Source: a virus. From it: a stretch of DNA of 64,000 nt. The stretch covers positions 1 through 64,000 of the IMG/VR virus record IMGVR_UViG_3300042296_000383. One strand, 5' to 3'. Below the pieces are notes generated by a model, which was given only the letters and a program-made list of their open reading frames with translations, searched no databases and had not been told where the DNA came from. This document shows positions 1-64,000 of this stretch, piece after piece; the stretch's first letter is position 1, and every line of letters begins with the position of its first letter. A program made the position numbers and the translations under genes.

Positions 1-18
1 TATTTAAAAGATTGTTAG

Positions 19-107
19 CCCCCTGTGCGGGATTCGAACCCGCATCCGCCGCGTACACGTCGATGCTTACCGTTCCCAGTATTTATTCCTGGTTACACCA
101 ACAGGGG
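19..107 (-). tRNA. tRNA-like RNA, anticodon not assignable
   Basis: Read on the minus strand, a 7-bp acceptor stem (101-107 with 20-26) closes the molecule. A canonical T arm lies at 27-43, with a 5-bp GCGGG/CCCGC stem and a TTCGAAT loop. A D-like arm GTGT...ATAC with a GG-containing loop can be drawn. No standard 5-bp anticodon stem with a 7-nt loop can be placed in the remaining 34 nt. These fold instead into TACTG-GGAA-CGGTA and a GCATC/GATGC helix. It could be a diverged type II tRNA or a tRNA mimic. Confidence 0.6.
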
Positions 108-151
108 AGACAAACATACAAACAAGATCAGTAACTCAAAACCAAAAATTG

Positions 152-658
152 TTAACGGCGCTCAACCCTGCCAGGGTACGCCCGGGTGCGGGATCCCCTG
201 AAGCAGTAGGCCGGGTTAACCCAGTACACGTCCTTGTGCCCTATCATCGGGTGTATGAACCCGTACCTGCACAGGTCCTCCACCCCAGACTTGTAAGTGT
301 TCAGGCTAACCCCGGACTCCGACAGGTACCTCCTCACGTTTACCCACACGTAGTCCCTGCCCGTGTCGAGCTCGAACACCATCCACAGCATGAGCCGCAT
401 CGGGGCGTTGCCCATGCCCATCCACGCCAGACGACGGGAGCTGCCTATATACAACGCGGCCTTCTCGTCACGCTCAAGCTCAACCTCCGCAGGTAACCAC
501 ACGCCGTCCTTGTCCATGGAGTACCTGCCCTCCACGGGGACACAGGACACAGGGATCGAGAACCCTGAGATTGACAGCGGGTTGACGCCGACACGCAGGG
601 GGTCAACGTCTGGCCTGCGTACTTTACTGTCAAAATGAGATTTCTTAGGAGTGGGCAT
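152..658 (-). CDS. putative RepL-like winged-helix protein
   Basis: 168-aa protein. The C-terminal half (about residues 85-155) reads like a winged helix: a helix-rich stretch with LMLWMVFELDTG, then NVRRYLSESGVSLNTYKSG and a turn ending in YWVNPAYCFRGSR. The last motif resembles the 'INP..IFRG' end of RepL-type plasmid initiators and related phage proteins, from memory of the family. The protein is basic at both ends. It is followed on the same strand by the tRNA-like RNA at 19-107 and lies beside the GTGCGCGT repeat array, so a role in DNA binding or replication is possible. A transcription regulator is the main alternative. Confidence 0.4.
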   Translation of the reverse strand: MPTPKKSHFDSKVRRPDVDPLRVGVNPLSISGFSIPVSCVPVEGRYSMDKDGVWLPAEVELERDEKAALYIGSSRRLAWMGMGNAPMRLMLWMVFELDTGRDYVWVNVRRYLSESGVSLNTYKSGVEDLCRYGFIHPMIGHKDVYWVNPAYCFRGSRTRAYPGRVERR

Positions 659-989
659 AAGGCATTACTATACAGTGTGTTACAAGGATATTTCGGGGAG
701 TAGGATTCGGTATATAAGAATATACCCTAAGGACGAATCCATCGGGTACGAAAATACGCACGAACACCTACGCAAACAAGCACTTTAGCGTTTTTTAACG
801 TTTACTCGTTTTGACACTTTTTTCGGGGAGCGATCGAGAACGTGCACACACAACACAAAGAACGCGTTTTCCGGGACGGGGCCCGCTGGTTATGGGAGAG
901 GCGTATGGCGGAGGGGGTGAGGTATCGTACACGCGCGCGACCCCGCCAATCGAAATCGCTTTTTCCGCGACGGGCGGGGTGCTCTACGC
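659..989. other. non-coding divergent region, left part
   Basis: No convincing gene. The stretch separates the minus-strand gene ending its 5' side at 658 from the plus-strand early operon. The decamer TTTCGGGGAG occurs at 691-700 and again at 821-830, 130 bp apart, and may be a protein-binding or regulatory repeat. Reading frames here are arginine-rich products of GC-rich DNA and look non-coding. Confidence 0.5.
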
Positions 990-1192
990 GTGCGCGTTTA
1001 CCGCGTGCGTGCGCGTATAATCCATCGCGTGCGTGCGCGTGGTAATCCCGCGTAAACATGTGCGCGTGTTGGTATCCCCGTGCACCGTGCGCGTCCCGCA
1101 TGCGCGCGCCATGGTACTCCCCGCGTGCAGAATGCGTGCGCGAGGTGGGTATTCGTGCGCGTATCGGGGTAAACGGGCGTGAACGTGCGCGT
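990..1192. repeat. GTGCGCGT degenerate tandem array
   Basis: Seven exact copies of GTGCGCGT start at 990, 1009, 1033, 1060, 1087, 1155 and 1185, with a near-copy at 1137. Several are followed by a short TAATCC or GTATCC segment and then CGCG. The spacing is 19-30 bp except for one gap of 68 bp. The alternating purine-pyrimidine sequence could also adopt Z-DNA. The array lies beside the RepL-like gene and between divergent transcription units, so it may be an iteron-type binding region, a packaging site or a transcription control region. Confidence 0.6.
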
Positions 1193-1920
1193 TCGTGGGG
1201 CGTGTGGACTCACCCCCATTCGCCATTTCCCGCACCTAAATTTCCCCGCTCCCGTCCCTCTCTATGTGGCGCGCTAGATTACTTCGGGAGGGTGTCAACG
1301 CGGCACCTGATTGTGAACTTTTCGCGGCGATTATTTCACGGAATGTTCGCGACAGTCAACGTTAAGCATTTGTTAAAAACTGTGAGCTATCCTTACTCCC
1401 ACGTGGGCTGTAGCGCTTTCCGCTCACTTTTTCGCTGCCGTTGTACTTTTGTGCAACTTTGCCTGTGTTTCTCGGGCTTGGTCTTGCTTGCTGTGGTATT
1501 TTCGGTGTTTTGAATGGTCAGTGTTTGTTGGTGTTTGCGGCGCTTTCCCTTCTGCGTCTCTAGGTTTTGCTCGGAAAATAAAAAAAGTGCCCGCATAAAT
1601 TAGGGCCTGCAGAACTATTTCGTGAAATTTCATAAAATAAATTTGGAATAAGCAAATCGATGACCGTAGATTTGCCTCCGTCAAACAATGACAAGGGAGA
1701 TACAGAATGCGCCCCTAGTGTTTATGAGTCCGCGAGGCATGTCATACACACCGAAGCAAGACAACGTGCTAACACCTGCACACGGTAACTCAAGCAGGTC
1801 AGCCCTAAGGTAACAAGGGGACGGGAGGCAGCCCGATAATGTGTTCAACATAACACAGCGATTTAATTAGCTAAACTGCCCCGAGCCGCATAAATAGTGC
1901 GGGAGACGAGACAAGCAACA
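1193..1920 (+). ncRNA. leader region, candidate long structured RNA
   Basis: About 730 bases without a credible gene lie upstream of the first early gene and end in a tRNA-like fold. A plus-strand Bacteroidetes-type -7 box TACTTTTG occurs at 1444-1451, which would start an RNA near 1456 running through this region. Base composition from about 1690 is mixed, with many short complementary segments. It does not show tmRNA tag or RNase P signatures. Large phage RNAs such as GOLLD or ROOL, which often lie near tRNAs, are possible, but I could not match a consensus by eye. Confidence 0.3.
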
Positions 1921-1979
1921 GGCTAGCTGCATAGGGCAGCACGCAACGGCGTAAGGTGGTTCGAGTCCACCGCTAGCTA
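1921..1979 (+). ncRNA. minimal tRNA-like cloverleaf without anticodon loop
   Basis: A 59-nt element that can fold as a small cloverleaf. Acceptor stem 1921-1927 pairs with 1972-1978 (7 bp, one G-U). The D-like hairpin is 1928-1930 with 1936-1938. A CGC-AACG-GCG mini-hairpin at 1942-1951 takes the anticodon position. The T arm at 1955-1971 is perfect (GGTGG, loop TTCGAGT, CCACC). There is no 7-nt anticodon loop. A cut after A1979 would leave a 24-nt leader for the gene at 2004, closely matching the leaders left by the hammerhead ribozymes. It may therefore act as a processing signal. Confidence 0.5.
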
Positions 1980-2003
1980 CTAACCAATTTAAATTTCATT
2001 ATC

Positions 2004-2276
2004 ATGGCAACAAAGCAATTAGTAAACGCTAACAGTCAATTCTTTACAGACATGACAAGCGCTGACAGGGTGATTAACGTTAACGGTGGCGACATGCCAA
2101 TCGGTTACTACAACCTCCTCCTCACTATCAGAGACCTCGGACTCTACAAGGTAGGTCTGAAGCCTAACCGTCATTGGAAGATTACCGACGTCAAGAAGTA
2201 CTTCGGTATCAAGGGGAGTGCGGAGTCCATGCTCGAGGAGCTAAACACTATCAAGGACTTTTTAAAAGCAAAGTAA
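2004..2276 (+). CDS. small early protein, function unknown
   Basis: 90 aa, the first gene of the plus-strand early operon. Its AT-rich leader directly follows the tRNA-like element. The C-terminal part (about residues 45-90) looks helical, with a VKKYFGIKGS turn and the ending LKAK. The gene at 4503 also ends LKAK. I do not recognise a family. The basic, helix-turn-helix-like spacing could suit nucleic-acid or protein binding, but this is a guess. A hairpin module follows six bases after the stop. Confidence 0.75.
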   Translation: MATKQLVNANSQFFTDMTSADRVINVNGGDMPIGYYNLLLTIRDLGLYKVGLKPNRHWKITDVKKYFGIKGSAESMLEELNTIKDFLKAK

Positions 2277-2281
2277 TCTAC

Positions 2282-2320
2282 AGCCCCGCCACGAGAGTGA
2301 GCGGGGCTTTGGCGGTATAA
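2282..2320 (+). terminator. intercistronic hairpin module M1
   Basis: AGCCCCGC (2282-2289) pairs with GCGGGGCT (2301-2308). An inner CAC/GTG stem is capped by GAGA with one bulged A. The downstream tail TTGGCGGTATAAC is shared with the other modules. Only three T residues follow the stem, so termination would be weak. GGCGG in the tail could pair with CCGCC in the 5' arm and compete with the hairpin. Confidence 0.6.
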
Positions 2321-2340
2321 CCATTTAAATTTTCATTATC

Positions 2341-2631
2341 ATGAGCAACAAGCTATCAATTCACGGCGAACTGAACAACTTCATTGACTACTACACGTCT
2401 GATGACGAACTGCGCCGCAAAATGCGCGACTGCGTTATTGACTACCTAGAAGAGGTGCGCGAAGAGCCGCCCACGGTTGTCTTTATCAAGACGGTGTACA
2501 AGGACGTTGAGGTGTACGAGAAACACTTTGTAGGCGATTTAGACCCGTGCAAAGAAAAGTTTCCTCTCACGGAACTGTCGGCGAAGGTGCACAAGTACCA
2601 AGCGCTAGGCTGCGTGGTTGAAATTCGTTAA
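2341..2631 (+). CDS. acidic small early protein, unknown
   Basis: 96 aa, starting in an AT-rich leader (ending TCATTATC before ATG) nearly identical to that of the gene at 2004. The N-terminal part is helical and acidic (IDYYTSDDELRRKMRDCVIDYLEEV). It is followed by a short beta-rich segment and ends in VEIR. No known family recognised. It sits between hairpin modules M1 and M2, so it may be carried on its own processed mRNA. Confidence 0.75.
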   Translation: MSNKLSIHGELNNFIDYYTSDDELRRKMRDCVIDYLEEVREEPPTVVFIKTVYKDVEVYEKHFVGDLDPCKEKFPLTELSAKVHKYQALGCVVEIR

Positions 2632-2637
2632 CTAACA

Positions 2638-2680
2638 AGCCCCGCCACTACCAAGTGTGCGGGGCTTTCGCAGTATAAAA
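2638..2680 (+). terminator. intercistronic hairpin module M2
   Basis: Same architecture as M1. AGCCCCGC (2638-2645) pairs with GCGGGGCT (2659-2666). The inner CAC (2646-2648) pairs with GTG (2655-2657), with a single bulged T. The tail TTCGCAGTATAAAAC precedes the next gene. The stem is conserved while the loop differs, which supports a selected RNA structure. Confidence 0.6.
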
Positions 2681-2698
2681 CAATTAATTTATTTCATC

Positions 2699-2872
2699 AT
2701 GACAACTTACTTCATCTGCAACACCGACAGCTACGGGCAAAGAACGGGCACCTACAGCGCTATTCAACTGAGCGAAGGCGACGTGAATATAGACAGCTAC
2801 GGTAACAAGATACACGGCGGCAAATTTCTCTACGACAGCGAGCTAGAAATTGCGCGAGCGTGTCAAGATTAA
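2699..2872 (+). CDS. small early protein, unknown
   Basis: 57 aa. I chose the ATG at 2699, which follows the usual AT-rich leader, rather than an upstream frame extension that runs through hairpin M2. It is a short beta-prone protein (TTYFICNTDSYGQRTG...) ending ARACQD. No family recognised. The stop codon TAA (2870-2872) is the last three bases of the 5' strand of hammerhead stem I, so termination and ribozyme folding compete for the same bases. Confidence 0.7.
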   Translation: MTTYFICNTDSYGQRTGTYSAIQLSEGDVNIDSYGNKIHGGKFLYDSELEIARACQD

Positions 2873-2918
2873 CTGATGAGGCTTGAGTAGCCGAAACACC
2901 CTTCGGGGTGTCTTAATC
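2867..2918 (+). ncRNA. hammerhead ribozyme 1 (type I)
   Basis: Stem I is GATTAA (2867-2872) with TTAATC (2913-2918). The core CUGAUGA is at 2873-2879. Stem II is 2880-2883 with 2889-2892, loop UGAGU. GAAA is at 2893-2896. Stem III is 2897-2901 with 2906-2910, closed by a C(UUCG)G tetraloop. The cleavage site GUC lies at 2910-2912, with the cut after 2912. Every universally conserved core base is present. Stem I carries an A-U pair where the other three copies have G-C, which is direct covariation. Cleavage would leave a 23-nt leader for the gene at 2936. Confidence 0.93.
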
Positions 2919-2935
2919 AATAAATAATTTTCATC

Positions 2936-3316
2936 ATGAAAGTAGAACTAAACATTGGGCTTGGTAACAACCCCTTCGACGGCAGCGCAGCAGCGCTTTT
3001 AACCTTCAACGTGCTAACCAAGCACGGCGCCTCCAACACAGCCTTCAGACTATCGAAAGGCGAGTACGTGGGCAGCGGCGAAGATAACATTGTCGCAATC
3101 TTTGATTGGGACATCAACCACGACGGGCTATGGAAATTTAACAAGGTAGGATTTCAGACCCTCCTAGAAGCCCTAGCGACAATTATGACGCAGGAGTGCA
3201 TAGCCTTCTACGTGCAGGATTGGAACGACGGCGGGCTAACGTTTGCCCCCGAGTACGACGGCGAACGTTATGACTTCGATATTCAATACTTCGAACGTTG
3301 GGAGGCACAAGGTTAA
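2936..3316 (+). CDS. early protein of 126 aa, unknown
   Basis: 126 aa, with no recognised family. The N-terminal two thirds is beta-prone (VELNIGLGNNPFDGSAAALLTF, then a glycine-containing GEYVGSGEDNIVAIFDWDIN). The C terminus is acidic and aromatic and ends WEAQG. It is flanked on both sides by hammerhead ribozymes (2867-2918 and 3311-3360), so self-cleavage would release it as a single-gene mRNA. Its last two codons, GGT TAA, form the 5' strand of stem I of the second ribozyme. Confidence 0.75.
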   Translation: MKVELNIGLGNNPFDGSAAALLTFNVLTKHGASNTAFRLSKGEYVGSGEDNIVAIFDWDINHDGLWKFNKVGFQTLLEALATIMTQECIAFYVQDWNDGGLTFAPEYDGERYDFDIQYFERWEAQG

Positions 3317-3360
3317 CTGATGAGTCCTAAGTGGACGAAACGCCGCGAGGCGTCTTAACC
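3311..3360 (+). ncRNA. hammerhead ribozyme 2 (type I)
   Basis: Stem I is GGTTAA (3311-3316) with TTAACC (3355-3360). CUGAUGA is at 3317-3323. Stem II is 3324-3327 with 3333-3336, loop UAAGU. GAAA is at 3337-3340. Stem III is 3341-3344 with 3349-3352, capped by a GCGA tetraloop. The GUC cleavage site ends at 3354. Stems II and III differ from copy 1 in sequence but keep pairing. The predicted cut leaves a 19-nt leader for the gene at 3374. Confidence 0.93.
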
Positions 3361-3373
3361 AACACAATCTACA

Positions 3374-3559
3374 ATGACGAAGATTATCATTCTATTCTAC
3401 CTGTTCACCGGACAGGTTCAGCAGGTAGACGACCTGTACACCGTGCACACCGGCACCGGCACCTACGAGTATGCCTGCGAAGGCGAGGTGTTCAATTGGA
3501 TAGAGACGGGCACATTCAGCTACGACGACAGCCTGTGTAACTGCGGCGAAATCAACTAA
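3374..3559 (+). CDS. small early protein with Cys pair, unknown
   Basis: 61 aa. It starts with a hydrophobic segment (TKIIILFYLFTG) and continues as an acidic beta-prone chain rich in Tyr and Thr. A CNC motif lies near the C terminus (DDSLCNCGEIN). The hydrophobic start is short for a membrane anchor. No family recognised. It is the first of three genes between hammerheads 2 and 3, with leader UUAACCAACACAAUCUACA. Confidence 0.65.
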   Translation: MTKIIILFYLFTGQVQQVDDLYTVHTGTGTYEYACEGEVFNWIETGTFSYDDSLCNCGEIN

Positions 3560-3574
3560 AAAAACCATACAAAA

Positions 3575-3709
3575 ATGAAAACATTTGCTCTTATCGCGTC
3601 ACTAGCATGCATGGTGACAAGCGCAGTAATCGCTGACCTGTTCCTGTTCGGGATATCCGTAGTGTCAGTGTTCAGTTCAATTCTATTAACCTTTCAAAAG
3701 ACTAAGTAA
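3575..3709 (+). CDS. small membrane protein
   Basis: 44 aa. Almost the whole chain is hydrophobic: after MKTFALIASLACMVTSA comes a second segment, ADLFLFGISVVSVFSSILL, and a short basic tail FQKTK. It is predicted to be an inner-membrane peptide with one long or two short membrane segments. The stop codon ends one base before the next ATG at 3711. Small membrane proteins of phage early regions often act on the host envelope or on superinfection, but I see no specific evidence here. Confidence 0.6.
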   Translation: MKTFALIASLACMVTSAVIADLFLFGISVVSVFSSILLTFQKTK

Positions 3710-3710
3710 C

Positions 3711-3989
3711 ATGGACAAATTTGCAAGAATCGACACGGCGACAGGTCGCGGCATGAACGAGGGCTACTGCGTCAACGACGGCGTGGCTTACTTCGAAAAC
3801 GAGAGCGACCTTATCGCTTACCTACGCAACGAGTGCAACGTTGATGAGAACAACGAACTCAGCGACGAGTTCATCTTGAACGAGGCTTATAACGTCGAGA
3901 CCTACTACTACACCGAGTGGGACGCGGACGATGAGGACACCTACTACATAGAGGTCGAGGGCAAGTGGCTCGAGGTCCTGCAAGGTTAA
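3711..3989 (+). CDS. acidic early protein, unknown (possible DNA mimic)
   Basis: 92 aa, very rich in Asp and Glu, especially over residues 42-82 (VDENNELSDEFILNEAYN and TEWDADDEDTYYIEVEG). The composition would fit a small acidic inhibitor or DNA mimic of the kind phages make against host DNA-binding defences. This is inference from charge only. The final codons GGT TAA are the 5' strand of stem I of hammerhead 3. Confidence 0.72.
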   Translation: MDKFARIDTATGRGMNEGYCVNDGVAYFENESDLIAYLRNECNVDENNELSDEFILNEAYNVETYYYTEWDADDEDTYYIEVEGKWLEVLQG

Positions 3990-4042
3990 CTGATGAGGCT
4001 TAAATAGCCGAAACGTGAGGTTGTGCGCCTCACGTATTAACC
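3984..4042 (+). ncRNA. hammerhead ribozyme 3 (type I)
   Basis: Stem I is GGTTAA (3984-3989) with TTAACC (4037-4042). CUGAUGA is at 3990-3996. Stem II is 3997-4000 with 4006-4009, loop UAAAU. GAAA is at 4010-4013. Stem III has 7 bp (4014-4020 with 4028-4034) and a 7-nt loop. The cleavage triplet is GUA (4034-4036), an allowed NUH variant. Stem III is longer than in copies 1 and 2 and differs in sequence. The cut leaves a 20-nt leader for the gene at 4057. Confidence 0.92.
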
Positions 4043-4056
4043 AATATAATTCAATC

Positions 4057-4287
4057 ATGAATCAGCTAATTACAATCTACATTAACGGTTGTTGGGACGC
4101 GGACCATACGGACGCGACCGACACCTCACCTGTACGTATCTTCGAAAAGGGGACTGTTGTTCAAGTCATCGCAAGTCAGTACGACCAATACATTGAAGAC
4201 CTCGAGGAGAGGGGATATGACTGCTACCTCTGCCCCGACATGTACGCCAATCCTAAATGGAACGGTGAAATAATTTTCATAAACTAA
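4057..4287 (+). CDS. small early protein, unknown
   Basis: 76 aa. I chose the ATG at 4057, because an in-frame ATG at 4015 lies inside stem III of hammerhead 3. The protein begins MNQLITIYINGCWD and has a central KGTVVQVIASQYDQYIEDLEERGYD region. A CYLCPDMY segment near the C terminus could bind metal together with the earlier Cys. It resembles short regulatory-type alpha/beta proteins but belongs to no family I know. Confidence 0.72.
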   Translation: MNQLITIYINGCWDADHTDATDTSPVRIFEKGTVVQVIASQYDQYIEDLEERGYDCYLCPDMYANPKWNGEIIFIN

Positions 4288-4301
4288 TACCATAAATCAC
4301 A

Positions 4302-4430
4302 ATGAAAAAAGTTATCGCACTAGCAATCATCATCATCACGCTCGCGTCATGCAGCACCAAGAAACTTACCCACTCACACTACACCAAGGGGGTCACTAAC
4401 GGGCAGGACGGCTGCGCTTGGCACCGATAG
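4302..4430 (+). CDS. small putative lipoprotein
   Basis: 42 aa. It has a classical lipoprotein signal: MKK, a hydrophobic run VIALAIIIIT, then the lipobox LASC with the acylation Cys at residue 17. The short mature part is STKKLTHSHYTKGVTNGQDGC. It would be exported and lipidated at the inner or outer membrane. Candidate roles are superinfection exclusion or an envelope function. Small lipoproteins are also o-spanins, but this one is short and lies in the early region. Its TAG stop (4428-4430) overlaps the first base of hammerhead 4. Confidence 0.65.
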   Translation: MKKVIALAIIIITLASCSTKKLTHSHYTKGVTNGQDGCAWHR

Positions 4431-4487
4431 GTTAACTGATGAGGTCTGAGTGACCGAAACCTAGGGCACGCGCTCTAGGTCTTAACC
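4430..4487 (+). ncRNA. hammerhead ribozyme 4 (type I)
   Basis: Stem I is GGTTAA (4430-4435) with TTAACC (4482-4487). CUGAUGA is at 4436-4442. Stem II is 4443-4446 with 4452-4455, loop UGAGU. GAAA is at 4456-4459. Stem III has 8 bp including one G-U (4460-4467 with 4472-4479). The cleavage triplet GUC ends at 4481. Here the upstream gene stops with TAG just before stem I, yet GGTTAA is still kept. This shows that the ribozyme, not coding, conserves this sequence. The leader left for the gene at 4503 is 21 nt. Confidence 0.93.
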
Positions 4488-4502
4488 AATAAATAATTTG
4501 TC

Positions 4503-4877
4503 ATGAGTACAACAACACGCGCTATAGGACAGCGCAATTCATTCACACCGCAGGTAGAGCCTGCACCATTCAAAGTTAACCGCTTCGAGGTAGCTAGACT
4601 AGTGAAAGCACAAACCGACGCCGTGACGAGCGGCGTATGGGACTTCCCCATGGAGCACAAGTTCGACAACAGCGGCGATATATGGGACGCGGTCAACGCA
4701 GGCAAGAGCGTGCAGATGTTCGTGAGACAGTGCATGGTCGAGTTCGGCACCATCACGGGAGCCTTGCTCGGGAGTCAGTTCAACCACGTGTCCCACAGCA
4801 GCAAGCACGCCATCAGAAAGGGTGTGCTGAGAGCGCAGCAGTACAAGCAAATCATCGAACAACTAAAAGCAAAGTAA
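4503..4877 (+). CDS. early protein of 124 aa, unknown
   Basis: 124 aa. After a variable first 25 residues it looks mainly helical (FEVARLVKAQTDAVTSGVWD, then SVQMFVRQCMVEFGTITGALLG). It ends RAQQYKQIIEQLKAK, with a C-terminal LKAK as in the gene at 2004. No family recognised. It is the last gene behind a hammerhead; hairpin M3 follows. Confidence 0.72.
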   Translation: MSTTTRAIGQRNSFTPQVEPAPFKVNRFEVARLVKAQTDAVTSGVWDFPMEHKFDNSGDIWDAVNAGKSVQMFVRQCMVEFGTITGALLGSQFNHVSHSSKHAIRKGVLRAQQYKQIIEQLKAK

Positions 4878-4885
4878 TTATACCA

Positions 4886-4928
4886 AGCCCCGCCGCTCCC
4901 AAGCGTGCGGGGCTTTGGCGGTAGAAAC
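4886..4928 (+). terminator. intercistronic hairpin module M3
   Basis: AGCCCCGC (4886-4893) pairs with GCGGGGCT (4907-4914). The inner CGC (4894-4896) pairs with GCG (4903-4905), compared with CAC/GTG in M1 and M2. This is a compensatory change that supports the structure. A single bulged T and the tail TTGGCGGTAGAAAC are conserved. Confidence 0.62.
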
Positions 4929-4949
4929 AATTTAAAAAACAAACACAAT

Positions 4950-5324
4950 ATGGGACGTTCAGTAATGACGCTAAGCGGGGCGCAAATGACCGCATACATC
5001 GGAGGAAGCAAAGACTTCGAGTGGGACTATCTTATCGAGGAACTGCAGGAACTCGGGATGGAACTCGGGATGAACAAGTCTAGCAGATGGGAGGACAGGG
5101 AGGTTCTGATCTTGCTCGAAGGCAACGGAGCCGAGGTTGGAATCGCGGAGTACGGCGACGTGATATCTTTCGGCATACGAACCGAGATGGAGGATGACCC
5201 GAGCGCGGCACGCTGGATTGACAAGAACGGTCCCGACCTTGTGAAGCTATTCCATAGCTACGGCGACCCGATACGCAGCGTCGGCACATTCAGCAACGGA
5301 GAAACTGTTTACGAAAAAAAATAA
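4950..5324 (+). CDS. early protein of 124 aa, unknown
   Basis: 124 aa from the ATG at 4950, which follows the AT-rich leader; a more upstream in-frame ATG lies in the tail of hairpin M3. The N-terminal half has a helical region (DYLIEELQELGMELGMNKSSRWEDRE). Then come strands VLILLEG and DVISFGIR, and a C-terminal SVGTFSNGETVYEKK. It could be an alpha/beta anti-host protein. No family assigned. Confidence 0.72.
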   Translation: MGRSVMTLSGAQMTAYIGGSKDFEWDYLIEELQELGMELGMNKSSRWEDREVLILLEGNGAEVGIAEYGDVISFGIRTEMEDDPSAARWIDKNGPDLVKLFHSYGDPIRSVGTFSNGETVYEKK

Positions 5325-5328
5325 TACC

Positions 5329-5571
5329 ATGAACATTAACGTATTTATCACACCGAACAAGGTGTACGCAACGTACCGCAAAACAATCTGCCACAAAGAA
5401 GATTTCAATCCTAATGATTACGAGGCTAAGCAAGGGTCAATCACGCGGGCACAGTCAATAGCCTTCAGTCATGGGACTCAACACGGTTTATGCTTATTAA
5501 AACGAATTGAGATTGAGGAAGAATGGGGAGACGATGAATTGTTTAATTATCTAGAAACTAATATCCATTAA
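5329..5571 (+). CDS. small early protein, unknown
   Basis: 80 aa, starting four bases after the preceding stop. The N terminus is beta-prone (NINVFITPNKVYATY), the middle is mixed, and the C terminus is acidic (EIEEEWGDDELFNYLE). Its DNA is noticeably more AT-rich than the neighbouring genes, which may indicate recent acquisition. No family recognised. Confidence 0.65.
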   Translation: MNINVFITPNKVYATYRKTICHKEDFNPNDYEAKQGSITRAQSIAFSHGTQHGLCLLKRIEIEEEWGDDELFNYLETNIH

Positions 5572-5575
5572 CAAC

Positions 5576-5929
5576 ATGAGCGGAAAAAAGTTTTACAACA
5601 GCGGCAGGATTGCCAACGTGTTCAGTCATCAGGACAGGCAGCGCCTGCTACACCACCACTCGATGACCTACAAGATTTTTATGGAGCTAAGCGAGACAGG
5701 CTACTGGATGAAGCCTTCACTTATCGCAGAGTTCGAGGCGTGGAGCGACGAGGTCGAGATACGCATGGGCAAGAAGCCCGACAGCGACTACAGCTACAAG
5801 GTGCTAGAGAACTGCGCGGACTACGGACCGCTCACGCTGGCGGAATACTTCGAGGGCTGCGCTAGGCACACGCGAGCGCTGTGCGAGAGCCTTGGGGCGG
5901 AGTACAACGACCACCTCCCGAAGATTTAA
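5576..5929 (+). CDS. early protein of 117 aa, unknown
   Basis: 117 aa and mainly helical by eye. There are several His residues near the N terminus (SHQDRQRLLHHHSMTYK) and a Cys/His pair in EGCARHTRALCES. The starting ATG is four bases after the upstream stop, consistent with translation from a common mRNA. No motif identifies a family. Hairpin M4 follows. Confidence 0.68.
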   Translation: MSGKKFYNSGRIANVFSHQDRQRLLHHHSMTYKIFMELSETGYWMKPSLIAEFEAWSDEVEIRMGKKPDSDYSYKVLENCADYGPLTLAEYFEGCARHTRALCESLGAEYNDHLPKI

Positions 5930-5945
5930 TTTATTTGGTTACGCC

Positions 5946-5989
5946 ACCGCCTTCGCTGAGAAATCAGCGGGGGTTTTGGCGGTATAAAC
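5946..5989 (+). terminator. intercistronic hairpin module M4
   Basis: The inner stem CGCTGA (5954-5959)/TCAGCG (5964-5969) is closed by a GAAA tetraloop. An outer stem ACCGCC (5946-5951)/GGCGGT (5978-5983) encloses it with an asymmetric internal loop that includes TTTT. The tail GCGGTATAAAC is shared with M1, M3 and M5. The outer pairing shows that GGCGGT can base-pair with an upstream CCGCC, a possibility also present in M1 and M3. Confidence 0.58.
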
Positions 5990-5999
5990 AAACACAGAC

Positions 6000-6497
6000 A
6001 TGAAAGAAATAAAAGCAAGCGACCTCAAGGTCGGCGTCGTGTATCACGACACACCGAATGAAAACAAGATAGCGTTCGTCTTTGTAAAGAGAACAGAGGA
6101 CGCGCTGTGGTTTGTCCCACTATCCCCTTTAGATGCTCTCAAGGCGGCGCTGTACCAGACAGACGAGAGCGGCATGATTTCGTTTGTGGATTTAGACATC
6201 TCTAAATGGTACTATGACGAGGAGCGATGCAGCCCCGACAGGATGCCCAACGGACTGAATGACTGGGCAGAGATTCACCATGAAATTGTCAGCGTAATTA
6301 CAGAAACGCTTGAACGTCCAGAGAGTGAGTGGGGGGACAACCTGAGATGGTATATAGACCAGAGCGGAACAGGCGGGATGTACGAGCTAGGTATTGACCT
6401 CACTTGGGCGTTCGCTTACATGCACCAAGACACCGTGTGGGGGGAAGACTTGGACTGGTCCGATACCCTAGAGGAGTTTATTAACTCAAGCCTTTAA
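6000..6497 (+). CDS. early protein of 165 aa, unknown
   Basis: 165 aa, one of the longer early proteins, beginning MKEIKASDLKVGVVY. The N terminus has a small beta-barrel look (VYHDTPNENKIAFVFVKRTEDALWFV). The C-terminal half is acidic and tryptophan-rich (SEWGDNLRWYIDQSG, DTVWGEDLDWSDTLEEF). A KOW-like or Tudor-like fold is conceivable for the first 60 residues but is not demonstrable by eye. Confidence 0.7.
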   Translation: MKEIKASDLKVGVVYHDTPNENKIAFVFVKRTEDALWFVPLSPLDALKAALYQTDESGMISFVDLDISKWYYDEERCSPDRMPNGLNDWAEIHHEIVSVITETLERPESEWGDNLRWYIDQSGTGGMYELGIDLTWAFAYMHQDTVWGEDLDWSDTLEEFINSSL

Positions 6498-6510
6498 CAT
6501 TCAGTGACGA

Positions 6511-6550
6511 CCTCGCCCGCATCCACGGGCGGGGTTTTCGCGGTATAAAC
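6511..6550 (+). terminator. intercistronic hairpin module M5
   Basis: CCTCGCCCG (6511-6519) pairs with CGGGCGGGG (6526-6534), 9 bp with one U-G, followed by TTTT and the shared tail CGCGGTATAAAC. It is the most terminator-like of the five modules because of its four T residues. Genes continue on the same strand, so any termination must be partial. Confidence 0.58.
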
Positions 6551-6560
6551 AAATACAAAC

Positions 6561-6890
6561 ATGAAAAGATACTTCACGTACCAGAAACAGCGCATGACAT
6601 TCGAGAGCGCCATGACCCACGTCATAATCGAGGAGACCAACAATCAGACTCAGTCACTGAAGCTAAGGAAGGGGGTGCACCTCTCGGACTGGATGATGAC
6701 CAAGGAAGAAGGCGAGGCGAGGCTTCAAGAGATTGCCAAGTACGACTGCGACGGCGCCACCATAGTAGACGGAGCCGTGTCCAACGAGGGCAGCAGATAC
6801 CAACTGCACAGCATCGAGAATCTGAGCGAGATTGAATTGCTTAAAATGTCGCGCGTGCTACCACTAACATTTAAAGTATACCAGCCATGA
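6561..6890 (+). CDS. early protein of 109 aa, unknown
   Basis: 109 aa. It begins with a basic aromatic stretch (MKRYFTYQKQRMTFES) and has a helical middle (DWMMTKEEGEARLQEIAKYDCDG). It ends in a hydrophobic strand LPLTFKVYQP. The stop overlaps the next start by four bases (ATGA), so translation is likely coupled to the gene at 6887. No family recognised. Confidence 0.7.
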   Translation: MKRYFTYQKQRMTFESAMTHVIIEETNNQTQSLKLRKGVHLSDWMMTKEEGEARLQEIAKYDCDGATIVDGAVSNEGSRYQLHSIENLSEIELLKMSRVLPLTFKVYQP

Positions 6891-7123
6891 ACTACGACGT
6901 AATCATACACACCGACGCAAGCGGGCACGCCGCCGTCATCGAGGGCGTGTCCCTCAAGGGGATAAGATGGCTCGAGGACATGGGCACCACCGAGAACGGT
7001 AACCGATACCTCATAGGCAAGACCACCCACAAGGACTGGGAGAGCAGGTGCCACAACAACGAAATGCTTTACACAATAGCCCGCCACGAGGCGACGGCAC
7101 TAGAGATAAGGGGGAGAATATGA
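6887..7123 (+). CDS. small early protein, unknown
   Basis: 78 aa, coupled by an ATGA overlap at both ends. It begins MNYDVIIHTDASGHAAV, a pattern of alternating strand residues, and ends as a helix (TIARHEATALEIRGRI). Three Cys or His residues are scattered but form no clear metal site. Family unknown. Confidence 0.65.
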   Translation: MNYDVIIHTDASGHAAVIEGVSLKGIRWLEDMGTTENGNRYLIGKTTHKDWESRCHNNEMLYTIARHEATALEIRGRI

Positions 7124-7347
7124 CAAGGAAAAAACAATGGACACCTATCACCATGACGATAGGCAGGGGAGTCGTGGAGTGGGACGACAGCGAGTTCTTG
7201 AGCTGGTGCATCTACTACCAAGAAGAAGTGAGAAACTTTTACAAACTGTACCTGCGCGAGACCAACGACAGGGCCACCACCTACATGGAATTTGCCATGG
7301 ACATATACACCGACCACAAGGACATGCTAACACCAACACTTAACTAA
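7120..7347 (+). CDS. small early protein, unknown
   Basis: 75 aa. I chose the ATG at 7120, which overlaps the upstream TGA by ATGA; a frame extension to 7048 would run deep into the previous gene. The short basic start (MTRKKQW) is followed by an acidic, aromatic helical body (EFLSWCIYYQEEVRNFYKLYLRE). Family unknown. Confidence 0.65.
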   Translation: MTRKKQWTPITMTIGRGVVEWDDSEFLSWCIYYQEEVRNFYKLYLRETNDRATTYMEFAMDIYTDHKDMLTPTLN

Positions 7348-7348
7348 G

Positions 7349-7525
7349 ATGAGAGTAATATCAAAACAGGGGGAGTTCAAGACAACGAACTCCATAACCA
7401 CGTTCGAGGGCGACGTAACGGTCCGAGAGGGCGACACGTACAAGACCATCAGCGGCACGCACTACCACCACAACTATCAGTGGGGAGCACACTGGAACAT
7501 AAACGGAGGTCGGATATGGAAATAA
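7349..7525 (+). CDS. small early protein, unknown
   Basis: 58 aa, beta-prone throughout: MRVISKQGEFKTTNS, GDVTVREGDTYKTISGT, then a His-rich HYHHNYQWGAHW and a basic end RIWK. The start is one base after the previous stop, and its end overlaps the next gene by 10 bases. Coding is supported by tight packing in the operon and by a GC-rich codon pattern like its neighbours. Function unknown. Confidence 0.6.
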   Translation: MRVISKQGEFKTTNSITTFEGDVTVREGDTYKTISGTHYHHNYQWGAHWNINGGRIWK

Positions 7526-7695
7526 AGCACACCATACTTACCGTATTCCTGATGTACTACGCGAGCCTGCTGTTGCTGGCAGCCCGATGGTCCAAGTCCA
7601 AGCCCGTCTGGAGGGGAATAATGATAGCCCTGCCTATCCTGCTGGGAATAGCGACGGCGTGCATAACATGGAGGTCGCTATGCGCTGGATTATAA
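7516..7695 (+). CDS. small two-helix membrane protein
   Basis: 59 aa with two likely membrane segments, about residues 5-25 (HTILTVFLMYYASLLLLAAR) and 35-53 (IMIALPILLGIATACITW), separated by a basic loop WSKSKPVWR. The size and topology are holin-like, but the main lysis genes are at 13-14 kb, so another membrane role such as superinfection exclusion is equally possible. It overlaps both neighbours. Confidence 0.55.
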   Translation: MEIKHTILTVFLMYYASLLLLAARWSKSKPVWRGIMIALPILLGIATACITWRSLCAGL

Positions 7696-7847
7696 TAGTG
7701 CTGAGCATGACGCTGCCCGTGTTCATGCTGGTCCGATACCATCAGAGGGGTGGGAGGGCGGTGTTCTACGTGCTGATCCTGATCACGATGGTGGCTATCA
7801 TACGCCCGCACATAAAGCGATCGCTTAACAGGGACACGTGGAGGTAA
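7668..7847 (+). CDS. small two-helix membrane protein
   Basis: 59 aa from ATG 7668 (an alternative start at 7680 gives 55 aa). There are two hydrophobic segments, WIIIVLSMTLPVFMLV and AVFYVLILITMVAII, with a basic loop YHQRGGR and a basic tail. It overlaps the previous two-helix gene by 28 bases in another frame. The paired arrangement suggests a two-component membrane complex, for example holin and antiholin, but no direct evidence settles this. Confidence 0.5.
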   Translation: MEVAMRWIIIVLSMTLPVFMLVRYHQRGGRAVFYVLILITMVAIIRPHIKRSLNRDTWR

Positions 7848-8043
7848 TATTATTTACAACCATAAAGCACCGAGATATTAACAGGCTCTATAAGAAAGCG
7901 AGACCTCATTGATAATATCAATCGATGTTATTGCTCTTATGTGGCGCCTGTGCTGTAACTTTCAGCAGACAAAGCCAACACTTGTTAAACAACGCAAGTG
8001 TATGTCATTCAATCAATTATTAATATTATATTAGCAAAAAATT
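7848..8043 (+). other. intergenic region with hairpins, possible promoter
   Basis: About 200 bases without a gene. It contains a perfect 7-bp hairpin ACACTTG (7978-7984)/CAAGTGT (7995-8001), a palindromic TTGATAATATCAA near 7909, and a strongly AT-rich stretch (8006-8043) just before the next ATG. It divides the early operon into two blocks and may contain an internal promoter or a small regulatory RNA. I see no plus-strand TAnnTTTG box here. Confidence 0.35.
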
Positions 8044-8442
8044 ATGTACATTATACCGACAACAGCACTTCAATGGCTCGACACACTGCCGAGCGAGGTG
8101 CGAGAGAAAGCCCTGAGACACTCAGTGTCCAGCTCATTACAGGAAGACTGCAACTCACTCTACGACGCGCTCGCCCTTGCGTTTGTGTGGGAGAACACCC
8201 CCGAGGGGGACGAGTACTGGAGGGGGATTGCCAACGAGTACACCCCGAACTTCTTGGGCTTCATCGTCAGGTTCAGGGACGCCATCAACCTGTCCTACGT
8301 GGCAAGGTTCGGTAACATAAAGCGGCAGACCTTGGAGGACGCGCTGAGGGATGAGGACAAGCAGACTCCCGAGATGAACCAGAAAGTAATGACGCTATTC
8401 TGCGAGATGCAGAGGGCGTTGAATGAAATAAACTCACTATAA
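8044..8442 (+). CDS. early protein of 132 aa, unknown
   Basis: 132 aa, mainly helical. It begins MYIIPTTALQWLDTLPSEVREKALRH and has an acidic central EGDEYWRGIANEYTPNF. The C-terminal half (about 85-132) is charged and coiled-coil-like (KRQTLEDALRDEDKQTPEMNQK). First gene after the AT-rich intergenic region at 7.9 kb. Family unknown. Confidence 0.68.
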   Translation: MYIIPTTALQWLDTLPSEVREKALRHSVSSSLQEDCNSLYDALALAFVWENTPEGDEYWRGIANEYTPNFLGFIVRFRDAINLSYVARFGNIKRQTLEDALRDEDKQTPEMNQKVMTLFCEMQRALNEINSL

Positions 8443-8452
8443 AACAAACACA

Positions 8453-8698
8453 ATGACAAAACAAACTGCGGTTGAATGGTTAGTTAAAAGTTTAGAACAT
8501 GTTGGTCTAGACTATCCACTTGGACAACACACTGATATAATTGTCCAAGCCAAAGCAATGGAGCGTGAGCAGATTATTGATACGGTATTTGAAATTTTAT
8601 ACAGTGAATTTGAGGGTCAAGTTGCTAAAAAAGATTTATTGTATAGTGCTGAACAATACTACATCGAAACATACGGAGGAGATGACAAGGGAGTCTAG
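8453..8698 (+). CDS. small early protein, AT-rich gene, unknown
   Basis: 81 aa, helical and acidic, ending YGGDDKGV. Its DNA is clearly more AT-rich than the genes on either side, so it may be a recent insertion. A helix MEREQIIDTVFEILYSEFEG and spaced aromatic residues are visible. The family looks related by style to short helical proteins at 63.0-63.5 kb (both contain a Q-AK-ME-E pattern), but homology cannot be claimed. Confidence 0.62.
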   Translation: MTKQTAVEWLVKSLEHVGLDYPLGQHTDIIVQAKAMEREQIIDTVFEILYSEFEGQVAKKDLLYSAEQYYIETYGGDDKGV

Positions 8699-8906
8699 GG
8701 CACTGTCCATAATCCAGTTCTTCATCGACAACCCCATCCCGTACAGGAGGGCGGCTCGGGTGTTCAGACCACAACGGGAGGGCAGGCTCATGATGCGAGT
8801 CTTCAAACAGAACAACGACTACGAGATCGAGGACCTCGACGCGTGGGAGGAAATAATAAAACAGGTTAAAGAGTATGGCAAGAAAGTCAAGAAAGAGAAG
8901 GGCTAA
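8682..8906 (+). CDS. small basic early protein, unknown
   Basis: 74 aa from ATG 8682, overlapping the previous gene by 17 bases in another frame; a longer frame back to 8541 would be wholly inside that gene. It contains an arginine-rich middle (PYRRAARVFRPQREGRLMMRVF) and a lysine-rich C-terminal helix (QVKEYGKKVKKEKG). It may bind nucleic acid. It overlaps the next gene by 32 bases. Confidence 0.55.
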   Translation: MTRESRALSIIQFFIDNPIPYRRAARVFRPQREGRLMMRVFKQNNDYEIEDLDAWEEIIKQVKEYGKKVKKEKG

Positions 8907-9303
8907 GTCGGGCAGGTACCGACTACCCAAGGAGAGCAGGTCCAGAGGCCCGTCGTTACTGGCAAGGCTGAGGGAGGAGCAACGCGTGGCGCTGACCGTG
9001 AGGTTGAACAGCGCCAAGATAGAGCAGAGTCTGGTGCGTACCGCAAAGAAAATTATAGCACGTGCAGACAACCCCTCGTACAGGACGCCGCTGAGAATGT
9101 CGGTGTACTTCGACCACCTGTTCGTCACCATCGAGCCAGACCCGCAGAGGCGGAGGCGAAAACTGGTGAGGATATTCAGGCTCAGGCCCACGATTAGTGA
9201 CGTGATGTGGGTGAGGTTGATATGGAAAGAGCAGAGCGCCATGGCCGTGAGGTCGAGAAGGCTCGGCATAAAGACAGGTCTAATAAATAAACAAATAACA
9301 TAG
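8875..9303 (+). CDS. highly basic protein, probably nucleic-acid binding
   Basis: 142 aa with a very high Arg and Lys content. The N terminus is MARKSRKRRAKSGRYRLPKE and a second basic patch is DPQRRRRKLVRIFRLR near residues 96-112. Between them is a helix (LREEQRVALTVRLNSAKIEQS). It directly precedes the ERF recombinase gene with one intervening base, suggesting a recombination or DNA-compaction partner. Family unknown. Confidence 0.65.
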   Translation: MARKSRKRRAKSGRYRLPKESRSRGPSLLARLREEQRVALTVRLNSAKIEQSLVRTAKKIIARADNPSYRTPLRMSVYFDHLFVTIEPDPQRRRRKLVRIFRLRPTISDVMWVRLIWKEQSAMAVRSRRLGIKTGLINKQIT

Positions 9304-9304
9304 C

Positions 9305-9943
9305 ATGAATCTATTACAGAAACTACACGCGATACAGACCAAGGTGAGGGCTGTATCAAAAGACGAGACGACCAAGAGTCAGTACAACCCTAATGGTTTT
9401 AACTACGTGTCTGGCGACAAGATAATCGGCGTGATCCGTCCGCTTATGGACGAGATGGGCGTGATATTAAAGTCCGAGGTCATCGATATGCACAACAGTA
9501 CCCAGCAGTACACCACGTCAAAGGGCGCCACAAAGAATGAGGTGCTCACCAATCTAAGGATGAGGATGACTTGGATAGACACCGAGTCTGGAGAACGCGA
9601 GGAGTGCATGTGGGGGGCGAACGGGATGAACGACTGGGACAAGGGATTCGGCAGCGCCGTGACCTACGGAATCAGGTACTTCATACTCAAGTCATTCCTA
9701 GTATCAACCGACGCGGACGATGTCGACGGTATCATAAGGGACGTGGACACGAGACCATCAGACCAGCACAAGTCTGCCCCGCAGCCCGAGCCTATGGTCG
9801 AGAGGCCATGGCTGGAAGACGACGCCGAGGCGATGAAAAAGGTGACCGCCTTCATGAAAAATGGTGGGTCGATCGACGACGTGTACACCAAGTTCAGAAT
9901 GAAGAACGCTACAAAGCAGGAGTTAATTAATCTAAACAAATAA
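9305..9943 (+). CDS. erf: ERF family single-strand annealing protein
   Basis: 212 aa, recognised as an ERF superfamily recombinase. The N-terminal domain runs LQKLHAIQTKVRAVSKDE, then YVSGDKIIGVIRPLMDEMGVIL and a beta-rich core. The family hallmark GFGSAVTYGIRYFILKSFLVSTDADD lies at about residues 116-142. ERF proteins anneal complementary DNA strands in phage recombination and genome circularisation. The C-terminal 60 residues are a linker and a helical tail. It is flanked by a highly basic protein and a 156-aa accessory protein. NinB and NinG homologues lie elsewhere in the window, giving a lambda/P22-style recombination set. Confidence 0.88.
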   Translation: MNLLQKLHAIQTKVRAVSKDETTKSQYNPNGFNYVSGDKIIGVIRPLMDEMGVILKSEVIDMHNSTQQYTTSKGATKNEVLTNLRMRMTWIDTESGEREECMWGANGMNDWDKGFGSAVTYGIRYFILKSFLVSTDADDVDGIIRDVDTRPSDQHKSAPQPEPMVERPWLEDDAEAMKKVTAFMKNGGSIDDVYTKFRMKNATKQELINLNK

Positions 9944-9945
9944 AC

Positions 9946-10416
9946 ATGGAACAGGTACAACTATTCAACCAAGGACTCCTAACCAAGGACGGTATCAAGG
10001 ACCTATCAAACCAGATCATCAACTCCCTAGACGAGGGGAACTTCAACCCGCTAGACTTTAAACTTGCAGCCAAGGGCTTCGAGAAGTTGATCGAGTCTGT
10101 CAAGGAGCAGATAGACGAGGCGGCCATGACCGAGGCGGCCAAGTACGGGCAGAAGACGTTCTCATACAAGGGGTCAGAGATTCAGGTGGTGGACAACCTC
10201 GGCGTGTCTTACGACTACAGCGAGTGCAACCACCCGCAGTACAACGCGGTGATGGAAGAGTTCAACAGGATAAGCAAGCTCAAGAAGGACTTAGAGGGTG
10301 AGCTTCAGGCTACCAAGACATCCCGAACGATGATCGACGAGAGCACGGGCGAGGTGGTGACGGTGTACCCCCCAAGGAAGCGGTCAAAGAGCGGCATCAA
10401 GATCACTATAAAATAA
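9946..10416 (+). CDS. ERF-associated protein, unknown
   Basis: 156 aa, two bases after erf. It has a coiled-coil-like helical region (about residues 15-70 and 105-125) and a short beta segment TFSYKGSEIQVVDN. The Lys/Arg-rich tail ends PPRKRSKSGIKITIK. Proteins of this type commonly follow phage recombinase genes and may be accessory or nuclease-like, but I see no catalytic motif. Confidence 0.68.
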   Translation: MEQVQLFNQGLLTKDGIKDLSNQIINSLDEGNFNPLDFKLAAKGFEKLIESVKEQIDEAAMTEAAKYGQKTFSYKGSEIQVVDNLGVSYDYSECNHPQYNAVMEEFNRISKLKKDLEGELQATKTSRTMIDESTGEVVTVYPPRKRSKSGIKITIK

Positions 10417-10425
10417 GGAGGCAAC

Positions 10426-10659
10426 ATGAGACTGATGAAAGGTAAAGTAAAGATCAAGCCTGTGCTGGAGAAAGCAAGCGAGCTGATCGATGTCGAGCAG
10501 AGACGCGTGACCAAGGCGGTCATCGTGGACACGGGCGAGTGCGAGGAGGTGGAGGTCGGATGGACGGTGTACATTAAGCCGACAGGCTTGAAGATGTTCA
10601 TGGCCAGCGAGGACTCCACACTCATAATGAACGAGTCCGATATACTGGCAAGGGTATGA
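10426..10659 (+). CDS. small early protein, unknown
   Basis: 77 aa. A possible Shine-Dalgarno-like AAGGAGG lies eleven bases before ATG 10426, which is unusual here because most genes lack one. The protein is beta-prone with lysines at the start (MRLMKGKVKIKPVLEKAS). It overlaps the next gene by ATGA. Function unknown. Confidence 0.65.
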   Translation: MRLMKGKVKIKPVLEKASELIDVEQRRVTKAVIVDTGECEEVEVGWTVYIKPTGLKMFMASEDSTLIMNESDILARV

Positions 10660-10970
10660 ACACATCACCGTGTAAGTTCTACAGGGCAGGCTCCATAGCG
10701 AGCCGCGCCCTTGACTTTGTCGACGCAGAGCTAGGCCAGCTGGTCTACACCTACCCCGCAGACAACAACGAGAACCTTGCGCTGGTAATTGACGAACGTG
10801 GAATGTTCGTCACTACCTTTGTGAGTTTCGTTAAGGTGACTGACGTGGGAAGGGAGGAGAGGATCGAGCGCATAGTTCACGACATACTAAAGATGTCCAA
10901 GGTGTATGTCCCTACCTTGTTGACGGACCAGTTCGAGAGGGACGTGATTAACATTAAAAGAAAGCCATGA
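10656..10970 (+). CDS. early protein of 104 aa, unknown
   Basis: 104 aa, coupled by ATGA overlaps on both sides. The mixed alpha/beta pattern includes an AELGQLVYTYP strand and a NLALVIDERGMFVTTFVSF beta pair. A basic C-terminal helix ends INIKRKP. No known family. Confidence 0.65.
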   Translation: MNTSPCKFYRAGSIASRALDFVDAELGQLVYTYPADNNENLALVIDERGMFVTTFVSFVKVTDVGREERIERIVHDILKMSKVYVPTLLTDQFERDVINIKRKP

Positions 10971-11344
10971 AAAAGAAAACAGTTATCATACTATGCATCG
11001 TCGCCGTTATCTCTATAACAATCGCGGCGGTAATGAACGTGCCATGGGGCAGACCAAAGATGTCGCCGACCGACCAGCTGATACAGGACGAGATCGACCA
11101 CATCAAGCAGAGGGTGGAGATGAGAGACGCCGTGATCAAGGAGCTGATAATAGAGCTACGGATGCGCGACTCCCTCATCGCCAACATACAGGCAGGTAAA
11201 ACTTCTATAACAAATAAATACTACTACGATGAAAAGTTTATTCTCAGCTCTAGCGATAGCGCTAACCGTGTCCTTCGCGTCAACAACGAGCGCATGTTTA
11301 TCTCAGACTACTTCGGCGGCAGATACGCTCCCCGATCTAAGTAA
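10967..11344 (+). CDS. membrane-anchored coiled-coil protein
   Basis: 125 aa. It starts with MKKK and a single membrane segment IILCIVAVISITIAAVM (residues 6-24). A charged coiled coil follows (DQLIQDEIDHIKQRVEMRDAVIKELIIELRMRD, residues 35-70), then a less ordered C terminus. An N-terminal anchor plus periplasmic coiled coil is the layout of an i-spanin (Rz-like). Its last 116 bases overlap the next gene in another frame, as many Rz/Rz1 pairs do. The spanin role is inferred from architecture only. Confidence 0.55.
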   Translation: MKKKTVIILCIVAVISITIAAVMNVPWGRPKMSPTDQLIQDEIDHIKQRVEMRDAVIKELIIELRMRDSLIANIQAGKTSITNKYYYDEKFILSSSDSANRVLRVNNERMFISDYFGGRYAPRSK

Positions 11345-11669
11345 CGACCAAGTATTCAACCTGTGCTACAGCTCACTGAACTACTGGTGGGGGTACTCTA
11401 CCGTGCAGGAACAGATGATCGAGCAGTACATCAAGAAGATACAGGCATACGAGAAGATCACGGGCATACAGACACAGAGCGTCGAGGATCTGGAGAGGCT
11501 GTACAAGATCCGAGAGGCACAGATTGCCGAGAAGGATCGTCAGCTAGAGGAGATGAACTCGGCGTTAAAAAAAGCCAACAGGCGCAAGTCTACCATAAAA
11601 GTTGGTATGTTTGTCATCACACCTGCAGCCCTGTTAGCGGGGGTGTACATAGGAACCAAACTAAAATAA
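11229..11669 (+). CDS. candidate spanin-like envelope protein
   Basis: 146 aa. The N-terminal signal sequence MKSLFSALAIALTVSFAST ends in a degenerate lipobox (TSAC, Cys at residue 23). A long charged coiled coil covers about residues 55-118. The C-terminal hydrophobic segment GMFVITPAALLAGVYIG (about 125-141) is a predicted membrane anchor. A lipoylated N terminus plus a C-terminal anchor is the layout of unimolecular spanins. Alternatively it works with the overlapping gene at 10967 as a two-protein spanin. The lipobox is weak at position -3, so lipidation is uncertain. Confidence 0.5.
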   Translation: MKSLFSALAIALTVSFASTTSACLSQTTSAADTLPDLSNDQVFNLCYSSLNYWWGYSTVQEQMIEQYIKKIQAYEKITGIQTQSVEDLERLYKIREAQIAEKDRQLEEMNSALKKANRRKSTIKVGMFVITPAALLAGVYIGTKLK

Positions 11670-11673
11670 AGTC

Positions 11674-11967
11674 ATGAACGTAGGACAAGAAGTTGTATGC
11701 ATCAAGGATCACTCCCAAGGCATAGTCAGGGAGGGCGAGCTTTATACTGTGCAGGATGTAACGGAGACCCCATGCTGCGGCGCGGCGCTTATAGACATAG
11801 GCAAGAGACACAGCAGCATGGTCATCATGTGCACGTGCGGGAATAAGTTCCCAATCGATGTGCCGATTCATTACCTAGCCGCTTACCTGTTCGCACCTCT
11901 GGATGACCTGTTCAACACGGAGATCTCGGAGCTGATGTCCGAGGTTGAGACGACAATAGAATTATAA
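11674..11967 (+). CDS. putative zinc-binding small protein
   Basis: 97 aa. The first 30 residues look like a small beta barrel of KOW or SH3 style (GQEVVCIKDHSQGIVREGELYTVQDV). A CC pair (PCCGAAL) and a CTCGNKF segment could form a four-cysteine zinc site. The C terminus is acidic. Proteins of this layout are frequent in Bacteroidetes phages, with unknown role. Confidence 0.62.
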   Translation: MNVGQEVVCIKDHSQGIVREGELYTVQDVTETPCCGAALIDIGKRHSSMVIMCTCGNKFPIDVPIHYLAAYLFAPLDDLFNTEISELMSEVETTIEL

Positions 11968-11985
11968 ACCAACACATATACAACA

Positions 11986-12210
11986 ATGATAAATATTGAA
12001 AGCAAACCAAAGAAGACGGTCCAGTATTTTGACGGGTCGATCACACTAGACAAGACGTACACGTTCACCGTGTCCAAGTGTATTAACGGCGAGGTCAAGT
12101 ACACCGTCGAGCTGCACGATACCCTACCAGAAGTACTGGCCGAGGTTATCATAGGAGGGATCCTTAACCACTGCACCACCATAGGGATAGGACAAGTTGA
12201 AAATAAATAA
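11986..12210 (+). CDS. small early protein, unknown
   Basis: 74 aa, beta-prone. A short basic start (INIESKPKKTVQYF) leads to TLDKTYTFTVSKCINGEVKYTVELHD, and a hydrophobic helix (LPEVLAEVIIGGIL) lies at residues 48-61. Eight bases separate it from the next gene. No family recognised. Confidence 0.62.
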   Translation: MINIESKPKKTVQYFDGSITLDKTYTFTVSKCINGEVKYTVELHDTLPEVLAEVIIGGILNHCTTIGIGQVENK

Positions 12211-12218
12211 CAGACACA

Positions 12219-12629
12219 ATGGAAGAAAAGAAAGAGCTGACCCCAGAGGAGGCAAGAAGACAGATGGAACGCAACAAGATCGTGTCGTTCCTCATGTACA
12301 CCATAGTGATGGGGTACCTAGCAGATGAGCTGGCGGACAAGTACATCACCAAGGATGTGAAGATGACGTTCAACAGATTCTTTGACACGTTCATGAAGCG
12401 TAACAGGCATAACCTTGACCAGCTATTCAACATGTCGATCGATGAGATGCCCGACCGTGGCGCCGCGTTCCTTGAGACTCAGCAGGCGATAGAGATGTTA
12501 GCGGGTAGGGTGGCGATGCTTCCCGTGCACGCATACCCAGACATCGTCATGATCATAGACGCTTACGTCGCTGGTCAGGTGGTGAGGGAAGGTGACATTG
12601 AAGAACAGAACGAGAAGCCATCCGAATAG
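12219..12629 (+). CDS. early protein of 136 aa, unknown
   Basis: 136 aa, helical, with an acidic charged N terminus (EEKKELTPEEARRQMERNK). A central helix runs MYTIVMGYLADELADKYITKDVKMTFNRF, with two further helices toward the C terminus. Last gene of the plus-strand operon. Its TAG stop lies within the loop and 3' arm of the operon terminator at 12616-12640. Confidence 0.66.
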   Translation: MEEKKELTPEEARRQMERNKIVSFLMYTIVMGYLADELADKYITKDVKMTFNRFFDTFMKRNRHNLDQLFNMSIDEMPDRGAAFLETQQAIEMLAGRVAMLPVHAYPDIVMIIDAYVAGQVVREGDIEEQNEKPSE

Positions 12630-12640
12630 GGTGGCTTTTT
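12616..12640 (+). terminator. intrinsic terminator of early operon
   Basis: AGCCATCC (12616-12623) pairs with GGGTGGCT (12629-12636), 8 bp with one U-G, loop GAATA, followed by a run of five T. It lies exactly at the convergence of the plus-strand early operon and the minus-strand late genes. Confidence 0.8.
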
Positions 12641-13229
12641 ATCTGTCAGCTACAAACTCCCTGCGTACTAGAGGCGCGGGCTTGTCCTTCACCTGTGTGC
12701 TGGACTCCTTGAATTTAATAGCGCTTGTCTTGCCGTGCGGGAAGAAGAAGTCCGCCATGCGGTCCTTAGTTATTCGCTTGCCTTGGTTGGACAGGTTCGT
12801 CTTGAAGGTCTCGTACTTGGACATGTCCACGCCCAGCGCGTACATCCTCATCTCGACATCAGCCACCGTGTTACCCATCTCGTTGACTATTCCGTAGCGG
12901 GTGACACCCTCATACCCGGACACCGCCGGCTGATCCTCCACAACCTCGACGTTTAGGTCTAGTTTAATATCGCAGCTAAGCGCGGCGAACATTAGAGCCA
13001 CCACCTCCGCGTGTATTGTAGGCACCAGACCCTTCTGGTCTAAGCCCGCGTACTGGCCACGGAATACTGGCGTGTACTCACGAGTTGTTTTGTGGTATAA
13101 CCTTACGGCTACCTCGACCACCGAGTTGTAGCTGGTCCTATCTACGCGCTCTACTATATAGCCCGCCTCCAAGAACATGCTGTGTACCTTCAGTAGGTAC
13201 GACTGCTCCGTCTTTAGTGTTACATTCAT
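12639..13229 (-). CDS. late-region protein of 196 aa, unknown
   Basis: 196 aa, the last gene of the minus-strand late operon. The N-terminal part looks alpha/beta (KTEQSYLLKVHSMFLEAGYIVERVDRTSYNSVVEVAVRLY). It has a central IHAEVVALMFAALSCDIKLDLN segment and a basic C-terminal third. Its 5' end overlaps the endolysin gene by 92 bases in another frame. No family recognised. By position it could be a lysis accessory or a late structural protein. Confidence 0.66.
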   Translation of the reverse strand: MNVTLKTEQSYLLKVHSMFLEAGYIVERVDRTSYNSVVEVAVRLYHKTTREYTPVFRGQYAGLDQKGLVPTIHAEVVALMFAALSCDIKLDLNVEVVEDQPAVSGYEGVTRYGIVNEMGNTVADVEMRMYALGVDMSKYETFKTNLSNQGKRITKDRMADFFFPHGKTSAIKFKESSTQVKDKPAPLVRREFVADR

Positions 13230-13803
13230 TGTGTTTGTGATTACTGTACCTGCTCACTTGGTATATGGAAGACCTGAGCCGCTTCCTTCTCATGACCCGA
13301 TCGCCAGAGTTACTGTCCCTTGACCCGCTGTCGTTGGTGTTACCCTCTATGGTGTCGATCCACTTGCTTCCCCATGACTCTATGAATCCTGTGTGCCCTA
13401 TCCTTTCTAGGTTGGGGTAGTACAGGGTGAACACGTCTCCAGATTCTGGAGTCGTCTTGTTCTTGTCTGGTTTTCTACGGTCGTATATCCTGTTGGTAGC
13501 TGTCGCAGATGGCGACCATGCTGTTATCTTGTGACTGATCCCGCATTTGTCGAGAACAAACTTTACAAACGCTGCACACCATGGGGCGGGCGTTGTGATG
13601 TTGGCGTTGAGTAGGTACTCGGACACCCTCTTACCCTTGTTGTTTCCTCCCTCCTCCTGCACACCTATCTCCTCGATGGCCTTGTTTATTACACAAGGGC
13701 AAGCATAGCCAGAAGGAATCCAAGCAGATACAAGGACAGCAGCAATATATATTTTCTTGGGAACCTTACAGATCCAAGCACCCAGTCTTTGTACTCTTTC
13801 CAT
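13138..13803 (-). CDS. CHAP-domain endolysin with N-terminal membrane signal
   Basis: 221 aa. After a basic start, a hydrophobic segment (IYIAAVLVSAWIPSGYA, about residues 19-35) could act as a signal-anchor for export. Residues 40-175 fit a CHAP amidase/peptidase. The catalytic Cys is in PAPWCAAFVKF (about 77), the His in IGHTGFIESWG (about 136), and an Asn/Asp follows in EGNTNDSG. The domain cleaves peptidoglycan at lysis. The gene overlaps the holin-like gene upstream by 115 bases and the next gene by 92, an unusually compressed lysis cassette. The last 45 residues have no known match. Confidence 0.82.
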   Translation of the reverse strand: MERVQRLGAWICKVPKKIYIAAVLVSAWIPSGYACPCVINKAIEEIGVQEEGGNNKGKRVSEYLLNANITTPAPWCAAFVKFVLDKCGISHKITAWSPSATATNRIYDRRKPDKNKTTPESGDVFTLYYPNLERIGHTGFIESWGSKWIDTIEGNTNDSGSRDSNSGDRVMRRKRLRSSIYQVSRYSNHKHNECNTKDGAVVPTEGTQHVLGGGLYSRARR

Positions 13804-14042
13804 ACCGATGGTTGGTTATATTTTATAGCGCCGTGCGCCAAAGCGTTAGCAAACATTACGGTGATAGCTGCCATGAACAGGAACTGTACCCAGTCGTCTG
13901 GTATAATATGGTTAGCGCCGACACCCTCGAGGTAGCCCTGCGCTTGGAACAAGACAAACACCACCACAGGGATGGTAATAAATTCTGGGAAGAACTTGAG
14001 GGTTCGTGCCAGAGAAAGTAACACGGGTTTAATTTTGTTCAT
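13689..14042 (-). CDS. holin-like membrane protein
   Basis: 117 aa from the ATG at 14042 (an alternative at 14060 adds six basic residues). There are three hydrophobic segments, about FITIPVVVFVLFQAQGYLEGV, WVQFLFMAAITVMFANALAHG and YILLLSLYLLGFLLAMLALV, with a basic N terminus and basic loops. The size, topology and position directly before the endolysin support a holin role, forming the membrane lesion that triggers lysis. Its 3' part encodes the endolysin signal segment in another frame. Confidence 0.65.
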   Translation of the reverse strand: MNKIKPVLLSLARTLKFFPEFITIPVVVFVLFQAQGYLEGVGANHIIPDDWVQFLFMAAITVMFANALAHGAIKYNQPSVWKEYKDWVLGSVRFPRKYILLLSLYLLGFLLAMLALV

Positions 14043-14289
14043 CTTTCTTTTTCTTAGCAAAGCGTTTCTTCATGAGGTCCACAAACTTGAACGTCATTAT
14101 AACCAAACCAAGAAGAGCTGTCACACTACCCATAGACACGCTTATTAATCTAATCCACTGTTCTAGATCAGGCATGAACGACGGCACAGTAAGCACCGTT
14201 GTAGCGAAGACCCACTTCACACACACGAGAGCGTCGTCTTGGTTACTATGTAGCTGACTGATTACCTCCGTGAATATGGTGTGGCGCAT
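14029..14289 (-). CDS. small membrane protein of lysis cassette
   Basis: 86 aa from ATG 14289; the in-frame upstream ATG at 14325 lies before the -7 promoter box and is unlikely. One or two membrane segments are visible (CVKWVFATTVLTVPSF and LISVSMGSVTALLGLVIMTF) and a strongly basic tail (KKRFAKKKKDE). It overlaps the next holin-like gene by 14 bases. It could be a second holin or an antiholin. Confidence 0.62.
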   Translation of the reverse strand: MRHTIFTEVISQLHSNQDDALVCVKWVFATTVLTVPSFMPDLEQWIRLISVSMGSVTALLGLVIMTFKFVDLMKKRFAKKKKDEQN

Positions 14290-14311
14290 CTTACTGATCA
14301 ATATATTTGTA

Positions 14312-14319
14312 CAAAAATA
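14312..14319 (-). promoter_or_regulatory. -7 promoter box TATTTTTG
   Basis: The minus strand reads TATTTTTG, matching the Bacteroidetes -7 consensus TAnnTTTG, about 20 bases before the start at 14289. It would drive the lysis genes. Confidence 0.55.
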
Positions 14320-14360
14320 AATCAAATTCTTGGTATTTTTACTCAGTACGGTTAGTAATT

Positions 14361-17300
14361 TTACTCATTAATGGAGTTTGCTACTAAGTAATTGATATAC
14401 TTCTCCTTAGCTGTGCTTGTCTCGTCGGAAACAAATCCCATCTCGTTGTATGCAGACTCTCCCATGTCGTAGATGTAGTACTCACCGCCGAATATATTGC
14501 CCAATTCAATAGCCTTCTTCACCTTGAAGCCTTGGTTCATCGTGATGTTCTGGCCGATGCTGTACTCGTACCTTGACATAATCTCCTCCACCACCTTCAC
14601 CTGCTCATCGACAGGCAGCCCCTTGGTCGCCACCTTGATCAGCGAGTGTGCGTACTTGTTCATAGCAACCTGCTTGGTCACCATGTCTTGGTTCCTTGAT
14701 ATAGCGTGGTCCTTGATACCGTTCAAGATTTCTTCAACCTCGGCGTCTCTCTCTGCTTTAGTCTTCTTGCCAACACTCACCTCGTAGTCTAGCTTGTCGA
14801 TCACCTGCTTCGCTTCATACTCCTTGTCCTTAAACTCTTGGATAAAGTCCTTCATGCTAGGGGCAAAGTCGTCGGCCACGTTCTTACCGAACGCCCTGAT
14901 GACGTCGACAGATATCACGTTGGTACCTAGGAGATGGCGCACCAGCTCGTCGTTCACGTCTCTCTTGTAAGAGTCGCCCTCGTACTGCTTGTCTACATCT
15001 GTAGCCTTGGCTATATCCTGAACAGACCTTATAAAGCCTGGCTTCGATCTATCAAAGACATACAGTCCAACGTTCGCCGCATACTGTAACAGGTCGTCGT
15101 TCACGCTAGATATCTGGCCACCTCTAGAGTCCCTGTTAGTCAGAACATCTCTAGCCACGCTGAGTACAGCCTCCTCGCCGAAGAACGGCTGGAGCAGCTC
15201 GCCCATCGCGGCGCCAGCCTTAGACTCGTCTGGTCTGAACTCGCCGGTGCTAGAGTATGCGTTGTATGCCTTGGTCATAAAGTTGAATGGGTTCATCCAG
15301 TCAAGGTCGACCATCGAGTATCCGCGTGGTGTCTTCTTTACAATAATCTTTGTGTTATTTCTAGAGTACTTAGGTGAACCCTCGTATATCACGCGCTCAT
15401 CGTCGTCGTCCTCCTCTGGCGCACCAAATGCTGAGGCTATAAGCTGGGTAATAGTGTTAACCGCAACAACAGCGGCGCCATACGACACCAATCTCTTCAT
15501 GCCTATAGCTGCCTGTCTCTTGTTCTTGGAGGCCGCGCCTTCGTTTATATCCTTTACCGCGCGCAGTGGTATGGTCACCGATATACGCATAGCCTCGGCT
15601 ACGAATGTAGGGAACGTGCCCAGAAGCGGTGATGCGGATAGCCTCTTGACGATCTCAGGTGCGTTGTCGTACACGATGTTGGTCTCCTTAAATCTAGACA
15701 CCGCTATGTCGCGCTGCTCTGCCTTTGACTTGGAAGGGAACATGAACTTGACGTCGGCAAGCTCAGCCTCGTACTGCACCACACGGTGGATATTATCCAT
15801 CATCTCGTACCAACTAATAGCAAAAGACTTTGTTTTTGACAGTACTGCCTTTACCCTGTTGGTCATGTTCTTGCTGTTCTCCATCGGGTCTATAGTGATA
15901 TCAACAGCGCCGTAAGCCTCCTCGATAACCTTCCTCATAACAGAAGCGTCCACGCCGGATCCTATAACGCCGGCCTCAATAAGGTCTAGGAGGTACTGGT
16001 CGTCCGCCTTACCAAGCTCCTTGAACCCGTACTTGAAACCCTTGGGCATCTTAGTAAACAGGCTGTACATGTGACCGTTAGCCAACGGCATCACGATGTT
16101 GGAGTAGAAGTTTCTAACATTAGCTCGTGGTGATAAGATAGTCTGACCCATCTTCCATGCCGCAGCAATCTTACGAAGCACGTCAAACTTTACAGTGGTA
16201 TCAACCCTGCCAAGCATATCCGCGATCTCCGGCGTAGTGTACATACCCATCAACGGGTCGTACTGGTTCTTGTTACCCTTGATCTGCTCACCGAACTCGC
16301 TCGACTTGGTGTCAAAGAATATCTTGTCCTTACCCATAGCCGCAACGCCAGTCAAGAACTTCTTGTTCTCGGCGAAGTGTATCATGTTGGCCATGGTGTT
16401 GTAGAAGTTCGTCATCGGGTCTGTGTACTCCCCGAGGAACGCCCTCAAAACATCTGGTATATCCTTACGCTTCTTGAGCATGTCGTCCATAGCCTTGCCC
16501 ATCTTGCCGCCAGTCTTTATAAACTCTGCGAGGTCAAGTCCCGTGTCAACCTTGGCCATAGCAGCTAGCATGCTGTCGATGCTGCCTAGGTCTAAGTCAG
16601 GGTACTGAGACTGCAAGAAATTAAACGCCGCGTCATACAGCGCCTGCATCTTTGGTGACCTGTCCGCCTGACCAGCCGCCGTGCTCAAACCCTTAGGGAA
16701 CATGGCCTTGTTCCAGCTTCCATTACTGAAGGCCGCGTAGCTACGGTTCATGTACACCCCGAGATTGTTGCTGATAGCGCCGTATAGGTTAGATGTCGGG
16801 TCGACATATGCCTGTACCTCGCCGGACATGTAGTCGATGTCCTGACGCATGCCGAGGACAATGTCCTGAAGATCGTCTGATATTATATTGGAAGTGCTAG
16901 GCTGTACCTTACCCGTAAGTAGGCCGTTGATGTGGTTGATTGCCGCATCTATCTCCGCCTGCGTCTTCCCTTTAAATTCTTTTTTAAACTGTGCACTGAA
17001 TCTCTTAGCCGTACCCTGCATCTCACGCATCCTCTTCTTGATAGAGTTCTCGGTCACCTTGTTCATGTCACGGATCTCGCTATGAAATCCTTTACCAAAC
17101 CAGTAACTAAGAAATGATTTCACAGAGCTAAATCTCTGGGGTACTAGCCAGTTCTTTGAGTTGCCGACGTACCTTGATCCTATACCTGTTGCGTTGAAGT
17201 CCATCACGCCGCCAGCTATGGATACCTTAGCCGCCTCGGTGTCTAGGTTATCTAGCTGACTGCTGGTGATTGTGGATATCGGGAAGTTACCCTCCAGATC

Positions 17301-18608
17301 CTTTGCTATAACTTCAGCCAAGTCCTTCGCCTTCATCTTCATGAAGTCACGGTCTGATCCAAAGAGTGATCCAAGGAAGTCGCGGATCTTCTGGATCATG
17401 TTCCTGTTCTTACGGGCAAAGCTCGCGTCCTGAATCATGTTGGCCATCGCCTGATTGATGACGTCCTCCATCTCAGTGAACCTGTTGGTGGCCTGCACCT
17501 CGTCTATGTAAGACTTGTTCTCTGGCTTCATGATCTCAGCCTTGAACGCCTTGTATATGGCAGGGTCAACCTTCTCTGCTATCTTCAACCATAGCGAAGA
17601 CATCGCCGCTAGGGGTGTGCTGCTATTCATTGACGCAGGGTTGATGTATATGTTACCCGACTCTATGACCGCGATGACGTTGTCGAACGTGTCGTACACA
17701 TTAACCGCGTCAGGGTTAGATGCCGCCGCAGTATACTGCGCCTGGTTAACCGAGATTGATAGGTCTGGGAATTTCTTTGACATCATATCAAACACCACAC
17801 CCGACGCTCCCGCGCTTGAGGATGATCCCCTGCTTGACTTGGTCTTTATCTTTCTGTTCTGCTTGAGTGCTGTGTACTCTGGGTTGCTGAACACTACCGT
17901 GTTGCCGACAACCTTCTCTATAAGTATAGGCTTCTGTGGCTTGATAGACTCGGCACGTAATGCCTTGCCGCTTCTTAGCTTCCAGTCAGCCACGACCATC
18001 TCAAATCCTTTGTCTGCCGCCACCTTGCCTACCCATCCGACCTGCTCGTTGAAGTCGAACGATCTTGTAGGGTGCGCCTTCCTGAACTCCTTCTCTGCCT
18101 TTGGTAAAAGGTTTAGCGGGTCCTCGTTGAACGGGTACACCTTGTCCTTCGGCACGAGCACCGCGTGCTTGAAGCCTCCGGTGAATGACTCTGCTATGTC
18201 CGGGTCGGTGTAGTACATGCTCGCCTTCATCGTGCGAGACGCCTCGTCCCTTCCTGTTGCCCTGTTCTTTCCTAAGAACTTAGGGTCTATCTTCTTTTTA
18301 GTAAGGTCCTGGTCGCTGTAGTGGTAGAACACATAGTTCCCCTTGCCATCCTCGACCATCATGTTGTTCTTCTTGGTACCGAACACGTGGTTCTTGCTCG
18401 ACTTAGCCTTGATAGGCGGGAGAGAAGACTTCTTAGGCGCGGCCTCCGTGACCGGCTGAGACTTTAACATCTCTGGCATCTCGCCTTTCATCTTGCTAGG
18501 GTCTAACACCCCGGCAGATATAAGGTTGACAACCTCGCCGTTGTGCAGCATGGTCGCAAACTTTTCGAACGAGTGCTCCTCGCCTTTGTACTTTACCTTA
18601 CAAGCCAT
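14361..18608 (-). CDS. very large virion or ejection protein, polyvalent type
   Basis: 1415 aa. The first 45 residues (CKVKYKGEEHSFEKFATMLHNGEV) resemble the start of the 821-aa protein, suggesting a shared attachment or signal segment. Residues about 85-200 contain YVFYHYSDQDL, a basic stretch, and MYYTDPDIAESF, a layout seen in ADP-ribosyltransferase-like or related domains of phage polyvalent proteins. The family call is tentative. The middle is helical with coiled-coil stretches. The C-terminal third is rich in long helices. Such proteins are usually packaged and ejected with the DNA to act early in the cell or to build the ejection tube. No RNA polymerase motif is visible. Confidence 0.68.
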   Translation of the reverse strand: MACKVKYKGEEHSFEKFATMLHNGEVVNLISAGVLDPSKMKGEMPEMLKSQPVTEAAPKKSSLPPIKAKSSKNHVFGTKKNNMMVEDGKGNYVFYHYSDQDLTKKKIDPKFLGKNRATGRDEASRTMKASMYYTDPDIAESFTGGFKHAVLVPKDKVYPFNEDPLNLLPKAEKEFRKAHPTRSFDFNEQVGWVGKVAADKGFEMVVADWKLRSGKALRAESIKPQKPILIEKVVGNTVVFSNPEYTALKQNRKIKTKSSRGSSSSAGASGVVFDMMSKKFPDLSISVNQAQYTAAASNPDAVNVYDTFDNVIAVIESGNIYINPASMNSSTPLAAMSSLWLKIAEKVDPAIYKAFKAEIMKPENKSYIDEVQATNRFTEMEDVINQAMANMIQDASFARKNRNMIQKIRDFLGSLFGSDRDFMKMKAKDLAEVIAKDLEGNFPISTITSSQLDNLDTEAAKVSIAGGVMDFNATGIGSRYVGNSKNWLVPQRFSSVKSFLSYWFGKGFHSEIRDMNKVTENSIKKRMREMQGTAKRFSAQFKKEFKGKTQAEIDAAINHINGLLTGKVQPSTSNIISDDLQDIVLGMRQDIDYMSGEVQAYVDPTSNLYGAISNNLGVYMNRSYAAFSNGSWNKAMFPKGLSTAAGQADRSPKMQALYDAAFNFLQSQYPDLDLGSIDSMLAAMAKVDTGLDLAEFIKTGGKMGKAMDDMLKKRKDIPDVLRAFLGEYTDPMTNFYNTMANMIHFAENKKFLTGVAAMGKDKIFFDTKSSEFGEQIKGNKNQYDPLMGMYTTPEIADMLGRVDTTVKFDVLRKIAAAWKMGQTILSPRANVRNFYSNIVMPLANGHMYSLFTKMPKGFKYGFKELGKADDQYLLDLIEAGVIGSGVDASVMRKVIEEAYGAVDITIDPMENSKNMTNRVKAVLSKTKSFAISWYEMMDNIHRVVQYEAELADVKFMFPSKSKAEQRDIAVSRFKETNIVYDNAPEIVKRLSASPLLGTFPTFVAEAMRISVTIPLRAVKDINEGAASKNKRQAAIGMKRLVSYGAAVVAVNTITQLIASAFGAPEEDDDDERVIYEGSPKYSRNNTKIIVKKTPRGYSMVDLDWMNPFNFMTKAYNAYSSTGEFRPDESKAGAAMGELLQPFFGEEAVLSVARDVLTNRDSRGGQISSVNDDLLQYAANVGLYVFDRSKPGFIRSVQDIAKATDVDKQYEGDSYKRDVNDELVRHLLGTNVISVDVIRAFGKNVADDFAPSMKDFIQEFKDKEYEAKQVIDKLDYEVSVGKKTKAERDAEVEEILNGIKDHAISRNQDMVTKQVAMNKYAHSLIKVATKGLPVDEQVKVVEEIMSRYEYSIGQNITMNQGFKVKKAIELGNIFGGEYYIYDMGESAYNEMGFVSDETSTAKEKYINYLVANSINE

Positions 18609-18611
18609 GTA

Positions 18612-19115
18612 TTATCCGAATAGGTTTTCTTCCAACATAAGTAACTCAAACTTGCTGCCGGTGTTCACACCGAGCAACTTGTTTATCATGTCGCTGTACT
18701 CAGCAACCGCCTCCTTCTGTTTAACTCTATAGTCCTGCAGGAAATCAAAGACGCACAGGTCGCCGATCTTAAATATCTTGGCGCTGGTGTCCTCGTAATC
18801 CTCGTACAGTGCGTACTCGATATCATAAGCCTTGCCTATGATGTCTGTCAATCCCATGAACATTAGGGTAGGCTTCTCGATAACCGGCAAGTCTGGGATC
18901 ACGTTCCAGTCCACGAGGTAGTCCTCGATCTTCTTGGCGTGAGCCAACTCGTCCGCGCTCTCCTTGGCAAAGAACTCGGCGGCCTTCATGAAGCCCACGT
19001 TCTTGCACCAGTTAGATGCTGATCGGTAGAAGTAGTAGGCTTTGAACTCGTCGCTTAGCCTTGGTAGTAGGAGACTGATGACCTCCTCTGGTAGTTGTAC
19101 TGGGGTTGGTAGCAT
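18612..19115 (-). CDS. ferritin-like diiron protein
   Basis: 167 aa, fitting a four-helix ferritin-like fold. Helix A contains DEFKAYYFYRSASNWCKNVGF and helix B AAEFFAKESADELAHAKKIEDYLVDW, which carries the E..H metal-ligand pattern. A later helix pair runs YALYEDYEDTSAKIF and DYRVKQKEAVAEYSDMI. Typical bacterial ferritins are about 165-170 aa, so the length matches. The expected role is iron oxidation and storage. In a virion-gene block it might protect DNA or bind iron, or be a structural use of the fold. It sits between two giant virion proteins with three- and seven-base gaps, which argues that it is expressed late with them. Confidence 0.75.
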   Translation of the reverse strand: MLPTPVQLPEEVISLLLPRLSDEFKAYYFYRSASNWCKNVGFMKAAEFFAKESADELAHAKKIEDYLVDWNVIPDLPVIEKPTLMFMGLTDIIGKAYDIEYALYEDYEDTSAKIFKIGDLCVFDFLQDYRVKQKEAVAEYSDMINKLLGVNTGSKFELLMLEENLFG

Positions 19116-19122
19116 ATCTTTT

Positions 19123-21588
19123 TTATATTGGACACTGGTCGTTTTTAGACGCCAGCCCTTTGTCTTCTAATTGTTTGTAAATGTACGACATATTATCAAT
19201 TATATATTTAGCGGACGGGCTGTCTGCTAATATATTTTTCAGGTCCTCGTTAGCCTTACGCTTCTTTGCTCCCCCTTCTGCCGCCTTCATCTTGTTGTAC
19301 CCCTTCTCGTACTGCTTGAACTTATCCTCCACGAGGGATTGTTGTCCTGCTTTATCATTGTTTTTGACATAGGCTTCTGCTTGTTTTTTTGACATATAAG
19401 CATAGTCTGCACCAGCATCTTCGTTCCACTCAGATTCAAACCCAAAATTATTTGTTAAATTATTTAAAAGATTTTTATTTGTAACTTCTAACCTGATTTG
19501 TTCCAAATCACTCTTAACAAAATCTCTAATCATACCGTCTATCAACTTCTTAGATAGTCCTTTATTTCTTTCGGATTTGTCTACTGCCATATCTGCCTTG
19601 TATTCAAAATCACTATCTTCCAAAGTTAAAGCAGCAACAACTTTTCCTTTTTCAACTATAACCAATCTTGGTTCCCCATAGGTAATTACGTTAGAAGAAA
19701 CTAAATCTTTTGCTTCTTTGTAGTATTGCGATTTTTTATCTATGATCTCCACGTCTACCTTATCGGGTATAATCTGGCTAGCATCCTGCGTATCTGTACC
19801 CGCTTGGGTACCTTTCAGCATGCCCTCAATATCGGGTAGCTTACCCATAGAGAGATCCTCTGCAATAGAGGCAAGCTGCTCGGGCGTGAAGTTGATAGGG
19901 TTCTTACCGTCCGATCCCGTCTTTATATTCTCATAAGAGTCGAGATCAAATAAAGACTCCTGGCCTGCAAGCTTACCGAACTCTAGCGCCACGTCGCGGT
20001 GCTCTCTCGGGATCACGATGTTCAGATCGTATGACACCTCTGGGCGGTCCGGGAATTTGTATAGCCCTATCTTGAAGATGTCGCTGGAGATGTTGCCCTC
20101 GTTTTGTTTTAAGAAATCATACAGCCCCTCTGCGGTAACCTGTCCCTGTCCAACGTTCACCGAGGTGGCCGGGACAACAAGCCCACCATCCTCGTACACT
20201 GTACCGTCAAGGTTGAGCGTCGCACCGTCCTCACTAGTCGCCGCCTTGATCTTATCAATTGTCTCGGCAACGTTGCCAGAGAACTGCTCTGGACTTGCGG
20301 ACACACGGCTCTTTGTTTTTATACCTGCTTTAATAAATGGCACTTGCCCGTGACCAGCCTTACCTAATGCAGATCTCTCTTCCATCTCTGATAGAGGTGT
20401 GCCTTTAGAGTCTGTCATAAAATCTAAAAAGTTCAGCCTGTCCTTAAGCATGTGTACTTTAACCCGCTGACCATCCTGTGTTTTCATAACGCCAGCGTAA
20501 GCAATGTGACGCCTTTCGCTAGGATCTTTAGACGACTCATCTTCTAGTTTTAACTTAGAAGGAATTTCAATAACCGCGTAAGCAGATTGAGACGGCACTT
20601 CAGAAATGAAACCCTCTTCTTGATTCTTACCAAAGCTGTCTATTATATCCTCTTTATTTTTAAGAGGGAATCCCAATTTATTACCTAACGATTCAAAGTT
20701 TATAAGATTTCCGTTTGATTTTTTATCAAATATATTCCTTATCAAGTTTGTAACAACTTGCTTTCTCTTTTCAAAAGATGAAAACTCAGCTTTCATGAAC
20801 AAATCTTTAATCGATTTGTGCATATCTTTTCCGCTGATGTTCATTGGAAATAAATCCTTACCAGTGTATCCACTTGTTTTAACAGCGCTTGACATCGCGT
20901 TCCTAAAAACGGATAACGGAATATCCCCGTCTTCCACCATGTAAGCTATTGTGTCTACAGTTGCAATCATTCCATCAACACTGCTGAGAACCTTCCTGTT
21001 AGACCCCTTGCTAACAACCACATACGCAGGAGATCCGTTCTTATCGATGGCATCATTTATTTGTTTGATTATACTTCTGGCAATTTGAGGGGTGGATGCC
21101 CAAAAAGTACCGTCGTCATTAAATTTAACAGCGAAGTATATTCCGCCATTACCCTGAAGCACAACTCTGTCCTTGCTTTCTTTTGGCTGTTTAGTTTTCT
21201 CGTCGTAAACTATTTCTTTACCATAGGATAAATCGCCTACCATTTTATTGTCGGGAACCATCGTAAAAACATTATCAGACCCAGCAAATGAAAACACATC
21301 AGCGTTATCTACAATGTAACCCTCTTCCCTTAACTTATCTAACTTAGTTTTACCTTGCTCATCGGTTAGATCAGCAAATAAGTTTACATTAAACTTACCG
21401 CCTACAGAGGATTTTGCTTTAAAAGTTTTTACAGTATTAACTACCTCCCTTCCTTCCTGCGCCTCAACCTTTGGAGTTTGGTCATACTCGGCAAGTATAT
21501 TCCTGTACTCACCGCCCGCAAGCAAGGCCATGAACTCTTCTTTAGTGTAGGTCTTGTTGTTGTATATGTACTTACATCCCTTCGGCAT
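19123..21588 (-). CDS. large polyvalent protein with GNAT domain
   Basis: 821 aa. The N terminus (GCKYIYNNKTYTKEEFMALLAGGEY) resembles that of the 1415-aa protein. Residues about 615-740 read as a GNAT acetyltransferase: a VIVEKGKVVAALTLED strand, then DMAVDKSERNKGLSKKLIDGMIRDF with the R/Q-x-x-G-x-G/S acetyl-CoA loop in altered form, then EVTNKNLLNNLTNNFGFE. The corresponding DNA is markedly AT-rich compared with its flanks, as is residues 56-383, suggesting domain shuffling. It is probably injected with the genome. The acetylation target is unknown. Confidence 0.66.
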   Translation of the reverse strand: MPKGCKYIYNNKTYTKEEFMALLAGGEYRNILAEYDQTPKVEAQEGREVVNTVKTFKAKSSVGGKFNVNLFADLTDEQGKTKLDKLREEGYIVDNADVFSFAGSDNVFTMVPDNKMVGDLSYGKEIVYDEKTKQPKESKDRVVLQGNGGIYFAVKFNDDGTFWASTPQIARSIIKQINDAIDKNGSPAYVVVSKGSNRKVLSSVDGMIATVDTIAYMVEDGDIPLSVFRNAMSSAVKTSGYTGKDLFPMNISGKDMHKSIKDLFMKAEFSSFEKRKQVVTNLIRNIFDKKSNGNLINFESLGNKLGFPLKNKEDIIDSFGKNQEEGFISEVPSQSAYAVIEIPSKLKLEDESSKDPSERRHIAYAGVMKTQDGQRVKVHMLKDRLNFLDFMTDSKGTPLSEMEERSALGKAGHGQVPFIKAGIKTKSRVSASPEQFSGNVAETIDKIKAATSEDGATLNLDGTVYEDGGLVVPATSVNVGQGQVTAEGLYDFLKQNEGNISSDIFKIGLYKFPDRPEVSYDLNIVIPREHRDVALEFGKLAGQESLFDLDSYENIKTGSDGKNPINFTPEQLASIAEDLSMGKLPDIEGMLKGTQAGTDTQDASQIIPDKVDVEIIDKKSQYYKEAKDLVSSNVITYGEPRLVIVEKGKVVAALTLEDSDFEYKADMAVDKSERNKGLSKKLIDGMIRDFVKSDLEQIRLEVTNKNLLNNLTNNFGFESEWNEDAGADYAYMSKKQAEAYVKNNDKAGQQSLVEDKFKQYEKGYNKMKAAEGGAKKRKANEDLKNILADSPSAKYIIDNMSYIYKQLEDKGLASKNDQCPI

Positions 21589-21600
21589 ACTTGTATCTTT

Positions 21601-24600
21601 TTAGAGTTCGCAATTTACTTTTAATTTCCCTTCCTTCACCATAGCCCTCTCAATTTTATCAAAGTTATCCATGATAAAGTCTAGGTCAGGGTTGGTCGCC
21701 GCGATCTGGTCGCGTAACCTGCCCGCCATGATCCTGTCGTCAACGCTCATAGCTGATGCCTGTGCCGCGTCGACGGCTGCTATCTGTGATGCAGACTTTC
21801 TAGACTGCTCCCTAACCTTGGCTCTGCTAACCGGCTTTGACTTTGCCAACTCCTTGGCGCGTTCCTTTGCCAATCTCTTGCCTGCCTGTAGGTCGATAGC
21901 TCTGCCGGCAGCTAGTCCAGACGCCATCGCGTTGATGAACTCTACCACGTCCTTCTTTGTGGCGCGGTCGCTGAACACGTTCATGCCGGTCACCGACTGG
22001 AACACGCTGTTCATTATGTCCTTGAATTTGTCGACAAGGGTGGTCGGAAGTTCAAGCTCTTTATCCGTCACCGCAAGCTGTGCGGTAAGCTCTGTTATGA
22101 ACTCCTCGGGAGATGATTCTTCGTTGTAGCTTTCTTCTGCCCACTTCTTCAGTCTGTCGATATTAGATCCCTTAAACATCTCAAGGATCTTGTCCCTAAA
22201 CTTAATGTAAACCTCTGGGTCTTGGCCGAACACCTCGAGCAATACGTTGTGCACAAACTCGTGCGGTGCTGTGGCAGCGTCAGCGTTCTCCATGTTGAGG
22301 TATATACCGTTCACGTTCCCATCCTCGTCGTAAGCGAACGCCCCGTTCTCCCTTGGATCAAAGTCTTTGTTCCTGCCCTGAGCCACTAATGCGTCATGCA
22401 TCTCTCTTGCTGTCTCGAACACAAACACTGGTGTGTCCTTGCTAAAAGTTTTTCTGAATGCGCGTGCCGCCTTGTCTAGATATTCGAGCGTTGCCATTCC
22501 CGGCTTTCCCTTGTATTTATTTTTAAGTTCAGTCCTGCGAGATGGCGTATACTCACCCGGTCTAGTAGTCGTCGTCTCTACTACAATTTGCTGAGCTGGA
22601 GCTAAAGTTAAAGTTGTGGCTGGCTGAGACGCCTGCTCCATAGCCTCCTTCTCATCACGCACTATACGGACAGCCTCCTCTGGGGTGGCGCCTGACTGCA
22701 CAAAGGCTGTAGCCGTGTCGAGGTCGTCGCCCTCAAGCGTGTCGTCAAACTCTACCACAGATGCCATGGCGTCATCGTATGCCGCCGCGTTGTCCGTCTC
22801 CTCCTCTATCGTGATGGCGGGTGCGCCGTCGAAGTCTACTTCTTGCGTGCCTTGAACCACTCCACCTGTCGTAGCCGCTTCTGTGCCTGTTCCTTGGTTA
22901 GATTGGTCTTGGATAGGGGCTTGTTGTCCTCCGACACCACCTGGTACCCCTTGCTTGTTTTTCGTATCATCTGTCTTTAAATTTGGTTGTTCTACATTAA
23001 ACTCTTTGCTTTCATACTTGAGGCCCATGTTACCGCTGAGGTTTTCGTCCATAATAGACAGGGTGTCGCCGTTCGGTAGCTTCATGTTGGCTACGTTGTT
23101 CTGGTCAGGCGCCCATGATGGGTTGCTCTCTGTGTTAACGAACTCGGCATTAGAGTCGATGTCCTCCTGAGATCCTACAACCACAATACCCTTGCGGCCT
23201 GCCCTGTTGTTGGTTCCCTTTGGGACAAACACGTAGTTACCTTCGGGTATAATGTCACCGACGTTGTCGACCATCTTACCATCAGACATCTTCATCGTGC
23301 CCTTCATCCCGTTGTAAGCTACATCTATTCCTTCTAAGGCTACTGTCCTTACTGGGCTGGATACTCGCTCATTTAGTACTTTATTTTCTTCTACAGAAAG
23401 AGCATCGGCTACGGTTTCAGTAATAGCCGCCTTATTTCCTCTTGTTAGAATCGGCAAGTCAATTTCAACCGTTCCATTCCTCCAATAAATATTTGAACTA
23501 CTAAGACCTAAAGACTCCATATATGGGGTTAGTGCTTGTCTTACTATGTCAAACTCTTGGTTATTTTTAACTTCAATAACATCAAAATCCCCCGCTTTTA
23601 CATCAATCCCTAACTCATTTACTATCGCGTCACCGTTAATAGCAACTCTATTTGTTTTTAATTTACCATTTTCATCATATTGCAAGTCGTACCCTCTACT
23701 TAATTGTTGTTCCCAAACTCTTAGTCCGTCAGTAGATATGCTAGTTTTTTCAGTATATTCGTGTCCTTCGGGAAGTCTTGCTTGAACTTCTGAAATCATT
23801 GTTTTGAAATTACCCTTATTCCTAGATTGATTTTCAAACTTTGAACTCCATTTATTTGTTGGCTTTCCATCTTCGTATAATCTATAAAACCCAACAAAAT
23901 CGTGGTCTGAAACACCACTTGTTACAACATCAACAACACCCGTGTTAGGGTTTGAAAACTCAACCACATCAATACCGTTTACAATATTATGATTTGATAT
24001 GACGGAGTTTATGCCGCTACCACCTAATTCATTAGCAAAAACACCTACACCCTCAAACAAAGTAGGATTAAGCATTTGAGCCATAAAGTCGCGTTGCTCA
24101 ACGGTATTGTTTTCGTTATTAATTATTTCGTTGCCTACAACCACTTCATTAACAACGCCATTCTCAACTACAGCTCCCTCAGCTGACTCCTGAGTTGCGG
24201 TCTCCTTAATAATCTTATCCTCCTCGTATATAGACATCACCTCCTTGTCGATGTTGTCGATATCTTCCTTGTCAAGGGGAAGCAACCCTGTCTCCTTGCG
24301 TGCGTCTACGATACTCTTTTTTAATTGGAGTAGGTTAAACACCCTGTCCTTGTTGTCCCCAGTAAGCTCTGCATATGACGGTATATTGTTTAGCTCCTTG
24401 GCTAGATTAGTAAGCTCTCCGAGATCCTTCATCTCCTCTACCGTGGCACCAGAGTTTGCCCAATCCACCTGAATATCGGCGCCGTTCTCCCCCATGTTTC
24501 TTAAGGTCGCCTGCTCCTGTGGTGTTCTGTAATTGATACCAAACTTCATCACGCCCAAGAACGCAGGAGGAAGTGATCCGGAAAATCCACTCTCAACAAC

Positions 24601-27447
24601 AGCGCTCATGTTCCACCCCGCGTTGAGTACCTCCCTTCCTACAACACCGTTGACAGCGTTGTTCACCGTTTGGTTCAATAACTCGGATGCGGACTCTTCC
24701 AGAAATTCTGGGGCAGCCTCGTTGAATATACTCTTAACGTACTGTGGAGCCCAAGCGGTCAGCCCATCCTCAAACCCTTTCTCTCTGATCAGGCTGCCTA
24801 AGCTATACCTCTGCGTAGGCTTGAAGACATCTATCTCGTTGAATAAGCTCTCGCCTATTCCATTCATGACGCCCACTATGTTAGCTACCACGCCAGCTTC
24901 TTGAGTGCTCATGCCGCTCTTTAGTGCCTGCCTGTAGGCGTCGCCTTGACCCATAAGGTAACCCTGCATAAAGCCGGAGGTGACCTGAGCCGCCTTCATC
25001 ATCTTCGCTCCGCCGCTCAATCCCTTCACGGCAAGGCCGCCCACGCCACCAAACAATATGCTTGTCGCGTAAGCACCAAAAGCCTCAGCCGTCTTATTCA
25101 TGAAATTAAAGGCTGAGCTACCCTCTGTTATGTCAGTGCCTCCCTTTGATAGCCTAGTATTCACGTCAGTGCTCCAGTCGTATAAGCTCTCAGCAAAAGC
25201 GTCCGCGCCACCTAACGCCTCAAAGGTTACCTTTGGAGCCTGAGCTATACTAAAAATTGAAGTCGCTAGTGCCGTTCCCATGGTGTCAAACAATGCACCT
25301 GCCTTCTCCCCGTAAGTCCCTTCCTTTGCTATCCTGTTTCTTTCTGCCTTTGATTTCTCGTAGGCATCCTTTTCTATTTTAGATTTTAAATAGTCCTTAT
25401 CTATAAACTCGTACGCCAGCTTAGACTGACCAAGGGAAGTGTAGGTATTATTTAAACTGTTTAGCTTGTCTTCGGTAACGCCTGTGGTCTGCTGTATCTT
25501 ATCATAATCTTTTGTCAGCGTGTTGTACTGCTCGTAAAGCACTTGAAGTTTCTTACTGTTCACTCCCGGTATAACGTTACCGTTCTCGTCGAATATAGAA
25601 GAGTACCTTGACTGGATCTCTTTAGCTTTCTCTGATGCTATGTTGTACTGATCAATAAGTTCTTGAACCTTTACCGCCTCGGTCGGATTAAGGTCCTGCC
25701 TCATCGATCCGTCCTGCGCCATGAATGGTTTGAGTTGCGCCTCAATAGCTTGTAGCCCTTGATTCACAGGAGTCATCTCGTCCTTGTACTTGTTGTACTT
25801 GACTATGTTCTCGTCTCCAGAAATGTTCAACAGCTTTGACTGGTCCTTGATCTGCTTCTCCACATTCTTCATGTCGTATAGCGTACGCTGACCGTCGAGC
25901 TGGAATGTTCTCATGTCCATGCTAGACTCAATATCACGAGCCGCCTTTAAATCACTAAGCTGTCTAAACTGTAGCGCCTCTTTTGTAAAAGAACTTGCGA
26001 ACTCTTCCTCCTCAAATGACAAAGGCTGGCCGTTGTTTCTCTTGTAATCTATCTCGTCCATTCGACTCTTGTACTGAGAATATCTTGACGGGTTAGTCCC
26101 GTTAAGGTACATCATAAAGTCGCTCTCTAATATTCTGAACGCCCTGTCAACCTTGCCCTCTGCTCTTAGCTCAGATATAAGACCACCTCCCTTCTTCTCC
26201 GACTCAAGCAATAGCTCGTCGAGGTTTATATTTTTAAATGCATTGGGCGCATACTTTTGGTATTCGGCAACCTCCTGCATTTTTTTAGAGTGCATGTCAC
26301 GCATAGCCTGAACAGACATGCCCCTAACTACTGGAGAGTCTGGGTTTAGATTTATTTCAGACGCCAGCTTAGACCTCTCCTGTATCTTTGCTATATCAAA
26401 TTGAGAATACAAATCTTGAACGTCTACAAACTCTCCGGGTTTTTTAGGCGCATGATACATGTCCTTACCAAAATCTGGTATGATTGTAGGTGAATAAGTA
26501 CCCTCATTAATTTCTTTTAAACTTTTTTCAGCAAAATCTAATTCCTGTTTAGCTTCCGACAAACGATCTTGTGCACCATCCTCACCAGCTTTCATCATAG
26601 ACTCTGCAAGCGCAACCTTTTTTTCCGCTTCTGAAATCTTTTCCGAGAACACATACCTACCTACCGCCTCTTGCTCAGGATCCATTCCTATTTTTCGCGC
26701 TTGACTTGGATCAATGTATGACATCTGCTTGTTAGCAAGTTCAAACATTTTTGAATACATCTTATCTAGCTGATCCTTCTTTTGAAATAAAGGGATCTCG
26801 GACTCTTCAATCTTACGAATTTGAGATTGCAGCTTCATCAACTCCGGGTCGATAGAAGCTACCTTTGCAATTACATCACCTTTAACATTTTTTAATCCGT
26901 CAACTATTTTCTTATTCATCTCAAGGTACATGTCGCGCATTGACACTTTTGATCCTTGACCATCGATAATTTCCGGCTGCTTCGTTACCTTGCTAGCACC
27001 TGTATTAGAAGAAGCGAAGTCTTTACTAGCACGGGCAACCGCCTGCTGAGACTTCTTTAACTTTATTAGCTCCTGATTTTCTTGTGGAGTTAGAAAGTTA
27101 CTGTTAGTCTTCAGCGCGCTCTCGTACTTAGACTGTAGTCGGTCGATCTCTTGCTGTACAGGATCACTTGTTGCGCCACTCTTCTCTGAAGGCACGGGCT
27201 GCTGCGCTGATACTGCGCTTCCATCTTCCCCACCACTGCCCAAGGGTGAGGCGGTCTGCTTTCCCAAGCCTAGCAAAGCGGAGTAGTCATCAATACTGTC
27301 GGCGTACCCGTCCTTTTTAAACAGGCCGTAGCTGTAGTCAAGAGCTTTTTTATCTGTTGATACTAGCGCCTTAAAATCATCAAGGCTACCATTATACCCG
27401 TCCTTGGTGAATAACCCGTGGGCATACTTTAACGCTTCTTCGTTCAT
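21601..27447 (-). CDS. giant internal virion protein with zinc metallopeptidase domain
   Basis: 1948 aa, the largest protein here. The N terminus holds two tandem copies of about 32 residues (consensus AL.Y..GLF.KDGY..S.DDF..L). Next come an acidic linker and a very long coiled-coil-rich region (residues 130-700). A hydrophobic glycine-rich stretch (about 720-900) could insert into membranes. Residues about 1640-1830 include APHEFVHNVLLEVFG, an HExxH zinc-peptidase site at about 1728, with a downstream EEFITE. Residues 1095-1352 come from conspicuously AT-rich DNA. The layout fits an ejection protein that crosses the envelope and carries its own peptidase, analogous in role to T7 gp16. Confidence 0.72.
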   Translation of the reverse strand: MNEEALKYAHGLFTKDGYNGSLDDFKALVSTDKKALDYSYGLFKKDGYADSIDDYSALLGLGKQTASPLGSGGEDGSAVSAQQPVPSEKSGATSDPVQQEIDRLQSKYESALKTNSNFLTPQENQELIKLKKSQQAVARASKDFASSNTGASKVTKQPEIIDGQGSKVSMRDMYLEMNKKIVDGLKNVKGDVIAKVASIDPELMKLQSQIRKIEESEIPLFQKKDQLDKMYSKMFELANKQMSYIDPSQARKIGMDPEQEAVGRYVFSEKISEAEKKVALAESMMKAGEDGAQDRLSEAKQELDFAEKSLKEINEGTYSPTIIPDFGKDMYHAPKKPGEFVDVQDLYSQFDIAKIQERSKLASEINLNPDSPVVRGMSVQAMRDMHSKKMQEVAEYQKYAPNAFKNINLDELLLESEKKGGGLISELRAEGKVDRAFRILESDFMMYLNGTNPSRYSQYKSRMDEIDYKRNNGQPLSFEEEEFASSFTKEALQFRQLSDLKAARDIESSMDMRTFQLDGQRTLYDMKNVEKQIKDQSKLLNISGDENIVKYNKYKDEMTPVNQGLQAIEAQLKPFMAQDGSMRQDLNPTEAVKVQELIDQYNIASEKAKEIQSRYSSIFDENGNVIPGVNSKKLQVLYEQYNTLTKDYDKIQQTTGVTEDKLNSLNNTYTSLGQSKLAYEFIDKDYLKSKIEKDAYEKSKAERNRIAKEGTYGEKAGALFDTMGTALATSIFSIAQAPKVTFEALGGADAFAESLYDWSTDVNTRLSKGGTDITEGSSAFNFMNKTAEAFGAYATSILFGGVGGLAVKGLSGGAKMMKAAQVTSGFMQGYLMGQGDAYRQALKSGMSTQEAGVVANIVGVMNGIGESLFNEIDVFKPTQRYSLGSLIREKGFEDGLTAWAPQYVKSIFNEAAPEFLEESASELLNQTVNNAVNGVVGREVLNAGWNMSAVVESGFSGSLPPAFLGVMKFGINYRTPQEQATLRNMGENGADIQVDWANSGATVEEMKDLGELTNLAKELNNIPSYAELTGDNKDRVFNLLQLKKSIVDARKETGLLPLDKEDIDNIDKEVMSIYEEDKIIKETATQESAEGAVVENGVVNEVVVGNEIINNENNTVEQRDFMAQMLNPTLFEGVGVFANELGGSGINSVISNHNIVNGIDVVEFSNPNTGVVDVVTSGVSDHDFVGFYRLYEDGKPTNKWSSKFENQSRNKGNFKTMISEVQARLPEGHEYTEKTSISTDGLRVWEQQLSRGYDLQYDENGKLKTNRVAINGDAIVNELGIDVKAGDFDVIEVKNNQEFDIVRQALTPYMESLGLSSSNIYWRNGTVEIDLPILTRGNKAAITETVADALSVEENKVLNERVSSPVRTVALEGIDVAYNGMKGTMKMSDGKMVDNVGDIIPEGNYVFVPKGTNNRAGRKGIVVVGSQEDIDSNAEFVNTESNPSWAPDQNNVANMKLPNGDTLSIMDENLSGNMGLKYESKEFNVEQPNLKTDDTKNKQGVPGGVGGQQAPIQDQSNQGTGTEAATTGGVVQGTQEVDFDGAPAITIEEETDNAAAYDDAMASVVEFDDTLEGDDLDTATAFVQSGATPEEAVRIVRDEKEAMEQASQPATTLTLAPAQQIVVETTTTRPGEYTPSRRTELKNKYKGKPGMATLEYLDKAARAFRKTFSKDTPVFVFETAREMHDALVAQGRNKDFDPRENGAFAYDEDGNVNGIYLNMENADAATAPHEFVHNVLLEVFGQDPEVYIKFRDKILEMFKGSNIDRLKKWAEESYNEESSPEEFITELTAQLAVTDKELELPTTLVDKFKDIMNSVFQSVTGMNVFSDRATKKDVVEFINAMASGLAAGRAIDLQAGKRLAKERAKELAKSKPVSRAKVREQSRKSASQIAAVDAAQASAMSVDDRIMAGRLRDQIAATNPDLDFIMDNFDKIERAMVKEGKLKVNCEL

Positions 27448-27456
27448 TATAACCTG

Positions 27457-28836
27457 TTATTTTTGTTTATTAAACGTTGATGCTCCACCAGTGGACGCGC
27501 CAAATGATGTGATCCACTTATCAAACTCTTGTTGAACAGACGCAGGGAACGCGACCTTGTTCTCTGGGGACATCGGCATGTATATGTCCTCGGCCTCGTG
27601 AAACTCCACAACGTACTGGCCGTTGTCTTCTTTCAACGACGCAGCAACGTCGCCTGCTTGCTTCTGACTTTCTAAAAATGCCGAAGCTCCTGACTCATCC
27701 TCTTTTTTAAATACTCTCTGGGTAGTCCTTGAGCTGAACTTCTTTGCCTTGATCCTTCCAAACACTTGCCCGTTAGGACCCTCTGCCGCGTAGAACCCTA
27801 TCGGCACAACCTGTTCAGCCTGTCCCTTGTCTGGTTTCAAGGTGATAGGTGTGTAGTCCACCTTCTTCTTGCCCACTATATTTTTAATACCCATAAAGTT
27901 CTTTGGAGAAACCTTAAGCCCCGGGTACGCGCCCTTATCGGTGATGTCAGCAAAGTCCCATGTGGTGCCTTCCTCTGTGCCCTGACCGTAGTTAACGTAG
28001 GTGCTGCTTCCTTCTTTACCAGACTCTTTATTAGTTACCTGTCCAAATCCCATAGCCACCTCGGTGTAGTAGTCGACAAACTTATCTGGGCTATCCCAAG
28101 CCCCTGCCTTGACCCCTTCCGCGTACACGTCGTCCCACTGGTTATCCTGTGGGTTGAGCAAGGTCTTCTCTATAAGGCCCTTTACATCACCACGGTTGAG
28201 CGCTCCCGTTTCTTGAAACGTACCGTTACCTGTCGCTACTTTGGTTATCTCTTCCTTTAATCCAAGATCCTTGATATACTTAACAGGATCAAACAGCTCC
28301 TGGTAAGGGTTGTTGTTGTAGAAATAATTCTTTCTATCCTTCAATGTAGTCTGCTGCGCGTACCCCTTGTTGAACTCCACGAGGGCGTCCGGGTTGTACT
28401 TGGTAGGGTCGGCGGCCACCTTCGCTGTCATCTGCGAGTAGTTATCTTCTAGCTGCTTGCCCTCGTTTGATAGCATCTTCAGCTTCATTATGATCGGGGC
28501 TGCCTGCGCCTTGAACTCCGCGCTGTCGGGGTCTAGCCCGCGTGCTGCGGCGTCCGCCATGATCTCGCTGAACGCCTCGACCTGCTCTGTGATCTCCGCC
28601 TGATTGGAGTAGTACACCTCAGCCGGCACGATATCCTCGAACTTGAACTTGGCCCACTTAGCCTTGTTCTCCAGCGCATCCTTCTTGGCGAGCGCGCGTT
28701 GCTGCTGCTCAAGGGTGATGAGGTTAGTCATGAACGCGTTCGGGTCGAACGTGCTCTGGTCTAACACCACCGCGTATCCGCTATTCCTTTCTGGGGCTAT
28801 CCCTATGGCAGGGGCGTTTGGTATTCCTAGTTCCAT
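27457..28836 (-). CDS. structural or internal virion protein, unknown
   Basis: 459 aa, between the giant ejection proteins. The N-terminal part is helical with coiled-coil character (LEQQQRALAKKDALENKAKWAKF). The middle and C terminus are mixed, with glycine- and serine-rich loops ending STGGASTFNKQK. Overlap with the upstream gene by one base (TAATG) indicates the same operon. An internal core or ejection role is inferred from the neighbours. Confidence 0.66.
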   Translation of the reverse strand: MELGIPNAPAIGIAPERNSGYAVVLDQSTFDPNAFMTNLITLEQQQRALAKKDALENKAKWAKFKFEDIVPAEVYYSNQAEITEQVEAFSEIMADAAARGLDPDSAEFKAQAAPIIMKLKMLSNEGKQLEDNYSQMTAKVAADPTKYNPDALVEFNKGYAQQTTLKDRKNYFYNNNPYQELFDPVKYIKDLGLKEEITKVATGNGTFQETGALNRGDVKGLIEKTLLNPQDNQWDDVYAEGVKAGAWDSPDKFVDYYTEVAMGFGQVTNKESGKEGSSTYVNYGQGTEEGTTWDFADITDKGAYPGLKVSPKNFMGIKNIVGKKKVDYTPITLKPDKGQAEQVVPIGFYAAEGPNGQVFGRIKAKKFSSRTTQRVFKKEDESGASAFLESQKQAGDVAASLKEDNGQYVVEFHEAEDIYMPMSPENKVAFPASVQQEFDKWITSFGASTGGASTFNKQK

Positions 28837-31316
28837 TATTTATTACCTCCAATATAATTACCTTCGTCGTCTACTATATCCGCGTACAAGTCGGGGTACT
28901 TTTCTTTCAACGCTTTAAGTTTAGGTTTCATTTTATTCTTAACACCTTGTAAACTACCCACAGGATGAGTCGCCATTTCTAACCATTTCTTTTCGTCTTC
29001 ACTTAGGTCTTCTTTGAGTAAAAATTCAATCGCATTCTTTTGGTCTTTAGGTGACAAGCTCGTTCCTCTCTTCTCGTTTAAATCATCAATATCTTTGAAA
29101 TATCCGTCTTGGTCTATTAAATCACCCAACATAGGTATAGCAAACCACGCAGGGCTATGTGCAGACGTTGATGAATAACATTTACCTGCTTTACAATCTT
29201 CGGAGTTATTATAGTTATTTACAGCAGCACGCCAATCCACAACGCCATTTACCATAGGTAGGGGAACTTCTTTAGTGTATGGTTCAAAGCGTCTAGTTTG
29301 TCCCGGCGTGTTGCCTACCATCTGTTCTCCAATGTAAGTCATTGTCACCTCTCCATTTGCTGACCCCGAAGTATTCTCGGCAGATTTGTTTGTATTAAAG
29401 TATTCAGGAAACTCTTTGGCTAAAGTGTTTGTGTTTGTGTTTTTAGAACTCATTCTATCATTACCAACTAATAACCTTCCCAACTCCTCTGTTGTGAAGC
29501 CTATCTTTTTTAACTTATCTAAAGCCTTTGTGTCTAACGAACCGTTTCTTTTCCAATTACTATGATAAACACTTCCTAAATCTTCTAATACCCGAATAGG
29601 GTCTTCGGGATGTACAAGATTCCCATACTTGTCTGTATAAGCAATTTCACTTTCGCTTGCCTTTTTAGCTACTGTTGGGTCATAGTCTTGTACCGTCCAT
29701 TTACCTTTAGAGTCTTTTACCCACTCGTACTTTTCATTACCATTATCATCTCTTTCTATAGTCAACCCTGAAAAGTCGCGCAAAAGAAGAGGGTCGACAG
29801 GACCTTCTGATTTAAACTTGTCCATGTTTACTATCAAGTCGTGAAGCTCTTGGTATGCTAACTCTCTATTTTTCATAGGGTCTGTTGAGACAGCGTTTTG
29901 CTCCGCAAACTTTTGAAGTGATGGTGAAGACTTAATGATAGAGGCTGGCAGACGAGAGATCATAAGACTTGTCGCCTCAAGCGGCGTGATCTTTTTAATC
30001 TCTGGTGCTGGAGGGACTGCTGGCGCTGTAGCCTCTGGGGCTACAACAGGCTCAGTGCTCGGAGCTGCCGCTGCTGCCGCCGCCACATCCTGTGCCTGCA
30101 TCTGATCCTTGGTGTAATCACCAGCTTGTATAGCGCCGGCCTGAAAAGCCTGCATAGTCTGCTGTGCCTGAGCAAAGCCCGGGCTTACAATAGCTGGAGC
30201 GGGAGCTGCTGGAGCGGGTGCGGGAGCTGCTGGCGCTGGCTGAGACGGGATCACAGCCGTAGGCTGAACTTGCGCCGGTGTTGGCATAGCCGTAGGCTGA
30301 ACTGGTGCTGTATTTGAAACGACAGGAGGCGTGACATTTAGTGCACCTACACCCCCGCTGTTAGTCGTTCCAACCATAAAAGAATTTCTGCCAGTTATCT
30401 GACTTACAACATTATTGAAAGGCTGCTGGTTAATCAACGGCGACTCGGTCAAGCCGTCGGTAACCCCCGGTATATTGTTAAACATGATGCCGGTATTCTC
30501 TCCGGTATTACTTATCACGTTAGCGTCTCCCATCATCGGGACAAATTGATTTGGCTTGCTTGTAATTCCCAAATTCGGAACAAACGAGCTGTATCTGCTG
30601 ATCGAGTTGTTGAACTGTGGCTGGCCGTACTTATTAAACCCTTGAAAATTAGGATTAAGTTTACTTATAAAATTAGGATCAGCGTTTGTTGGACTTGTTG
30701 CTTGGGCTACCTTGTTAGTGCCCGTGCCCGTGCCCGTATCAAACATACCAAGACTCTTCATCATGAGAGCGTTCGCGCCCACACCGGCAAGACCCTTGAC
30801 CGCCTGATAGGCGTTAATCTTCCCAGCCTCCGCAAGAGCAGACGCTGCCTGTGCCTCCTCGGCATAGGGCTGGTACACGTTAGTCATCCACTGCTTCTCC
30901 TCGTAGGCGCCCTTGTTCATCAAGGCCTGTGATGCCATGGCGTTGCGCTGCTGGTAGTCCTGAGCTGCCGCTAACGCCATCTGATTCTGCGCGCCCATCT
31001 GGCTTCCGTAAACACCGGCCATTGCGGCTAGTGCCTCAGGACCCGACGTCGCGTTCTGGTTAATATTGTATAAGGCGTTCGATGACGCCTGGTCTATAGA
31101 CTGCTGATAGGCGTCCTGCCCGGGCATCTGGAACGAGCTGGCCGCGTTGACCATTCTCTGCGTGCCCTGGAGTACACTCTGTGGAATCTCGTATGTTGGG
31201 CGCTCCAAACCGTCGAGCATCTGACGAGCTTTTCTGCCCTGTATGACACCCTGAACCCCTTGCACCACTGCGGGTACAGCAGACATTGCTGTTATTGCTG
31301 CTAATCCTACTGGCAT
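28836..31316 (-). CDS. internal virion (ejection) protein with Pro-Ala linker
   Basis: 826 aa. The first 190 residues are Ala/Gln/Met-rich and mildly hydrophobic (MPVGLAAITAMSAVPAVVQG, then NALYNINQNATSGPEALAAMAG), like small ejection proteins such as T7 gp14. A long proline-alanine linker (about 330-440) follows. The C-terminal 370 residues are encoded by AT-rich DNA and look like a separate domain (KSAENTSGSANGEVTMTYIG, a Cys pair in EDCKAGKCYSS). The junction of linker and composition change suggests modular exchange of the C-terminal domain. A promoter box precedes the gene. Confidence 0.68.
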   Translation of the reverse strand: MPVGLAAITAMSAVPAVVQGVQGVIQGRKARQMLDGLERPTYEIPQSVLQGTQRMVNAASSFQMPGQDAYQQSIDQASSNALYNINQNATSGPEALAAMAGVYGSQMGAQNQMALAAAQDYQQRNAMASQALMNKGAYEEKQWMTNVYQPYAEEAQAASALAEAGKINAYQAVKGLAGVGANALMMKSLGMFDTGTGTGTNKVAQATSPTNADPNFISKLNPNFQGFNKYGQPQFNNSISRYSSFVPNLGITSKPNQFVPMMGDANVISNTGENTGIMFNNIPGVTDGLTESPLINQQPFNNVVSQITGRNSFMVGTTNSGGVGALNVTPPVVSNTAPVQPTAMPTPAQVQPTAVIPSQPAPAAPAPAPAAPAPAIVSPGFAQAQQTMQAFQAGAIQAGDYTKDQMQAQDVAAAAAAAPSTEPVVAPEATAPAVPPAPEIKKITPLEATSLMISRLPASIIKSSPSLQKFAEQNAVSTDPMKNRELAYQELHDLIVNMDKFKSEGPVDPLLLRDFSGLTIERDDNGNEKYEWVKDSKGKWTVQDYDPTVAKKASESEIAYTDKYGNLVHPEDPIRVLEDLGSVYHSNWKRNGSLDTKALDKLKKIGFTTEELGRLLVGNDRMSSKNTNTNTLAKEFPEYFNTNKSAENTSGSANGEVTMTYIGEQMVGNTPGQTRRFEPYTKEVPLPMVNGVVDWRAAVNNYNNSEDCKAGKCYSSTSAHSPAWFAIPMLGDLIDQDGYFKDIDDLNEKRGTSLSPKDQKNAIEFLLKEDLSEDEKKWLEMATHPVGSLQGVKNKMKPKLKALKEKYPDLYADIVDDEGNYIGGNK

Positions 31317-31334
31317 AGTTAATATATTTAATTA

Positions 31335-31342
31335 CAAATGTA
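31335..31342 (-). promoter_or_regulatory. -7 promoter box TACATTTG
   Basis: The minus strand reads TACATTTG in the short gap between the genes at 31316 and 31383, about 19 bases before the start at 31316. It would serve the ejection-protein operon. Confidence 0.55.
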
Positions 31343-31382
31343 GTAAAAACATATCAAAAGTAAGGGCAAGAACGCATCTCTT

Positions 31383-34300
31383 TTATTCAGTCGCCTCGCT
31401 CGGCACGTAGTTCACCCTGGCGCTGATCACCACCACCTTGTCGGCGGGTGAGTCGTAGCTTACCGTGTGCGCTGCCACGTACCCTCTCATCTCCTTGCCG
31501 TTAAGTCTCGCCAAGTCTACCGTTGCAAGGTATGGTATGTCGACGTTCTCGTCAAGCTCATCCCTCTGGTACTCTGCCCACACGCCGTTCTCGTAATTCT
31601 CAAACAATGTCGAGTCAATAGTCGTCGCCATGGCCGAGTAGTTCAGACCAGTCGGGACGTTCACGTACACTGTAGGCACGGCGTTAGCGCGTAGTCCCAT
31701 AGCAAGCGGTCTCTTGACCAATAACGGGGAGTGATTGAACATGAACTCAAAGTCAAACGGGTACTGAACGCCGAAGAAGTTACACTGAGGACCCTCATTG
31801 CACACGTACATGTCAGCGTCCGATGTGAACTCTACGCTGTAAGCTCCCAAGTTCTCCGCCCAGTCCGGCCTGTACTGAAGGAAAGACTTCCACCTCCCCT
31901 CGCCGTAGTTGAACGCCGCACCGAAAGAGGTCTCGCCGTCCGATATCCAGAACTTGTACTCCGCGTTGAACTCGTCCACCGCGCTCACGGAACTCCATGC
32001 TGTAGGCCCGCCAAACGTGCCTATGAAATTAGTTAGGTTTGTGGTGTACTTGTTGAACTTAAACTTCTCCCCGGAAATGTCCTGCTGGCCGTTGTTGATC
32101 GACATCACAAACATGCCGGAGTTGTAGTCGTAGTAGAACAGCTGGCCATCCACCACCCTCACGCTGCCCGGGTGTACCGTCCCGTACAAGCTGTCGTAAG
32201 GGTTGACACCACCGAACGTGCGGTCGGTGTAGCTCACGTTCTGCCCGCCGTCACCGCCGACTGCCATTGTCCTCTGTATGTAGACGCTGGTCTCCTTTCT
32301 AGCCTGTATAACCTTGAGGGTGTAGCCGTTGATTATGATACGGTATATCTGACCGAACTCCTCGCTCATGTCCTGCTTGTTCAGCAGGTTAAAGTCGAAG
32401 CTGCATATGTTATTGTTGTTGCTGTTGTCGATGTAAGCGCCCCCGTGTATAAGCGACACAAGCTCCCTCCTCCTGAACTTAGTGTCCTGTATGCCCACCC
32501 TTCCGTAGTCGCTCCAGTTACTGATGTAGTAATCGGAGACCGACGGGTCCTCGACGTAGTACCTCCACAGCCAGAAGTTATCCGGCAGCTTGTTGGAGAT
32601 CCTTGGTCGTACATACACGTCGCCAAAATCTAACTCCAAGGTAGCGGGCGTGTCCTCTGTCTGGTTAGTATTAAACGTGTAGACAAGGTATGTAAGTCCT
32701 GGTGACGGGTCAAATACAGTTATTGTACTCTCATCAGCGATAGGGTCATAAGCAACAAAGCTGACCTGCACTATAAATGATAGCCCAACAGCCGGTGTAA
32801 ACGTTATGGTGTAGTTACTGCCCGAGTCGGTGAGAACTGATAGATCCCCGCCCACAACAAAATCAAAACCGCCAGGGGCTGGGCTAGATATAACATTCTT
32901 TTCTAGGTACAAGTCACCCTCGTGGTACCTGTTCGCTGTGTACGGGTTCAGGATGTTCTTAATCATCCCGATCTCAAACCAAGGCTCGTTGATTGCGTCC
33001 TTTCTCGGGGTGTATATTTCAATTAAAAAAGCCTGATAGTTACCTATCATTCCATATTCAAATTGAGTAACCCATATCGCTTCCGCTCCGTCTTGGCCAC
33101 CTGCCGCATCATACGACTGGACCTCTACCTCTATATAATTATTTACATACGCGGGTAATGTATCAATACCATCCACTGATGTATTAACAAATCTTACAAT
33201 ATCCCCCTTCTGCGGGGTGTGGTTGACGTTCGCTTGGAACGCGCTCTCGTAATAATTATCAAGGCTCAGTTTCCATAACTGAGGATTCTGAACATCAAGC
33301 TCTAATAGGGTTACGGTCCGGTACTGGAAATTTAAAACTTCGGTAGTTTTCCTGGCTAGTATCTGGTAGTACCTAGCCCAGCTTGGAGGCTCATGCTTCA
33401 CATACATGCGTGGAGATACCCAGTACGGTGAGTGTGTGTCTGCAAACTTTAAAGCGATCTCTGACCCGTCCTGTGATGGGTACGGCACATATATGGTTGC
33501 CGTGTCAGATGTTAAAACGCCACCGCTTCTCATTCCCCTGTCATAGTACTGTATTCCAAATTCGTGAGTCGCCCCTTTCTTTAATGATTTTTTTGGATCA
33601 GTTAATGGAAGAGCGCTTATAGTTGTTATATCTTGCGTTCCAAGAGGAGGATCAGTTTGAAGACGATAATATGTAGGTCCAAGAACTATAGTACAAGTAT
33701 ATCCTAAGGGCGTTAAATAGGATGACAGTTCCGTACAAATAGCTAATGTTAAATTTATTTGTGCGTCTAATACTGATAGCCCAATTGTAGCTTGCAATAT
33801 TTCCTCAGTGACTGTAAAATTAAAAGCAAACAAACTTCCGTTATTTATGGTAACGTCGTGAGTAAGATTAAAAGATAAAACATCATTTGGCTGAAATGGA
33901 TAAATTACAGCTGAATCAAAACCAACTAAAAAAAGACTTGTTGTAGAAGCAGGAACAAATACAACAGCATATTCAATAGTTGATTTTTTAATTGTAGTCC
34001 CCCTAATCTCATGAAGCACCCTAGCCCCGTCTAAGTTAATTTCGATGGGGTCGTAACCCTCAACGAACTGGCCGTAGCACAGCTGCTTTGTCGGCAGCAA
34101 CTCCATCCAGTTTGCCACCTGCGGCACGCGGTCATAGTTCCTCAGCCCCTCAGCAAGTGTGATGGGTATGAGCGCGTTAAGCCCGTTGAACACCACCTCG
34201 TGTGTGGTGTCGTCGGCGATACCCTCGAGTGACTTGTCAAGCTCGGTGAATATACCGAACTGTCCGATGTTCCCAGACCTCACAGCCACACGTAACTTCT

Positions 34301-35084
34301 TAACCATGAAGCTACCAGTCGGCACCTCAAGCGTTATGATGTTCTCCTCCAACGAGTCCAGGTAGTTCCTTCCGCTGATGAACTCCTGCCTTACAGGTAC
34401 CGGGAGTTCAGATATAGGAGACCACACACTCTCCTCGTCGTTCTCGTACACCCACTGTGTGGCGAACTGGTAGAGCTGTCCGTATAATTTATTTGAGAAT
34501 ATGTTCGGGTCTGTGTCGTACCCTATAGTCTCCGCCGCGTATGGTGGCGGGTACTTGATCACGTCGAGCACCTGCTCGTCGATAGACGGGTAGCCTGCTA
34601 TAGCCGACGCGATGTTGATCATGCGTGGCGGGTTAAAGTCCCAGTAACCCTCAGCGTCCACAAGGTAGCTGTTGAAGTAGCCGTCGGTCCAGTATAAAAT
34701 ATTGTTGGTAACCTTGGCGTCGTAGACCTTGCTAGACACTTTAAAGTTAAGTATCCCGTCCTGCAAGATAAGTGTAAACCCTTGAGTGGATATGCTGTAC
34801 TGCCAGATGCTATGGTTAAGCTCGTCGTTGTGGACAAAGTAGATGATAGAGTCACCCTCCACCCACGGGCAGCTGCCCACTACCGTGTTGACTCCGGCCG
34901 CAAGCGACGGGTTATCATACAGGAGGTTGCCTGCCATAGACGTTATCGCGCCGTCGTTACTGTCGCCAGCGTTACCGCCACGCGCGTGGTTAGCCGAGCG
35001 GTAGTCACCGTCTGGAATTAGTCTATCTTCATCATCGGTATTTAACCCTCCAAAAAAGAACAGGTCCTGAGACTGCTTTGCCAT
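31383..35084 (-). CDS. tail nozzle (tail tubular B-like) protein
   Basis: 1233 aa, overwhelmingly beta-strand with repeated aromatic and glycine turns. It starts MAKQSQDLFFFGGLNTDDEDRLIPDGDYRSANHARGG, a pattern typical of tail nozzle or stabilisation proteins of podoviruses and crAss-like phages, where the N terminus contacts the adaptor ring. The later segments look like a beta-propeller platform. Residues 355-518 come from AT-rich DNA and may be an exchanged surface domain. It has its own promoter (35101-35108) after a terminator, with the 245-aa ring-type protein just upstream, matching the adaptor-nozzle order. Confidence 0.75.
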   Translation of the reverse strand: MAKQSQDLFFFGGLNTDDEDRLIPDGDYRSANHARGGNAGDSNDGAITSMAGNLLYDNPSLAAGVNTVVGSCPWVEGDSIIYFVHNDELNHSIWQYSISTQGFTLILQDGILNFKVSSKVYDAKVTNNILYWTDGYFNSYLVDAEGYWDFNPPRMINIASAIAGYPSIDEQVLDVIKYPPPYAAETIGYDTDPNIFSNKLYGQLYQFATQWVYENDEESVWSPISELPVPVRQEFISGRNYLDSLEENIITLEVPTGSFMVKKLRVAVRSGNIGQFGIFTELDKSLEGIADDTTHEVVFNGLNALIPITLAEGLRNYDRVPQVANWMELLPTKQLCYGQFVEGYDPIEINLDGARVLHEIRGTTIKKSTIEYAVVFVPASTTSLFLVGFDSAVIYPFQPNDVLSFNLTHDVTINNGSLFAFNFTVTEEILQATIGLSVLDAQINLTLAICTELSSYLTPLGYTCTIVLGPTYYRLQTDPPLGTQDITTISALPLTDPKKSLKKGATHEFGIQYYDRGMRSGGVLTSDTATIYVPYPSQDGSEIALKFADTHSPYWVSPRMYVKHEPPSWARYYQILARKTTEVLNFQYRTVTLLELDVQNPQLWKLSLDNYYESAFQANVNHTPQKGDIVRFVNTSVDGIDTLPAYVNNYIEVEVQSYDAAGGQDGAEAIWVTQFEYGMIGNYQAFLIEIYTPRKDAINEPWFEIGMIKNILNPYTANRYHEGDLYLEKNVISSPAPGGFDFVVGGDLSVLTDSGSNYTITFTPAVGLSFIVQVSFVAYDPIADESTITVFDPSPGLTYLVYTFNTNQTEDTPATLELDFGDVYVRPRISNKLPDNFWLWRYYVEDPSVSDYYISNWSDYGRVGIQDTKFRRRELVSLIHGGAYIDNSNNNNICSFDFNLLNKQDMSEEFGQIYRIIINGYTLKVIQARKETSVYIQRTMAVGGDGGQNVSYTDRTFGGVNPYDSLYGTVHPGSVRVVDGQLFYYDYNSGMFVMSINNGQQDISGEKFKFNKYTTNLTNFIGTFGGPTAWSSVSAVDEFNAEYKFWISDGETSFGAAFNYGEGRWKSFLQYRPDWAENLGAYSVEFTSDADMYVCNEGPQCNFFGVQYPFDFEFMFNHSPLLVKRPLAMGLRANAVPTVYVNVPTGLNYSAMATTIDSTLFENYENGVWAEYQRDELDENVDIPYLATVDLARLNGKEMRGYVAAHTVSYDSPADKVVVISARVNYVPSEATE

Positions 35085-35100
35085 TTAAAAGAAATTTGAA

Positions 35101-35108
35101 CAAAGATA
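35101..35108 (-). promoter_or_regulatory. -7 promoter box TATCTTTG
   Basis: The minus strand reads TATCTTTG, 17 bases before the start at 35084 and directly after the terminator at 35111-35153, an arrangement seen repeatedly in the late region. Confidence 0.6.
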
Positions 35109-35110
35109 AC

Positions 35111-35153
35111 AAAAAGACCCTCCAAGTGTGCATGAATCAGAGGCATGGAGGGT
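35111..35153 (-). terminator. intrinsic terminator
   Basis: On the minus strand ACCCTCCA (35146-35153) pairs with TGGAGGGT (35117-35124) across a 21-nt loop and is followed by CTTTTT. It ends the operon that contains the gene at 35173-35910. Confidence 0.75.
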
Positions 35154-35172
35154 GTATTATTTTTTAAAAATA

Positions 35173-35910
35173 TTATCTCAAGTTCAATCCGCTGCCCTTG
35201 TACAACTCGTCGAGCAACTCTCTGAGTGTTGGCGCCTTCGCAAGTATGTTGCTGTCCCACATAGAGTCGCGGTACTGTCTCTCCTTGTCCTTGCTCCTCG
35301 CGTAAGCACGGTCAGAGTCGCTGTGCTCGTGCACCTGCCATATCAAATAGTTACGGAAGGCGTCCACGTAAGGCAGGGGTATAAAGGTTAACTCGTTTAC
35401 ATTCTTTCCTGAACTAAGGTACTCCACAACACCCCGCCCTACTGGGACGCTCTCCGAGAATACTATGCGCCTGTTCTCGTTATCGACCCTGTAGTAGTTG
35501 ACGTTCTTTCCGCCGCCCTCTCCGTACCTCACGTATGAGGCGTACCAGTAACCTGGCAGGAAGTACCCGTCGCCAGAGTCGCTTGGCTTAGCCGTCTCGC
35601 ACAGCCCAGGGCCGTCGCTTAAGTCTATGGTGTTGTCAACCGTCAGGTCCCATAACCTTCCAGACTGCTTGTAGGCAACCCTACTGATAGCTATGAAGTC
35701 TGCAGGCATAGCCCACACACGGTTGGCTAGGTTAACCTCTATCTCCTCGGTCACAAGGGATGGCATCTCAAAGCCTCTCAACTTTTCTTGGTAGAAGCTG
35801 ACCGCTATCTCTAGCAGCCACATGTAGTCAGAGCTTGTGATGCCAAGGTTCTTGTTCCTTGATATGGTGCTGAGCACTAGGCTCCTTATGTTTTTTATTG
35901 GCTGGTCCAT
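35173..35910 (-). CDS. adaptor or ring-type structural protein
   Basis: 245 aa. Its pattern (IRSLVLSTISRNKNLGITSSDYMWLLEIAVSFYQEKLR, then a beta-rich middle and a helical EHSDSDRAYARSKDKERQYRDSM) is like the head-tail ring and adaptor proteins of crAss-like phages, which have a helical N-terminal domain and a beta sandwich. The role is assigned from this and from its position before the nozzle. The one-base overlap with the gene upstream shows tight coupling. Confidence 0.6.
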   Translation of the reverse strand: MDQPIKNIRSLVLSTISRNKNLGITSSDYMWLLEIAVSFYQEKLRGFEMPSLVTEEIEVNLANRVWAMPADFIAISRVAYKQSGRLWDLTVDNTIDLSDGPGLCETAKPSDSGDGYFLPGYWYASYVRYGEGGGKNVNYYRVDNENRRIVFSESVPVGRGVVEYLSSGKNVNELTFIPLPYVDAFRNYLIWQVHEHSDSDRAYARSKDKERQYRDSMWDSNILAKAPTLRELLDELYKGSGLNLR

Positions 35911-36503
35911 TACTTAGCTGGTTGGGTTGGCTTGTCCGTGTCAGGGACCCTGTTATTGTAAACCTCCTCGATCTGACTTGACTGCTCTCTCATCATCTGC
36001 ATCACCATGGAGAACAGCTGAGCCTGCACGCCCTCGACGCACACGTTGTCGTTCTCGGACAGGTTAACAAAGTCTGGTAGTATCTCCAGGTCTAGCGTGG
36101 TCTCGTTAGGGTTAGCCGAGAAGTATAGCTTGTTGCCCACAATCCTGTTCGCCGAACAGCTCACCATCGGGAGAAGGTAGGACATGATGTTCGCCTCCTC
36201 GATTCCCTGGCTAACTGGGAAGAACTTCTGCCCCTTGCTGATCCATACTATCCCGTTCACCCCGTTGATAGGGCTAACAGGGAGCACGATGTAGTACTGA
36301 CCGTTGGCCGTCATGACCGTGCACTCGTATGGCAGCGCCATGTTACGCACAGACTTCTTGTTCTGGGACGCCATGTCGGAATACACCATGCCTATGAGGC
36401 GTGATATAACCGGCTTTGGGTACTTACCCTGCAAGTCGCTTGGCACATCCCCACCAGCTAGGCGGTTCTGTACAAGCTCTATGAGCACTCTCTTTGTTAT
36501 CAT
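35910..36503 (-). CDS. small tail or connector protein, unknown
   Basis: 197 aa. The first 70 residues are helical (VLIELVQNRLAGGDVPSDLQGKY...LIGMVYSDMASQNK). They are followed by a beta-rich centre (ECTVMTANGQYYIVLPVSPING) and a helical C terminus with MMREQSSQIEEVY. It is one of three consecutive proteins of about 200-245 aa, typical of head-tail connector or ring components. Confidence 0.6.
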   Translation of the reverse strand: MITKRVLIELVQNRLAGGDVPSDLQGKYPKPVISRLIGMVYSDMASQNKKSVRNMALPYECTVMTANGQYYIVLPVSPINGVNGIVWISKGQKFFPVSQGIEEANIMSYLLPMVSCSANRIVGNKLYFSANPNETTLDLEILPDFVNLSENDNVCVEGVQAQLFSMVMQMMREQSSQIEEVYNNRVPDTDKPTQPAK

Positions 36504-37222
36504 TGACCCTGCTTAGTTTGTGATGTCTGGTAATTGAACTCGTCACGAATCTTGATCGCGTACTCCCTCACTATAAGGTTGACGATATCCTCGTACACCG
36601 GCTCTGGGAACTCGAACTCTACACTGACGCTTGGCGTTCCAGCCGGGAGCACAGAGGAGTTGGTGTGCACAGACCCTGGCGGCAAGTAGATAGGACGACC
36701 GCCTATGATGTCGTAGTCAAACACCGGGGTGGCCGCTCTACGAACATAGGTAAATCCTACACTTGTGATGCCTGTTGGTCTCACAAGGAATCGGTCGTTC
36801 TCGTCCACAGCTATGGGCTGCTCGAGCGTCGGGAACATAAGCTCGGTCGACATCCTGTAGCCAAAGTCTTGCTGGGTAAGGAACTCGACCATCCTAACAT
36901 TCTCTGTATACGCGCCGCAAGAGTTCAGGTACTGGCTGTACGATGACCTCGCGGTGTAGTAGTAGTCGCTTGGGTACTCGCCGTACCCGTAACTATCAAG
37001 CTCGATAGGGGCAGAGTCTGGGCTGCCCACCGTGACGATGAAAGGGTAGAGATCCCTTGAGATCTCCTGCTTCTCCTCGAACACCTTGAGTAGCTCGTTC
37101 ATCTTGTACACGCATATCCAGGGGAGCATGGCGTTGAAGTTGTTCGGGGTCACATAACCACCGAACTGGTCCTTGCCTAGCTTCTCTAAAGCACGCGCGT
37201 ATATGTCTCCTAAGTTGAGCAT
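36500..37222 (-). CDS. ring or tail-hub structural protein
   Basis: 240 aa. It has a helical N-terminal segment (GDIYARALEKLGKDQFGGYVTPNNFNAML), a beta-rich middle with many Tyr residues (YGYGEYPSDYYYTARSSY), then GRPIYLPPGSVHTNSS and a helical C terminus. It overlaps the next gene by four bases. The crAss-like gene order places such proteins in the tail ring. Exact role unproven. Confidence 0.58.
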   Translation of the reverse strand: MLNLGDIYARALEKLGKDQFGGYVTPNNFNAMLPWICVYKMNELLKVFEEKQEISRDLYPFIVTVGSPDSAPIELDSYGYGEYPSDYYYTARSSYSQYLNSCGAYTENVRMVEFLTQQDFGYRMSTELMFPTLEQPIAVDENDRFLVRPTGITSVGFTYVRRAATPVFDYDIIGGRPIYLPPGSVHTNSSVLPAGTPSVSVEFEFPEPVYEDIVNLIVREYAIKIRDEFNYQTSQTKQGQ

Positions 37223-37241
37223 TATCTTTAGTCTTTATTTT

Positions 37242-39512
37242 TTACTGTCTGTAAGCAAAACCATCCACAGCGTAGAAGGTGTTAGTAAGGGCAACCCCTG
37301 AACCTACAACGTTAATGACGGTCGGGATGTTAAACGGAAGCAAGGTAGTTGGGTCAATAGTAAAGTCTCCTATCACCGCTAACGAGCCGCCAATATTAAC
37401 TGTGCCCCCTATCTTCCAAGTCAAATCGGCTGGGACGTAGACCATGTTAAGCTGTATGTCATAGGCGTTATTGCCAACAGCCACACCGAATATAGTCGTG
37501 GCAATATTTGTGTTGACCAACTTAATTACATCTGCTGGGTCTGTAGATGTTCCCTTTATATTAAACTTGTAAACTATTTTTTCACCTAGCCAGTCAGCTG
37601 GAATAAATAAATTTACAGCGGCGGGAGCGGACTCATCAACATAGAAGCCCAGTATCAAAAGCTTATTCAGCCCATTAACCACGGCCGTCAACGTGTCTAT
37701 TTCAAACTGTAAAGAAGTGTTTTGTTCTATTAAACTAGCTAAAGTAACTTGTATACTTTCAATAGAGGCTAACGCAATGCCAACTTGTTGAGCAAGTAAT
37801 GAAAAATAAATTTGCAAACTTTCAATAGCGTCCCAAATTTCCTCTATTTCATCGTTATATGTTGAAGGCGTTAATGTGGCTAGTGACGCTTGAAGCTGGT
37901 CTATAACCGCTTGAATTGTGACGCTTGTCTCGGCTGACGCTTGTAATTGCTCATACAATGTTATTGTGTACGAAGCAAATTCAGGATAGTCTTCATTAAA
38001 CGCAACAACCTCAACAAGCAAATCATTCAGCTGATCGTTTAACAAAAAAAAGTTAGTCTCTATCGTATCTACGTTAGCAATTAAAACATCAACGTCTGCT
38101 TCAAAAGAAGGGCTGCTTGGGTTTAAAGCTAGCGCCGCCGCCTGTACAACATTAAGTTCTGCTAGTATGGTTAGCAAGTCAGTGTTGTAAGTATTTATAT
38201 TACCTATTAACGTATTGTACGCCGCCAGAGCTGAAGCATTATTCTGCACCGCATTCTCTAGCCCACCCACCTGTAAGTTTAAGGCATCAATCTCAGACTG
38301 TAGCTGAGCTATAATAGATGTCGCGTCTAGGTTGCTGTTGTCTACCCAGTAAGGGACGTCCTGACTCTCGTCGCAGCATCCGCAGCTGCACTCTCCGCTG
38401 TTGTCAAGTACTGACTGTAGCTGAGCTACGGTAGCCGCGTACATTGCGGTATTGCCACAGGTCTTGTACTCCTTAGCAAGGGCATACAGCTGCAGTATCA
38501 TGAGTATCGCCGGCTCAAGACCAGAAGCCTGGCCTCTAACAAACGACGCGTAGTACTTATCTTTAATGCTTTCAATGCAAGGTGTAAGCCCACACAAAGT
38601 TCCAACGCAAGTAACCAGAGTCTCCCCTGTGTCCCTTACAGTGTAAGTGTAAACAAGCCCGTCGTCCTGAGTCACGCTCATGTTAAGCACGAGAACGTGA
38701 GTCCATGTGCCCACGGCTAGGTTTGTAAACGTGAGGCTGGAGGTTGTTGTCGTCTCCGGGTTTGTCTCAGGCTCTGGATAGAGACCGTTCGGGTAGTACC
38801 CGCTCAGAGATCTGCTCACCAGGATCTGTCCTGATGGTATCACGCTAGTGTCCGAGAATATGATCTGACCAAACTGTGTGCTCTCGCAGTCGTAAGTTGT
38901 GGTGACCGCAGGCGTAGCAAAGTTACAGCCGTTCCATGTGTACGTGCTGCCAGCAAAGGCTGCGCGGGTAACGTCAAAGGAATAAGTTCCTGTAGCAAGC
39001 GCCTCATTCACCAAAGTTGTTTGTGTCACTACAATGGTTGAATTGTCAAGACCTTCATCAAACGCCGCAGTAGACACGGTGAATGTACCGTTATTCGCCG
39101 CAATTGTGTTTGCTGTAGTTACCAGGCTATCACCCGCAACAAGCACCCTTCCCGCCTGTGTAAACTCTAGTTCAAAAGTAGAAGGAGCTGATACCGAATT
39201 AACAACACCCGCCGTGATGGCGTAGCGCAACGAGTAGGTGAACGAGTAAGTCCCGTTCAAGATCTCACCGTTAGAATCAAGCGGTAGGTTAAACCACACA
39301 CTGTTCGTGGTAGCCGACAGGTTGATGAGCGGCGATCCCACTGTAGTTCCAGTGAAGATAGCCACACCTGTAGGTCCGGTGACAACACCGAGTCCTCTAG
39401 CGGACAATGCGGACAGGCTGATACCCTCAGCTGTATAGTTTGACGCGTCTACGATCCTACCTTTCTTGGTCACCGCGTTGATTTCAAGATACACGTTAGC
39501 TGTAAGGGCCAT
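37242..39512 (-). CDS. tail fibre or appendage protein
   Basis: 756 aa. The N-terminal 300 residues are Thr/Ser/Ala-rich beta repeats (for example LSALSARGLGVVTGPTGVAI), like a stacked immunoglobulin-type stalk. A Cys cluster (CSCGCCDE near residue 382) follows a helical domain with several Cys. Then comes a long coiled coil (about 400-620) with heptad-like Leu/Ile spacing, and a beta-rich C-terminal head ending in GFAYRQ. The coiled-coil DNA is more AT-rich than the flanks. Its own promoter and the terminator upstream make it a separate unit. Confidence 0.65.
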   Translation of the reverse strand: MALTANVYLEINAVTKKGRIVDASNYTAEGISLSALSARGLGVVTGPTGVAIFTGTTVGSPLINLSATTNSVWFNLPLDSNGEILNGTYSFTYSLRYAITAGVVNSVSAPSTFELEFTQAGRVLVAGDSLVTTANTIAANNGTFTVSTAAFDEGLDNSTIVVTQTTLVNEALATGTYSFDVTRAAFAGSTYTWNGCNFATPAVTTTYDCESTQFGQIIFSDTSVIPSGQILVSRSLSGYYPNGLYPEPETNPETTTTSSLTFTNLAVGTWTHVLVLNMSVTQDDGLVYTYTVRDTGETLVTCVGTLCGLTPCIESIKDKYYASFVRGQASGLEPAILMILQLYALAKEYKTCGNTAMYAATVAQLQSVLDNSGECSCGCCDESQDVPYWVDNSNLDATSIIAQLQSEIDALNLQVGGLENAVQNNASALAAYNTLIGNINTYNTDLLTILAELNVVQAAALALNPSSPSFEADVDVLIANVDTIETNFFLLNDQLNDLLVEVVAFNEDYPEFASYTITLYEQLQASAETSVTIQAVIDQLQASLATLTPSTYNDEIEEIWDAIESLQIYFSLLAQQVGIALASIESIQVTLASLIEQNTSLQFEIDTLTAVVNGLNKLLILGFYVDESAPAAVNLFIPADWLGEKIVYKFNIKGTSTDPADVIKLVNTNIATTIFGVAVGNNAYDIQLNMVYVPADLTWKIGGTVNIGGSLAVIGDFTIDPTTLLPFNIPTVINVVGSGVALTNTFYAVDGFAYRQ

Positions 39513-39532
39513 GGTCTTTAATATATTTTAGA

Positions 39533-39540
39533 CAAAAATA
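39533..39540 (-). promoter_or_regulatory. -7 promoter box TATTTTTG
   Basis: The minus strand reads TATTTTTG, 20 bases before ATG at 39512 and just after the terminator at 39566-39599. Confidence 0.6.
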
Positions 39541-39565
39541 CAAAAACAGTGCGATCCTACAACGA

Positions 39566-39599
39566 ATAAAAAAGAAATTCCCCTCACATGGAGGGGAAT
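39566..39599 (-). terminator. intrinsic terminator
   Basis: On the minus strand ATTCCCCTC (39591-39599) pairs with GAGGGGAAT (39577-39585), loop CATGT, followed by TTCTTTTTTA. It ends the operon of the gene at 39657-40721. Confidence 0.85.
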
Positions 39600-39656
39600 A
39601 ACTAAACCAATTAATCAATAACAACAATTACTATGAATTATCTGGGTCAAATATAG

Positions 39657-40721
39657 CTACCCTCTAAGGGTCTGGCAAATCTCTCCTGTTAAAATATTAT
39701 AATAACCGCTGTATGAGTCGTTCTTTCCTTGAGCCGGCATGAACTCAATGTACAGTTCAAGTATAGCCTGGTCCTTGTCAGGGTTGTACGTGAGGGTGTG
39801 AGACTCCACGTCGTAGGCAGGCTTAAGGTCTGACGGGATCAGGGTGATCGTCTTAGACTTAGGGTCAGACTTGAGGAACCTTCTCTTGAAGCTCTCACCG
39901 AAATTACCAGACGACAAGCTCGTGGTGTCGCCCACCTCGCCTGCGTTGTAAAGTCTCCACTCTACCACATAGTCACGGCCCTTCATGTTGTACGAAGTAG
40001 TCAAGGATCCTATATCATAGAAGTCAGAGATGAGGCCGTTAATAAAGATGTCCCCGTTGTACACGCCGCTTCCTACACTTGTTATCTGAGGGAAGATGTT
40101 CGTGAAGTACAACGCAGGGTCGCGCTCTTCAATTAGCCAGAGGTCTCCAAACGAAGATAGCAACTCTTCTGTGGTCTTGCCAAGTCTCTTGGCTAGATCT
40201 TCCTGCTCTATGTAGGTAGCCTTTCCGTTTACCGTGCACAGCACAGGCATGTTATTCTCACGAGTCAGCGAGTATCCCGTTGTCATCAGTGACGGATTAA
40301 TTCTCAACACCTCCTCGAAGATGTCGTATGTCTTCTTGTTGGCGTGAAGCCAGTTCTCTCTCTGCATGTGGAACACGTAAGAGTCGTCCTGCTTTCCTAC
40401 ATACTCGTACCCGTACTCGTGAATAAGGGCGTGCACGTAGTTCAGCAGGTATATACCGAACGGTGACTCAAACTTAGTGTCTACAGACACCTGGTCCTTC
40501 CACTCGTAGAACGATGGCGCGACAGGCTTAGTGCCCCCGTTTGTTCTGAACGCCAGAAGGTCGGCCTTGTACTTAGCCTGCAACTCGGCAATAACCGTCT
40601 GAGATTTTCGAACGAAGCTGGTCGAGATAACAGGACGGCGCGATTGCTTGGCCACCACCACCGCGTCTTTCAATTCTAATAACTCGGCCGGTAGCTCGAG
40701 CGTGTTGAAGTCTAGTGTCAT
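39657..40721 (-). CDS. virion-associated protein of 354 aa, unknown
   Basis: 354 aa. The N-terminal half is helical and charged. The middle contains an ALIHEYGYEYVGKQDDSYVFHMQRENW stretch. The C-terminal third is beta-rich (RDYVVEWRLYNAGEVGDTTSLSSGNFGESF). The HEYGYE sequence is not a full HExxH zinc site. It lies between the fibre genes and a terminator. Assembly or tail-tip roles are possible. Confidence 0.62.
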   Translation of the reverse strand: MTLDFNTLELPAELLELKDAVVVAKQSRRPVISTSFVRKSQTVIAELQAKYKADLLAFRTNGGTKPVAPSFYEWKDQVSVDTKFESPFGIYLLNYVHALIHEYGYEYVGKQDDSYVFHMQRENWLHANKKTYDIFEEVLRINPSLMTTGYSLTRENNMPVLCTVNGKATYIEQEDLAKRLGKTTEELLSSFGDLWLIEERDPALYFTNIFPQITSVGSGVYNGDIFINGLISDFYDIGSLTTSYNMKGRDYVVEWRLYNAGEVGDTTSLSSGNFGESFKRRFLKSDPKSKTITLIPSDLKPAYDVESHTLTYNPDKDQAILELYIEFMPAQGKNDSYSGYYNILTGEICQTLRG

Positions 40722-40757
40722 ACTATTCTGTGTTTAATTATTAATGCTTATCAAAAG

Positions 40758-41033
40758 TTAAATTTCATTTGGTGGTATTTCCAAGTCAGGTATAGGCTCT
40801 AAAATATCTACACCCTTTACAATCGCGTTGTACTGGGTAAGGGTAAGCGTTGTGGTGTCTTCCGTGCCAGCAAAAGTTTTGGAGTAGATTAAGTACATTT
40901 GTTGTTGTACTATCAACTTAGTATCTTGCAAACTTGCGGCATAGTCAACGTCCTCACATTTTTGAGTGATGGATATAACCGCTTTCTTAGAGTCGTCGTC
41001 GTTAAACGTGTATGTGTACTTATAGTATATCAT
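40758..41033 (-). CDS. small virion protein, unknown
   Basis: 91 aa, beta-prone with a helical centre (YAASLQDTKLIVQQQMYLIYSK). The gene overlaps the one upstream by ATGA, so it is translated with the 457-aa fibre-like protein. It might be a chaperone or an attachment partner of that fibre. No family recognised. Confidence 0.6.
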   Translation of the reverse strand: MIYYKYTYTFNDDDSKKAVISITQKCEDVDYAASLQDTKLIVQQQMYLIYSKTFAGTEDTTTLTLTQYNAIVKGVDILEPIPDLEIPPNEI

Positions 41034-42403
41034 CGTTTCAAGTTAAAGGATTCACCACACCAGTCAACTGACGCAGACCTAGAGGCTAAAAGCCCAACAC
41101 TTCCCGCTAACCTATAAAAAGGTAATCCCCCATAGTTACCCGACACCCTTGTAAACCTATAAGCAAAAGAGTAGGTTATACCGTCTGTTGAGTAGAAGAA
41201 AATAGCATCACCACTATTTGATGAGGTAATAAATATTCCTAGATATATGTAAGTAGCGGCGGTAATAGGTACCGAGGTTGTTGTTAGTATAGTTAAAGAG
41301 TTAGTAACGTTTGTGATTCTAATATTCCAAAAGGCAGGGGTCACCCCTCCCGAAGCAAATGTTGGCATCTCCCACATTAATCCCGTCTGCCCATTTGTTG
41401 CTACCGTAGAACTTGAGGCGTTTAGTCCCGCGTTAAAATTCCAATCTTGCAAAGCGGTAGGTATTGTGTCGATTTTTACTTTTGTTACCCATAATTGGGG
41501 ACATAAGCCGTTAAGCCCAAATATAGTGTTCCCTCCAAACCTTCTATAGTCCACACTCGCATATATAAACCCTGTTAATGTAGTTCCCGCAGTCAATCTC
41601 ATTACTCCCCAATCAGTAGTATTTTCAGCCCCCGACGCTAAGCCCGACCCCGTTCCCGAAGTCACCCCATAAAACATTTTAGTTGACTGTGATGCCGCGG
41701 TAGGATTTAAATTTGTAAAGTCATCATAGAAATCAAAACCACCTTGATTTGGATGAGTATTAAACTGACTCCATCTTGTTCCCGTGTAAAGAAATGTTAT
41801 CTCTCTTTCGGGCATTAAGAAGTATGGAGACTTTTGAGCCAACTTAAATCTATTAGCAGCTGTTGAAGTTGTAGCTTCATTTTCAATAATAACTACATTG
41901 TTTGTTGAGCTGTTTACTATAGTAACTATTCTTCCACCAGCAGGATTAGAAAGGCCTCCTAAACTTATAATGTTGTTTACATTGTTTGGGGTGAAATCAA
42001 TAACCTTAACAATATCAGTAGTACCGGGCCATCCGGTAGGTGTCCAGTTATCTTCTCTAGCATTAGTAGATGTAACAGATATAACAGCTAGATCAATATT
42101 ACCAACATTCAGAGTTGTGGCAGATAAATCTAAACCAGTTCCTAATGTAATCTCCTCCATAACTCCTGTACCTGCAGTACCTCTACCGATGAGTTTGTCT
42201 GTACTCATTGATGTGGATATGTCAGGATTCGGTCCACCAGAAGAAGTTAACGGGGCGGTTGCTGTCACATCTGCTACAAGCAACGCGTCCTGATTATCTA
42301 CATAAGCCTTGATAGCTTTCTGTGATGGAACAACAAGATCACTATCCAACGATAACGTTGGGTCTGTATCTATGGGTACTCCTCTTGTGAATCCTTGGCT
42401 CAT
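41030..42403 (-). CDS. tail or head fibre protein (receptor-binding candidate)
   Basis: 457 aa. It begins MSQGFTRGVPIDTDPTLSLD, followed by a phage fibre signature LVVPSQKAIKAYVDNQDALL (about residues 25-42). A Thr/Asn-rich beta domain and a jelly-roll-like C-terminal part follow (about 220-457). The DNA is AT-rich, typical of horizontally exchanged receptor-binding genes. It shares its MSQG start with the protein encoded just upstream, suggesting a common docking peptide. Confidence 0.68.
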   Translation of the reverse strand: MSQGFTRGVPIDTDPTLSLDSDLVVPSQKAIKAYVDNQDALLVADVTATAPLTSSGGPNPDISTSMSTDKLIGRGTAGTGVMEEITLGTGLDLSATTLNVGNIDLAVISVTSTNAREDNWTPTGWPGTTDIVKVIDFTPNNVNNIISLGGLSNPAGGRIVTIVNSSTNNVVIIENEATTSTAANRFKLAQKSPYFLMPEREITFLYTGTRWSQFNTHPNQGGFDFYDDFTNLNPTAASQSTKMFYGVTSGTGSGLASGAENTTDWGVMRLTAGTTLTGFIYASVDYRRFGGNTIFGLNGLCPQLWVTKVKIDTIPTALQDWNFNAGLNASSSTVATNGQTGLMWEMPTFASGGVTPAFWNIRITNVTNSLTILTTTSVPITAATYIYLGIFITSSNSGDAIFFYSTDGITYSFAYRFTRVSGNYGGLPFYRLAGSVGLLASRSASVDWCGESFNLKR

Positions 42404-42404
42404 A

Positions 42405-43646
42405 TTATCTGCTTATTTCTTCCCAGTCCATTGACGCAACAACGGTATCACTAGCCCCATCAGAGGCGATTACCATTGTAAGCTCAAACGGTGTTGAGGT
42501 TAATGAATTTCTTTCTAATTGGAATTTAAACAATGCCTCTTTCAAGATGTCAACCTGACCAGCCCCTTGATTTGTAGCGTTAAAAAATCCACTTGCCAGT
42601 ATCCTACCTCCTGCAAACGAGGTCCCTGTTATGTTATACTCTACAGAAGAATTTGTTCCTGCACTTACCCATGCCCCGCCCGTGGTAGTTCCTGTGGCTA
42701 TTATCTGCCAGTTAAAATTACCCGTGGTGATTGGCATTATAGAAAGTGCAGTAAGGATTACCACACCATCTAAACGCGTTGACTTAAGACGCAGACTTAT
42801 TACTGGGTAGAACGTACCTGCCGTGCCTAATGTTCTAGGAGAGTTGATAGGAATACCAACCGCTTGTTGTAAACCATTAAGCTCATACCCTCCCTCAGAC
42901 ATTACGGTAGAGCATATCTGCTTTAATCTACTTGAACTAGCTGTAGCTCCTGTGTTAGTTATCTCATATCTTAGTGGCAATGACGCCGTTGTAATATAGG
43001 TAGAGGTAATCAAGTTTGCGTGATGAAACTTATGGCATACATAGAAGTTTCCGTTTATCACAAACCCTATCCTTACAGTCCCCACACCTAACCACTCCAA
43101 GTCCATGAATAGGATCTGAGCTTTTGTTAGATCAAGAGTGATACCACTAGGTCCTGAACCATCCATCTTATCAACATTCCAATTTGATTGGACCACCTGA
43201 TTGTTTACTAATGAACCTGAAACAGAAGTTCTTTCATAAAAACTTACTATAGTATTATTCAGTTCTAGATAATAACCATTAGCTGCTCCATAGTACCCAA
43301 CCCTTTGTCTGAGGTTAGTCTTAGCAACATTCATTACAAATGTAGATAGTACCAACAAACTCTTACCAGGCTGATATGAGAAGACCTTAGTAGTCTCCCT
43401 AACAACCTCAGAGCCTGATGCAGTGGTTACACCCAAGTTCATCAGACCTTCATTAGCATCAAATGTAGCAGTACCACCTGTAGCGGTAGCTGTAGACCAT
43501 AACCCATTATCATCAAACCTGTGGCTCGAGTCAAATAGTGTAAACGGGCTGCTTACCCTTAGTCTTCCAAAGGCATCTATGTTAGGAGTATTTGCAAATG
43601 AAATCTCACTACTAATTATATTGTATGACGAGTATCCTTGTGACAT
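42405..43646 (-). CDS. fibre or decoration protein of 413 aa
   Basis: 413 aa, beta-rich. It starts MSQGYSSYNIISSEISFANT, followed by NIDAFGRLRVSSPFTLFDSSH, a motif often found at the start of phage head-fibre or capsid-associated proteins. The remainder looks like a lectin-like beta sandwich (for example YQPGKSLLVLSTFVMNV, then GYELNGLQQAVGIPIN). Position and sequence style support a surface-exposed virion component. Confidence 0.66.
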   Translation of the reverse strand: MSQGYSSYNIISSEISFANTPNIDAFGRLRVSSPFTLFDSSHRFDDNGLWSTATATGGTATFDANEGLMNLGVTTASGSEVVRETTKVFSYQPGKSLLVLSTFVMNVAKTNLRQRVGYYGAANGYYLELNNTIVSFYERTSVSGSLVNNQVVQSNWNVDKMDGSGPSGITLDLTKAQILFMDLEWLGVGTVRIGFVINGNFYVCHKFHHANLITSTYITTASLPLRYEITNTGATASSSRLKQICSTVMSEGGYELNGLQQAVGIPINSPRTLGTAGTFYPVISLRLKSTRLDGVVILTALSIMPITTGNFNWQIIATGTTTGGAWVSAGTNSSVEYNITGTSFAGGRILASGFFNATNQGAGQVDILKEALFKFQLERNSLTSTPFELTMVIASDGASDTVVASMDWEEISR

Positions 43647-43647
43647 G

Positions 43648-43977
43648 TTAGCTTATTTCAGATCCGTAAAGTGAGAATGACAGGTTAGTGTTCGAGGCGT
43701 ACACCTTCACCTTGTCCGTCGTTGCCAAGGTTACACCAATTGTAGCAATGAATGTATCGTTTGCGCCTAAGGGAAGGTCGTAGTAAATGTAGTCCTTATT
43801 AGCCGTCGCCCCACCACCAACAGCTATTGATATTCTAAAGGTGGCCACAGACGTGCCCCTGTTGCATACAATAACAGAGCTTGCCACAGCTGATGTAGCT
43901 GCTGGCACAGTGTAAAGTGTTGTCTCTGTTGTCGCTGCGGGACTTGACTGTCCCAGTGTTTTATATATTGTTGGCAT
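43648..43977 (-). CDS. small conserved virion surface protein
   Basis: 109 aa. The pattern MPTIYKTLGQSSPAATTETTLYTVPA, then VIVCNRGTSVATFRISIAVGGG and ANKDYIYYDLPLGANDTFIATIGVTLATTDKV, matches a widespread phage beta-sandwich protein found near capsid and fibre genes in many environmental phages. It has no catalytic motif. It probably decorates the head or tail. The stop lies one base from the next gene. Confidence 0.72.
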   Translation of the reverse strand: MPTIYKTLGQSSPAATTETTLYTVPAATSAVASSVIVCNRGTSVATFRISIAVGGGATANKDYIYYDLPLGANDTFIATIGVTLATTDKVKVYASNTNLSFSLYGSEIS

Positions 43978-43978
43978 A

Positions 43979-44491
43979 TTATCCTCCCATTAACATTAAA
44001 GGTGATATAGTATCTGATGAACCGGATGATCCACCCACCTGAACATACGCGGCGCCGTCCCAACGATAGAGGTAGTTTGTATCCTCTGCTATGTAGATGA
44101 CGTCCACAACCCCGGTGGCTGGGAATGACGCAAGGTCTGCGTAAGACTGCACGCTCAGCGTTCCGAGATCCGTACAGCATCCTATAAATATTGTAGAGTT
44201 GAGGTACTCATAAACATCGCGCACCTTTGTGATGTACGTGTTGACGTCAAAGTTAGGCTGCACCAGAGCGGTGTATGGTTTGCCGTCTATGTCCACTAGA
44301 CCAATAACAGTGAAGGTGTACATGGACTCGCCGTTCACTATAGCGAACAGTTTGCTGGTGGCCATGTTGATCTCGACCTGGTCGGTCAGCTTGAGTGAAA
44401 GGACAACAACGTCGTTAGTGTTAATGAACAGCACACGACCCGTGGCGGTCTTCACTATAGATTTTAAGTCAGCCTCGATGCTATATACCAT
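43979..44491 (-). CDS. virion protein of 170 aa, unknown
   Basis: 170 aa from ATG 44491; a longer frame to 44518 would place the start inside the terminator and promoter. The protein starts VYSIEADLKSIVKTATGRVLF. The C-terminal 45 residues (DLASFPATGVVDVIYIAEDTNYLYRWDGAAYVQVGG) are a repeat-like module found in phage fibre and baseplate proteins. The -7 box ends four or five bases before the start codon, so this message may be leaderless. Confidence 0.66.
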   Translation of the reverse strand: MVYSIEADLKSIVKTATGRVLFINTNDVVVLSLKLTDQVEINMATSKLFAIVNGESMYTFTVIGLVDIDGKPYTALVQPNFDVNTYITKVRDVYEYLNSTIFIGCCTDLGTLSVQSYADLASFPATGVVDVIYIAEDTNYLYRWDGAAYVQVGGSSGSSDTISPLMLMGG

Positions 44492-44495
44492 AGTA

Positions 44496-44503
44496 CAAAA
44501 ATA
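44496..44503 (-). promoter_or_regulatory. -7 promoter box TATTTTTG
   Basis: The minus strand reads TATTTTTG. The distance to ATG at 44491 is only four bases, so transcription would begin at or next to the start codon, producing a leaderless mRNA. Confidence 0.6.
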
Positions 44504-44533
44504 AATAAAGGTGACCAATTAGCCACCTTTATT
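44504..44533 (-). terminator. intrinsic terminator
   Basis: On the minus strand AATAAAGGTG (44524-44533) pairs with CACCTTTATT (44504-44513), loop of ten, followed by TATTTTTG. The T-rich tail is also the next promoter box, so termination and re-initiation are directly abutted. Confidence 0.8.
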
Positions 44534-44552
44534 ATTATTAATTTTCAGTTCC

Positions 44553-45479
44553 TTACTTCGCCAACCCCTGCAAGAGTTCCGCGTCCTTAGGACTAACGTT
44601 CAAGTATTCTAAAAGAGATAGCTCCTTCTCCATCTTGTTCTTACCCTTAGACTCCACGATAGTTACCAGCTCTGCGCCGTTCTTAACTATCCAAAACCCT
44701 TCCTTGTCCTGCAAAAGCTCTGACTTAATCAAAGACTTCACGGTAGTAGATAGGCTCTGACTGTCCTTGCTCGTGTTGGCCATAGCCTCCACGTTTGCGA
44801 TGGAACGGTCTAGGCGCTCACGGAAGCCATTACGGTCTGCAATAGCCTGGTCGTATAGCTGAGTTCTGTCGTCGTCCTCAACACCGGTAGGTGTCATGGC
44901 AAGCAGGATCATCACGTTGTTTAGTTTAGATGAACTCATACGTGTATCCTCTACCAACAGTAACGACATGTACTTGTGCTGAACGCTCACGTTTGCAATT
45001 CGAGACTTAGCCTCGGCAGCCGGGATCAAGAAGTTAAACTTGCCAGCCGGGTTAGCCTTCACGTTATTTGTAAAGTTTGAGCTGTAAAAATATAGAGCCA
45101 CCAGCTTCTCAAGATTTGCGACCGGGTCGATAGGCATGCCGTTAGAGACTGGGATGTGTCTAGCATTAAACACTGGATCGCCAGTCTTGCTGTATGTTGG
45201 CTGAGACTCGGTGTACATCCACTGGTGCATCATGCTGTCCTCTCCAAGGAAACGACCAGATGATTTCAAGTATGTAGGCAGTGTCTGGATAGGTCTGTTA
45301 CCAAGCGGAACGTCGGTCACGCCAGCTCTAAACGTTGTAACAGAACCAAGTCCTGCCTTGTTCAAATGAATAATAATTGGCGCTCGATTTTTACCTGTGA
45401 ACGAGTTTGGGAAAATTTCTTTTAAGACTTCCAACTCCTTAGAGAAGTCGGTCTGTCTCTTTCCGTCGATGTATAGCAT
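44553..45479 (-). CDS. virion-associated protein of 308 aa, unknown
   Basis: 308 aa. The first 150 residues are mixed alpha/beta (MLYIDGKRQTDFSKELEVLKEIFPNS). The C-terminal half is helical with a coiled-coil stretch (DQAIADRNGFRERLDRSIANVEAMANTSKDSQ). It directly follows the major capsid gene, separated by a terminator and a promoter. A head-completion or decoration role would fit the position. No recognised motif. Confidence 0.62.
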   Translation of the reverse strand: MLYIDGKRQTDFSKELEVLKEIFPNSFTGKNRAPIIIHLNKAGLGSVTTFRAGVTDVPLGNRPIQTLPTYLKSSGRFLGEDSMMHQWMYTESQPTYSKTGDPVFNARHIPVSNGMPIDPVANLEKLVALYFYSSNFTNNVKANPAGKFNFLIPAAEAKSRIANVSVQHKYMSLLLVEDTRMSSSKLNNVMILLAMTPTGVEDDDRTQLYDQAIADRNGFRERLDRSIANVEAMANTSKDSQSLSTTVKSLIKSELLQDKEGFWIVKNGAELVTIVESKGKNKMEKELSLLEYLNVSPKDAELLQGLAK

Positions 45480-45499
45480 TGTGTATAATATTTATAAGG

Positions 45500-45507
45500 C
45501 AAATATA
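45500..45507 (-). promoter_or_regulatory. -7 promoter box TATATTTG
   Basis: The minus strand reads TATATTTG followed by CC, about 20 bases before ATG at 45479 and downstream of the terminator after the capsid gene. Confidence 0.6.
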
Positions 45508-45510
45508 AAA

Positions 45511-45541
45511 CAAAAAAAAGGACAACCGAGGCTGTCCTTTT
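45511..45541 (-). terminator. intrinsic terminator after capsid gene
   Basis: On the minus strand AAAAGGACA (45533-45541) pairs with TGTCCTTTT (45516-45524), loop GCCTCGGT, extended by a run of T residues. It probably limits read-through from the highly expressed capsid gene. Confidence 0.88.
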
Positions 45542-45563
45542 AAAATATAATTCCTTTTTATGA

Positions 45564-46973
45564 TTACAAAGACGAGTCGAACATGTAACCACACTGCTTC
45601 AATGAGAAGAAGTCTAGTCCAAAGTGAGACAAGTAGTGAGTAAGACGGTTGTCGATGTCGTTCGTTGGAACAGGCGCGTTAGCTCCAGTCTCCCAAATCT
45701 TCAACATACGATCCTGTCCGTTGTCACCGTTCACACCGTAAGCAAGCTCCATGTGACGGCGGGTCATACCCTGTGCGTCAACACCTGAACCTGAAGGCAT
45801 GAAGTATGCCGTGTTAGCAAACAAGTTACCAGACACACCACCTAGACCGAACACTTGTGGGTCGTAAGACAAGTCAAACGAGCGCAAGTTGAACACCATA
45901 CCCTCCTTAACAACACACTCAAAGTCGAATGTTGCGTACATGCTCTCAACGTTCTCACCTGCACCGAAGATCATCTCAGCTGACTGACGACGAACCGCAG
46001 AGATGTTAGCGTTCTGGAACTCTGTAGCCAAAGCGTCCTGAAGTGGTCGGTTGATACCGCGACACAACCAACCCATAAAGTTGTTGTCAGGGTTGTTAGG
46101 CTTCAAAGCGTCGATCAACGCGTTCAAGTCCTCAATACCTACACCTGTGCCTGTAGTGTCAACGTTGACGCTGTTAGCTAGTGTAGAGAAACGGTCCATC
46201 ATACCGTGAGTTGTCTGTGACACGCCTGATGCGTCAGACTCAATACCCAAGATAAGCTGTCCGATAGTAGACTTAAGGTGACGGAACTCAGCCTGCGTGC
46301 GCTGAACACCACCCCAGTTACCTACGAAGTTTCCGTTCTCGTCAGTCTCAGGGAATAGCTGGTCGATTGCCGCGTTACCTGTGATCAAGGCAGAAGTCTT
46401 CAAGGTCTGTAGCTTGAATGAGAACTTGTCCCATGAGCTAGACTTTGCGTTAGGCTGTCCGCTGTTCTCGTTGTATGCGTTTGAGTAGATAGCGTATCTC
46501 TTGCCAGCTGTTGGTGTAGTCCATGTAGTTCCTGTCAAAGACTCAGCCTCAACTGTAACGTCACCAGATGATGGGATATCCACTCTGACAACCTGACCAC
46601 GAGTGTTTGTCGCCATGTCCATGATAAGGTCACCTACTGTAACGTACACTGTACGTGTAGAACCAACGGTCTCAATCTGATCGTTAGCCACAGTGAATGT
46701 AAGAGTACTTAAAGCTGAAGAAGCATTTGCTTTAACTTCAACGTAAGTGTCGTAGAAGCTCTCCTCAAAGTGGAAACCGCCCGATGCGTTACGGATAGGA
46801 CGTGTAGCTTGCATACGCTTCAAGAGCAACAAGTCGTCCATGAACTGACCGTACTGCTTGAATAGTTTTGTTTGAAAGTCTGGACGTACAAAGTCAGACA
46901 CCGCAAGGATGCTCGACTGCTGATAGCCAGAGGTGTTAGGGGCCACCGAGTTCGGTGAATATTCTAATGCCAT
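45564..46973 (-). CDS. major capsid protein (HK97 fold)
   Basis: 469 aa. The position (TerL, portal, scaffold-like, this gene), a length near that of crAss-like capsids, and its regular codon use point to the major capsid protein. The first 35 residues look like a delta or arm region (SVAPNTSGYQQSSILAVSDFVRPD). A beta-rich insertion domain spans about 80-160, and a long helix-rich P domain follows (HLKSTIGQLILGIESDASG, then IEDLNALIDALKPNNPDN). It ends FSLKQCGYMFDSSL. The fold assignment is by context and pattern, not by a catalytic motif. A strong terminator follows. Confidence 0.85.
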   Translation of the reverse strand: MALEYSPNSVAPNTSGYQQSSILAVSDFVRPDFQTKLFKQYGQFMDDLLLLKRMQATRPIRNASGGFHFEESFYDTYVEVKANASSALSTLTFTVANDQIETVGSTRTVYVTVGDLIMDMATNTRGQVVRVDIPSSGDVTVEAESLTGTTWTTPTAGKRYAIYSNAYNENSGQPNAKSSSWDKFSFKLQTLKTSALITGNAAIDQLFPETDENGNFVGNWGGVQRTQAEFRHLKSTIGQLILGIESDASGVSQTTHGMMDRFSTLANSVNVDTTGTGVGIEDLNALIDALKPNNPDNNFMGWLCRGINRPLQDALATEFQNANISAVRRQSAEMIFGAGENVESMYATFDFECVVKEGMVFNLRSFDLSYDPQVFGLGGVSGNLFANTAYFMPSGSGVDAQGMTRRHMELAYGVNGDNGQDRMLKIWETGANAPVPTNDIDNRLTHYLSHFGLDFFSLKQCGYMFDSSL

Positions 46974-47000
46974 TTTTTTATAGTTTTAATTACTGGTTGG

Positions 47001-48155
47001 TTATTTATTCTGCTTCCAGCTCTCCATAGCCTGTTCTGCCGGGCTGATCACCTTTCCTTGTTGACTCGGTGCGGCTATTCTTCCATTTGTTATCGGGCCG
47101 AGATTGTGTTGTTCTCGCACAATTTGTTCTCTTATCTTGCCCTCAGCTGCCTTTACAGACTCGCGGATAATGTCGCCCATCTTTGCCAACCGCAAATTGG
47201 TCTCTACCGCCTGTCGTACAGCCACCATCCCTTCATCATCCGGGTTGGCATAGTTGAATATTCCAACGTCCATCAGGTTTTTAAGCTCACGTCCGACCTC
47301 GTCGTTGCTAACCGCAACACTAACCTCGACCGAACCAACGCCTTCAATACCTGTGTCAACAACTGTGCTAATCGCCTTTATAGGGGTGCCTATTGTTGGG
47401 ACTAAAGCGTCCCATTTCGCCTGGCGCTCCGCATAATTTTGCTCTTGAGCCTTCGCTTGTTGTTGCAAATTTACAAAATAATTGTCATTTGATACATACT
47501 CCCCACGTTTTTTTCCGATAGACTCCAACGCGGTGGTCGCGTCTATCTTGAGTAGTGCAGGGAACTTAGTGTCCTCGTCAATGTAGTTGAGGTCCACGTT
47601 GTACTTCTGGGCAACACCCTCCATCAACTCGTCAAGACCAACCGTTGAAAGTTTTGGGTTGGCAAGCAACATATCAATAGCTATTGCCTTGATAGGGTTC
47701 TTGGTCAAGTCCTCGTCCGTGGTGTTGATGACGGTGGTCGCAAGGTTAAAGTCGTTGATGCCCGTAGCCTTGCTGAAGTTATTGATCTGTCTGATAGCGT
47801 CGTTAGCGAACGGGTCCTTGACCATGTTCAGCACCTTCATCTCTTCCTGAACTTGGCTGTACTGTGTGGCGATACCCTCAAGCTCGTTGAACCTGTTCAT
47901 TCTCTGCTGCAAGTCGTCCTCTCCTGACAGCCCGAACTTTGCAAAGTCAAAAGACCCTGGGGTTGGTTCAGCCGCCGGAGTTGGTTCAGCCGCCGGTGCG
48001 AAATTGTCCGCTGGCGATGCATTCTGTGCCGCTGGCTCTTGAGCCGCTGGTGTAGGATTCTGTGCGCTGTATGCGGCGGCCATATCCTCTGCGCTGGCGC
48101 TAGGGTTGCTAGAGCTGTAGCTCATGGCAAACTCTGCTGGTACTTGTGTGTTCAT
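47001..48155 (-). CDS. scaffold-like capsid assembly protein
   Basis: 384 aa, between portal and capsid genes. The N terminus is rich in Ala, Pro, Ser and Gln (residues 15-70), with two exact copies of PAAEPT, followed by charged helices with coiled-coil potential and a basic C terminus. Acidic, Ala/Pro-rich proteins at this position normally act as scaffolds for head assembly. No protease signature is visible, so the scaffold must be removed by other means. Confidence 0.7.
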   Translation of the reverse strand: MNTQVPAEFAMSYSSSNPSASAEDMAAAYSAQNPTPAAQEPAAQNASPADNFAPAAEPTPAAEPTPGSFDFAKFGLSGEDDLQQRMNRFNELEGIATQYSQVQEEMKVLNMVKDPFANDAIRQINNFSKATGINDFNLATTVINTTDEDLTKNPIKAIAIDMLLANPKLSTVGLDELMEGVAQKYNVDLNYIDEDTKFPALLKIDATTALESIGKKRGEYVSNDNYFVNLQQQAKAQEQNYAERQAKWDALVPTIGTPIKAISTVVDTGIEGVGSVEVSVAVSNDEVGRELKNLMDVGIFNYANPDDEGMVAVRQAVETNLRLAKMGDIIRESVKAAEGKIREQIVREQHNLGPITNGRIAAPSQQGKVISPAEQAMESWKQNK

Positions 48156-48170
48156 CTATACTTTGTTTGT

Positions 48171-50510
48171 TTATATTTTTCCTGTTATTTCTCTGCCCTG
48201 TGCCGCCTGAAGTTTCCCCTCAAGGGTCATCGTCTCAAGGTCGGCGAGCTTCTGTGCCTCAATCTCCGCAAGCTTAGCCTGTAGCTTGTCGGCGATCTCC
48301 TTGCTGTTCTCGTTAGTTCTTAACGACGATAGCATCTGCTCTACCTCCGCGCGGAATTGCTGTGCCGCCTGTGCAGACTTCGTGCTATTCTCCGCATTAA
48401 TTGCAGACATACGCTCCTGATTCTGCTGTATCTTGTCGTCAGCTCTTTGCTCTGCAAGCGCCAGGTACCAAGCCGCCAGCTCGTCGTTCCCTTCCTCTAG
48501 GGTCTTCTCAACATACAGCGCGTCTGCGGTGTTGATACCCTTCATCCCGTTCCTTCCTGCGGCAAGGCTTGCCTCTATCAACGACATGATGTAAGCCTTA
48601 CGCTGTGCGGTGGTTGTGGCTTTTAATTTGATACCGATCTGGTTAAGGCTAATATCCTTCAGGCTGCTGACAGCCTTGTAGTATATAGGTCCAAGGTAAG
48701 CCTCGTAGTAATTAGCGCAGGTCTTGTCGCCTGCAATATTCACACGAGCCTTCTGTATAATCTTGCGTGCTGCCTTCTCTTTAATTCTTATGATAGCCTG
48801 TCTGATGTTGAATAGCGCGTTGTTCGTGCTATCAAGTTCCATCTGCCCGATACCCACGAGCTTCTCTGGTGAAGAGTTTGGCGACGCAGACGCGGTGTCT
48901 GTGATCCCAGCGATTCTCTTCATCTGACTCTCGACAAACATCTGGTAGTTGATCCACTCGTCGAGCTGTCTACCTACACCGTTCTCTAACTCCATCACGG
49001 CGTTAGCCCCGTTGTACTTCTGCCCAACCTCTAGTCGTGTGGCAAAGAACTGGTTACCCGTCTCTCTGCGGATACGTGCGATCTCTAGTGCGCTCACCTT
49101 GCCAAGTCCCAGGTCCATGTTGGCAAGGAGTCCCACGTCTATAGCGAGACCCTTTGGTGCGGCAGCTAGTATAGCCGCGCGTAACTTTAGTGTGGCGATC
49201 TGCTGGTCGTCAAGTAAGCTCTGCCATCTCTCGACAACAGACTTGCCCGCGATCCTCTCGCTGAAGTAAGACAGCGCGCAGGTGCCGTCAGCGTTCTTGA
49301 TCATGTTGGTCTGGAGTCCGTAGTCGTAAGCGTAGTTAGAGCCTATAATCCAGCAACCCTCGTATATGTTCTGTTGGTAGACCTTGTCTGTCTTGCGCTC
49401 CCTTCCGTCGGCGTACTGCTTCTTTGGTCGGTCCTCCTTCTTGTAGACGTAGTTTCCGTTGCCTGCCCTTCTGCCGATGTAGAAGTTGACGTCGTCGGTC
49501 TTGTACTCAAAGTCGAGCACGTCCACCAAGAAGTCATACCATGTGTACCTCTGAGTCACAGGGTCCTTAGACGTCCACGCGTAGTTCGTGGGATCGCTCA
49601 CGTTGTTAGACGTGCTGTACATTCTAGCCAGGCCCTCTAACTGTTTAGTCGTCAGGTTAGGTAACTTCTCCTTGAGCACGTGGATAGGGACACGCTTTAT
49701 GTATCCGGCAAACGGAGGCTCAGCCTCGGGGTTGTCGTCGTCCCATACCGTTATGTACATGGCCGGGTTGATGTACTTGACACCAACGCTCCCGTCTCTT
49801 CTAGTCTCTATCTTGCCACAAATAAACGAGGTCTGCAGTGCAGAGTCGATCATCTTATCACGAACCTTGTCCCAGTCGCTCACGTTAAATCCGTGCTCCG
49901 CGATCATGGACAGTGACATCTCTATCGGAAGTCTTATACCGTGATACTTCTCGTACAGCTCAGCCTCAGCCTTTGACTGTGGCTCCCAGTCTGGTTTTGT
50001 AAATGGTATGCCAAGCTCTTCCTTTAGGGGGTTGACAATCTTGGCGTCGATGTACATCTTCCACTTGATCTTGTCCTTAAGGTAGTTGTCAGCCTTCGAT
50101 GTTGAGGACACCACGACCTTGTAGTCGCTCTGCGTGAGCAGACCCTTTATCACACTGATAAGTAATGGGGCAGAACTCACGATACTGTTCTGGTCGAACC
50201 CGATGTTGTTGTATCCCTTACGGGTGTTCTCGTTGTAGCTGTCGTGCCCCGAAGAGTTCGGCTTGGATATCTCGCCACGGTACAACTTCTTGTACTTGAG
50301 TGTGCTCTGTCTACCCTCTGAGTAGCTCTTGAGCATATTAAAATAACCAAGGTTACCATACACGGTACCTCCTGATCCGTATGGGATCGGGGCTGAGTAC
50401 CAACGCCCGTAAATTGCCTGAGCTGCTGAGACTCCCCACGCCGTGTCCTTCTTGTCGTCGGATGGGAGTGAGTCTGCTGGGAATGGTGAAATCTTTCCGG
50501 TAGGTATCAT
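48171..50510 (-). CDS. portal protein
   Basis: 779 aa. Assigned by length, by position between TerL and the scaffold and capsid genes, and by the portal-like architecture: an alpha/beta wing with PIPYGSGGTVYGNLGYFNMLKSYSEGRQ near the start, a helical stem region with QNSIVSSAPLLISVIKGLL, an internal crown-like coiled coil, and a charged C-terminal helix (about 700-770) that may form a barrel. The portal is the DNA entry ring at one capsid vertex. It has its own promoter box and follows a terminator. Confidence 0.82.
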   Translation of the reverse strand: MIPTGKISPFPADSLPSDDKKDTAWGVSAAQAIYGRWYSAPIPYGSGGTVYGNLGYFNMLKSYSEGRQSTLKYKKLYRGEISKPNSSGHDSYNENTRKGYNNIGFDQNSIVSSAPLLISVIKGLLTQSDYKVVVSSTSKADNYLKDKIKWKMYIDAKIVNPLKEELGIPFTKPDWEPQSKAEAELYEKYHGIRLPIEMSLSMIAEHGFNVSDWDKVRDKMIDSALQTSFICGKIETRRDGSVGVKYINPAMYITVWDDDNPEAEPPFAGYIKRVPIHVLKEKLPNLTTKQLEGLARMYSTSNNVSDPTNYAWTSKDPVTQRYTWYDFLVDVLDFEYKTDDVNFYIGRRAGNGNYVYKKEDRPKKQYADGRERKTDKVYQQNIYEGCWIIGSNYAYDYGLQTNMIKNADGTCALSYFSERIAGKSVVERWQSLLDDQQIATLKLRAAILAAAPKGLAIDVGLLANMDLGLGKVSALEIARIRRETGNQFFATRLEVGQKYNGANAVMELENGVGRQLDEWINYQMFVESQMKRIAGITDTASASPNSSPEKLVGIGQMELDSTNNALFNIRQAIIRIKEKAARKIIQKARVNIAGDKTCANYYEAYLGPIYYKAVSSLKDISLNQIGIKLKATTTAQRKAYIMSLIEASLAAGRNGMKGINTADALYVEKTLEEGNDELAAWYLALAEQRADDKIQQNQERMSAINAENSTKSAQAAQQFRAEVEQMLSSLRTNENSKEIADKLQAKLAEIEAQKLADLETMTLEGKLQAAQGREITGKI

Positions 50511-50526
50511 GTATATGCGATTACGG

Positions 50527-50534
50527 CAAAATTA
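50527..50534 (-). promoter_or_regulatory. -7 promoter box TAATTTTG
   Basis: The minus strand reads TAATTTTG-CCGTA, about 17 bases before the portal start. The CCGTA extension is identical to the one after the box at 54527-54534. Confidence 0.6.
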
Positions 50535-50592
50535 CTATAATTTGTTTTAAAGATACAAAATTAGTTAATTTTATCTACACAAGGCATAAATA

Positions 50593-50620
50593 CAAAAGAC
50601 CCCTCACGTTAGAGGGGTCT
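50593..50620 (-). terminator. intrinsic terminator
   Basis: On the minus strand AGACCCCTC (50612-50620) pairs with GAGGGGTCT (50597-50605), followed by TTTG. The stem-loop core is nearly identical to the one at 54541-54567. It lies between the terminase and portal genes. Confidence 0.82.
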
Positions 50621-50724
50621 AATTGCTTAACTAATTTAAAACTGAACCAAACATGAAAACTCAATATCTTTCTTTTCTGTGACAAATATATGCAGTATCC
50701 TGCAAAACAATAACACAAAAAAAG

Positions 50725-53115
50725 TTAATCGTACATCTCGATGACGTCCGAGAAGTCTGTGGTGGTGTTGTCCTTCCTTATCATGTCAGGGTACGCGCTC
50801 TCCGCACCAAGCAGCGCCATGCCACAAGCCGCGAACAAGTCGAGGTCGGTCATGTCGCTGAAGCTCTGTGCACTCTCGATCTCCTCTAAGAGTTCAAGGT
50901 GACGGGCGCGGTGCCCCACGTTCTTCACGTAGTCGCCGAACTTGGCGAATATCTTTTCCTGGACGTTGGTGCCTGTCCGCACCCCAGGTATAGGGTCGAT
51001 CTTCCCTGTGGTCGGGTCGATCATGTGCATGAGGTAACCCTCTGCGTGGTGGTCACGGAAGTATTTGATCACGTGCGACACGTTACGCTCGGTGTTAACC
51101 ATCGAACCAAAGTACACGGCAGCGAGGAGCATGTCGTCGCAGTACTCGTCGGTGGTGTCCACCCTGTTGCTGTATGTCATAACAAAGTCTCCGGTCACGT
51201 GCTCGATCGGGTTCTTGTCCTGCCCGTCCACGAGCGGGTCGTTCTTCATGTACATGCCGCCACCTCCGTTAGACTTCTTCTTCCCGCTGACGTCCTTGGT
51301 GTCATAGCTGAACGGGTCACAACCCAGTATGTAACGGCCGATAATGTCGGGGTTAGGTCTGTAGGTCTGCGCGCGGTCGTCGTATATAAACCTGTTGGTG
51401 GTCTCGGGTATAGGGCGCAGGCTTATAACCCACCTGCCCGGTTTTGCTGGGGTGGCGTCGACCATCCTCACCGTACTCCACGGCCCGTCCACCCACTCCA
51501 AATTAACCTCCTTGGTAAGCTTGTCGCCGAACTTGTGGGCGCTGATCCTGTTCTTGAGGATCGACATGTCCCAGTAGTTAGACCGGTTAGCCCTACGGCC
51601 AGCCTCTCGTAACGTCCACGGGTTGTTCCTTATCTCGTTGTTCAGCGAGTTCCAGTCCTTCATCTCCTCGTAAAAAGATCTTGTCTTCTTGAGCGTGGAC
51701 TTGGCCCCGTCCTCCTTCATCACACCCTCAAGGTTGACGAACGGGGCGTCGGGGTCTTCTATGATAGACTCGCCGTAGCGGTCGACATACCCGTCGTACC
51801 CGTCGTATGCAGGGATGAACAGGGTAACCATGCCCGATGCTGTGATTCCGTTGTCGTTTCTTTTGTGTGAGTATGACTTCACGCACAGCTCAAAGTACTC
51901 CCTACCACCGCCACTCTCGAACTCTCCGAAGGTTGATGTGTACAGGGCAAAGCCGTGTATGTTCTGTCCCTGCGCGAGCGAGTTCTTTATCGTGTCGGTG
52001 AACTCGTGGAAGACGTTCCCGTTCACCTTCTTTCCGGACTCGTCGTTCAGGTAAGCGTGCAGCTTGTTACCGTCGAACGCCTTGTTGGCCGACGATCGTG
52101 GACGTATCCACCCGCCGTGCTCCACGGTGTCCCCGGAGAAGTTTACGCTTGAACGCTTTGTGAACACCAGCGCGTTAGTGTCTGCCGTCGACGCGCAAGG
52201 TTTAAGGAACCACGGGTAGTGTCGCCACGAGGCGAGCACCTTCTTCTGGTACACGTCCTCTATGGCCGTGTCCTCCGTGAGCGCCTGTATCGCAAACGTG
52301 CCGAGCGAGTTATCCGTCGCTATCCTCATGCCCACGTGCGCGCCCATGAACGTGGCGCCGACACGTCGACGTTTAGGGAACACCACGCCGAACACGGTGC
52401 GATAGCCCATGTCCACGTAGTAGCCCTCGTCGTCAATGAAGTAGGAATCTATAGCCTCTGACCGTACAAACTGTGCGGCTGTCGACTTGTTGTTGAAGTA
52501 TTTCTGGCGGACGTTGTTGTTCTTCCTGTAAGTCAAGACGTACTTGAACTTTGCCCAAGTCGTCGTGTAGGCCCAGCGGAAGAACAGGAATATCCTGCGG
52601 TCAACGTCACGGTAACCTGGGAGCCTGTCCCTGCGGTTGTCGTTATCGATCGGTGTGTAGTTGAGGTATGTGTAGTGCCAGCCGTCTATGTAAGTGGGGC
52701 GCCCCTTGATGAAGCACCAGTAACCCTGCTTGGCCCTGTTGTTAGTCATCCTGATAAAGCTGATCTCCTCCTTGTAGAAGAGAGGGTCAGACTCCACCTC
52801 GTCGAAGAAGTCTTCGGGGTACAGCTTGTCCTTTGGCTTTATGTTTCTCTTGCGCCGTACAATCTCCTCTATGCTCTTGAGCTTTGCCGGCAGCGCGAAT
52901 AGCTTGCCGTCCCTGTACAGGTCAAAGGTCTGATCCTCTGGTGCCACGCCGTACCCGTCGATCTCCTTGATGGCCTCATCCCACGGCTTGCCGAAGAATG
53001 ACTCGACCGTCGGTAGGTCCACGCGTATGGCGTTGTCTCCGCCCAGGTCAGGGTCTGACTCGTTGTACAGGATAAACTCCTGCTCTCTCTTGTACTGGTC
53101 GTGGTACTCTGACAT
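50725..53115 (-). CDS. terL: terminase large subunit
   Basis: 796 aa from ATG 53115, whose first base is the last base of the upstream TAA (TAATG). A frame extension to 53556 would overlap that gene and is not used. The N-terminal half is the packaging ATPase. A Walker-A-like site in VFPKRRRVGATFMGAHVG lies at about residue 247, unusual in having R/V instead of the standard GKS/T end. The C-terminal half carries a RuvC-like nuclease with GRYILGCDPFSYD at about 600 as its first acidic residue. Length and form resemble terminases of crAss-like phages. It drives DNA packaging and cleavage with the portal. Confidence 0.88.
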   Translation of the reverse strand: MSEYHDQYKREQEFILYNESDPDLGGDNAIRVDLPTVESFFGKPWDEAIKEIDGYGVAPEDQTFDLYRDGKLFALPAKLKSIEEIVRRKRNIKPKDKLYPEDFFDEVESDPLFYKEEISFIRMTNNRAKQGYWCFIKGRPTYIDGWHYTYLNYTPIDNDNRRDRLPGYRDVDRRIFLFFRWAYTTTWAKFKYVLTYRKNNNVRQKYFNNKSTAAQFVRSEAIDSYFIDDEGYYVDMGYRTVFGVVFPKRRRVGATFMGAHVGMRIATDNSLGTFAIQALTEDTAIEDVYQKKVLASWRHYPWFLKPCASTADTNALVFTKRSSVNFSGDTVEHGGWIRPRSSANKAFDGNKLHAYLNDESGKKVNGNVFHEFTDTIKNSLAQGQNIHGFALYTSTFGEFESGGGREYFELCVKSYSHKRNDNGITASGMVTLFIPAYDGYDGYVDRYGESIIEDPDAPFVNLEGVMKEDGAKSTLKKTRSFYEEMKDWNSLNNEIRNNPWTLREAGRRANRSNYWDMSILKNRISAHKFGDKLTKEVNLEWVDGPWSTVRMVDATPAKPGRWVISLRPIPETTNRFIYDDRAQTYRPNPDIIGRYILGCDPFSYDTKDVSGKKKSNGGGGMYMKNDPLVDGQDKNPIEHVTGDFVMTYSNRVDTTDEYCDDMLLAAVYFGSMVNTERNVSHVIKYFRDHHAEGYLMHMIDPTTGKIDPIPGVRTGTNVQEKIFAKFGDYVKNVGHRARHLELLEEIESAQSFSDMTDLDLFAACGMALLGAESAYPDMIRKDNTTTDFSDVIEMYD

Positions 53116-53840
53116 TAGCTCTTTGATTCTGGGAACACCGAGCCTGCCTTGGCAAGACTTGGGGCTACCGATTTTATATCCATCATCACGATCTCCTCGG
53201 GCCTGATACCCAGGGAGGTGTGCGCCATGAACTCGTCGACGTCTGACTCTATAATCTTTGAGGTCTCGCTGTCCATGATCCTTGTCCTTGAGTCGCTGAT
53301 CGCCTGCCTGAGAAGCTCTACCGTCTTCACCCTGTGGCTCTGCTTGAGCGGGTCCTCCGGCATCGGGGTGCCCAGAACCTCTTGCAAATCCTCCTGACTC
53401 TTGAGCATGATAGCCCAGTCGGCTGGCTGCTGTAGTGTGAGGAACGTTGACAGCTTGCGGAGTATCAGCCTGTTCTGGTTGAGCAGCAAATCCAAATACT
53501 TTGAAGGGTACTTGTTGTTCTCGTCCGTCTTCACCCCTAGCTCGTCCAGCACCCACGTCTTGCGCTTGCCTATCTGCGGGTACTTCTCTATGGCAGGGCT
53601 GTTCGCCGAGTACATCAGTATGATATACTTCATCACGAACTCGTTGTCCAGGTCGCCCAGGTCTACCGTTATAGTGCGCCTTACAGGCTTGCCCTTCTCG
53701 TCCTCCTCGGTCACGATGAACGGGTGCCTGGTGGCGTGGAATATGGGCACGGCGTTAAGGTCGGGGAAAGACTCCACGACACTCTCGGACTCGTCCAGCC
53801 TGTGGAAGGGGTACCTTATGTTTCCGTAATTCTTAGTCAT
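53115..53840 (-). CDS. protein preceding terminase, possible small terminase partner
   Basis: 241 aa. The N-terminal half is beta-containing with charged patches (TEEDEKGKPVRRTITVDLGDLDNEF). The centre is helical (LLLNQNRLILRKLSTFLTLQQPADW) and the C-terminal helices are charged (VELLRQAISDSRTRIMDSETSK). Its position directly before terL, with overlap, suggests a packaging partner such as a small terminase, but no DNA-binding motif is clear. Confidence 0.6.
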   Translation of the reverse strand: MTKNYGNIRYPFHRLDESESVVESFPDLNAVPIFHATRHPFIVTEEDEKGKPVRRTITVDLGDLDNEFVMKYIILMYSANSPAIEKYPQIGKRKTWVLDELGVKTDENNKYPSKYLDLLLNQNRLILRKLSTFLTLQQPADWAIMLKSQEDLQEVLGTPMPEDPLKQSHRVKTVELLRQAISDSRTRIMDSETSKIIESDVDEFMAHTSLGIRPEEIVMMDIKSVAPSLAKAGSVFPESKS

Positions 53841-54522
53841 GTATTGCTGTTATGTCTGCAGATCGGAAGTACACGTACTCCTCCTCCAACTTCATGTTGT
53901 ATCTGTCCTCTAGCTCCCCGACGGTACGGCCACCACCGAGCACCATCACCTGGTCGCCAGGCTCGCACCTGTTCACAAACCTTTCGTTGTTGTAGTGACC
54001 GCTGAATGACGGGGTGTGAACCACCTCGTACCTGTCCTTGACGGGGGCGCCAAGTGACGTGAAGCTGAGGTCAAGGAACGCGTGAGCTTTCGGCATGACC
54101 TTCTTGGCTATCACCCTGTCGTTGAGGGCAAGGGTGGTGTCGCTCCTTCTTCTCAATAGCAACTCCGCGTATGGTATCATGATCAGCCTGTCGCCCTCAC
54201 ACTCAAACATCGCCTCCTCCTTGCCGTTGTTTTTTAATATCTTTCCTATAGCGGACTGGCTCCACCACACCTCGTCACCGTCCTCGATCTCGTGGTCAGA
54301 CTTGAAGGAGTAGTTGAGGTAGGGGATGTCTGTCTTTGCCGACGACTTGATTACCGTCCCGTGCCTTGCGGACATCTCTGCTATTGACGTTGTTGCGATA
54401 GTCTTAATTGCAATCTCGTGCCCGGAAAGGTTGACGCTCTCCGTTGTCAGCTCGGCTATACGCACAAGCACACGGCCCTCACGCATGACCATACGATCAA
54501 GTTGTTGTCTTGTAATTTGCAT
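53833..54522 (-). CDS. tandem GroES-like domain protein, candidate chaperonin cofactor
   Basis: 229 aa from ATG 54522, immediately after a promoter box. Two halves each have a co-chaperonin-like layout: a basic start with a DRxx strand (EGRVLVRIAEL; LALNDRVIAKKV), a central glycine-containing mobile-loop-like stretch, then EIEDGDEVWWSQS or RCEPGDQVMVLGGG, and a terminal ..YFRSADITAI-type strand. Both repeat the GroES order of strands. The reading is from pattern only and needs structure prediction. Spacing from the box to ATG is four bases, so the mRNA is probably leaderless. Confidence 0.5.
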   Translation of the reverse strand: MQITRQQLDRMVMREGRVLVRIAELTTESVNLSGHEIAIKTIATTSIAEMSARHGTVIKSSAKTDIPYLNYSFKSDHEIEDGDEVWWSQSAIGKILKNNGKEEAMFECEGDRLIMIPYAELLLRRRSDTTLALNDRVIAKKVMPKAHAFLDLSFTSLGAPVKDRYEVVHTPSFSGHYNNERFVNRCEPGDQVMVLGGGRTVGELEDRYNMKLEEEYVYFRSADITAIHD

Positions 54523-54526
54523 ACGG

Positions 54527-54534
54527 CAAATATA
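54527..54534 (-). promoter_or_regulatory. -7 promoter box TATATTTG
   Basis: The minus strand reads TATATTTG-CCGT directly before ATG at 54522. This four-base spacing means the transcript starts at or next to the start codon. The box follows the terminator at 54541-54567. Confidence 0.62.
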
Positions 54535-54540
54535 TAAAAA

Positions 54541-54567
54541 AAACAAACCCCCTCACGTTAGAGGGGG
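54541..54567 (-). terminator. intrinsic terminator
   Basis: On the minus strand CCCCCTC (54561-54567) pairs with GAGGGGG (54548-54554), loop TAACGT, followed by TTTGTTTTTTTT. It ends the replication operon before the packaging genes. Confidence 0.88.
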
Positions 54568-54653
54568 CCTGTATAAACAAAACACAAAACACGTATAAGA
54601 ATGCAAGGTGTTATGAACACCTTCTGCAAAAGTACATTACTATTGCGTATACC

Positions 54654-55184
54654 TTACGTGTTTTTTAATTTCTTAATTTGTTGCTTATAATGTGAAATTC
54701 TTTCCTTTGTTTCAGGAATTGTGAAATTGAGTGGAAGGCTCGAGATGGCGTCAAGCTCGTTCAGCCTGTCCAGGCCAATCCTTGTTATCAGCCCCTCCCT
54801 GTAAGCTATAAGGTTTCCGTGCTTGTCCCTGTTACAGTACACGCACTGTCCGTGAACGTTGTGCTCGTGGTACCGAAGGTTCGGGTAGCTGCCCACGCTG
54901 TAGTAGTGACCGGCGTCGTACTTCTTTCCTAGATCCCTGCCGCAGCTTATGCACGCCAGGCCACGGTCTCTCATCCGGATGTAGGTGTTGAACACTACCT
55001 GCAACTCACGCCTCCAGTCAGAGGCTGGCTTGATCCTCTCGGACCATTCCTTTTTCTCTTTAGCCCACTCCTTACTCTTTATCTTCTTCGAGTACTCTAT
55101 TATGCATGCGGGCGACTCGCAGGTCGACTGTAGCGTGCTGAACCTTGGCTCGAACTTGTTGCCGCATACCTTACACTTTCTCAA
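54654..55184 (-). CDS. ninG: NinG-like recombination protein
   Basis: 176 aa, NinG (Rap) family. The zinc-binding N terminus RKCKVCGNKF and a second Cys pair in STCESPACIIEY precede the core (DAGHYYSVGSYPNLRYHEHNVHGQCVYCNRDKHGN), which contains the family's His/Cys pattern and a putative Holliday-junction-resolvase-like nuclease. The start is TTG at 55184, overlapping the stop of the 58-aa gene by TTGA, a strong sign of coupled translation. Lambda NinG helps RecBCD-type and Red recombination. Here it may work with the ERF annealing protein and NinB. Confidence 0.86.
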   Translation of the reverse strand: MRKCKVCGNKFEPRFSTLQSTCESPACIIEYSKKIKSKEWAKEKKEWSERIKPASDWRRELQVVFNTYIRMRDRGLACISCGRDLGKKYDAGHYYSVGSYPNLRYHEHNVHGQCVYCNRDKHGNLIAYREGLITRIGLDRLNELDAISSLPLNFTIPETKERISHYKQQIKKLKNT

Positions 55185-55357
55185 TTGATTCCTCTTTTTG
55201 AGGACAACTCGCAGTTGTCGTATCCATAAATAATCTCATAAAAAAAGAACCGTGCACCCTTCGTTCTTGGGGACTTCAAGTCCTCCACCATCACGTACCT
55301 TGACGTTCCGGGGTGGGACTCTATCCATCTCAACGAATGATGCACGGTCTTTTTCAC
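55181..55357 (-). CDS. small gene coupled to ninG, unknown
   Basis: 58 aa, GTG start at 55357. The protein reads VKKTVHHSLRWIESHPG... and ends LSSKRGIN. The stop TGA (55183-55181) overlaps the TTG start of ninG (TTGA). Amino-acid composition, a conserved-looking helix and no interruption argue for a true gene, even though no ATG is present. A dyad (CCGTGCA...TGCACGG) inside it could misleadingly look like a terminator. Function unknown. Confidence 0.6.
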   Translation of the reverse strand: MKKTVHHSLRWIESHPGTSRYVMVEDLKSPRTKGARFFFYEIIYGYDNCELSSKRGIN

Positions 55358-55385
55358 ATCACTTAATTTATTGATTTACAATAAG

Positions 55386-55718
55386 TTAAAAAGGGAGATC
55401 TTGATCATCATTACTAGCAACTTGCTGCGCTGGTCTAGCCGGCGTCGCAGGCGTACCGCCCAGAACTTCAACCTTCCATGCCGAAGCCGAGGTGAACCAT
55501 TTCCCGTTCCACTCGCGGCTCTGCACGTTTATGCTTACCTGCACGTCGTCGCCAACTCTGACGCCGTCAGCAAGGGCTACCTTCTGGTTCATCAGCTCGA
55601 GCGCTAGGTTGTCCTTGTACTGCCCGTTCTGCATCTCGATGACAAAGATCATCTTTGTTAGCTTATCAGATACCGCCTCTGGCGTCCCGATGTGTACCAC
55701 CTTTCCTTTAACTTCCAT
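55386..55718 (-). CDS. DUF3127 SSB-like protein
   Basis: 110 aa. It matches the Bacteroidetes DUF3127 pattern: a MEVKGKVVHIGTP start, a MIFVIEMQNGQYKDNLALELM strand pair, then VQVSINVQSREWNGKWFTSASAWKVEVLG. It is thought to be an OB-fold single-stranded-DNA-binding protein. The acidic C-terminal tip DDQDLPF is the hallmark of SSB tails that recruit replication partners. It is ten bases after the GroES-like gene and before the 58-aa gene and ninG. Likely role: coating single-stranded DNA in replication and ERF annealing. Confidence 0.84.
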   Translation of the reverse strand: MEVKGKVVHIGTPEAVSDKLTKMIFVIEMQNGQYKDNLALELMNQKVALADGVRVGDDVQVSINVQSREWNGKWFTSASAWKVEVLGGTPATPARPAQQVASNDDQDLPF

Positions 55719-55728
55719 GTTTTTTGTT

Positions 55729-55983
55729 TTATTGTTTATTAAATATTATGCTCGCATTTTCCTCATTAAGCATGAGGAGCACCTCGCCGTTGTATTCGAT
55801 CTCGACGAAAGACCACTTGTCAAACACCACCGTGTCCCCTGGCTTTGCCTCGGACTCCTTGCCTGCAAAGATCACCTCTCCTGTGTACGGCTTCTTCTCA
55901 AATGATTCGGGGGCAGCAATCATCGACGACTCTTGTGCGGCGCTGTCTTGCCTTACTATTATGTTGTTGCCTATAGGTATCAT
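55729..55983 (-). CDS. groES: GroES-like co-chaperonin
   Basis: 84 aa. Typical Cpn10 pattern: a start MIPIGNNIIVRQDSAA, a mobile-loop region, EKKPYTGEVIFAGKESEAKPGDTVVFDKWSFVEIEYNGEVLLMLNEENASIIFNKQ with the conserved PGD turn and final strands. Phages such as T4 (gp31) carry their own GroES replacement to fold the capsid protein in host GroEL. This gene overlaps the next by ATGA. It is shorter than bacterial GroES (about 95 aa) because the N-terminal arm is minimal. Confidence 0.84.
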   Translation of the reverse strand: MIPIGNNIIVRQDSAAQESSMIAAPESFEKKPYTGEVIFAGKESEAKPGDTVVFDKWSFVEIEYNGEVLLMLNEENASIIFNKQ

Positions 55984-56393
55984 GTTGTCAAATTTATAAT
56001 GGTGTGAACTATAAGATACAAGACAAATATAATAGACATTCTCTTATTAAAAACTGACTGGCTTGCAAAAAAACTTTCAGCCCACGAACCCTGAGTGTCT
56101 ATAAGGGTGTAAAGGTTTTCGATGATGTCTGCCTTGACTATTATCTGATCCTTTAAAATGTCAACTTTATTATGCATGCCCTTGAGTTCAAACTCGAGCG
56201 CACGTATCGTCATGTCCTGTTGCTGTGCGTACTCCGGGAGGTTCTGGATACGGTCGGCGATCTCCTCGTAGTGCTTCTTGTTTTTTTCAAGCGGGAGGTT
56301 CTTAGGCTCCCCGTCCTGCTGCTTGATCAGGGTGTACTTGACACGGAGCGGCGCGTTGCCTGCTGTGGTGTCTATGATGTCGTGATACTTCAT
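55980..56393 (-). CDS. membrane-tethered coiled-coil protein
   Basis: 137 aa. A charged N-terminal half and a coiled coil (about residues 45-110: MTIRALEFELKGMHNKVDILKDQIIVKADII) end in one C-terminal membrane segment (SIIFVLYLIVHTIINL). A tail-anchored layout places the coiled coil in the cytoplasm or periplasm. It is co-transcribed with the GroES-like gene, and its promoter box is at 56408-56415. Function unknown. Confidence 0.6.
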   Translation of the reverse strand: MKYHDIIDTTAGNAPLRVKYTLIKQQDGEPKNLPLEKNKKHYEEIADRIQNLPEYAQQQDMTIRALEFELKGMHNKVDILKDQIIVKADIIENLYTLIDTQGSWAESFFASQSVFNKRMSIIFVLYLIVHTIINLTT

Positions 56394-56407
56394 TGTCTTT
56401 TTTTTTA

Positions 56408-56415
56408 CAAACGTA
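56408..56415 (-). promoter_or_regulatory. -7 promoter box TACGTTTG
   Basis: The minus strand reads TACGTTTG, about 15 bases before ATG at 56393, with a second TTTG three bases upstream. It would drive the groES-ssb-ninG operon. Confidence 0.55.
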
Positions 56416-56432
56416 ATACAAACTTTGAGACC

Positions 56433-56975
56433 TCATGCCTCGTTAACAAAAATTGTACTTATCCCGTCGCAGGTCTTTTTTGTCACGTCAACCAAAGACT
56501 GGCAGAGCTTATGGTGTGCAAGCCTTTTACCCATCACAAGCTCTGGGACATAGCCCTCCATGCGCGTGTACTCGTAATCTGTGAGCCTGCTCATCTCGAA
56601 AGAGTTGGTGCTGAATGATGCCGTGATCACGTTCCACACGTCGTCATAGTCTATGTAGTATGACCCGTTGCCGGATATCATGTATGAACGAGACAGGAGC
56701 CTTCGCCCTACAAAGTAGCTGACCGTGACCAGCAGCTTGCTCGAGACGCCAAAGTCCGCATACCCGTCGACCTGGTCGTGCTCAACCCTCAGCTTCTTCA
56801 TAGCGTATTGCGCCTGCCTCTCGCTGTTACAGTTTTTGCACAGACAGTCGAAATCATCCTTGAACACCTTGGATATTCTGTCGGAGTAGAACGTGTCCTT
56901 CTTGCACACGACACATCTCTTCACGATATACTTAGAATGGGGGTTTATCTGATACTGCGGATCCGTCTTGCTCAT
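56433..56975 (-). CDS. zinc-finger protein of 180 aa
   Basis: 180 aa. CVVCKKD (about 21-27) and CLCKNC (about 44-49) form a Cys4 zinc-ribbon-like pair at the N terminus. The rest is mixed alpha/beta with many Tyr residues. It may be a DNA-binding accessory protein. The 5' end overlaps the primase-helicase by 44 bases, so it is translated with it. Confidence 0.65.
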   Translation of the reverse strand: MSKTDPQYQINPHSKYIVKRCVVCKKDTFYSDRISKVFKDDFDCLCKNCNSERQAQYAMKKLRVEHDQVDGYADFGVSSKLLVTVSYFVGRRLLSRSYMISGNGSYYIDYDDVWNVITASFSTNSFEMSRLTDYEYTRMEGYVPELVMGKRLAHHKLCQSLVDVTKKTCDGISTIFVNEA

Positions 56976-58875
56976 AATCTCCTGGGTAAACGTTACTTAA
57001 AAAACTGCTGTTGGGTTGGATGTTGTACTTCTCGACATCAAGTGTGACCTTCTGAGACTCGGGCTTTGGAATCTCGATAGAGGACTGCTTCGGTGTGAGA
57101 TGACGATCGATGGCGACTTGCATCTCGTCGACCCCGGCGAACAAGAACCTCCTTATCTTGAAGTCGTACTCTATCGTTATAGTGCCCTTGGTGCCCGTTA
57201 TCTTCTGCTTCTTGATCTTAAGGAATGCCACCTCTGCGGTCGGGTCTGTCGGGTCCTCCTGGTGGTTAGGCCGGTGGTACATCATTATGTTGTCCACCTT
57301 GTTGTTCCACATCGCACCCCCAGCCAAGTCGAACACTCCGGGCATCGGGTAGTTCTGGCTGCCCTCCTTCCTCATGGTCTTGGGGTGGGCTACGATGTCC
57401 ATGTAGACGTTGTTGATCTGGGCGAACCTCTGTATGTCGCTGAGGAAGGTCTCGAGGTACTTGTCGTCCCTGCCGCCGGTGCTCGAGTAGTCGTTAGCCA
57501 TCTGATTGAACGGGTCGATCACGCAGCCGTCGACGCTCTCCTTGATGATCAGCTCCAAGAACTTCTCCTTGATGTATGCAGGCGTCGGGGTTATGGACAC
57601 GGGGTCCAAGAAGAAGAAGTGCTTCGATACCCAGTCGTACGCCCACTCGTACCTTGCCCTGCTCGCGCGGGTAGGGTTTGCAATGTCGATGCTTCCGCCG
57701 AGCATCATCTCCACCAGGTCGATGTAGAACTCCTCGGCGGGGTTATCCTCCGGGGCAAATATCGCCCACTTCTCCCCGAACATTATAGAACGGAGAAGCA
57801 TGAGATACTTCGACCACAGACCCTTGCCGTAGTTTCCTATACCGGACAGCAGGGTGATCTCCTTCTTCCTGCGCTTGAAGTGCTTGTCGAGCATCGGTAT
57901 GCCCCAAGGCTTCACCGCCTCACGCCCTGAGTCGTATATCTGCATGGCGCTCTCCTTCACGTCCTCGCCGTACAGCACATCCTTGGCCTTGACGCTCGGG
58001 TCGTAGAAGTCGTCGCTCCTTGAGATCACGACCTCGTCACGTGACTTAGAATCGACTAACACCCCGTTGGTCATAGTAGCAGACCCGAAAATGTTTTGAG
58101 GCGATTTATAGGCACTCTTAATAGCTGACACACACTCCTGCTCACTGAACGATGAGTTGTTGATCGCGTAGCTTCCTACAATCAGGTACACCGCGTTGCC
58201 CTCTGGGATGCCGTACCTGCAGCACGCAGACGCCAGCTTGTAGATGTACGAGTTACGCTCCCCTGTACGGAACGCGTCGTTGCGGTTAGCCAGCCACTTG
58301 ATGATGGTCTGGTAGATCGACGTGTAGTCGGTCACCACCTCGTCGGCCTTCACCCTTGTCACGCTCACCAGCTTCGTGAACACCTCTGCCCTTTCTCGGA
58401 CAAGTATGTGCGGGTCGTAAGACTCGTAGCACACACGGCTCACGTTCACGCCCGACCGGTCGATAGACGGGAACACCTCCCTGAGCGCGTCGAAGTGCTC
58501 GCGGTGTTTGGAACCGTCGGCCACACGGACTAGCGCCTTGACGCCGTTGCCGCCCGGGCTTACCCAGCAGGCGTACACGAAGCTTGTGGAGAACACGTTA
58601 GTCTTGAACAGCTCCACGTCGTCCACGTCGTCAAAGTCTAGGACGATGTAGCCGCTGTGCTCTATCAGCCCGCTGTCCACACGCTCGCTGAACTTGCCAC
58701 TGAAGCATACACTTGGCAGGTTCTTCTTTAAATTGTTTGCACGCTCCTTGTCGATCTGGCTTCTGATCTCGTCTATGCGTGCCGCGCTCTTTCCGTTTCG
58801 TATACGCTCGATGGCAGACTCCACGGTTATGTAGTGGGGCTGCTTGTCGAATATGTTTGAGAATATTGTTATCAT
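56932..58875 (-). CDS. primase-helicase (VirE/BT4734-like primase plus DnaB-like helicase)
   Basis: 647 aa. The N-terminal 180 residues match the BT4734/VirE-type primase module found in Bacteroidetes elements: IVLDFDDVDDVELFKTNVFSTSFVYACWVSPGGNGVKALVRV, then FDALREVFPSIDRSGVNVSRVCYESYDP. The middle is a helical linker. The C-terminal half is a RecA-like helicase with ITLLSGIGNYGKGLWSKYLM (Walker A, about residues 338-352) and VDGCVIDPFNQM (Walker B-like), then a DnaB-like VAHPKTMRKE. It probably unwinds the fork and primes DNA synthesis. It overlaps the initiator by ATGA, so both are made together. Confidence 0.84.
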   Translation of the reverse strand: MITIFSNIFDKQPHYITVESAIERIRNGKSAARIDEIRSQIDKERANNLKKNLPSVCFSGKFSERVDSGLIEHSGYIVLDFDDVDDVELFKTNVFSTSFVYACWVSPGGNGVKALVRVADGSKHREHFDALREVFPSIDRSGVNVSRVCYESYDPHILVRERAEVFTKLVSVTRVKADEVVTDYTSIYQTIIKWLANRNDAFRTGERNSYIYKLASACCRYGIPEGNAVYLIVGSYAINNSSFSEQECVSAIKSAYKSPQNIFGSATMTNGVLVDSKSRDEVVISRSDDFYDPSVKAKDVLYGEDVKESAMQIYDSGREAVKPWGIPMLDKHFKRRKKEITLLSGIGNYGKGLWSKYLMLLRSIMFGEKWAIFAPEDNPAEEFYIDLVEMMLGGSIDIANPTRASRARYEWAYDWVSKHFFFLDPVSITPTPAYIKEKFLELIIKESVDGCVIDPFNQMANDYSSTGGRDDKYLETFLSDIQRFAQINNVYMDIVAHPKTMRKEGSQNYPMPGVFDLAGGAMWNNKVDNIMMYHRPNHQEDPTDPTAEVAFLKIKKQKITGTKGTITIEYDFKIRRFLFAGVDEMQVAIDRHLTPKQSSIEIPKPESQKVTLDVEKYNIQPNSSFLSNVYPGDYEQDGSAVSDKPPF

Positions 58876-59684
58876 CCTGTGTATGGTATCTTGTTAATGT
58901 TATCGTCTGTCTTGAACTCCCCGTGCTGCCAGCACTCGTACCGCTGACCGTCCTTTGACCATACCTTCCAGTACACCCCGGCGGTCGGGTCGTAGAACAC
59001 CCCGGGCGAACCCTTCTTCACGGACCCTGTCTTCGCGTCGAGTCGGTACTTGTCGTTCTGCTCACGGCTGATCCATGACTGCATCTTGTTCTTCCAGTTC
59101 TTGACCTTCTTGTTCTCGGCGTCCGTCCACTCGCATCTGCTATAGTAGTCAAAGAATACCTTGGCGAAGGCGGAGTCGAACCCATTCTGTTTTGCATACA
59201 GCTCGACCGCCGATAAATCTGGTATGACAAACATTTTTGTTTTTTCCTTACTATCATATATCTTACTATTAGTATTAATATTACTATATGTCGGATTCCC
59301 ATCCGACCCTAATTCGGATCCCAATCCGAGTTTGCTCGGATCCCCATCCGAGTTATCCGGATTCAAATCCGAGTTTTTTCTAGAGTTCCACTCGTTGCAG
59401 ACCGGCAACATTTTGTACAAATCCTTGTTGTCTTTTTTAATATACTCAATAAGCCCAAGATCTTTTAGCCTCGTAAACCATCTATATACCGTGTCTGGTT
59501 TACTCGTAATGTATGGTATGTCAGAGACTACCTTGCCCCTGCTTACCCACTTGTATACCTTGTCGTCAACTAGAACGTCCTGCGCCCAAGTCAAAGACTC
59601 ACGCAAGTAGCTGAGAAAGGCAGACTGTTCAATTGTGAGTTTGTGTTTGATCATAAACTCAGCATCTATGTTAATGTATTTCAT
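58872..59684 (-). CDS. replication initiator with internal iterons
   Basis: 270 aa from ATG 59684. The extension to 59813 would contain the promoter and terminator. The N-terminal part (MKYINIDAEFMIKHKLTIEQSAFLSYLRESLTW, then PYITSKPDTVYRWFTRLKDLGLIEY) is a winged-helix, DnaD/replication-initiator-like domain. The centre (about 104-131) is Asp/Gly/Ser-rich because it is encoded by the iterons. The C-terminal part (MFVIPDLSAVELYAKQNGFD...WISREQNDKYR) resembles the replisome-organiser C domain. Arrangement and overlap with the helicase gene point to a lambda O/P-like pair. Expression is probably controlled by the upstream leader. Confidence 0.78.
   Translation of the reverse strand: MKYINIDAEFMIKHKLTIEQSAFLSYLRESLTWAQDVLVDDKVYKWVSRGKVVSDIPYITSKPDTVYRWFTRLKDLGLIEYIKKDNKDLYKMLPVCNEWNSRKNSDLNPDNSDGDPSKLGLGSELGSDGNPTYSNINTNSKIYDSKEKTKMFVIPDLSAVELYAKQNGFDSAFAKVFFDYYSRCEWTDAENKKVKNWKNKMQSWISREQNDKYRLDAKTGSVKKGSPGVFYDPTAGVYWKVWSKDGQRYECWQHGEFKTDDNINKIPYTG
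59220..59372. other. candidate replication origin (4 iterons plus AT-rich tract)
   Basis: Four dyad iterons TCGGAT-N4-ATCCGA lie at 59291-59306, 59314-59329, 59336-59351 and 59357-59372 (the fourth begins CCGGAT), 21-23 bp apart, about two helical turns. Next to them at 59220-59290 is a strongly AT-rich tract. They lie inside the initiator gene, with the AT-rich tract toward the 3' end of the gene, as in the lambda O gene and ori. It is a good candidate for the origin. Confidence 0.75.
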
Positions 59685-59694
59685 ATTGTTAAAT

Positions 59695-59806
59695 AAAAAA
59701 ACCCCTAGGTACGAGCTAGGGGTTGAGTTAGGCAAGGTTTTTAATCTTACCCGCCCAAACCCTAGAAGGCTCGTACTTCTTCTAGGGGTTGGTATGTAGT
59801 ATATCC
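59695..59806 (-). promoter_or_regulatory. attenuator-like leader with complementary hairpin loops
   Basis: The minus-strand leader starts near 59806 and contains hairpin 1 (59758-59790), whose 10-nt loop includes GTACGAG, and hairpin 2 (59700-59724), an intrinsic terminator with a 9-bp stem, loop CTCGTAC and seven T residues. The loops are perfectly complementary over seven bases and could kiss. The 3' arm of hairpin 1 is also nearly complementary to the 5' arm of the terminator, so an antiterminator fold is possible. It precedes the replication initiator. Confidence 0.66.
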
Positions 59807-59810
59807 AATG

Positions 59811-59818
59811 CAAATATA
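59811..59818 (-). promoter_or_regulatory. -7 promoter box TATATTTG
   Basis: The minus strand reads TATATTTG, followed by a leader of about 122 nt before ATG at 59684. This is far longer than the 4-20 base spacing at the other boxes, consistent with a regulatory leader. Confidence 0.6.
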
Positions 59819-59886
59819 TAAAAAATGCTCGTCTTTCCGAGCCGTCATCAGCTTTTTCTTTCCATGTTTCGGGCTGACACCTTCTG

Positions 59887-59988
59887 TAATCAGGACAGGA
59901 TTCGAACCTGTACGGTATCTTTTGGATTTACATCAGCTTTAGGCTGGAATGCGAATACCACCTGCGTCTACCATTCCGCCACCTGACT
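59887..59988 (-). tRNA. tRNA-like RNA, Leu-type D arm, abnormal anticodon arm
   Basis: Read on the minus strand, acceptor AGTCAGG/CCTGATT (59982-59988 with 59888-59894), a leucine-type D arm (GGCGGAATGGTAGACGC) and a 5-bp T arm with loop TTCGAAT (59895-59911) are all present. Where the anticodon arm should be, an elongated helix occurs: CAGC-CTAAA-GCTG inside a weaker outer stem. No 7-nt loop with U33 is placed. It may be a tRNA with an intron-like insertion, or a mimic. At about 101 nt it is longer than a normal type II tRNA. Confidence 0.65.
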
Positions 59989-60113
59989 ATGTCGCTCGTC
60001 TTTCCGAGCCGTCAACAAAACTTAAATCTTACCTACGAGAGCGAGGTATTTTGTGTGGTTGTTCCCATTGCCTAGGCAGTGTCTAGTATGCCTTCGGGTG
60101 CCTCTCGTGTCAG

Positions 60114-60226
60114 TAGCCAGGACAGGATTCGAACCTGTAAATTATGTTACTGTGGTTCACTAAGATTACCCACACATTCACATAACATTATTGTCTTAAG
60201 CGTGTCTACCATTCCACCACCTGACT
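60114..60226 (-). tRNA. tRNA-like RNA, Leu-type D arm, inserted hairpin
   Basis: Same plan as the element at 59887-59988. Acceptor AGTCAGG/CCTGGCT (60220-60226 with 60115-60121), D arm GTGGAATGGTAGACAC, and T arm with TTCGAAT (60122-60138). The centre is about 63 nt, with stems ATGTTA/TAACAT and TGTGG/CCACA. A short pairing TTAAG/CTTAG could serve as an anticodon stem around an insertion of over 20 nt. The acceptor and T arms are kept while the anticodon part varies between copies. Confidence 0.65.
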
Positions 60227-60373
60227 ATGTATACCGTTCCCACCTGCTTTATGAACATACGGTATCAGATGCTTCCTCATAACCTTCGGATGGGTAAGTT
60301 AAAAATTAATCTATGTCTCAAAGAACTTTAGCAAAAGTAAGGCAAGTGCATAACACAACAAAGCTAACAAAAG

Positions 60374-60661
60374 TTAAACGTGCTGCCTAATGGTGGTGTG
60401 GTACTTCCCGTCCTTGTTAATAGTAGTCCGGATAGTGGGCAGCGGGTGCAGGTCATGGCAGACCCTCATCTCCACCACCTCGCCGTACACGTCAACCTTC
60501 TTATTCCTGACCACGGACGAGCTGATCAGGTACCTGTCCCCGACCTTGTACTTGGAGTGCTCTGCTATAAAATCCTCCTCCAGCTTTGTCATGGCCCTCC
60601 TTATCTCCATGTGCTTGGCGTGGGATCGCTCGCGCAGACCCTTCAGTTCACTCGCGTTCAT
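60374..60661 (-). CDS. small protein, unknown
   Basis: 95 aa. The N-terminal half is a charged helix (LKGLRERSHAKHMEIRRAMTKLEEDFIAEHS). The C-terminal half has beta strands (DRYLISSSVVRNKKVDVYGEVVEM) and ends TTIRQHV. Coupled to the gene upstream by ATGA. Possibly a DNA-binding or regulatory protein; no family recognised. Confidence 0.6.
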   Translation of the reverse strand: MNASELKGLRERSHAKHMEIRRAMTKLEEDFIAEHSKYKVGDRYLISSSVVRNKKVDVYGEVVEMRVCHDLHPLPTIRTTINKDGKYHTTIRQHV

Positions 60662-60831
60662 AGTTCCTGGAATTGGTTTTTATTGTAAGGCGCCTTCACC
60701 CCCGTGTCGTCAACGACCAGGTAGTGGGGGCTATTTAATTCAGCTACAACTATATACGACTTCCCGTGCGTAAGGCGACGGGAGGTCGGGCTGTGAGCTA
60801 TCACAGCAAAGGGTTTAAAGAAGATGTCCAT
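60658..60831 (-). CDS. small protein, unknown
   Basis: 57 aa (MDIFFKPFAVIAHSPTSRRLTH..., ending NKNQFQEL), beta-prone. The stop overlaps the start of the next gene by ATGA, and it is preceded by an AT-rich leader containing an AAAGAA/TTCTTT hairpin. Coding is inferred from coupling and composition. Confidence 0.55.
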   Translation of the reverse strand: MDIFFKPFAVIAHSPTSRRLTHGKSYIVVAELNSPHYLVVDDTGVKAPYNKNQFQEL

Positions 60832-60881
60832 TTATTTAATTAGGTGAGCACGTTAGTTAAAGAAAGAATAAACTTCTTTAA

Positions 60882-60947
60882 TTAAGTGGTGGCACAGTAC
60901 AACTCGTCCATGACCATGATCATACAGTAGATGTAGGCCACGATCAT
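60882..60947 (-). CDS. 21-aa hydrophobic peptide gene (uncertain)
   Basis: The frame encodes MIVAYIYCMIMVMDELYCATT. Its ATG overlaps the metallophosphoesterase stop (ATGA), so it could be translated by re-initiation. A hydrophobic peptide of this size could be a membrane microprotein. Length and lack of homology make this a weak call. Confidence 0.3.
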   Translation of the reverse strand: MIVAYIYCMIMVMDELYCATT

Positions 60948-61969
60948 TTCTTCAGCCATTCAGACACCGACCAGTACGGGGTGATTTCGTGCCTGTTAGG
61001 GTCTAGAGAAAAGCAAGGGAAGTGGTCCTGGTGCTTCAGAGAGAACAGACGCTTTCCGTACCCGCTGTTCTGCAAGCTGCCGCTGTTAAGGGCTATCCTT
61101 GTGGTGCCCCCCTCCTTGTACTTGATCAGCCCGGCGACGTGGCTGTCACCTGCCGCGCAGATCTCCCGGTCGTTAGCTTCGAATCGCATGTACCTCATCT
61201 GCCCGTGCACAGGGTTCAGCATCGTGCGACCCCTGAAGAAATGGGCAACCGCCACCTTGTAGACTTCCTTACCAACCTTAATATCCACGTGACCAATACC
61301 GCTATGGTAAATGGTGTGGCGTTTAAATATTTCAGCGTATGTAGAGTAGCCGACAGCGTTCTCCTCTCTCATCACAGAGTGGTTGTCCCATGTTGAGCAG
61401 ATGACCTTGTGCTTTACAGACATAAGCCAGCTCTCTAAAAAACGGATCTGCCAGTAAGGAGGCAACGCGTTGTCGGAAACTTCCAGCACACCGCGTAGTT
61501 TTATGGACATCTGAAGCAAATCCCCGACAAGGATCACATACAGGTTGGGCGTGTTTATGATCTCGTCAGTAATAGCAATAAGCTTGTCGTAGTCGGTAGC
61601 CCATGAACCCATGTGTGTGTCGCCGAGCACCAGGACACAGATAGGTTTTTTTGTTTTGATCTCCCAGCTCGCAAAGTCCTGAGACCCCTTGTGCGCCTTG
61701 AATATATTCTGGAACTCTTTGAGCGGTCTGATAGCGTCTCTCCAGTCAAACTCCCCCATCTCCACCTTGTCGGTCTTGATGTCCTCCGTGTTGTACTGGA
61801 CAAGGTCACGGCTGAGACCTTTCTTGGTCACGTTCTCGTTGTACTTGTTCGCAATGTTTGCAGGGGTTGTGCTGTACTTGGGAGCAATCCTCCTGGAGTA
61901 AGCCCTGATAGCCTCGCCCTCTTGACGTGGGTCGTTTGTGAAGATCTCTAACCATCGTTGTTTTGCCAT
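60944..61969 (-). CDS. calcineurin-like metallophosphoesterase
   Basis: 341 aa. The motifs of the superfamily occur in order: GDTHMG (about residue 117, GDxHxG), VGDLLQ (about 147, GDxx), WDNH (about 193, in place of GNHE), then GDSHVAG (about 275, GHxH-like). The N-terminal 80 residues are helical and may bind DNA (KQRWLEIFTNDPRQEGEAI). Enzymes of this fold include nucleases and phosphodiesterases; a DNA nuclease related to Mre11/SbcD or a cyclic-nucleotide phosphodiesterase are options. The absence of the usual GNHD/E leaves substrate preference open. Confidence 0.78.
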   Translation of the reverse strand: MAKQRWLEIFTNDPRQEGEAIRAYSRRIAPKYSTTPANIANKYNENVTKKGLSRDLVQYNTEDIKTDKVEMGEFDWRDAIRPLKEFQNIFKAHKGSQDFASWEIKTKKPICVLVLGDTHMGSWATDYDKLIAITDEIINTPNLYVILVGDLLQMSIKLRGVLEVSDNALPPYWQIRFLESWLMSVKHKVICSTWDNHSVMREENAVGYSTYAEIFKRHTIYHSGIGHVDIKVGKEVYKVAVAHFFRGRTMLNPVHGQMRYMRFEANDREICAAGDSHVAGLIKYKEGGTTRIALNSGSLQNSGYGKRLFSLKHQDHFPCFSLDPNRHEITPYWSVSEWLKK

Positions 61970-61975
61970 GTGATT

Positions 61976-62305
61976 TTATTTTTGCTCGCCCTCAGCGAGT
62001 ATGAATGAATCTACTCCGTACTTCTGGACCGACCACTCCTTGATGAAGGACGTGTAGTCCACGTCGATTATAAACTCTGTGCCGGTGCGGGTTGTTATCT
62101 GTGCTATGTCCCTCTGCTTCTTGCCCACCTCATAGGTGATGCACTTCGCGGACTCGATCGACTCTATGTCAATCGCTATAAGGTACCAGCACTCCTCGAT
62201 GTTGTCGTCATTGACCGGGAGTCCCAGGCGCATAGCCTCCTCCTCAATCTCGCTGATGTTCGACCACAGGTAGTGGGTTAACAGTATCTTAGCTTTGTCC
62301 GACAT
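61976..62305 (-). CDS. small acidic protein, unknown
   Basis: 109 aa from ATG 62305, which lies after a promoter box and a hairpin (the frame extends to 62356 but would include them). The first 50 residues are helical (MSDKAKILLTHYLWSNISEIEEEAMRLGL), followed by acidic, beta-prone segments. It is seven bases before the metallophosphoesterase. Function unknown. Confidence 0.6.
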   Translation of the reverse strand: MSDKAKILLTHYLWSNISEIEEEAMRLGLPVNDDNIEECWYLIAIDIESIESAKCITYEVGKKQRDIAQITTRTGTEFIIDVDYTSFIKEWSVQKYGVDSFILAEGEQK

Positions 62306-62323
62306 AGTTGAGAATGTTAGCCA

Positions 62324-62331
62324 CAAAAATA
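62324..62331 (-). promoter_or_regulatory. -7 promoter box TATTTTTG inside a hairpin
   Basis: The minus strand reads TATTTTTG and lies in the loop of a perfect 8-bp dyad GAATGTTA/TAACATTC (62312-62319 and 62334-62341). Start ATG is at 62305. The dyad could be an operator. Confidence 0.55.
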
Positions 62332-62364
62332 GATAACATTCTACATGATAACACAATTCATGTG

Positions 62365-62793
62365 TTAAAAAATATCAAGCTGCTCGTTAGGGTAGGGGAC
62401 CTGAACATCCAGGGTCTCCGCCGAGAACCTTATTATATCATCAATGTACCGGTTGAACTCTACCGTGTCCATGCCCTTGGTCTCCTTGATCACGCTGAAC
62501 ACCTCTCCCGTGTCCGGGGAGATGTACTCCCGCCTGTTGAAGCGGTCCTTCAGGAACTCGTGCGTCTCCTCCTGGGTAACGTCCCAGCCAAACTCTACAA
62601 GCCTCTCGTGTATGATCGAGACCACCACGCCCCAGTAGTAACTGTTCTGGCGTGATGACCTGCGGCTGTACCTCTTCTCTATCGTGACCTTGATCGGGAC
62701 GTCGCCCATGCTGGCGAGGTGGCGGCGCATGTCCTCGCGGCGGTAGACCACCAGCTGGCCGGCCCTGGTCTCGGCAAAGAACACCGCCCTCAT
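62365..62793 (-). CDS. ninB: NinB-like recombination protein
   Basis: 142 aa, NinB (lambda Orf) family. The pattern IKVTIEKRYSRRSSRQNSYYWGVVVSIIHERLVEFGWDVTQEETHEFLKDRFNRREY, then GEVFSVIKETKGMDTVEFNRYIDDIIRFSAETLDVQVPYPNEQ matches the conserved core. Lambda Orf binds single-stranded DNA and loads or regulates recombinases. The N-terminal 40 residues are a basic extension. It overlaps the next gene by ATGA. With ERF and NinG it completes a lambdoid recombination set. Confidence 0.84.
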   Translation of the reverse strand: MRAVFFAETRAGQLVVYRREDMRRHLASMGDVPIKVTIEKRYSRRSSRQNSYYWGVVVSIIHERLVEFGWDVTQEETHEFLKDRFNRREYISPDTGEVFSVIKETKGMDTVEFNRYIDDIIRFSAETLDVQVPYPNEQLDIF

Positions 62794-63065
62794 TCCTTGA
62801 TCCTCCAGACGTGCTCGTTCTTTCCGTACAACCCCATACTCTTTTTCTCAGTCTTGATGAGATAGCCTTCGCTCGTCAGGTTTGTGAGCGAGCGGCGGAC
62901 AGAGGTGATGGGGTAGTAGTGATTAAGGGCGACGTAGATCTGGGAAGGCTGCCACTCCAGCCTGTCTTTAAACAGCTGCAAAATAACAGCCTCTTGCTTC
63001 TCGGACTTTTTAATGCTTTTTATCAGCTCGTTTCCGTACTCGTTTAGTGTGTTGTAGTAGCTCAT
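62790..63065 (-). CDS. small winged-helix-like protein
   Basis: 91 aa. A helix-turn-helix look appears in the centre (WQPSQIYVALNHYYPITSVRRSLTNLTSEGYL) with a basic wing ending HVWRIKE, as in small winged-helix regulators. Coupled to ninB by ATGA. A transcription or replication regulator role is inferred. Confidence 0.66.
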   Translation of the reverse strand: MSYYNTLNEYGNELIKSIKKSEKQEAVILQLFKDRLEWQPSQIYVALNHYYPITSVRRSLTNLTSEGYLIKTEKKSMGLYGKNEHVWRIKE

Positions 63066-63286
63066 TTGTCACCTCCTTTCTTTTTGTTCTGTTCAAACCA
63101 TATATCTAAATCCGCTCTTAAAAATATACCTGTTTTCATTAAGACACCTTTAACCTCCTCCTCACTATACATTCTCTCCTCTTGCCATTTAGCGCCAAAT
63201 TGAACACCCTCTCTCCATATTTTATCATAATCTGATTCGAAATACCCATCTTTCATCATTGCTTCTTCAAGCGTTTCTTGTTTCAT
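63062..63286 (-). CDS. small helical protein, paralogue A
   Basis: 74 aa from ATG 63286 (MKQETLEEA...). It shares MKQETLEEA, an AKWQEERMYSEEE motif and a lysine-rich end with the next gene, so the two are tandem paralogues. AT-rich DNA. An in-frame start at 63310 would overlap the upstream paralogue. No family recognised. Confidence 0.62.
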   Translation of the reverse strand: MKQETLEEAMMKDGYFESDYDKIWREGVQFGAKWQEERMYSEEEVKGVLMKTGIFLRADLDIWFEQNKKKGGDK

Positions 63287-63287
63287 T

Positions 63288-63521
63288 TTATTTCTTTTTA
63301 AATTGTTCACGATAAAGTTTCATTCCTTCTATAACCCATTGTCTTTTAATATCATTGTATAGTACATAATCATACGCAATTTTTGTTATTTCTTCATCAC
63401 TATACATTCTTTCAGATTGCCATTTAGCACCAGCTATAAAAAATGACCTTTGTGAAAATGTAGATAAATCATCTCCTTTAATATAATCTCTTGCAGCCTC
63501 TTCAAGTGTTTCTTGTTTCAT
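63288..63521 (-). CDS. small helical protein, paralogue B
   Basis: 77 aa. It begins MKQETLEEAARDYIKG and has AGAKWQSERMYSDEEI in the centre, closely matching paralogue A. Its stop is one base upstream of paralogue A's ATG. Duplication followed by divergence is visible. AT-rich DNA; function unknown. Confidence 0.62.
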   Translation of the reverse strand: MKQETLEEAARDYIKGDDLSTFSQRSFFIAGAKWQSERMYSDEEITKIAYDYVLYNDIKRQWVIEGMKLYREQFKKK

Positions 63522-63546
63522 TTTGTCTGTGTTTTATTTATACTGG

Positions 63547-63990
63547 TTATTCATTTGGCAATCCATAGTAGTCATTCCAAATGTGACGGTCAACTTCGAG
63601 CGAATGGTCACGGGCTGCTTTGTCAAGAAAGGCTATTTGCGTGTAAAATTTTGTAGACCAATTTATTTGTAATTCATTTCTTTCTCTATCTACAAAATAT
63701 TTCATTTGCTCATAATCCTCCCACTCCACCACCCTCCCTCCGTTGCATCGTCTTGCCACTTCACTAAGATAGGCAAGGGCGTTGAGGTGTTTGTTTAATC
63801 GGTACAAAGAAACATCTTGATTCATACTGCCAATACTATAGTTGGTTACTATCCTTATGTTTGAATCATAACGCCACATAAGCTCACGGCACGTTTCCCA
63901 AATTGGTTTAGTAGCGGGGTTGGGCGGGAGTGGTTTGCCCGTTCCCATTTTCACATACGTCTCCCCGTTCAACACGATTTCAGTTGACAC
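63547..63990 (-). CDS. protein of 147 aa, unknown
   Basis: 147 aa, starting MSTEIVLNGETYVKMGTGKPLPP near the window edge. The start at 63990 is fixed by the initial Met after a short leader, but upstream sequence is cut off at 64000. The body is helical (KPIWETCRELMWRYDSNIRI, then LNALAYLSEVARRCNGGR). Seemingly more AT-rich than the block to the left. Family unknown. Confidence 0.6.
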   Translation of the reverse strand: MSTEIVLNGETYVKMGTGKPLPPNPATKPIWETCRELMWRYDSNIRIVTNYSIGSMNQDVSLYRLNKHLNALAYLSEVARRCNGGRVVEWEDYEQMKYFVDRERNELQINWSTKFYTQIAFLDKAARDHSLEVDRHIWNDYYGLPNE

Positions 63991-64000
63991 GTTCTTGATT

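What the first reader, a model, noticed from the sequence alone, without database searches (positions are those of the whole stretch)
2867..4487. Four hammerhead ribozymes at gene junctions of a phage early operon
Seen in sequence: four type I hammerheads at 2867-2918, 3311-3360, 3984-4042 and 4430-4487. Each has CUGAUGA, a 4-bp stem II with a pentaloop, GAAA, a stem III and a GUC/GUA site. Stems II and III differ in sequence yet pair, and stem I shows G-C to A-U covariation in copy 1. Known: hammerheads occur in phages, usually as single copies. Inference: a cluster that cuts one polycistronic mRNA into defined units is unusual and may be undescribed.
Basis: partly seen in the sequence, partly recalled or inferred. 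Interest (0 to 1): 0.93.

Follow-up and report, generated by a model that had tools for sequence, protein, structure and literature searches.

The report
Self-cutting ribozymes at phage gene junctions
Four small RNA elements that look able to cut themselves sit exactly between genes of this bacterial virus; clusters like this were first described in 2011, but these belong to a large, uniform family that standard annotation misses, with a single-copy counterpart built into a gene pair of some marine-type bacteria.

Summary
Four type I hammerheads lie at 2867-2918, 3311-3360, 3984-4042 and 4430-4487 (+). Each folds as drawn. All score 63-74 bits (E 1e-14 to 6e-12) with a model built without them or their near relatives. 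None reaches Rfam's cut-off; the best is 29.5 against 34. The claim that clusters are probably undescribed is wrong: Perreault et al. 2011 reported clustered hammerheads flanking phage genes, proposed this processing role and showed cleavage of tandem arrays.

New here: a uniform family in more than 100 viral contigs (Bacteroidota hosts where known), up to 8 copies per record. The upstream stop codon lies within 15 nt of, or inside, the ribozyme in 169/176 copies; the next ATG is 21-26 nt after the cut (interquartile range). A single chromosomal copy with the same geometry sits between a TonB-dependent receptor gene and a small Cys/His-rich lipoprotein gene in 24 of 296 Flavobacteriales genomes; more distant homologous operons lack it.

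Best explanation: co-transcriptional cutting of polycistronic mRNA between stop and start codon, giving separately translated and separately decaying units. Cleavage itself is untested. Verdict: new variant of a known kind.

The parts
2867..2918 (+). hammerhead copy 1 (type I), GUC, predicted cut after 2912; stem I GAUUAA/UUAAUC
   Evidence: R2 73.9 bits
3311..3360 (+). hammerhead copy 2 (type I), GUC, predicted cut after 3354
   Evidence: RF00163 29.5 bits; R2 71.6 bits
3984..4042 (+). hammerhead copy 3 (type I), GUA, predicted cut after 4036
   Evidence: R2 65.1 bits
4430..4487 (+). hammerhead copy 4 (type I), GUC, predicted cut after 4481
   Evidence: R2 62.8 bits
2699..2872 (+). ORF upstream of copy 1; its TAA stop is the last three bases of the stem I 5' strand
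   Evidence: homologues in L087 and L047 also end at a hammerhead, followed by a different gene
2936..3316 (+). ORF between copies 1 and 2; stop TAA inside stem I of copy 2; start 23 nt after cut 1
   Evidence: homologues in L100, L053, L074 and Flavobacterium phage elemoB also end at a hammerhead
3374..3559 (+). first ORF of the 3355-4036 unit; start 19 nt after cut 2
3575..3709 (+). ORF inside the 3355-4036 unit
   Evidence: homologues in L100, L087
3711..3989 (+). ORF upstream of copy 3; stop TAA inside stem I
   Evidence: homologues in L100, L035/L087 and L074 also followed by a hammerhead
4057..4287 (+). ORF; start 20 nt after cut 3
4302..4430 (+). ORF upstream of copy 4; TAG stop overlaps the first base of stem I
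   Evidence: homologues in L100, L087, L047 also followed by a hammerhead
4503..4877 (+). ORF downstream of copy 4; start 21 nt after cut 4
2919..2935 (+). A/U-rich leader between stem I of copy 1 and the next ATG; resembles leaders at junctions that lack a hammerhead
   Evidence: direct repeat families D3, D6, D10

Best explanation
The four elements are functional type I hammerhead ribozymes that act in cis while the operon is transcribed. Each cuts the mRNA between the stop codon of one gene and the start codon of the next. The upstream piece keeps its stop codon and ends just after the stem III hairpin, presumably with a 2',3'-cyclic phosphate. The downstream piece starts with a 5'-OH and a short A/U-rich leader of about 19-23 nt. 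The operon RNA is thereby split into units of one to three genes with new, structured or chemically protected ends, so that neighbouring genes can be translated and degraded at different rates. Shown here: structure, covariation, core conservation including the cut position, placement, strand consistency, and a conserved chromosomal counterpart. Inferred: that cleavage happens in the cell, the end chemistry, and the effect on stability or translation.
For: (1) Independent model R2 gives 63-74 bits; the hammerhead is the lowest-energy fold of all four. (2) Leave-one-out core test on 156 family members: every catalytic core position keeps the consensus (2 exceptions at U4); N7 varies as expected; H17, which the retrieval pattern left free, is C 132, A 24, G 0, U 0, as the NUH rule requires. 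(3) Unselected test: 221 core-only matches in the loci, 169 with all three stems; 0 complete in five shuffles. (4) On 47 members 13 of 15 pairs show two-sided changes. (5) Upstream stop codon within 15 nt of, or inside, the ribozyme in 169/176; next ATG 21-26 nt (IQR) after the cut. The same holds for 53 copies that the retrieval pattern did not select: 49/51 stops, 46/52 leaders. (6) In 50/50 full records all copies are on one strand, reversed-pattern controls 0, up to 8 copies. (7) One chromosomal hammerhead with the same geometry between a TonB-dependent receptor gene and a lipoprotein gene in 24 Flavobacteriales genomes, with covariation. (8) Prior work: prophage hammerhead arrays do cut in vitro and in E. 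coli (PMC3088659).
Against: No RNA data: cleavage, ends and half-lives are untested for this family. Stem I is open and short (6 bp) and no tertiary partner for loop II is proven, so the rate at cellular Mg2+ is unknown. Other junctions of the same operon have no hammerhead but a GC-rich hairpin, so cutting is not needed at every junction. The small unknown genes give no clue why these junctions are cut.
Confidence: 0.72

Rival explanations
1. Translation-coupled switch. A ribosome terminating at the stop codon in or just before stem I masks the ribozyme, so cutting depends on how heavily the upstream gene is translated, and cleavage reports or enforces translation status.
For: 122 of 176 stops lie in -8..+12 of the core, 58 of them TAA inside stem I and 32 the UGA of CUGAUGA.
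Against: UUAACUGAUGA offers stops in two frames, so overlap may only reflect compact packing. In the chromosomal family the stop lies 8-16 nt before the core (3 cases about -42), not inside it, so overlap is not required.
Confidence: 0.15
2. Excision and circularisation (or splicing). The RNA between two cuts begins with UUAACC and carries the next copy's GGUUAA, so the second ribozyme could ligate the ends into circular mRNA, as in viroid-like RNAs and retrozymes.
For: Copies within a phage often share stem I: 57 of 80 consecutive pairs can cross-pair fully against 51% of random pairs. Copies 2-4 of the window are compatible.
Against: 29% of consecutive pairs cannot cross-pair although each copy pairs with itself; the excess may be shared ancestry. 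Perreault et al. looked for spliced or circular products and found none. The chromosomal copies are single.
Confidence: 0.05
3. Hairpin-only role. The elements serve as RNA structures (3'-end protection, attenuation) and catalysis is incidental.
For: Other junctions of this operon carry GC-rich hairpins of another kind.
Against: Unpaired catalytic bases and H17 are kept while stem sequences drift; a plain hairpin needs none of them.
Confidence: 0.05
4. Selfish or leftover sequence: copies spread with the phage mosaic and have no benefit for expression.
For: Hammerhead junctions join many different gene pairs: 50 pairs share only the upstream gene, 31 only the downstream gene, 14 both.
Against: Exact placement between stop and start, core conservation, one strand only, and conservation in a chromosomal operon.
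Confidence: 0.08

Closest known systems
Clustered hammerheads of prophages (Perreault et al. 2011, PMC3088659)
   Same: Several hammerheads close together flanking single genes or short gene blocks; proposed processing of long phage transcripts; tandem arrays shown to cut in vitro and one in E. coli.
   Different: The main text of that paper does not mention Bacteroidota or stop codons. The family here is uniform (type I, 6-bp stem I, UNANU loop II) and below Rfam thresholds.
Rfam RF00163 Hammerhead_1 (type I)
   Same: Type I topology and the same core; closest Rfam model for copy 2 (29.5 bits).
   Different: Below the 34-bit cut-off. 0 matches in 15 phage loci and 0 in 20 chromosomal loci at gathering.
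Rfam RF03152 RAGATH-1-hammerhead and RF02275 Hammerhead_HH9
   Same: Same core; weak matches to copies 1, 2 and 4.
   Different: Scores 16-22 against cut-offs of 52-56; the extra 5' hairpin of RAGATH-1 is not supported here.
Retrozymes and viroid-like RNAs with hammerheads
   Same: The same chemistry; two ribozymes flank a unit.
   Different: Coding mRNA units of a DNA phage; no evidence of circles.

Membership tests
Hammerhead ribozyme, type I (structural class) | Core C3 U4 G5 A6 N7 G8 A9 / G12 A13 A14 / A15.1-U16.1 | tested here: met
   All four copies; 156 family members with practically no exception
Hammerhead ribozyme, type I (structural class) | H17 at the cleavage site (not G) | tested here: met
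   C, C, A, C in the window; C 132, A 24, G 0 in the family with this position left free
Hammerhead ribozyme, type I (structural class) | Three stems around the core, stem I open | tested here: met
   Folds; two-sided changes in 13 of 15 pairs; unselected core-only test with shuffle control
Hammerhead ribozyme, type I (structural class) | Stem I-stem II tertiary contact (needed for fast cutting) | tested here: inconclusive
   Loop II UNANU and A flanking stem I on both sides are conserved. Stem I of 7+ bp goes with stem II of 5+ bp (16 of 19) and 6 with 4 (144 of 156), but relatedness is not corrected and no contact is proven
Hammerhead ribozyme, type I (structural class) | Self-cleavage | not testable with these tools
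   needs RNA
Rfam RF00163 as curated | Score of at least 34 bits | tested here: not met
   Best copy 29.5 bits. This is a search cut-off, not a biological trait of hammerheads
Phage clustered hammerheads (Perreault 2011) | Several copies flanking genes of a (pro)phage, same strand as the genes | tested here: met
   Window is a virus record with terminase, portal and Erf; copies at gene junctions of one + strand gene run

The most novel reading that the evidence does not exclude
Intercistronic hammerheads are a regular gene-expression device of Bacteroidota and their phages. Co-transcriptional self-cutting at a fixed place between stop and start codon splits operons, is kept by selection in a host chromosomal receptor-lipoprotein operon, and was missed because Rfam's thresholds exclude the family.
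Probability: 0.5. Interest if true: 0.82.

Novelty: new variant of a known kind. Interest (0 to 1): 0.62.

Why it matters
What hammerheads do in bacteria and phages is an open question (PMC6155905, 2017; PMC10085705, 2023, calls the gene associations of these ribozymes unexplained). This family fixes their position relative to stop and start codons in more than 100 phage contigs. It also offers a simple chromosomal case, one ribozyme in one two-gene operon, with homologous operons lacking it as natural controls, and a cultured phage (Flavobacterium phage elemoB) that carries a copy. Together these make the processing hypothesis directly testable. It also shows that standard RNA annotation overlooks the family: 0 matches in 35 loci that carry it.

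Tried and rejected
Chance: rejected by the shuffle controls. Rfam at gathering: no call in the window, which turned out to be low sensitivity, not absence. Near relatives in INPHARED by megablast: none; a distant search gave one weak isolate match that proved a real hammerhead. Type II hammerheads in the loci: none. Circularisation through shared stem I: tested, not supported as a general rule. 'The ribozyme travels with its upstream gene': only a mild excess (50 against 31), not claimed. Promoter and terminator scans of the operon: about what chance gives. PDB sequence search for terminase and a head protein: nothing. PHROGs for the flanking genes: no function. The 99.7% pairing is inflated because rows were chosen by a descriptor that asks for stems; the unselected test is the fair one.

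Full report
WHAT IS THERE. The window is nearly all of a 64,659-base virus record with terminase, portal and Erf-like genes. A run of small + strand genes occupies about 2.0-12.6 kb. The predicted cut sites (after 2912, 3354, 4036, 4481) follow from the sequence. The lowest-energy fold of each is the hammerhead.

IS IT REAL. The core pattern occurs 4 times where 0.12 are expected. Rfam at gathering finds none; at a relaxed threshold copy 2 matches RF00163 with 29.5 bits (cut-off 34), the rest weakly. I therefore built a model (R2) from 36 elements of other phages, without the window and its near relatives; it gives the four copies 73.9, 71.6, 65.1 and 62.8 bits, E 1.3e-14 to 5.7e-12 in 158 kb. 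Rfam's gathering cut-offs also find nothing in 15 phage loci that together hold dozens of these elements.

THE FAMILY. In these loci and a few others I find 191 distinct hammerheads in 111 records. In 50 full records every copy lies on one strand, the reversed control pattern never matches, and one record (G002) has 8 copies within 3.8 kb. Named hosts or carriers are Mucilaginibacter, Aquimarina, a Bacteroidia MAG and Flavobacterium phage elemoB, a cultured phage. Contigs binned as Aliivibrio, Burkholderiales and Streptomycetaceae MAGs also match and may be misbinned phage (inference). Shared traits: stem I 6 bp (150 of 170), stem II 4 bp with loop UNANU, A next to stem I on both sides, stem III free in length and sequence.

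CONSTRAINT. Without asking for stems, 221 core matches occur, 169 with all three stems; five shuffles give 86 core matches and no complete one. On a 47-member alignment 13 of 15 pairs show two-sided changes (rows pre-selected, so the pairing percentage itself is not evidence). With each core position set free in turn, 156 members keep the consensus almost without exception. H17, free in the retrieval pattern, is C or A, never G or U. For pattern-matching copies the other core positions were fixed by retrieval, so H17 and the 53 non-pattern copies are the unbiased part.

PLACEMENT. The upstream gene's stop lies from 15 nt before the core to 12 nt inside it in 169 of 176 cases (58 are the TAA inside stem I, 32 the UGA of CUGAUGA). 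The next ATG is a median of 23 nt after the cut (IQR 21-26, n=184). The 53 non-pattern copies behave alike. In the window three stops are the TAA in stem I and the fourth a TAG overlapping its first base; leaders are 19-23 nt. Cutting therefore does not damage a reading frame. The A/U-rich leaders resemble those at junctions without a hammerhead, so junctions look modular: gene, ribozyme or hairpin, leader, gene. Homologous genes keep a hammerhead behind them while the next gene differs, e.g. the gene at 2936-3316 in L100, L053, L074 and elemoB.

AN UNEXPECTED HOST COUNTERPART. The phage model matched 26 of 296 Flavobacteriales genomes, 25 of them small (1-2 Mb) with exactly one copy. In the 24 that could be read in detail it lies between a TonB-dependent receptor gene (Plug domain) and a small Cys/His-rich lipoprotein gene. 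The stop is 8-16 nt before the core in 21 and about 42 nt in three; the ATG is 22-27 nt after the cut in 23 of the 24. The stems covary (10 of 15 pairs two-sided) and stem I differs from the phage type (AAUACU/AGUAUU). Homologous but more distant operons (receptor 38-60% identical) have no hammerhead core; where both gene ends were resolved the genes are mostly 6-14 nt apart (two are 58-59 nt). One further genome, 69% identical, has it. It is confined to part of the order: 20 of 52 genomes of one family, and in 395 Bacteroidia genomes only the Aquimarina copy. No paper in the library holds both 'hammerhead ribozyme' and 'TonB-dependent receptor'; the library covers open-access papers only.

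MECHANISM. The simplest account is co-transcriptional intercistronic cutting. Shown: fold, covariation, core, position, strand, conservation. Inferred: activity in the cell, 2',3'-cyclic phosphate and 5'-OH ends (established hammerhead chemistry), different decay or translation of the pieces. Rivals (translation-coupled switch, circularisation, hairpin-only role, neutral cargo) are weighed in their field; circularisation was tested and is not generally possible.

NOVELTY. Clustered phage hammerheads and the processing idea date from 2011 (PMC3088659) and were restated in 2017 (PMC6155905); in 2023 the reason for the gene associations was still called unknown (PMC10085705). New here, as far as the searchable literature goes: the uniform family below Rfam cut-offs, its fixed stop/start geometry, and the chromosomal operon member. 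Hence new variant of a known kind.

Noticed in passing
L136-L160 (Flavobacteriales genomes), e.g. L137:2062-2117 (-): Single chromosomal type I hammerhead between a TonB-dependent receptor gene and a small Cys/His-rich lipoprotein gene in 24 of 296 genomes, missed by Rfam; most more distant homologous operons have a 6-14 nt gap instead.
   Followed up: yes
L131 near 19053 (-), L082, L116, L047, L036: Type III hammerhead candidates whose cut lies 60-66 nt upstream of an ATG, in the leader of a gene, in phages that also carry type I junction copies; includes cultured Flavobacterium phage elemoB.
   Followed up: partly
window 2283-2318, 2638-2673, 4885-4920, 5945-5982, 6508-6548: Five GC-rich hairpins followed by TTT(T)NGCRGTA at other junctions of the same operon, relatives in L035, L087 and L100; terminator-like or another structured RNA; no Rfam family for the three in 4700-6700.
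   Followed up: partly
window 16-108 (-) and 1921-1980 (+): tRNA-like ends (TTCGAATCC and TTCGAGTCC T-arms with acceptor-like stems); ARAGORN calls nothing and Rfam gives only a weak tmRNA match at 26-63.
   Followed up: partly
window 59887-59988 (-): tRNA found by Rfam (36.5 bits) but not by ARAGORN; the match includes a long unmodelled insertion.
   Followed up: no
window 19123-21588 (-): Large protein in the structural gene cluster with a GNAT acetyltransferase-like domain near its C-terminus.
   Followed up: no
family alignment, stem I and stem II: Stem I of 7+ bp goes with stem II of 5+ bp, and 6 with 4; may reflect tertiary docking or shared ancestry.
   Followed up: partly
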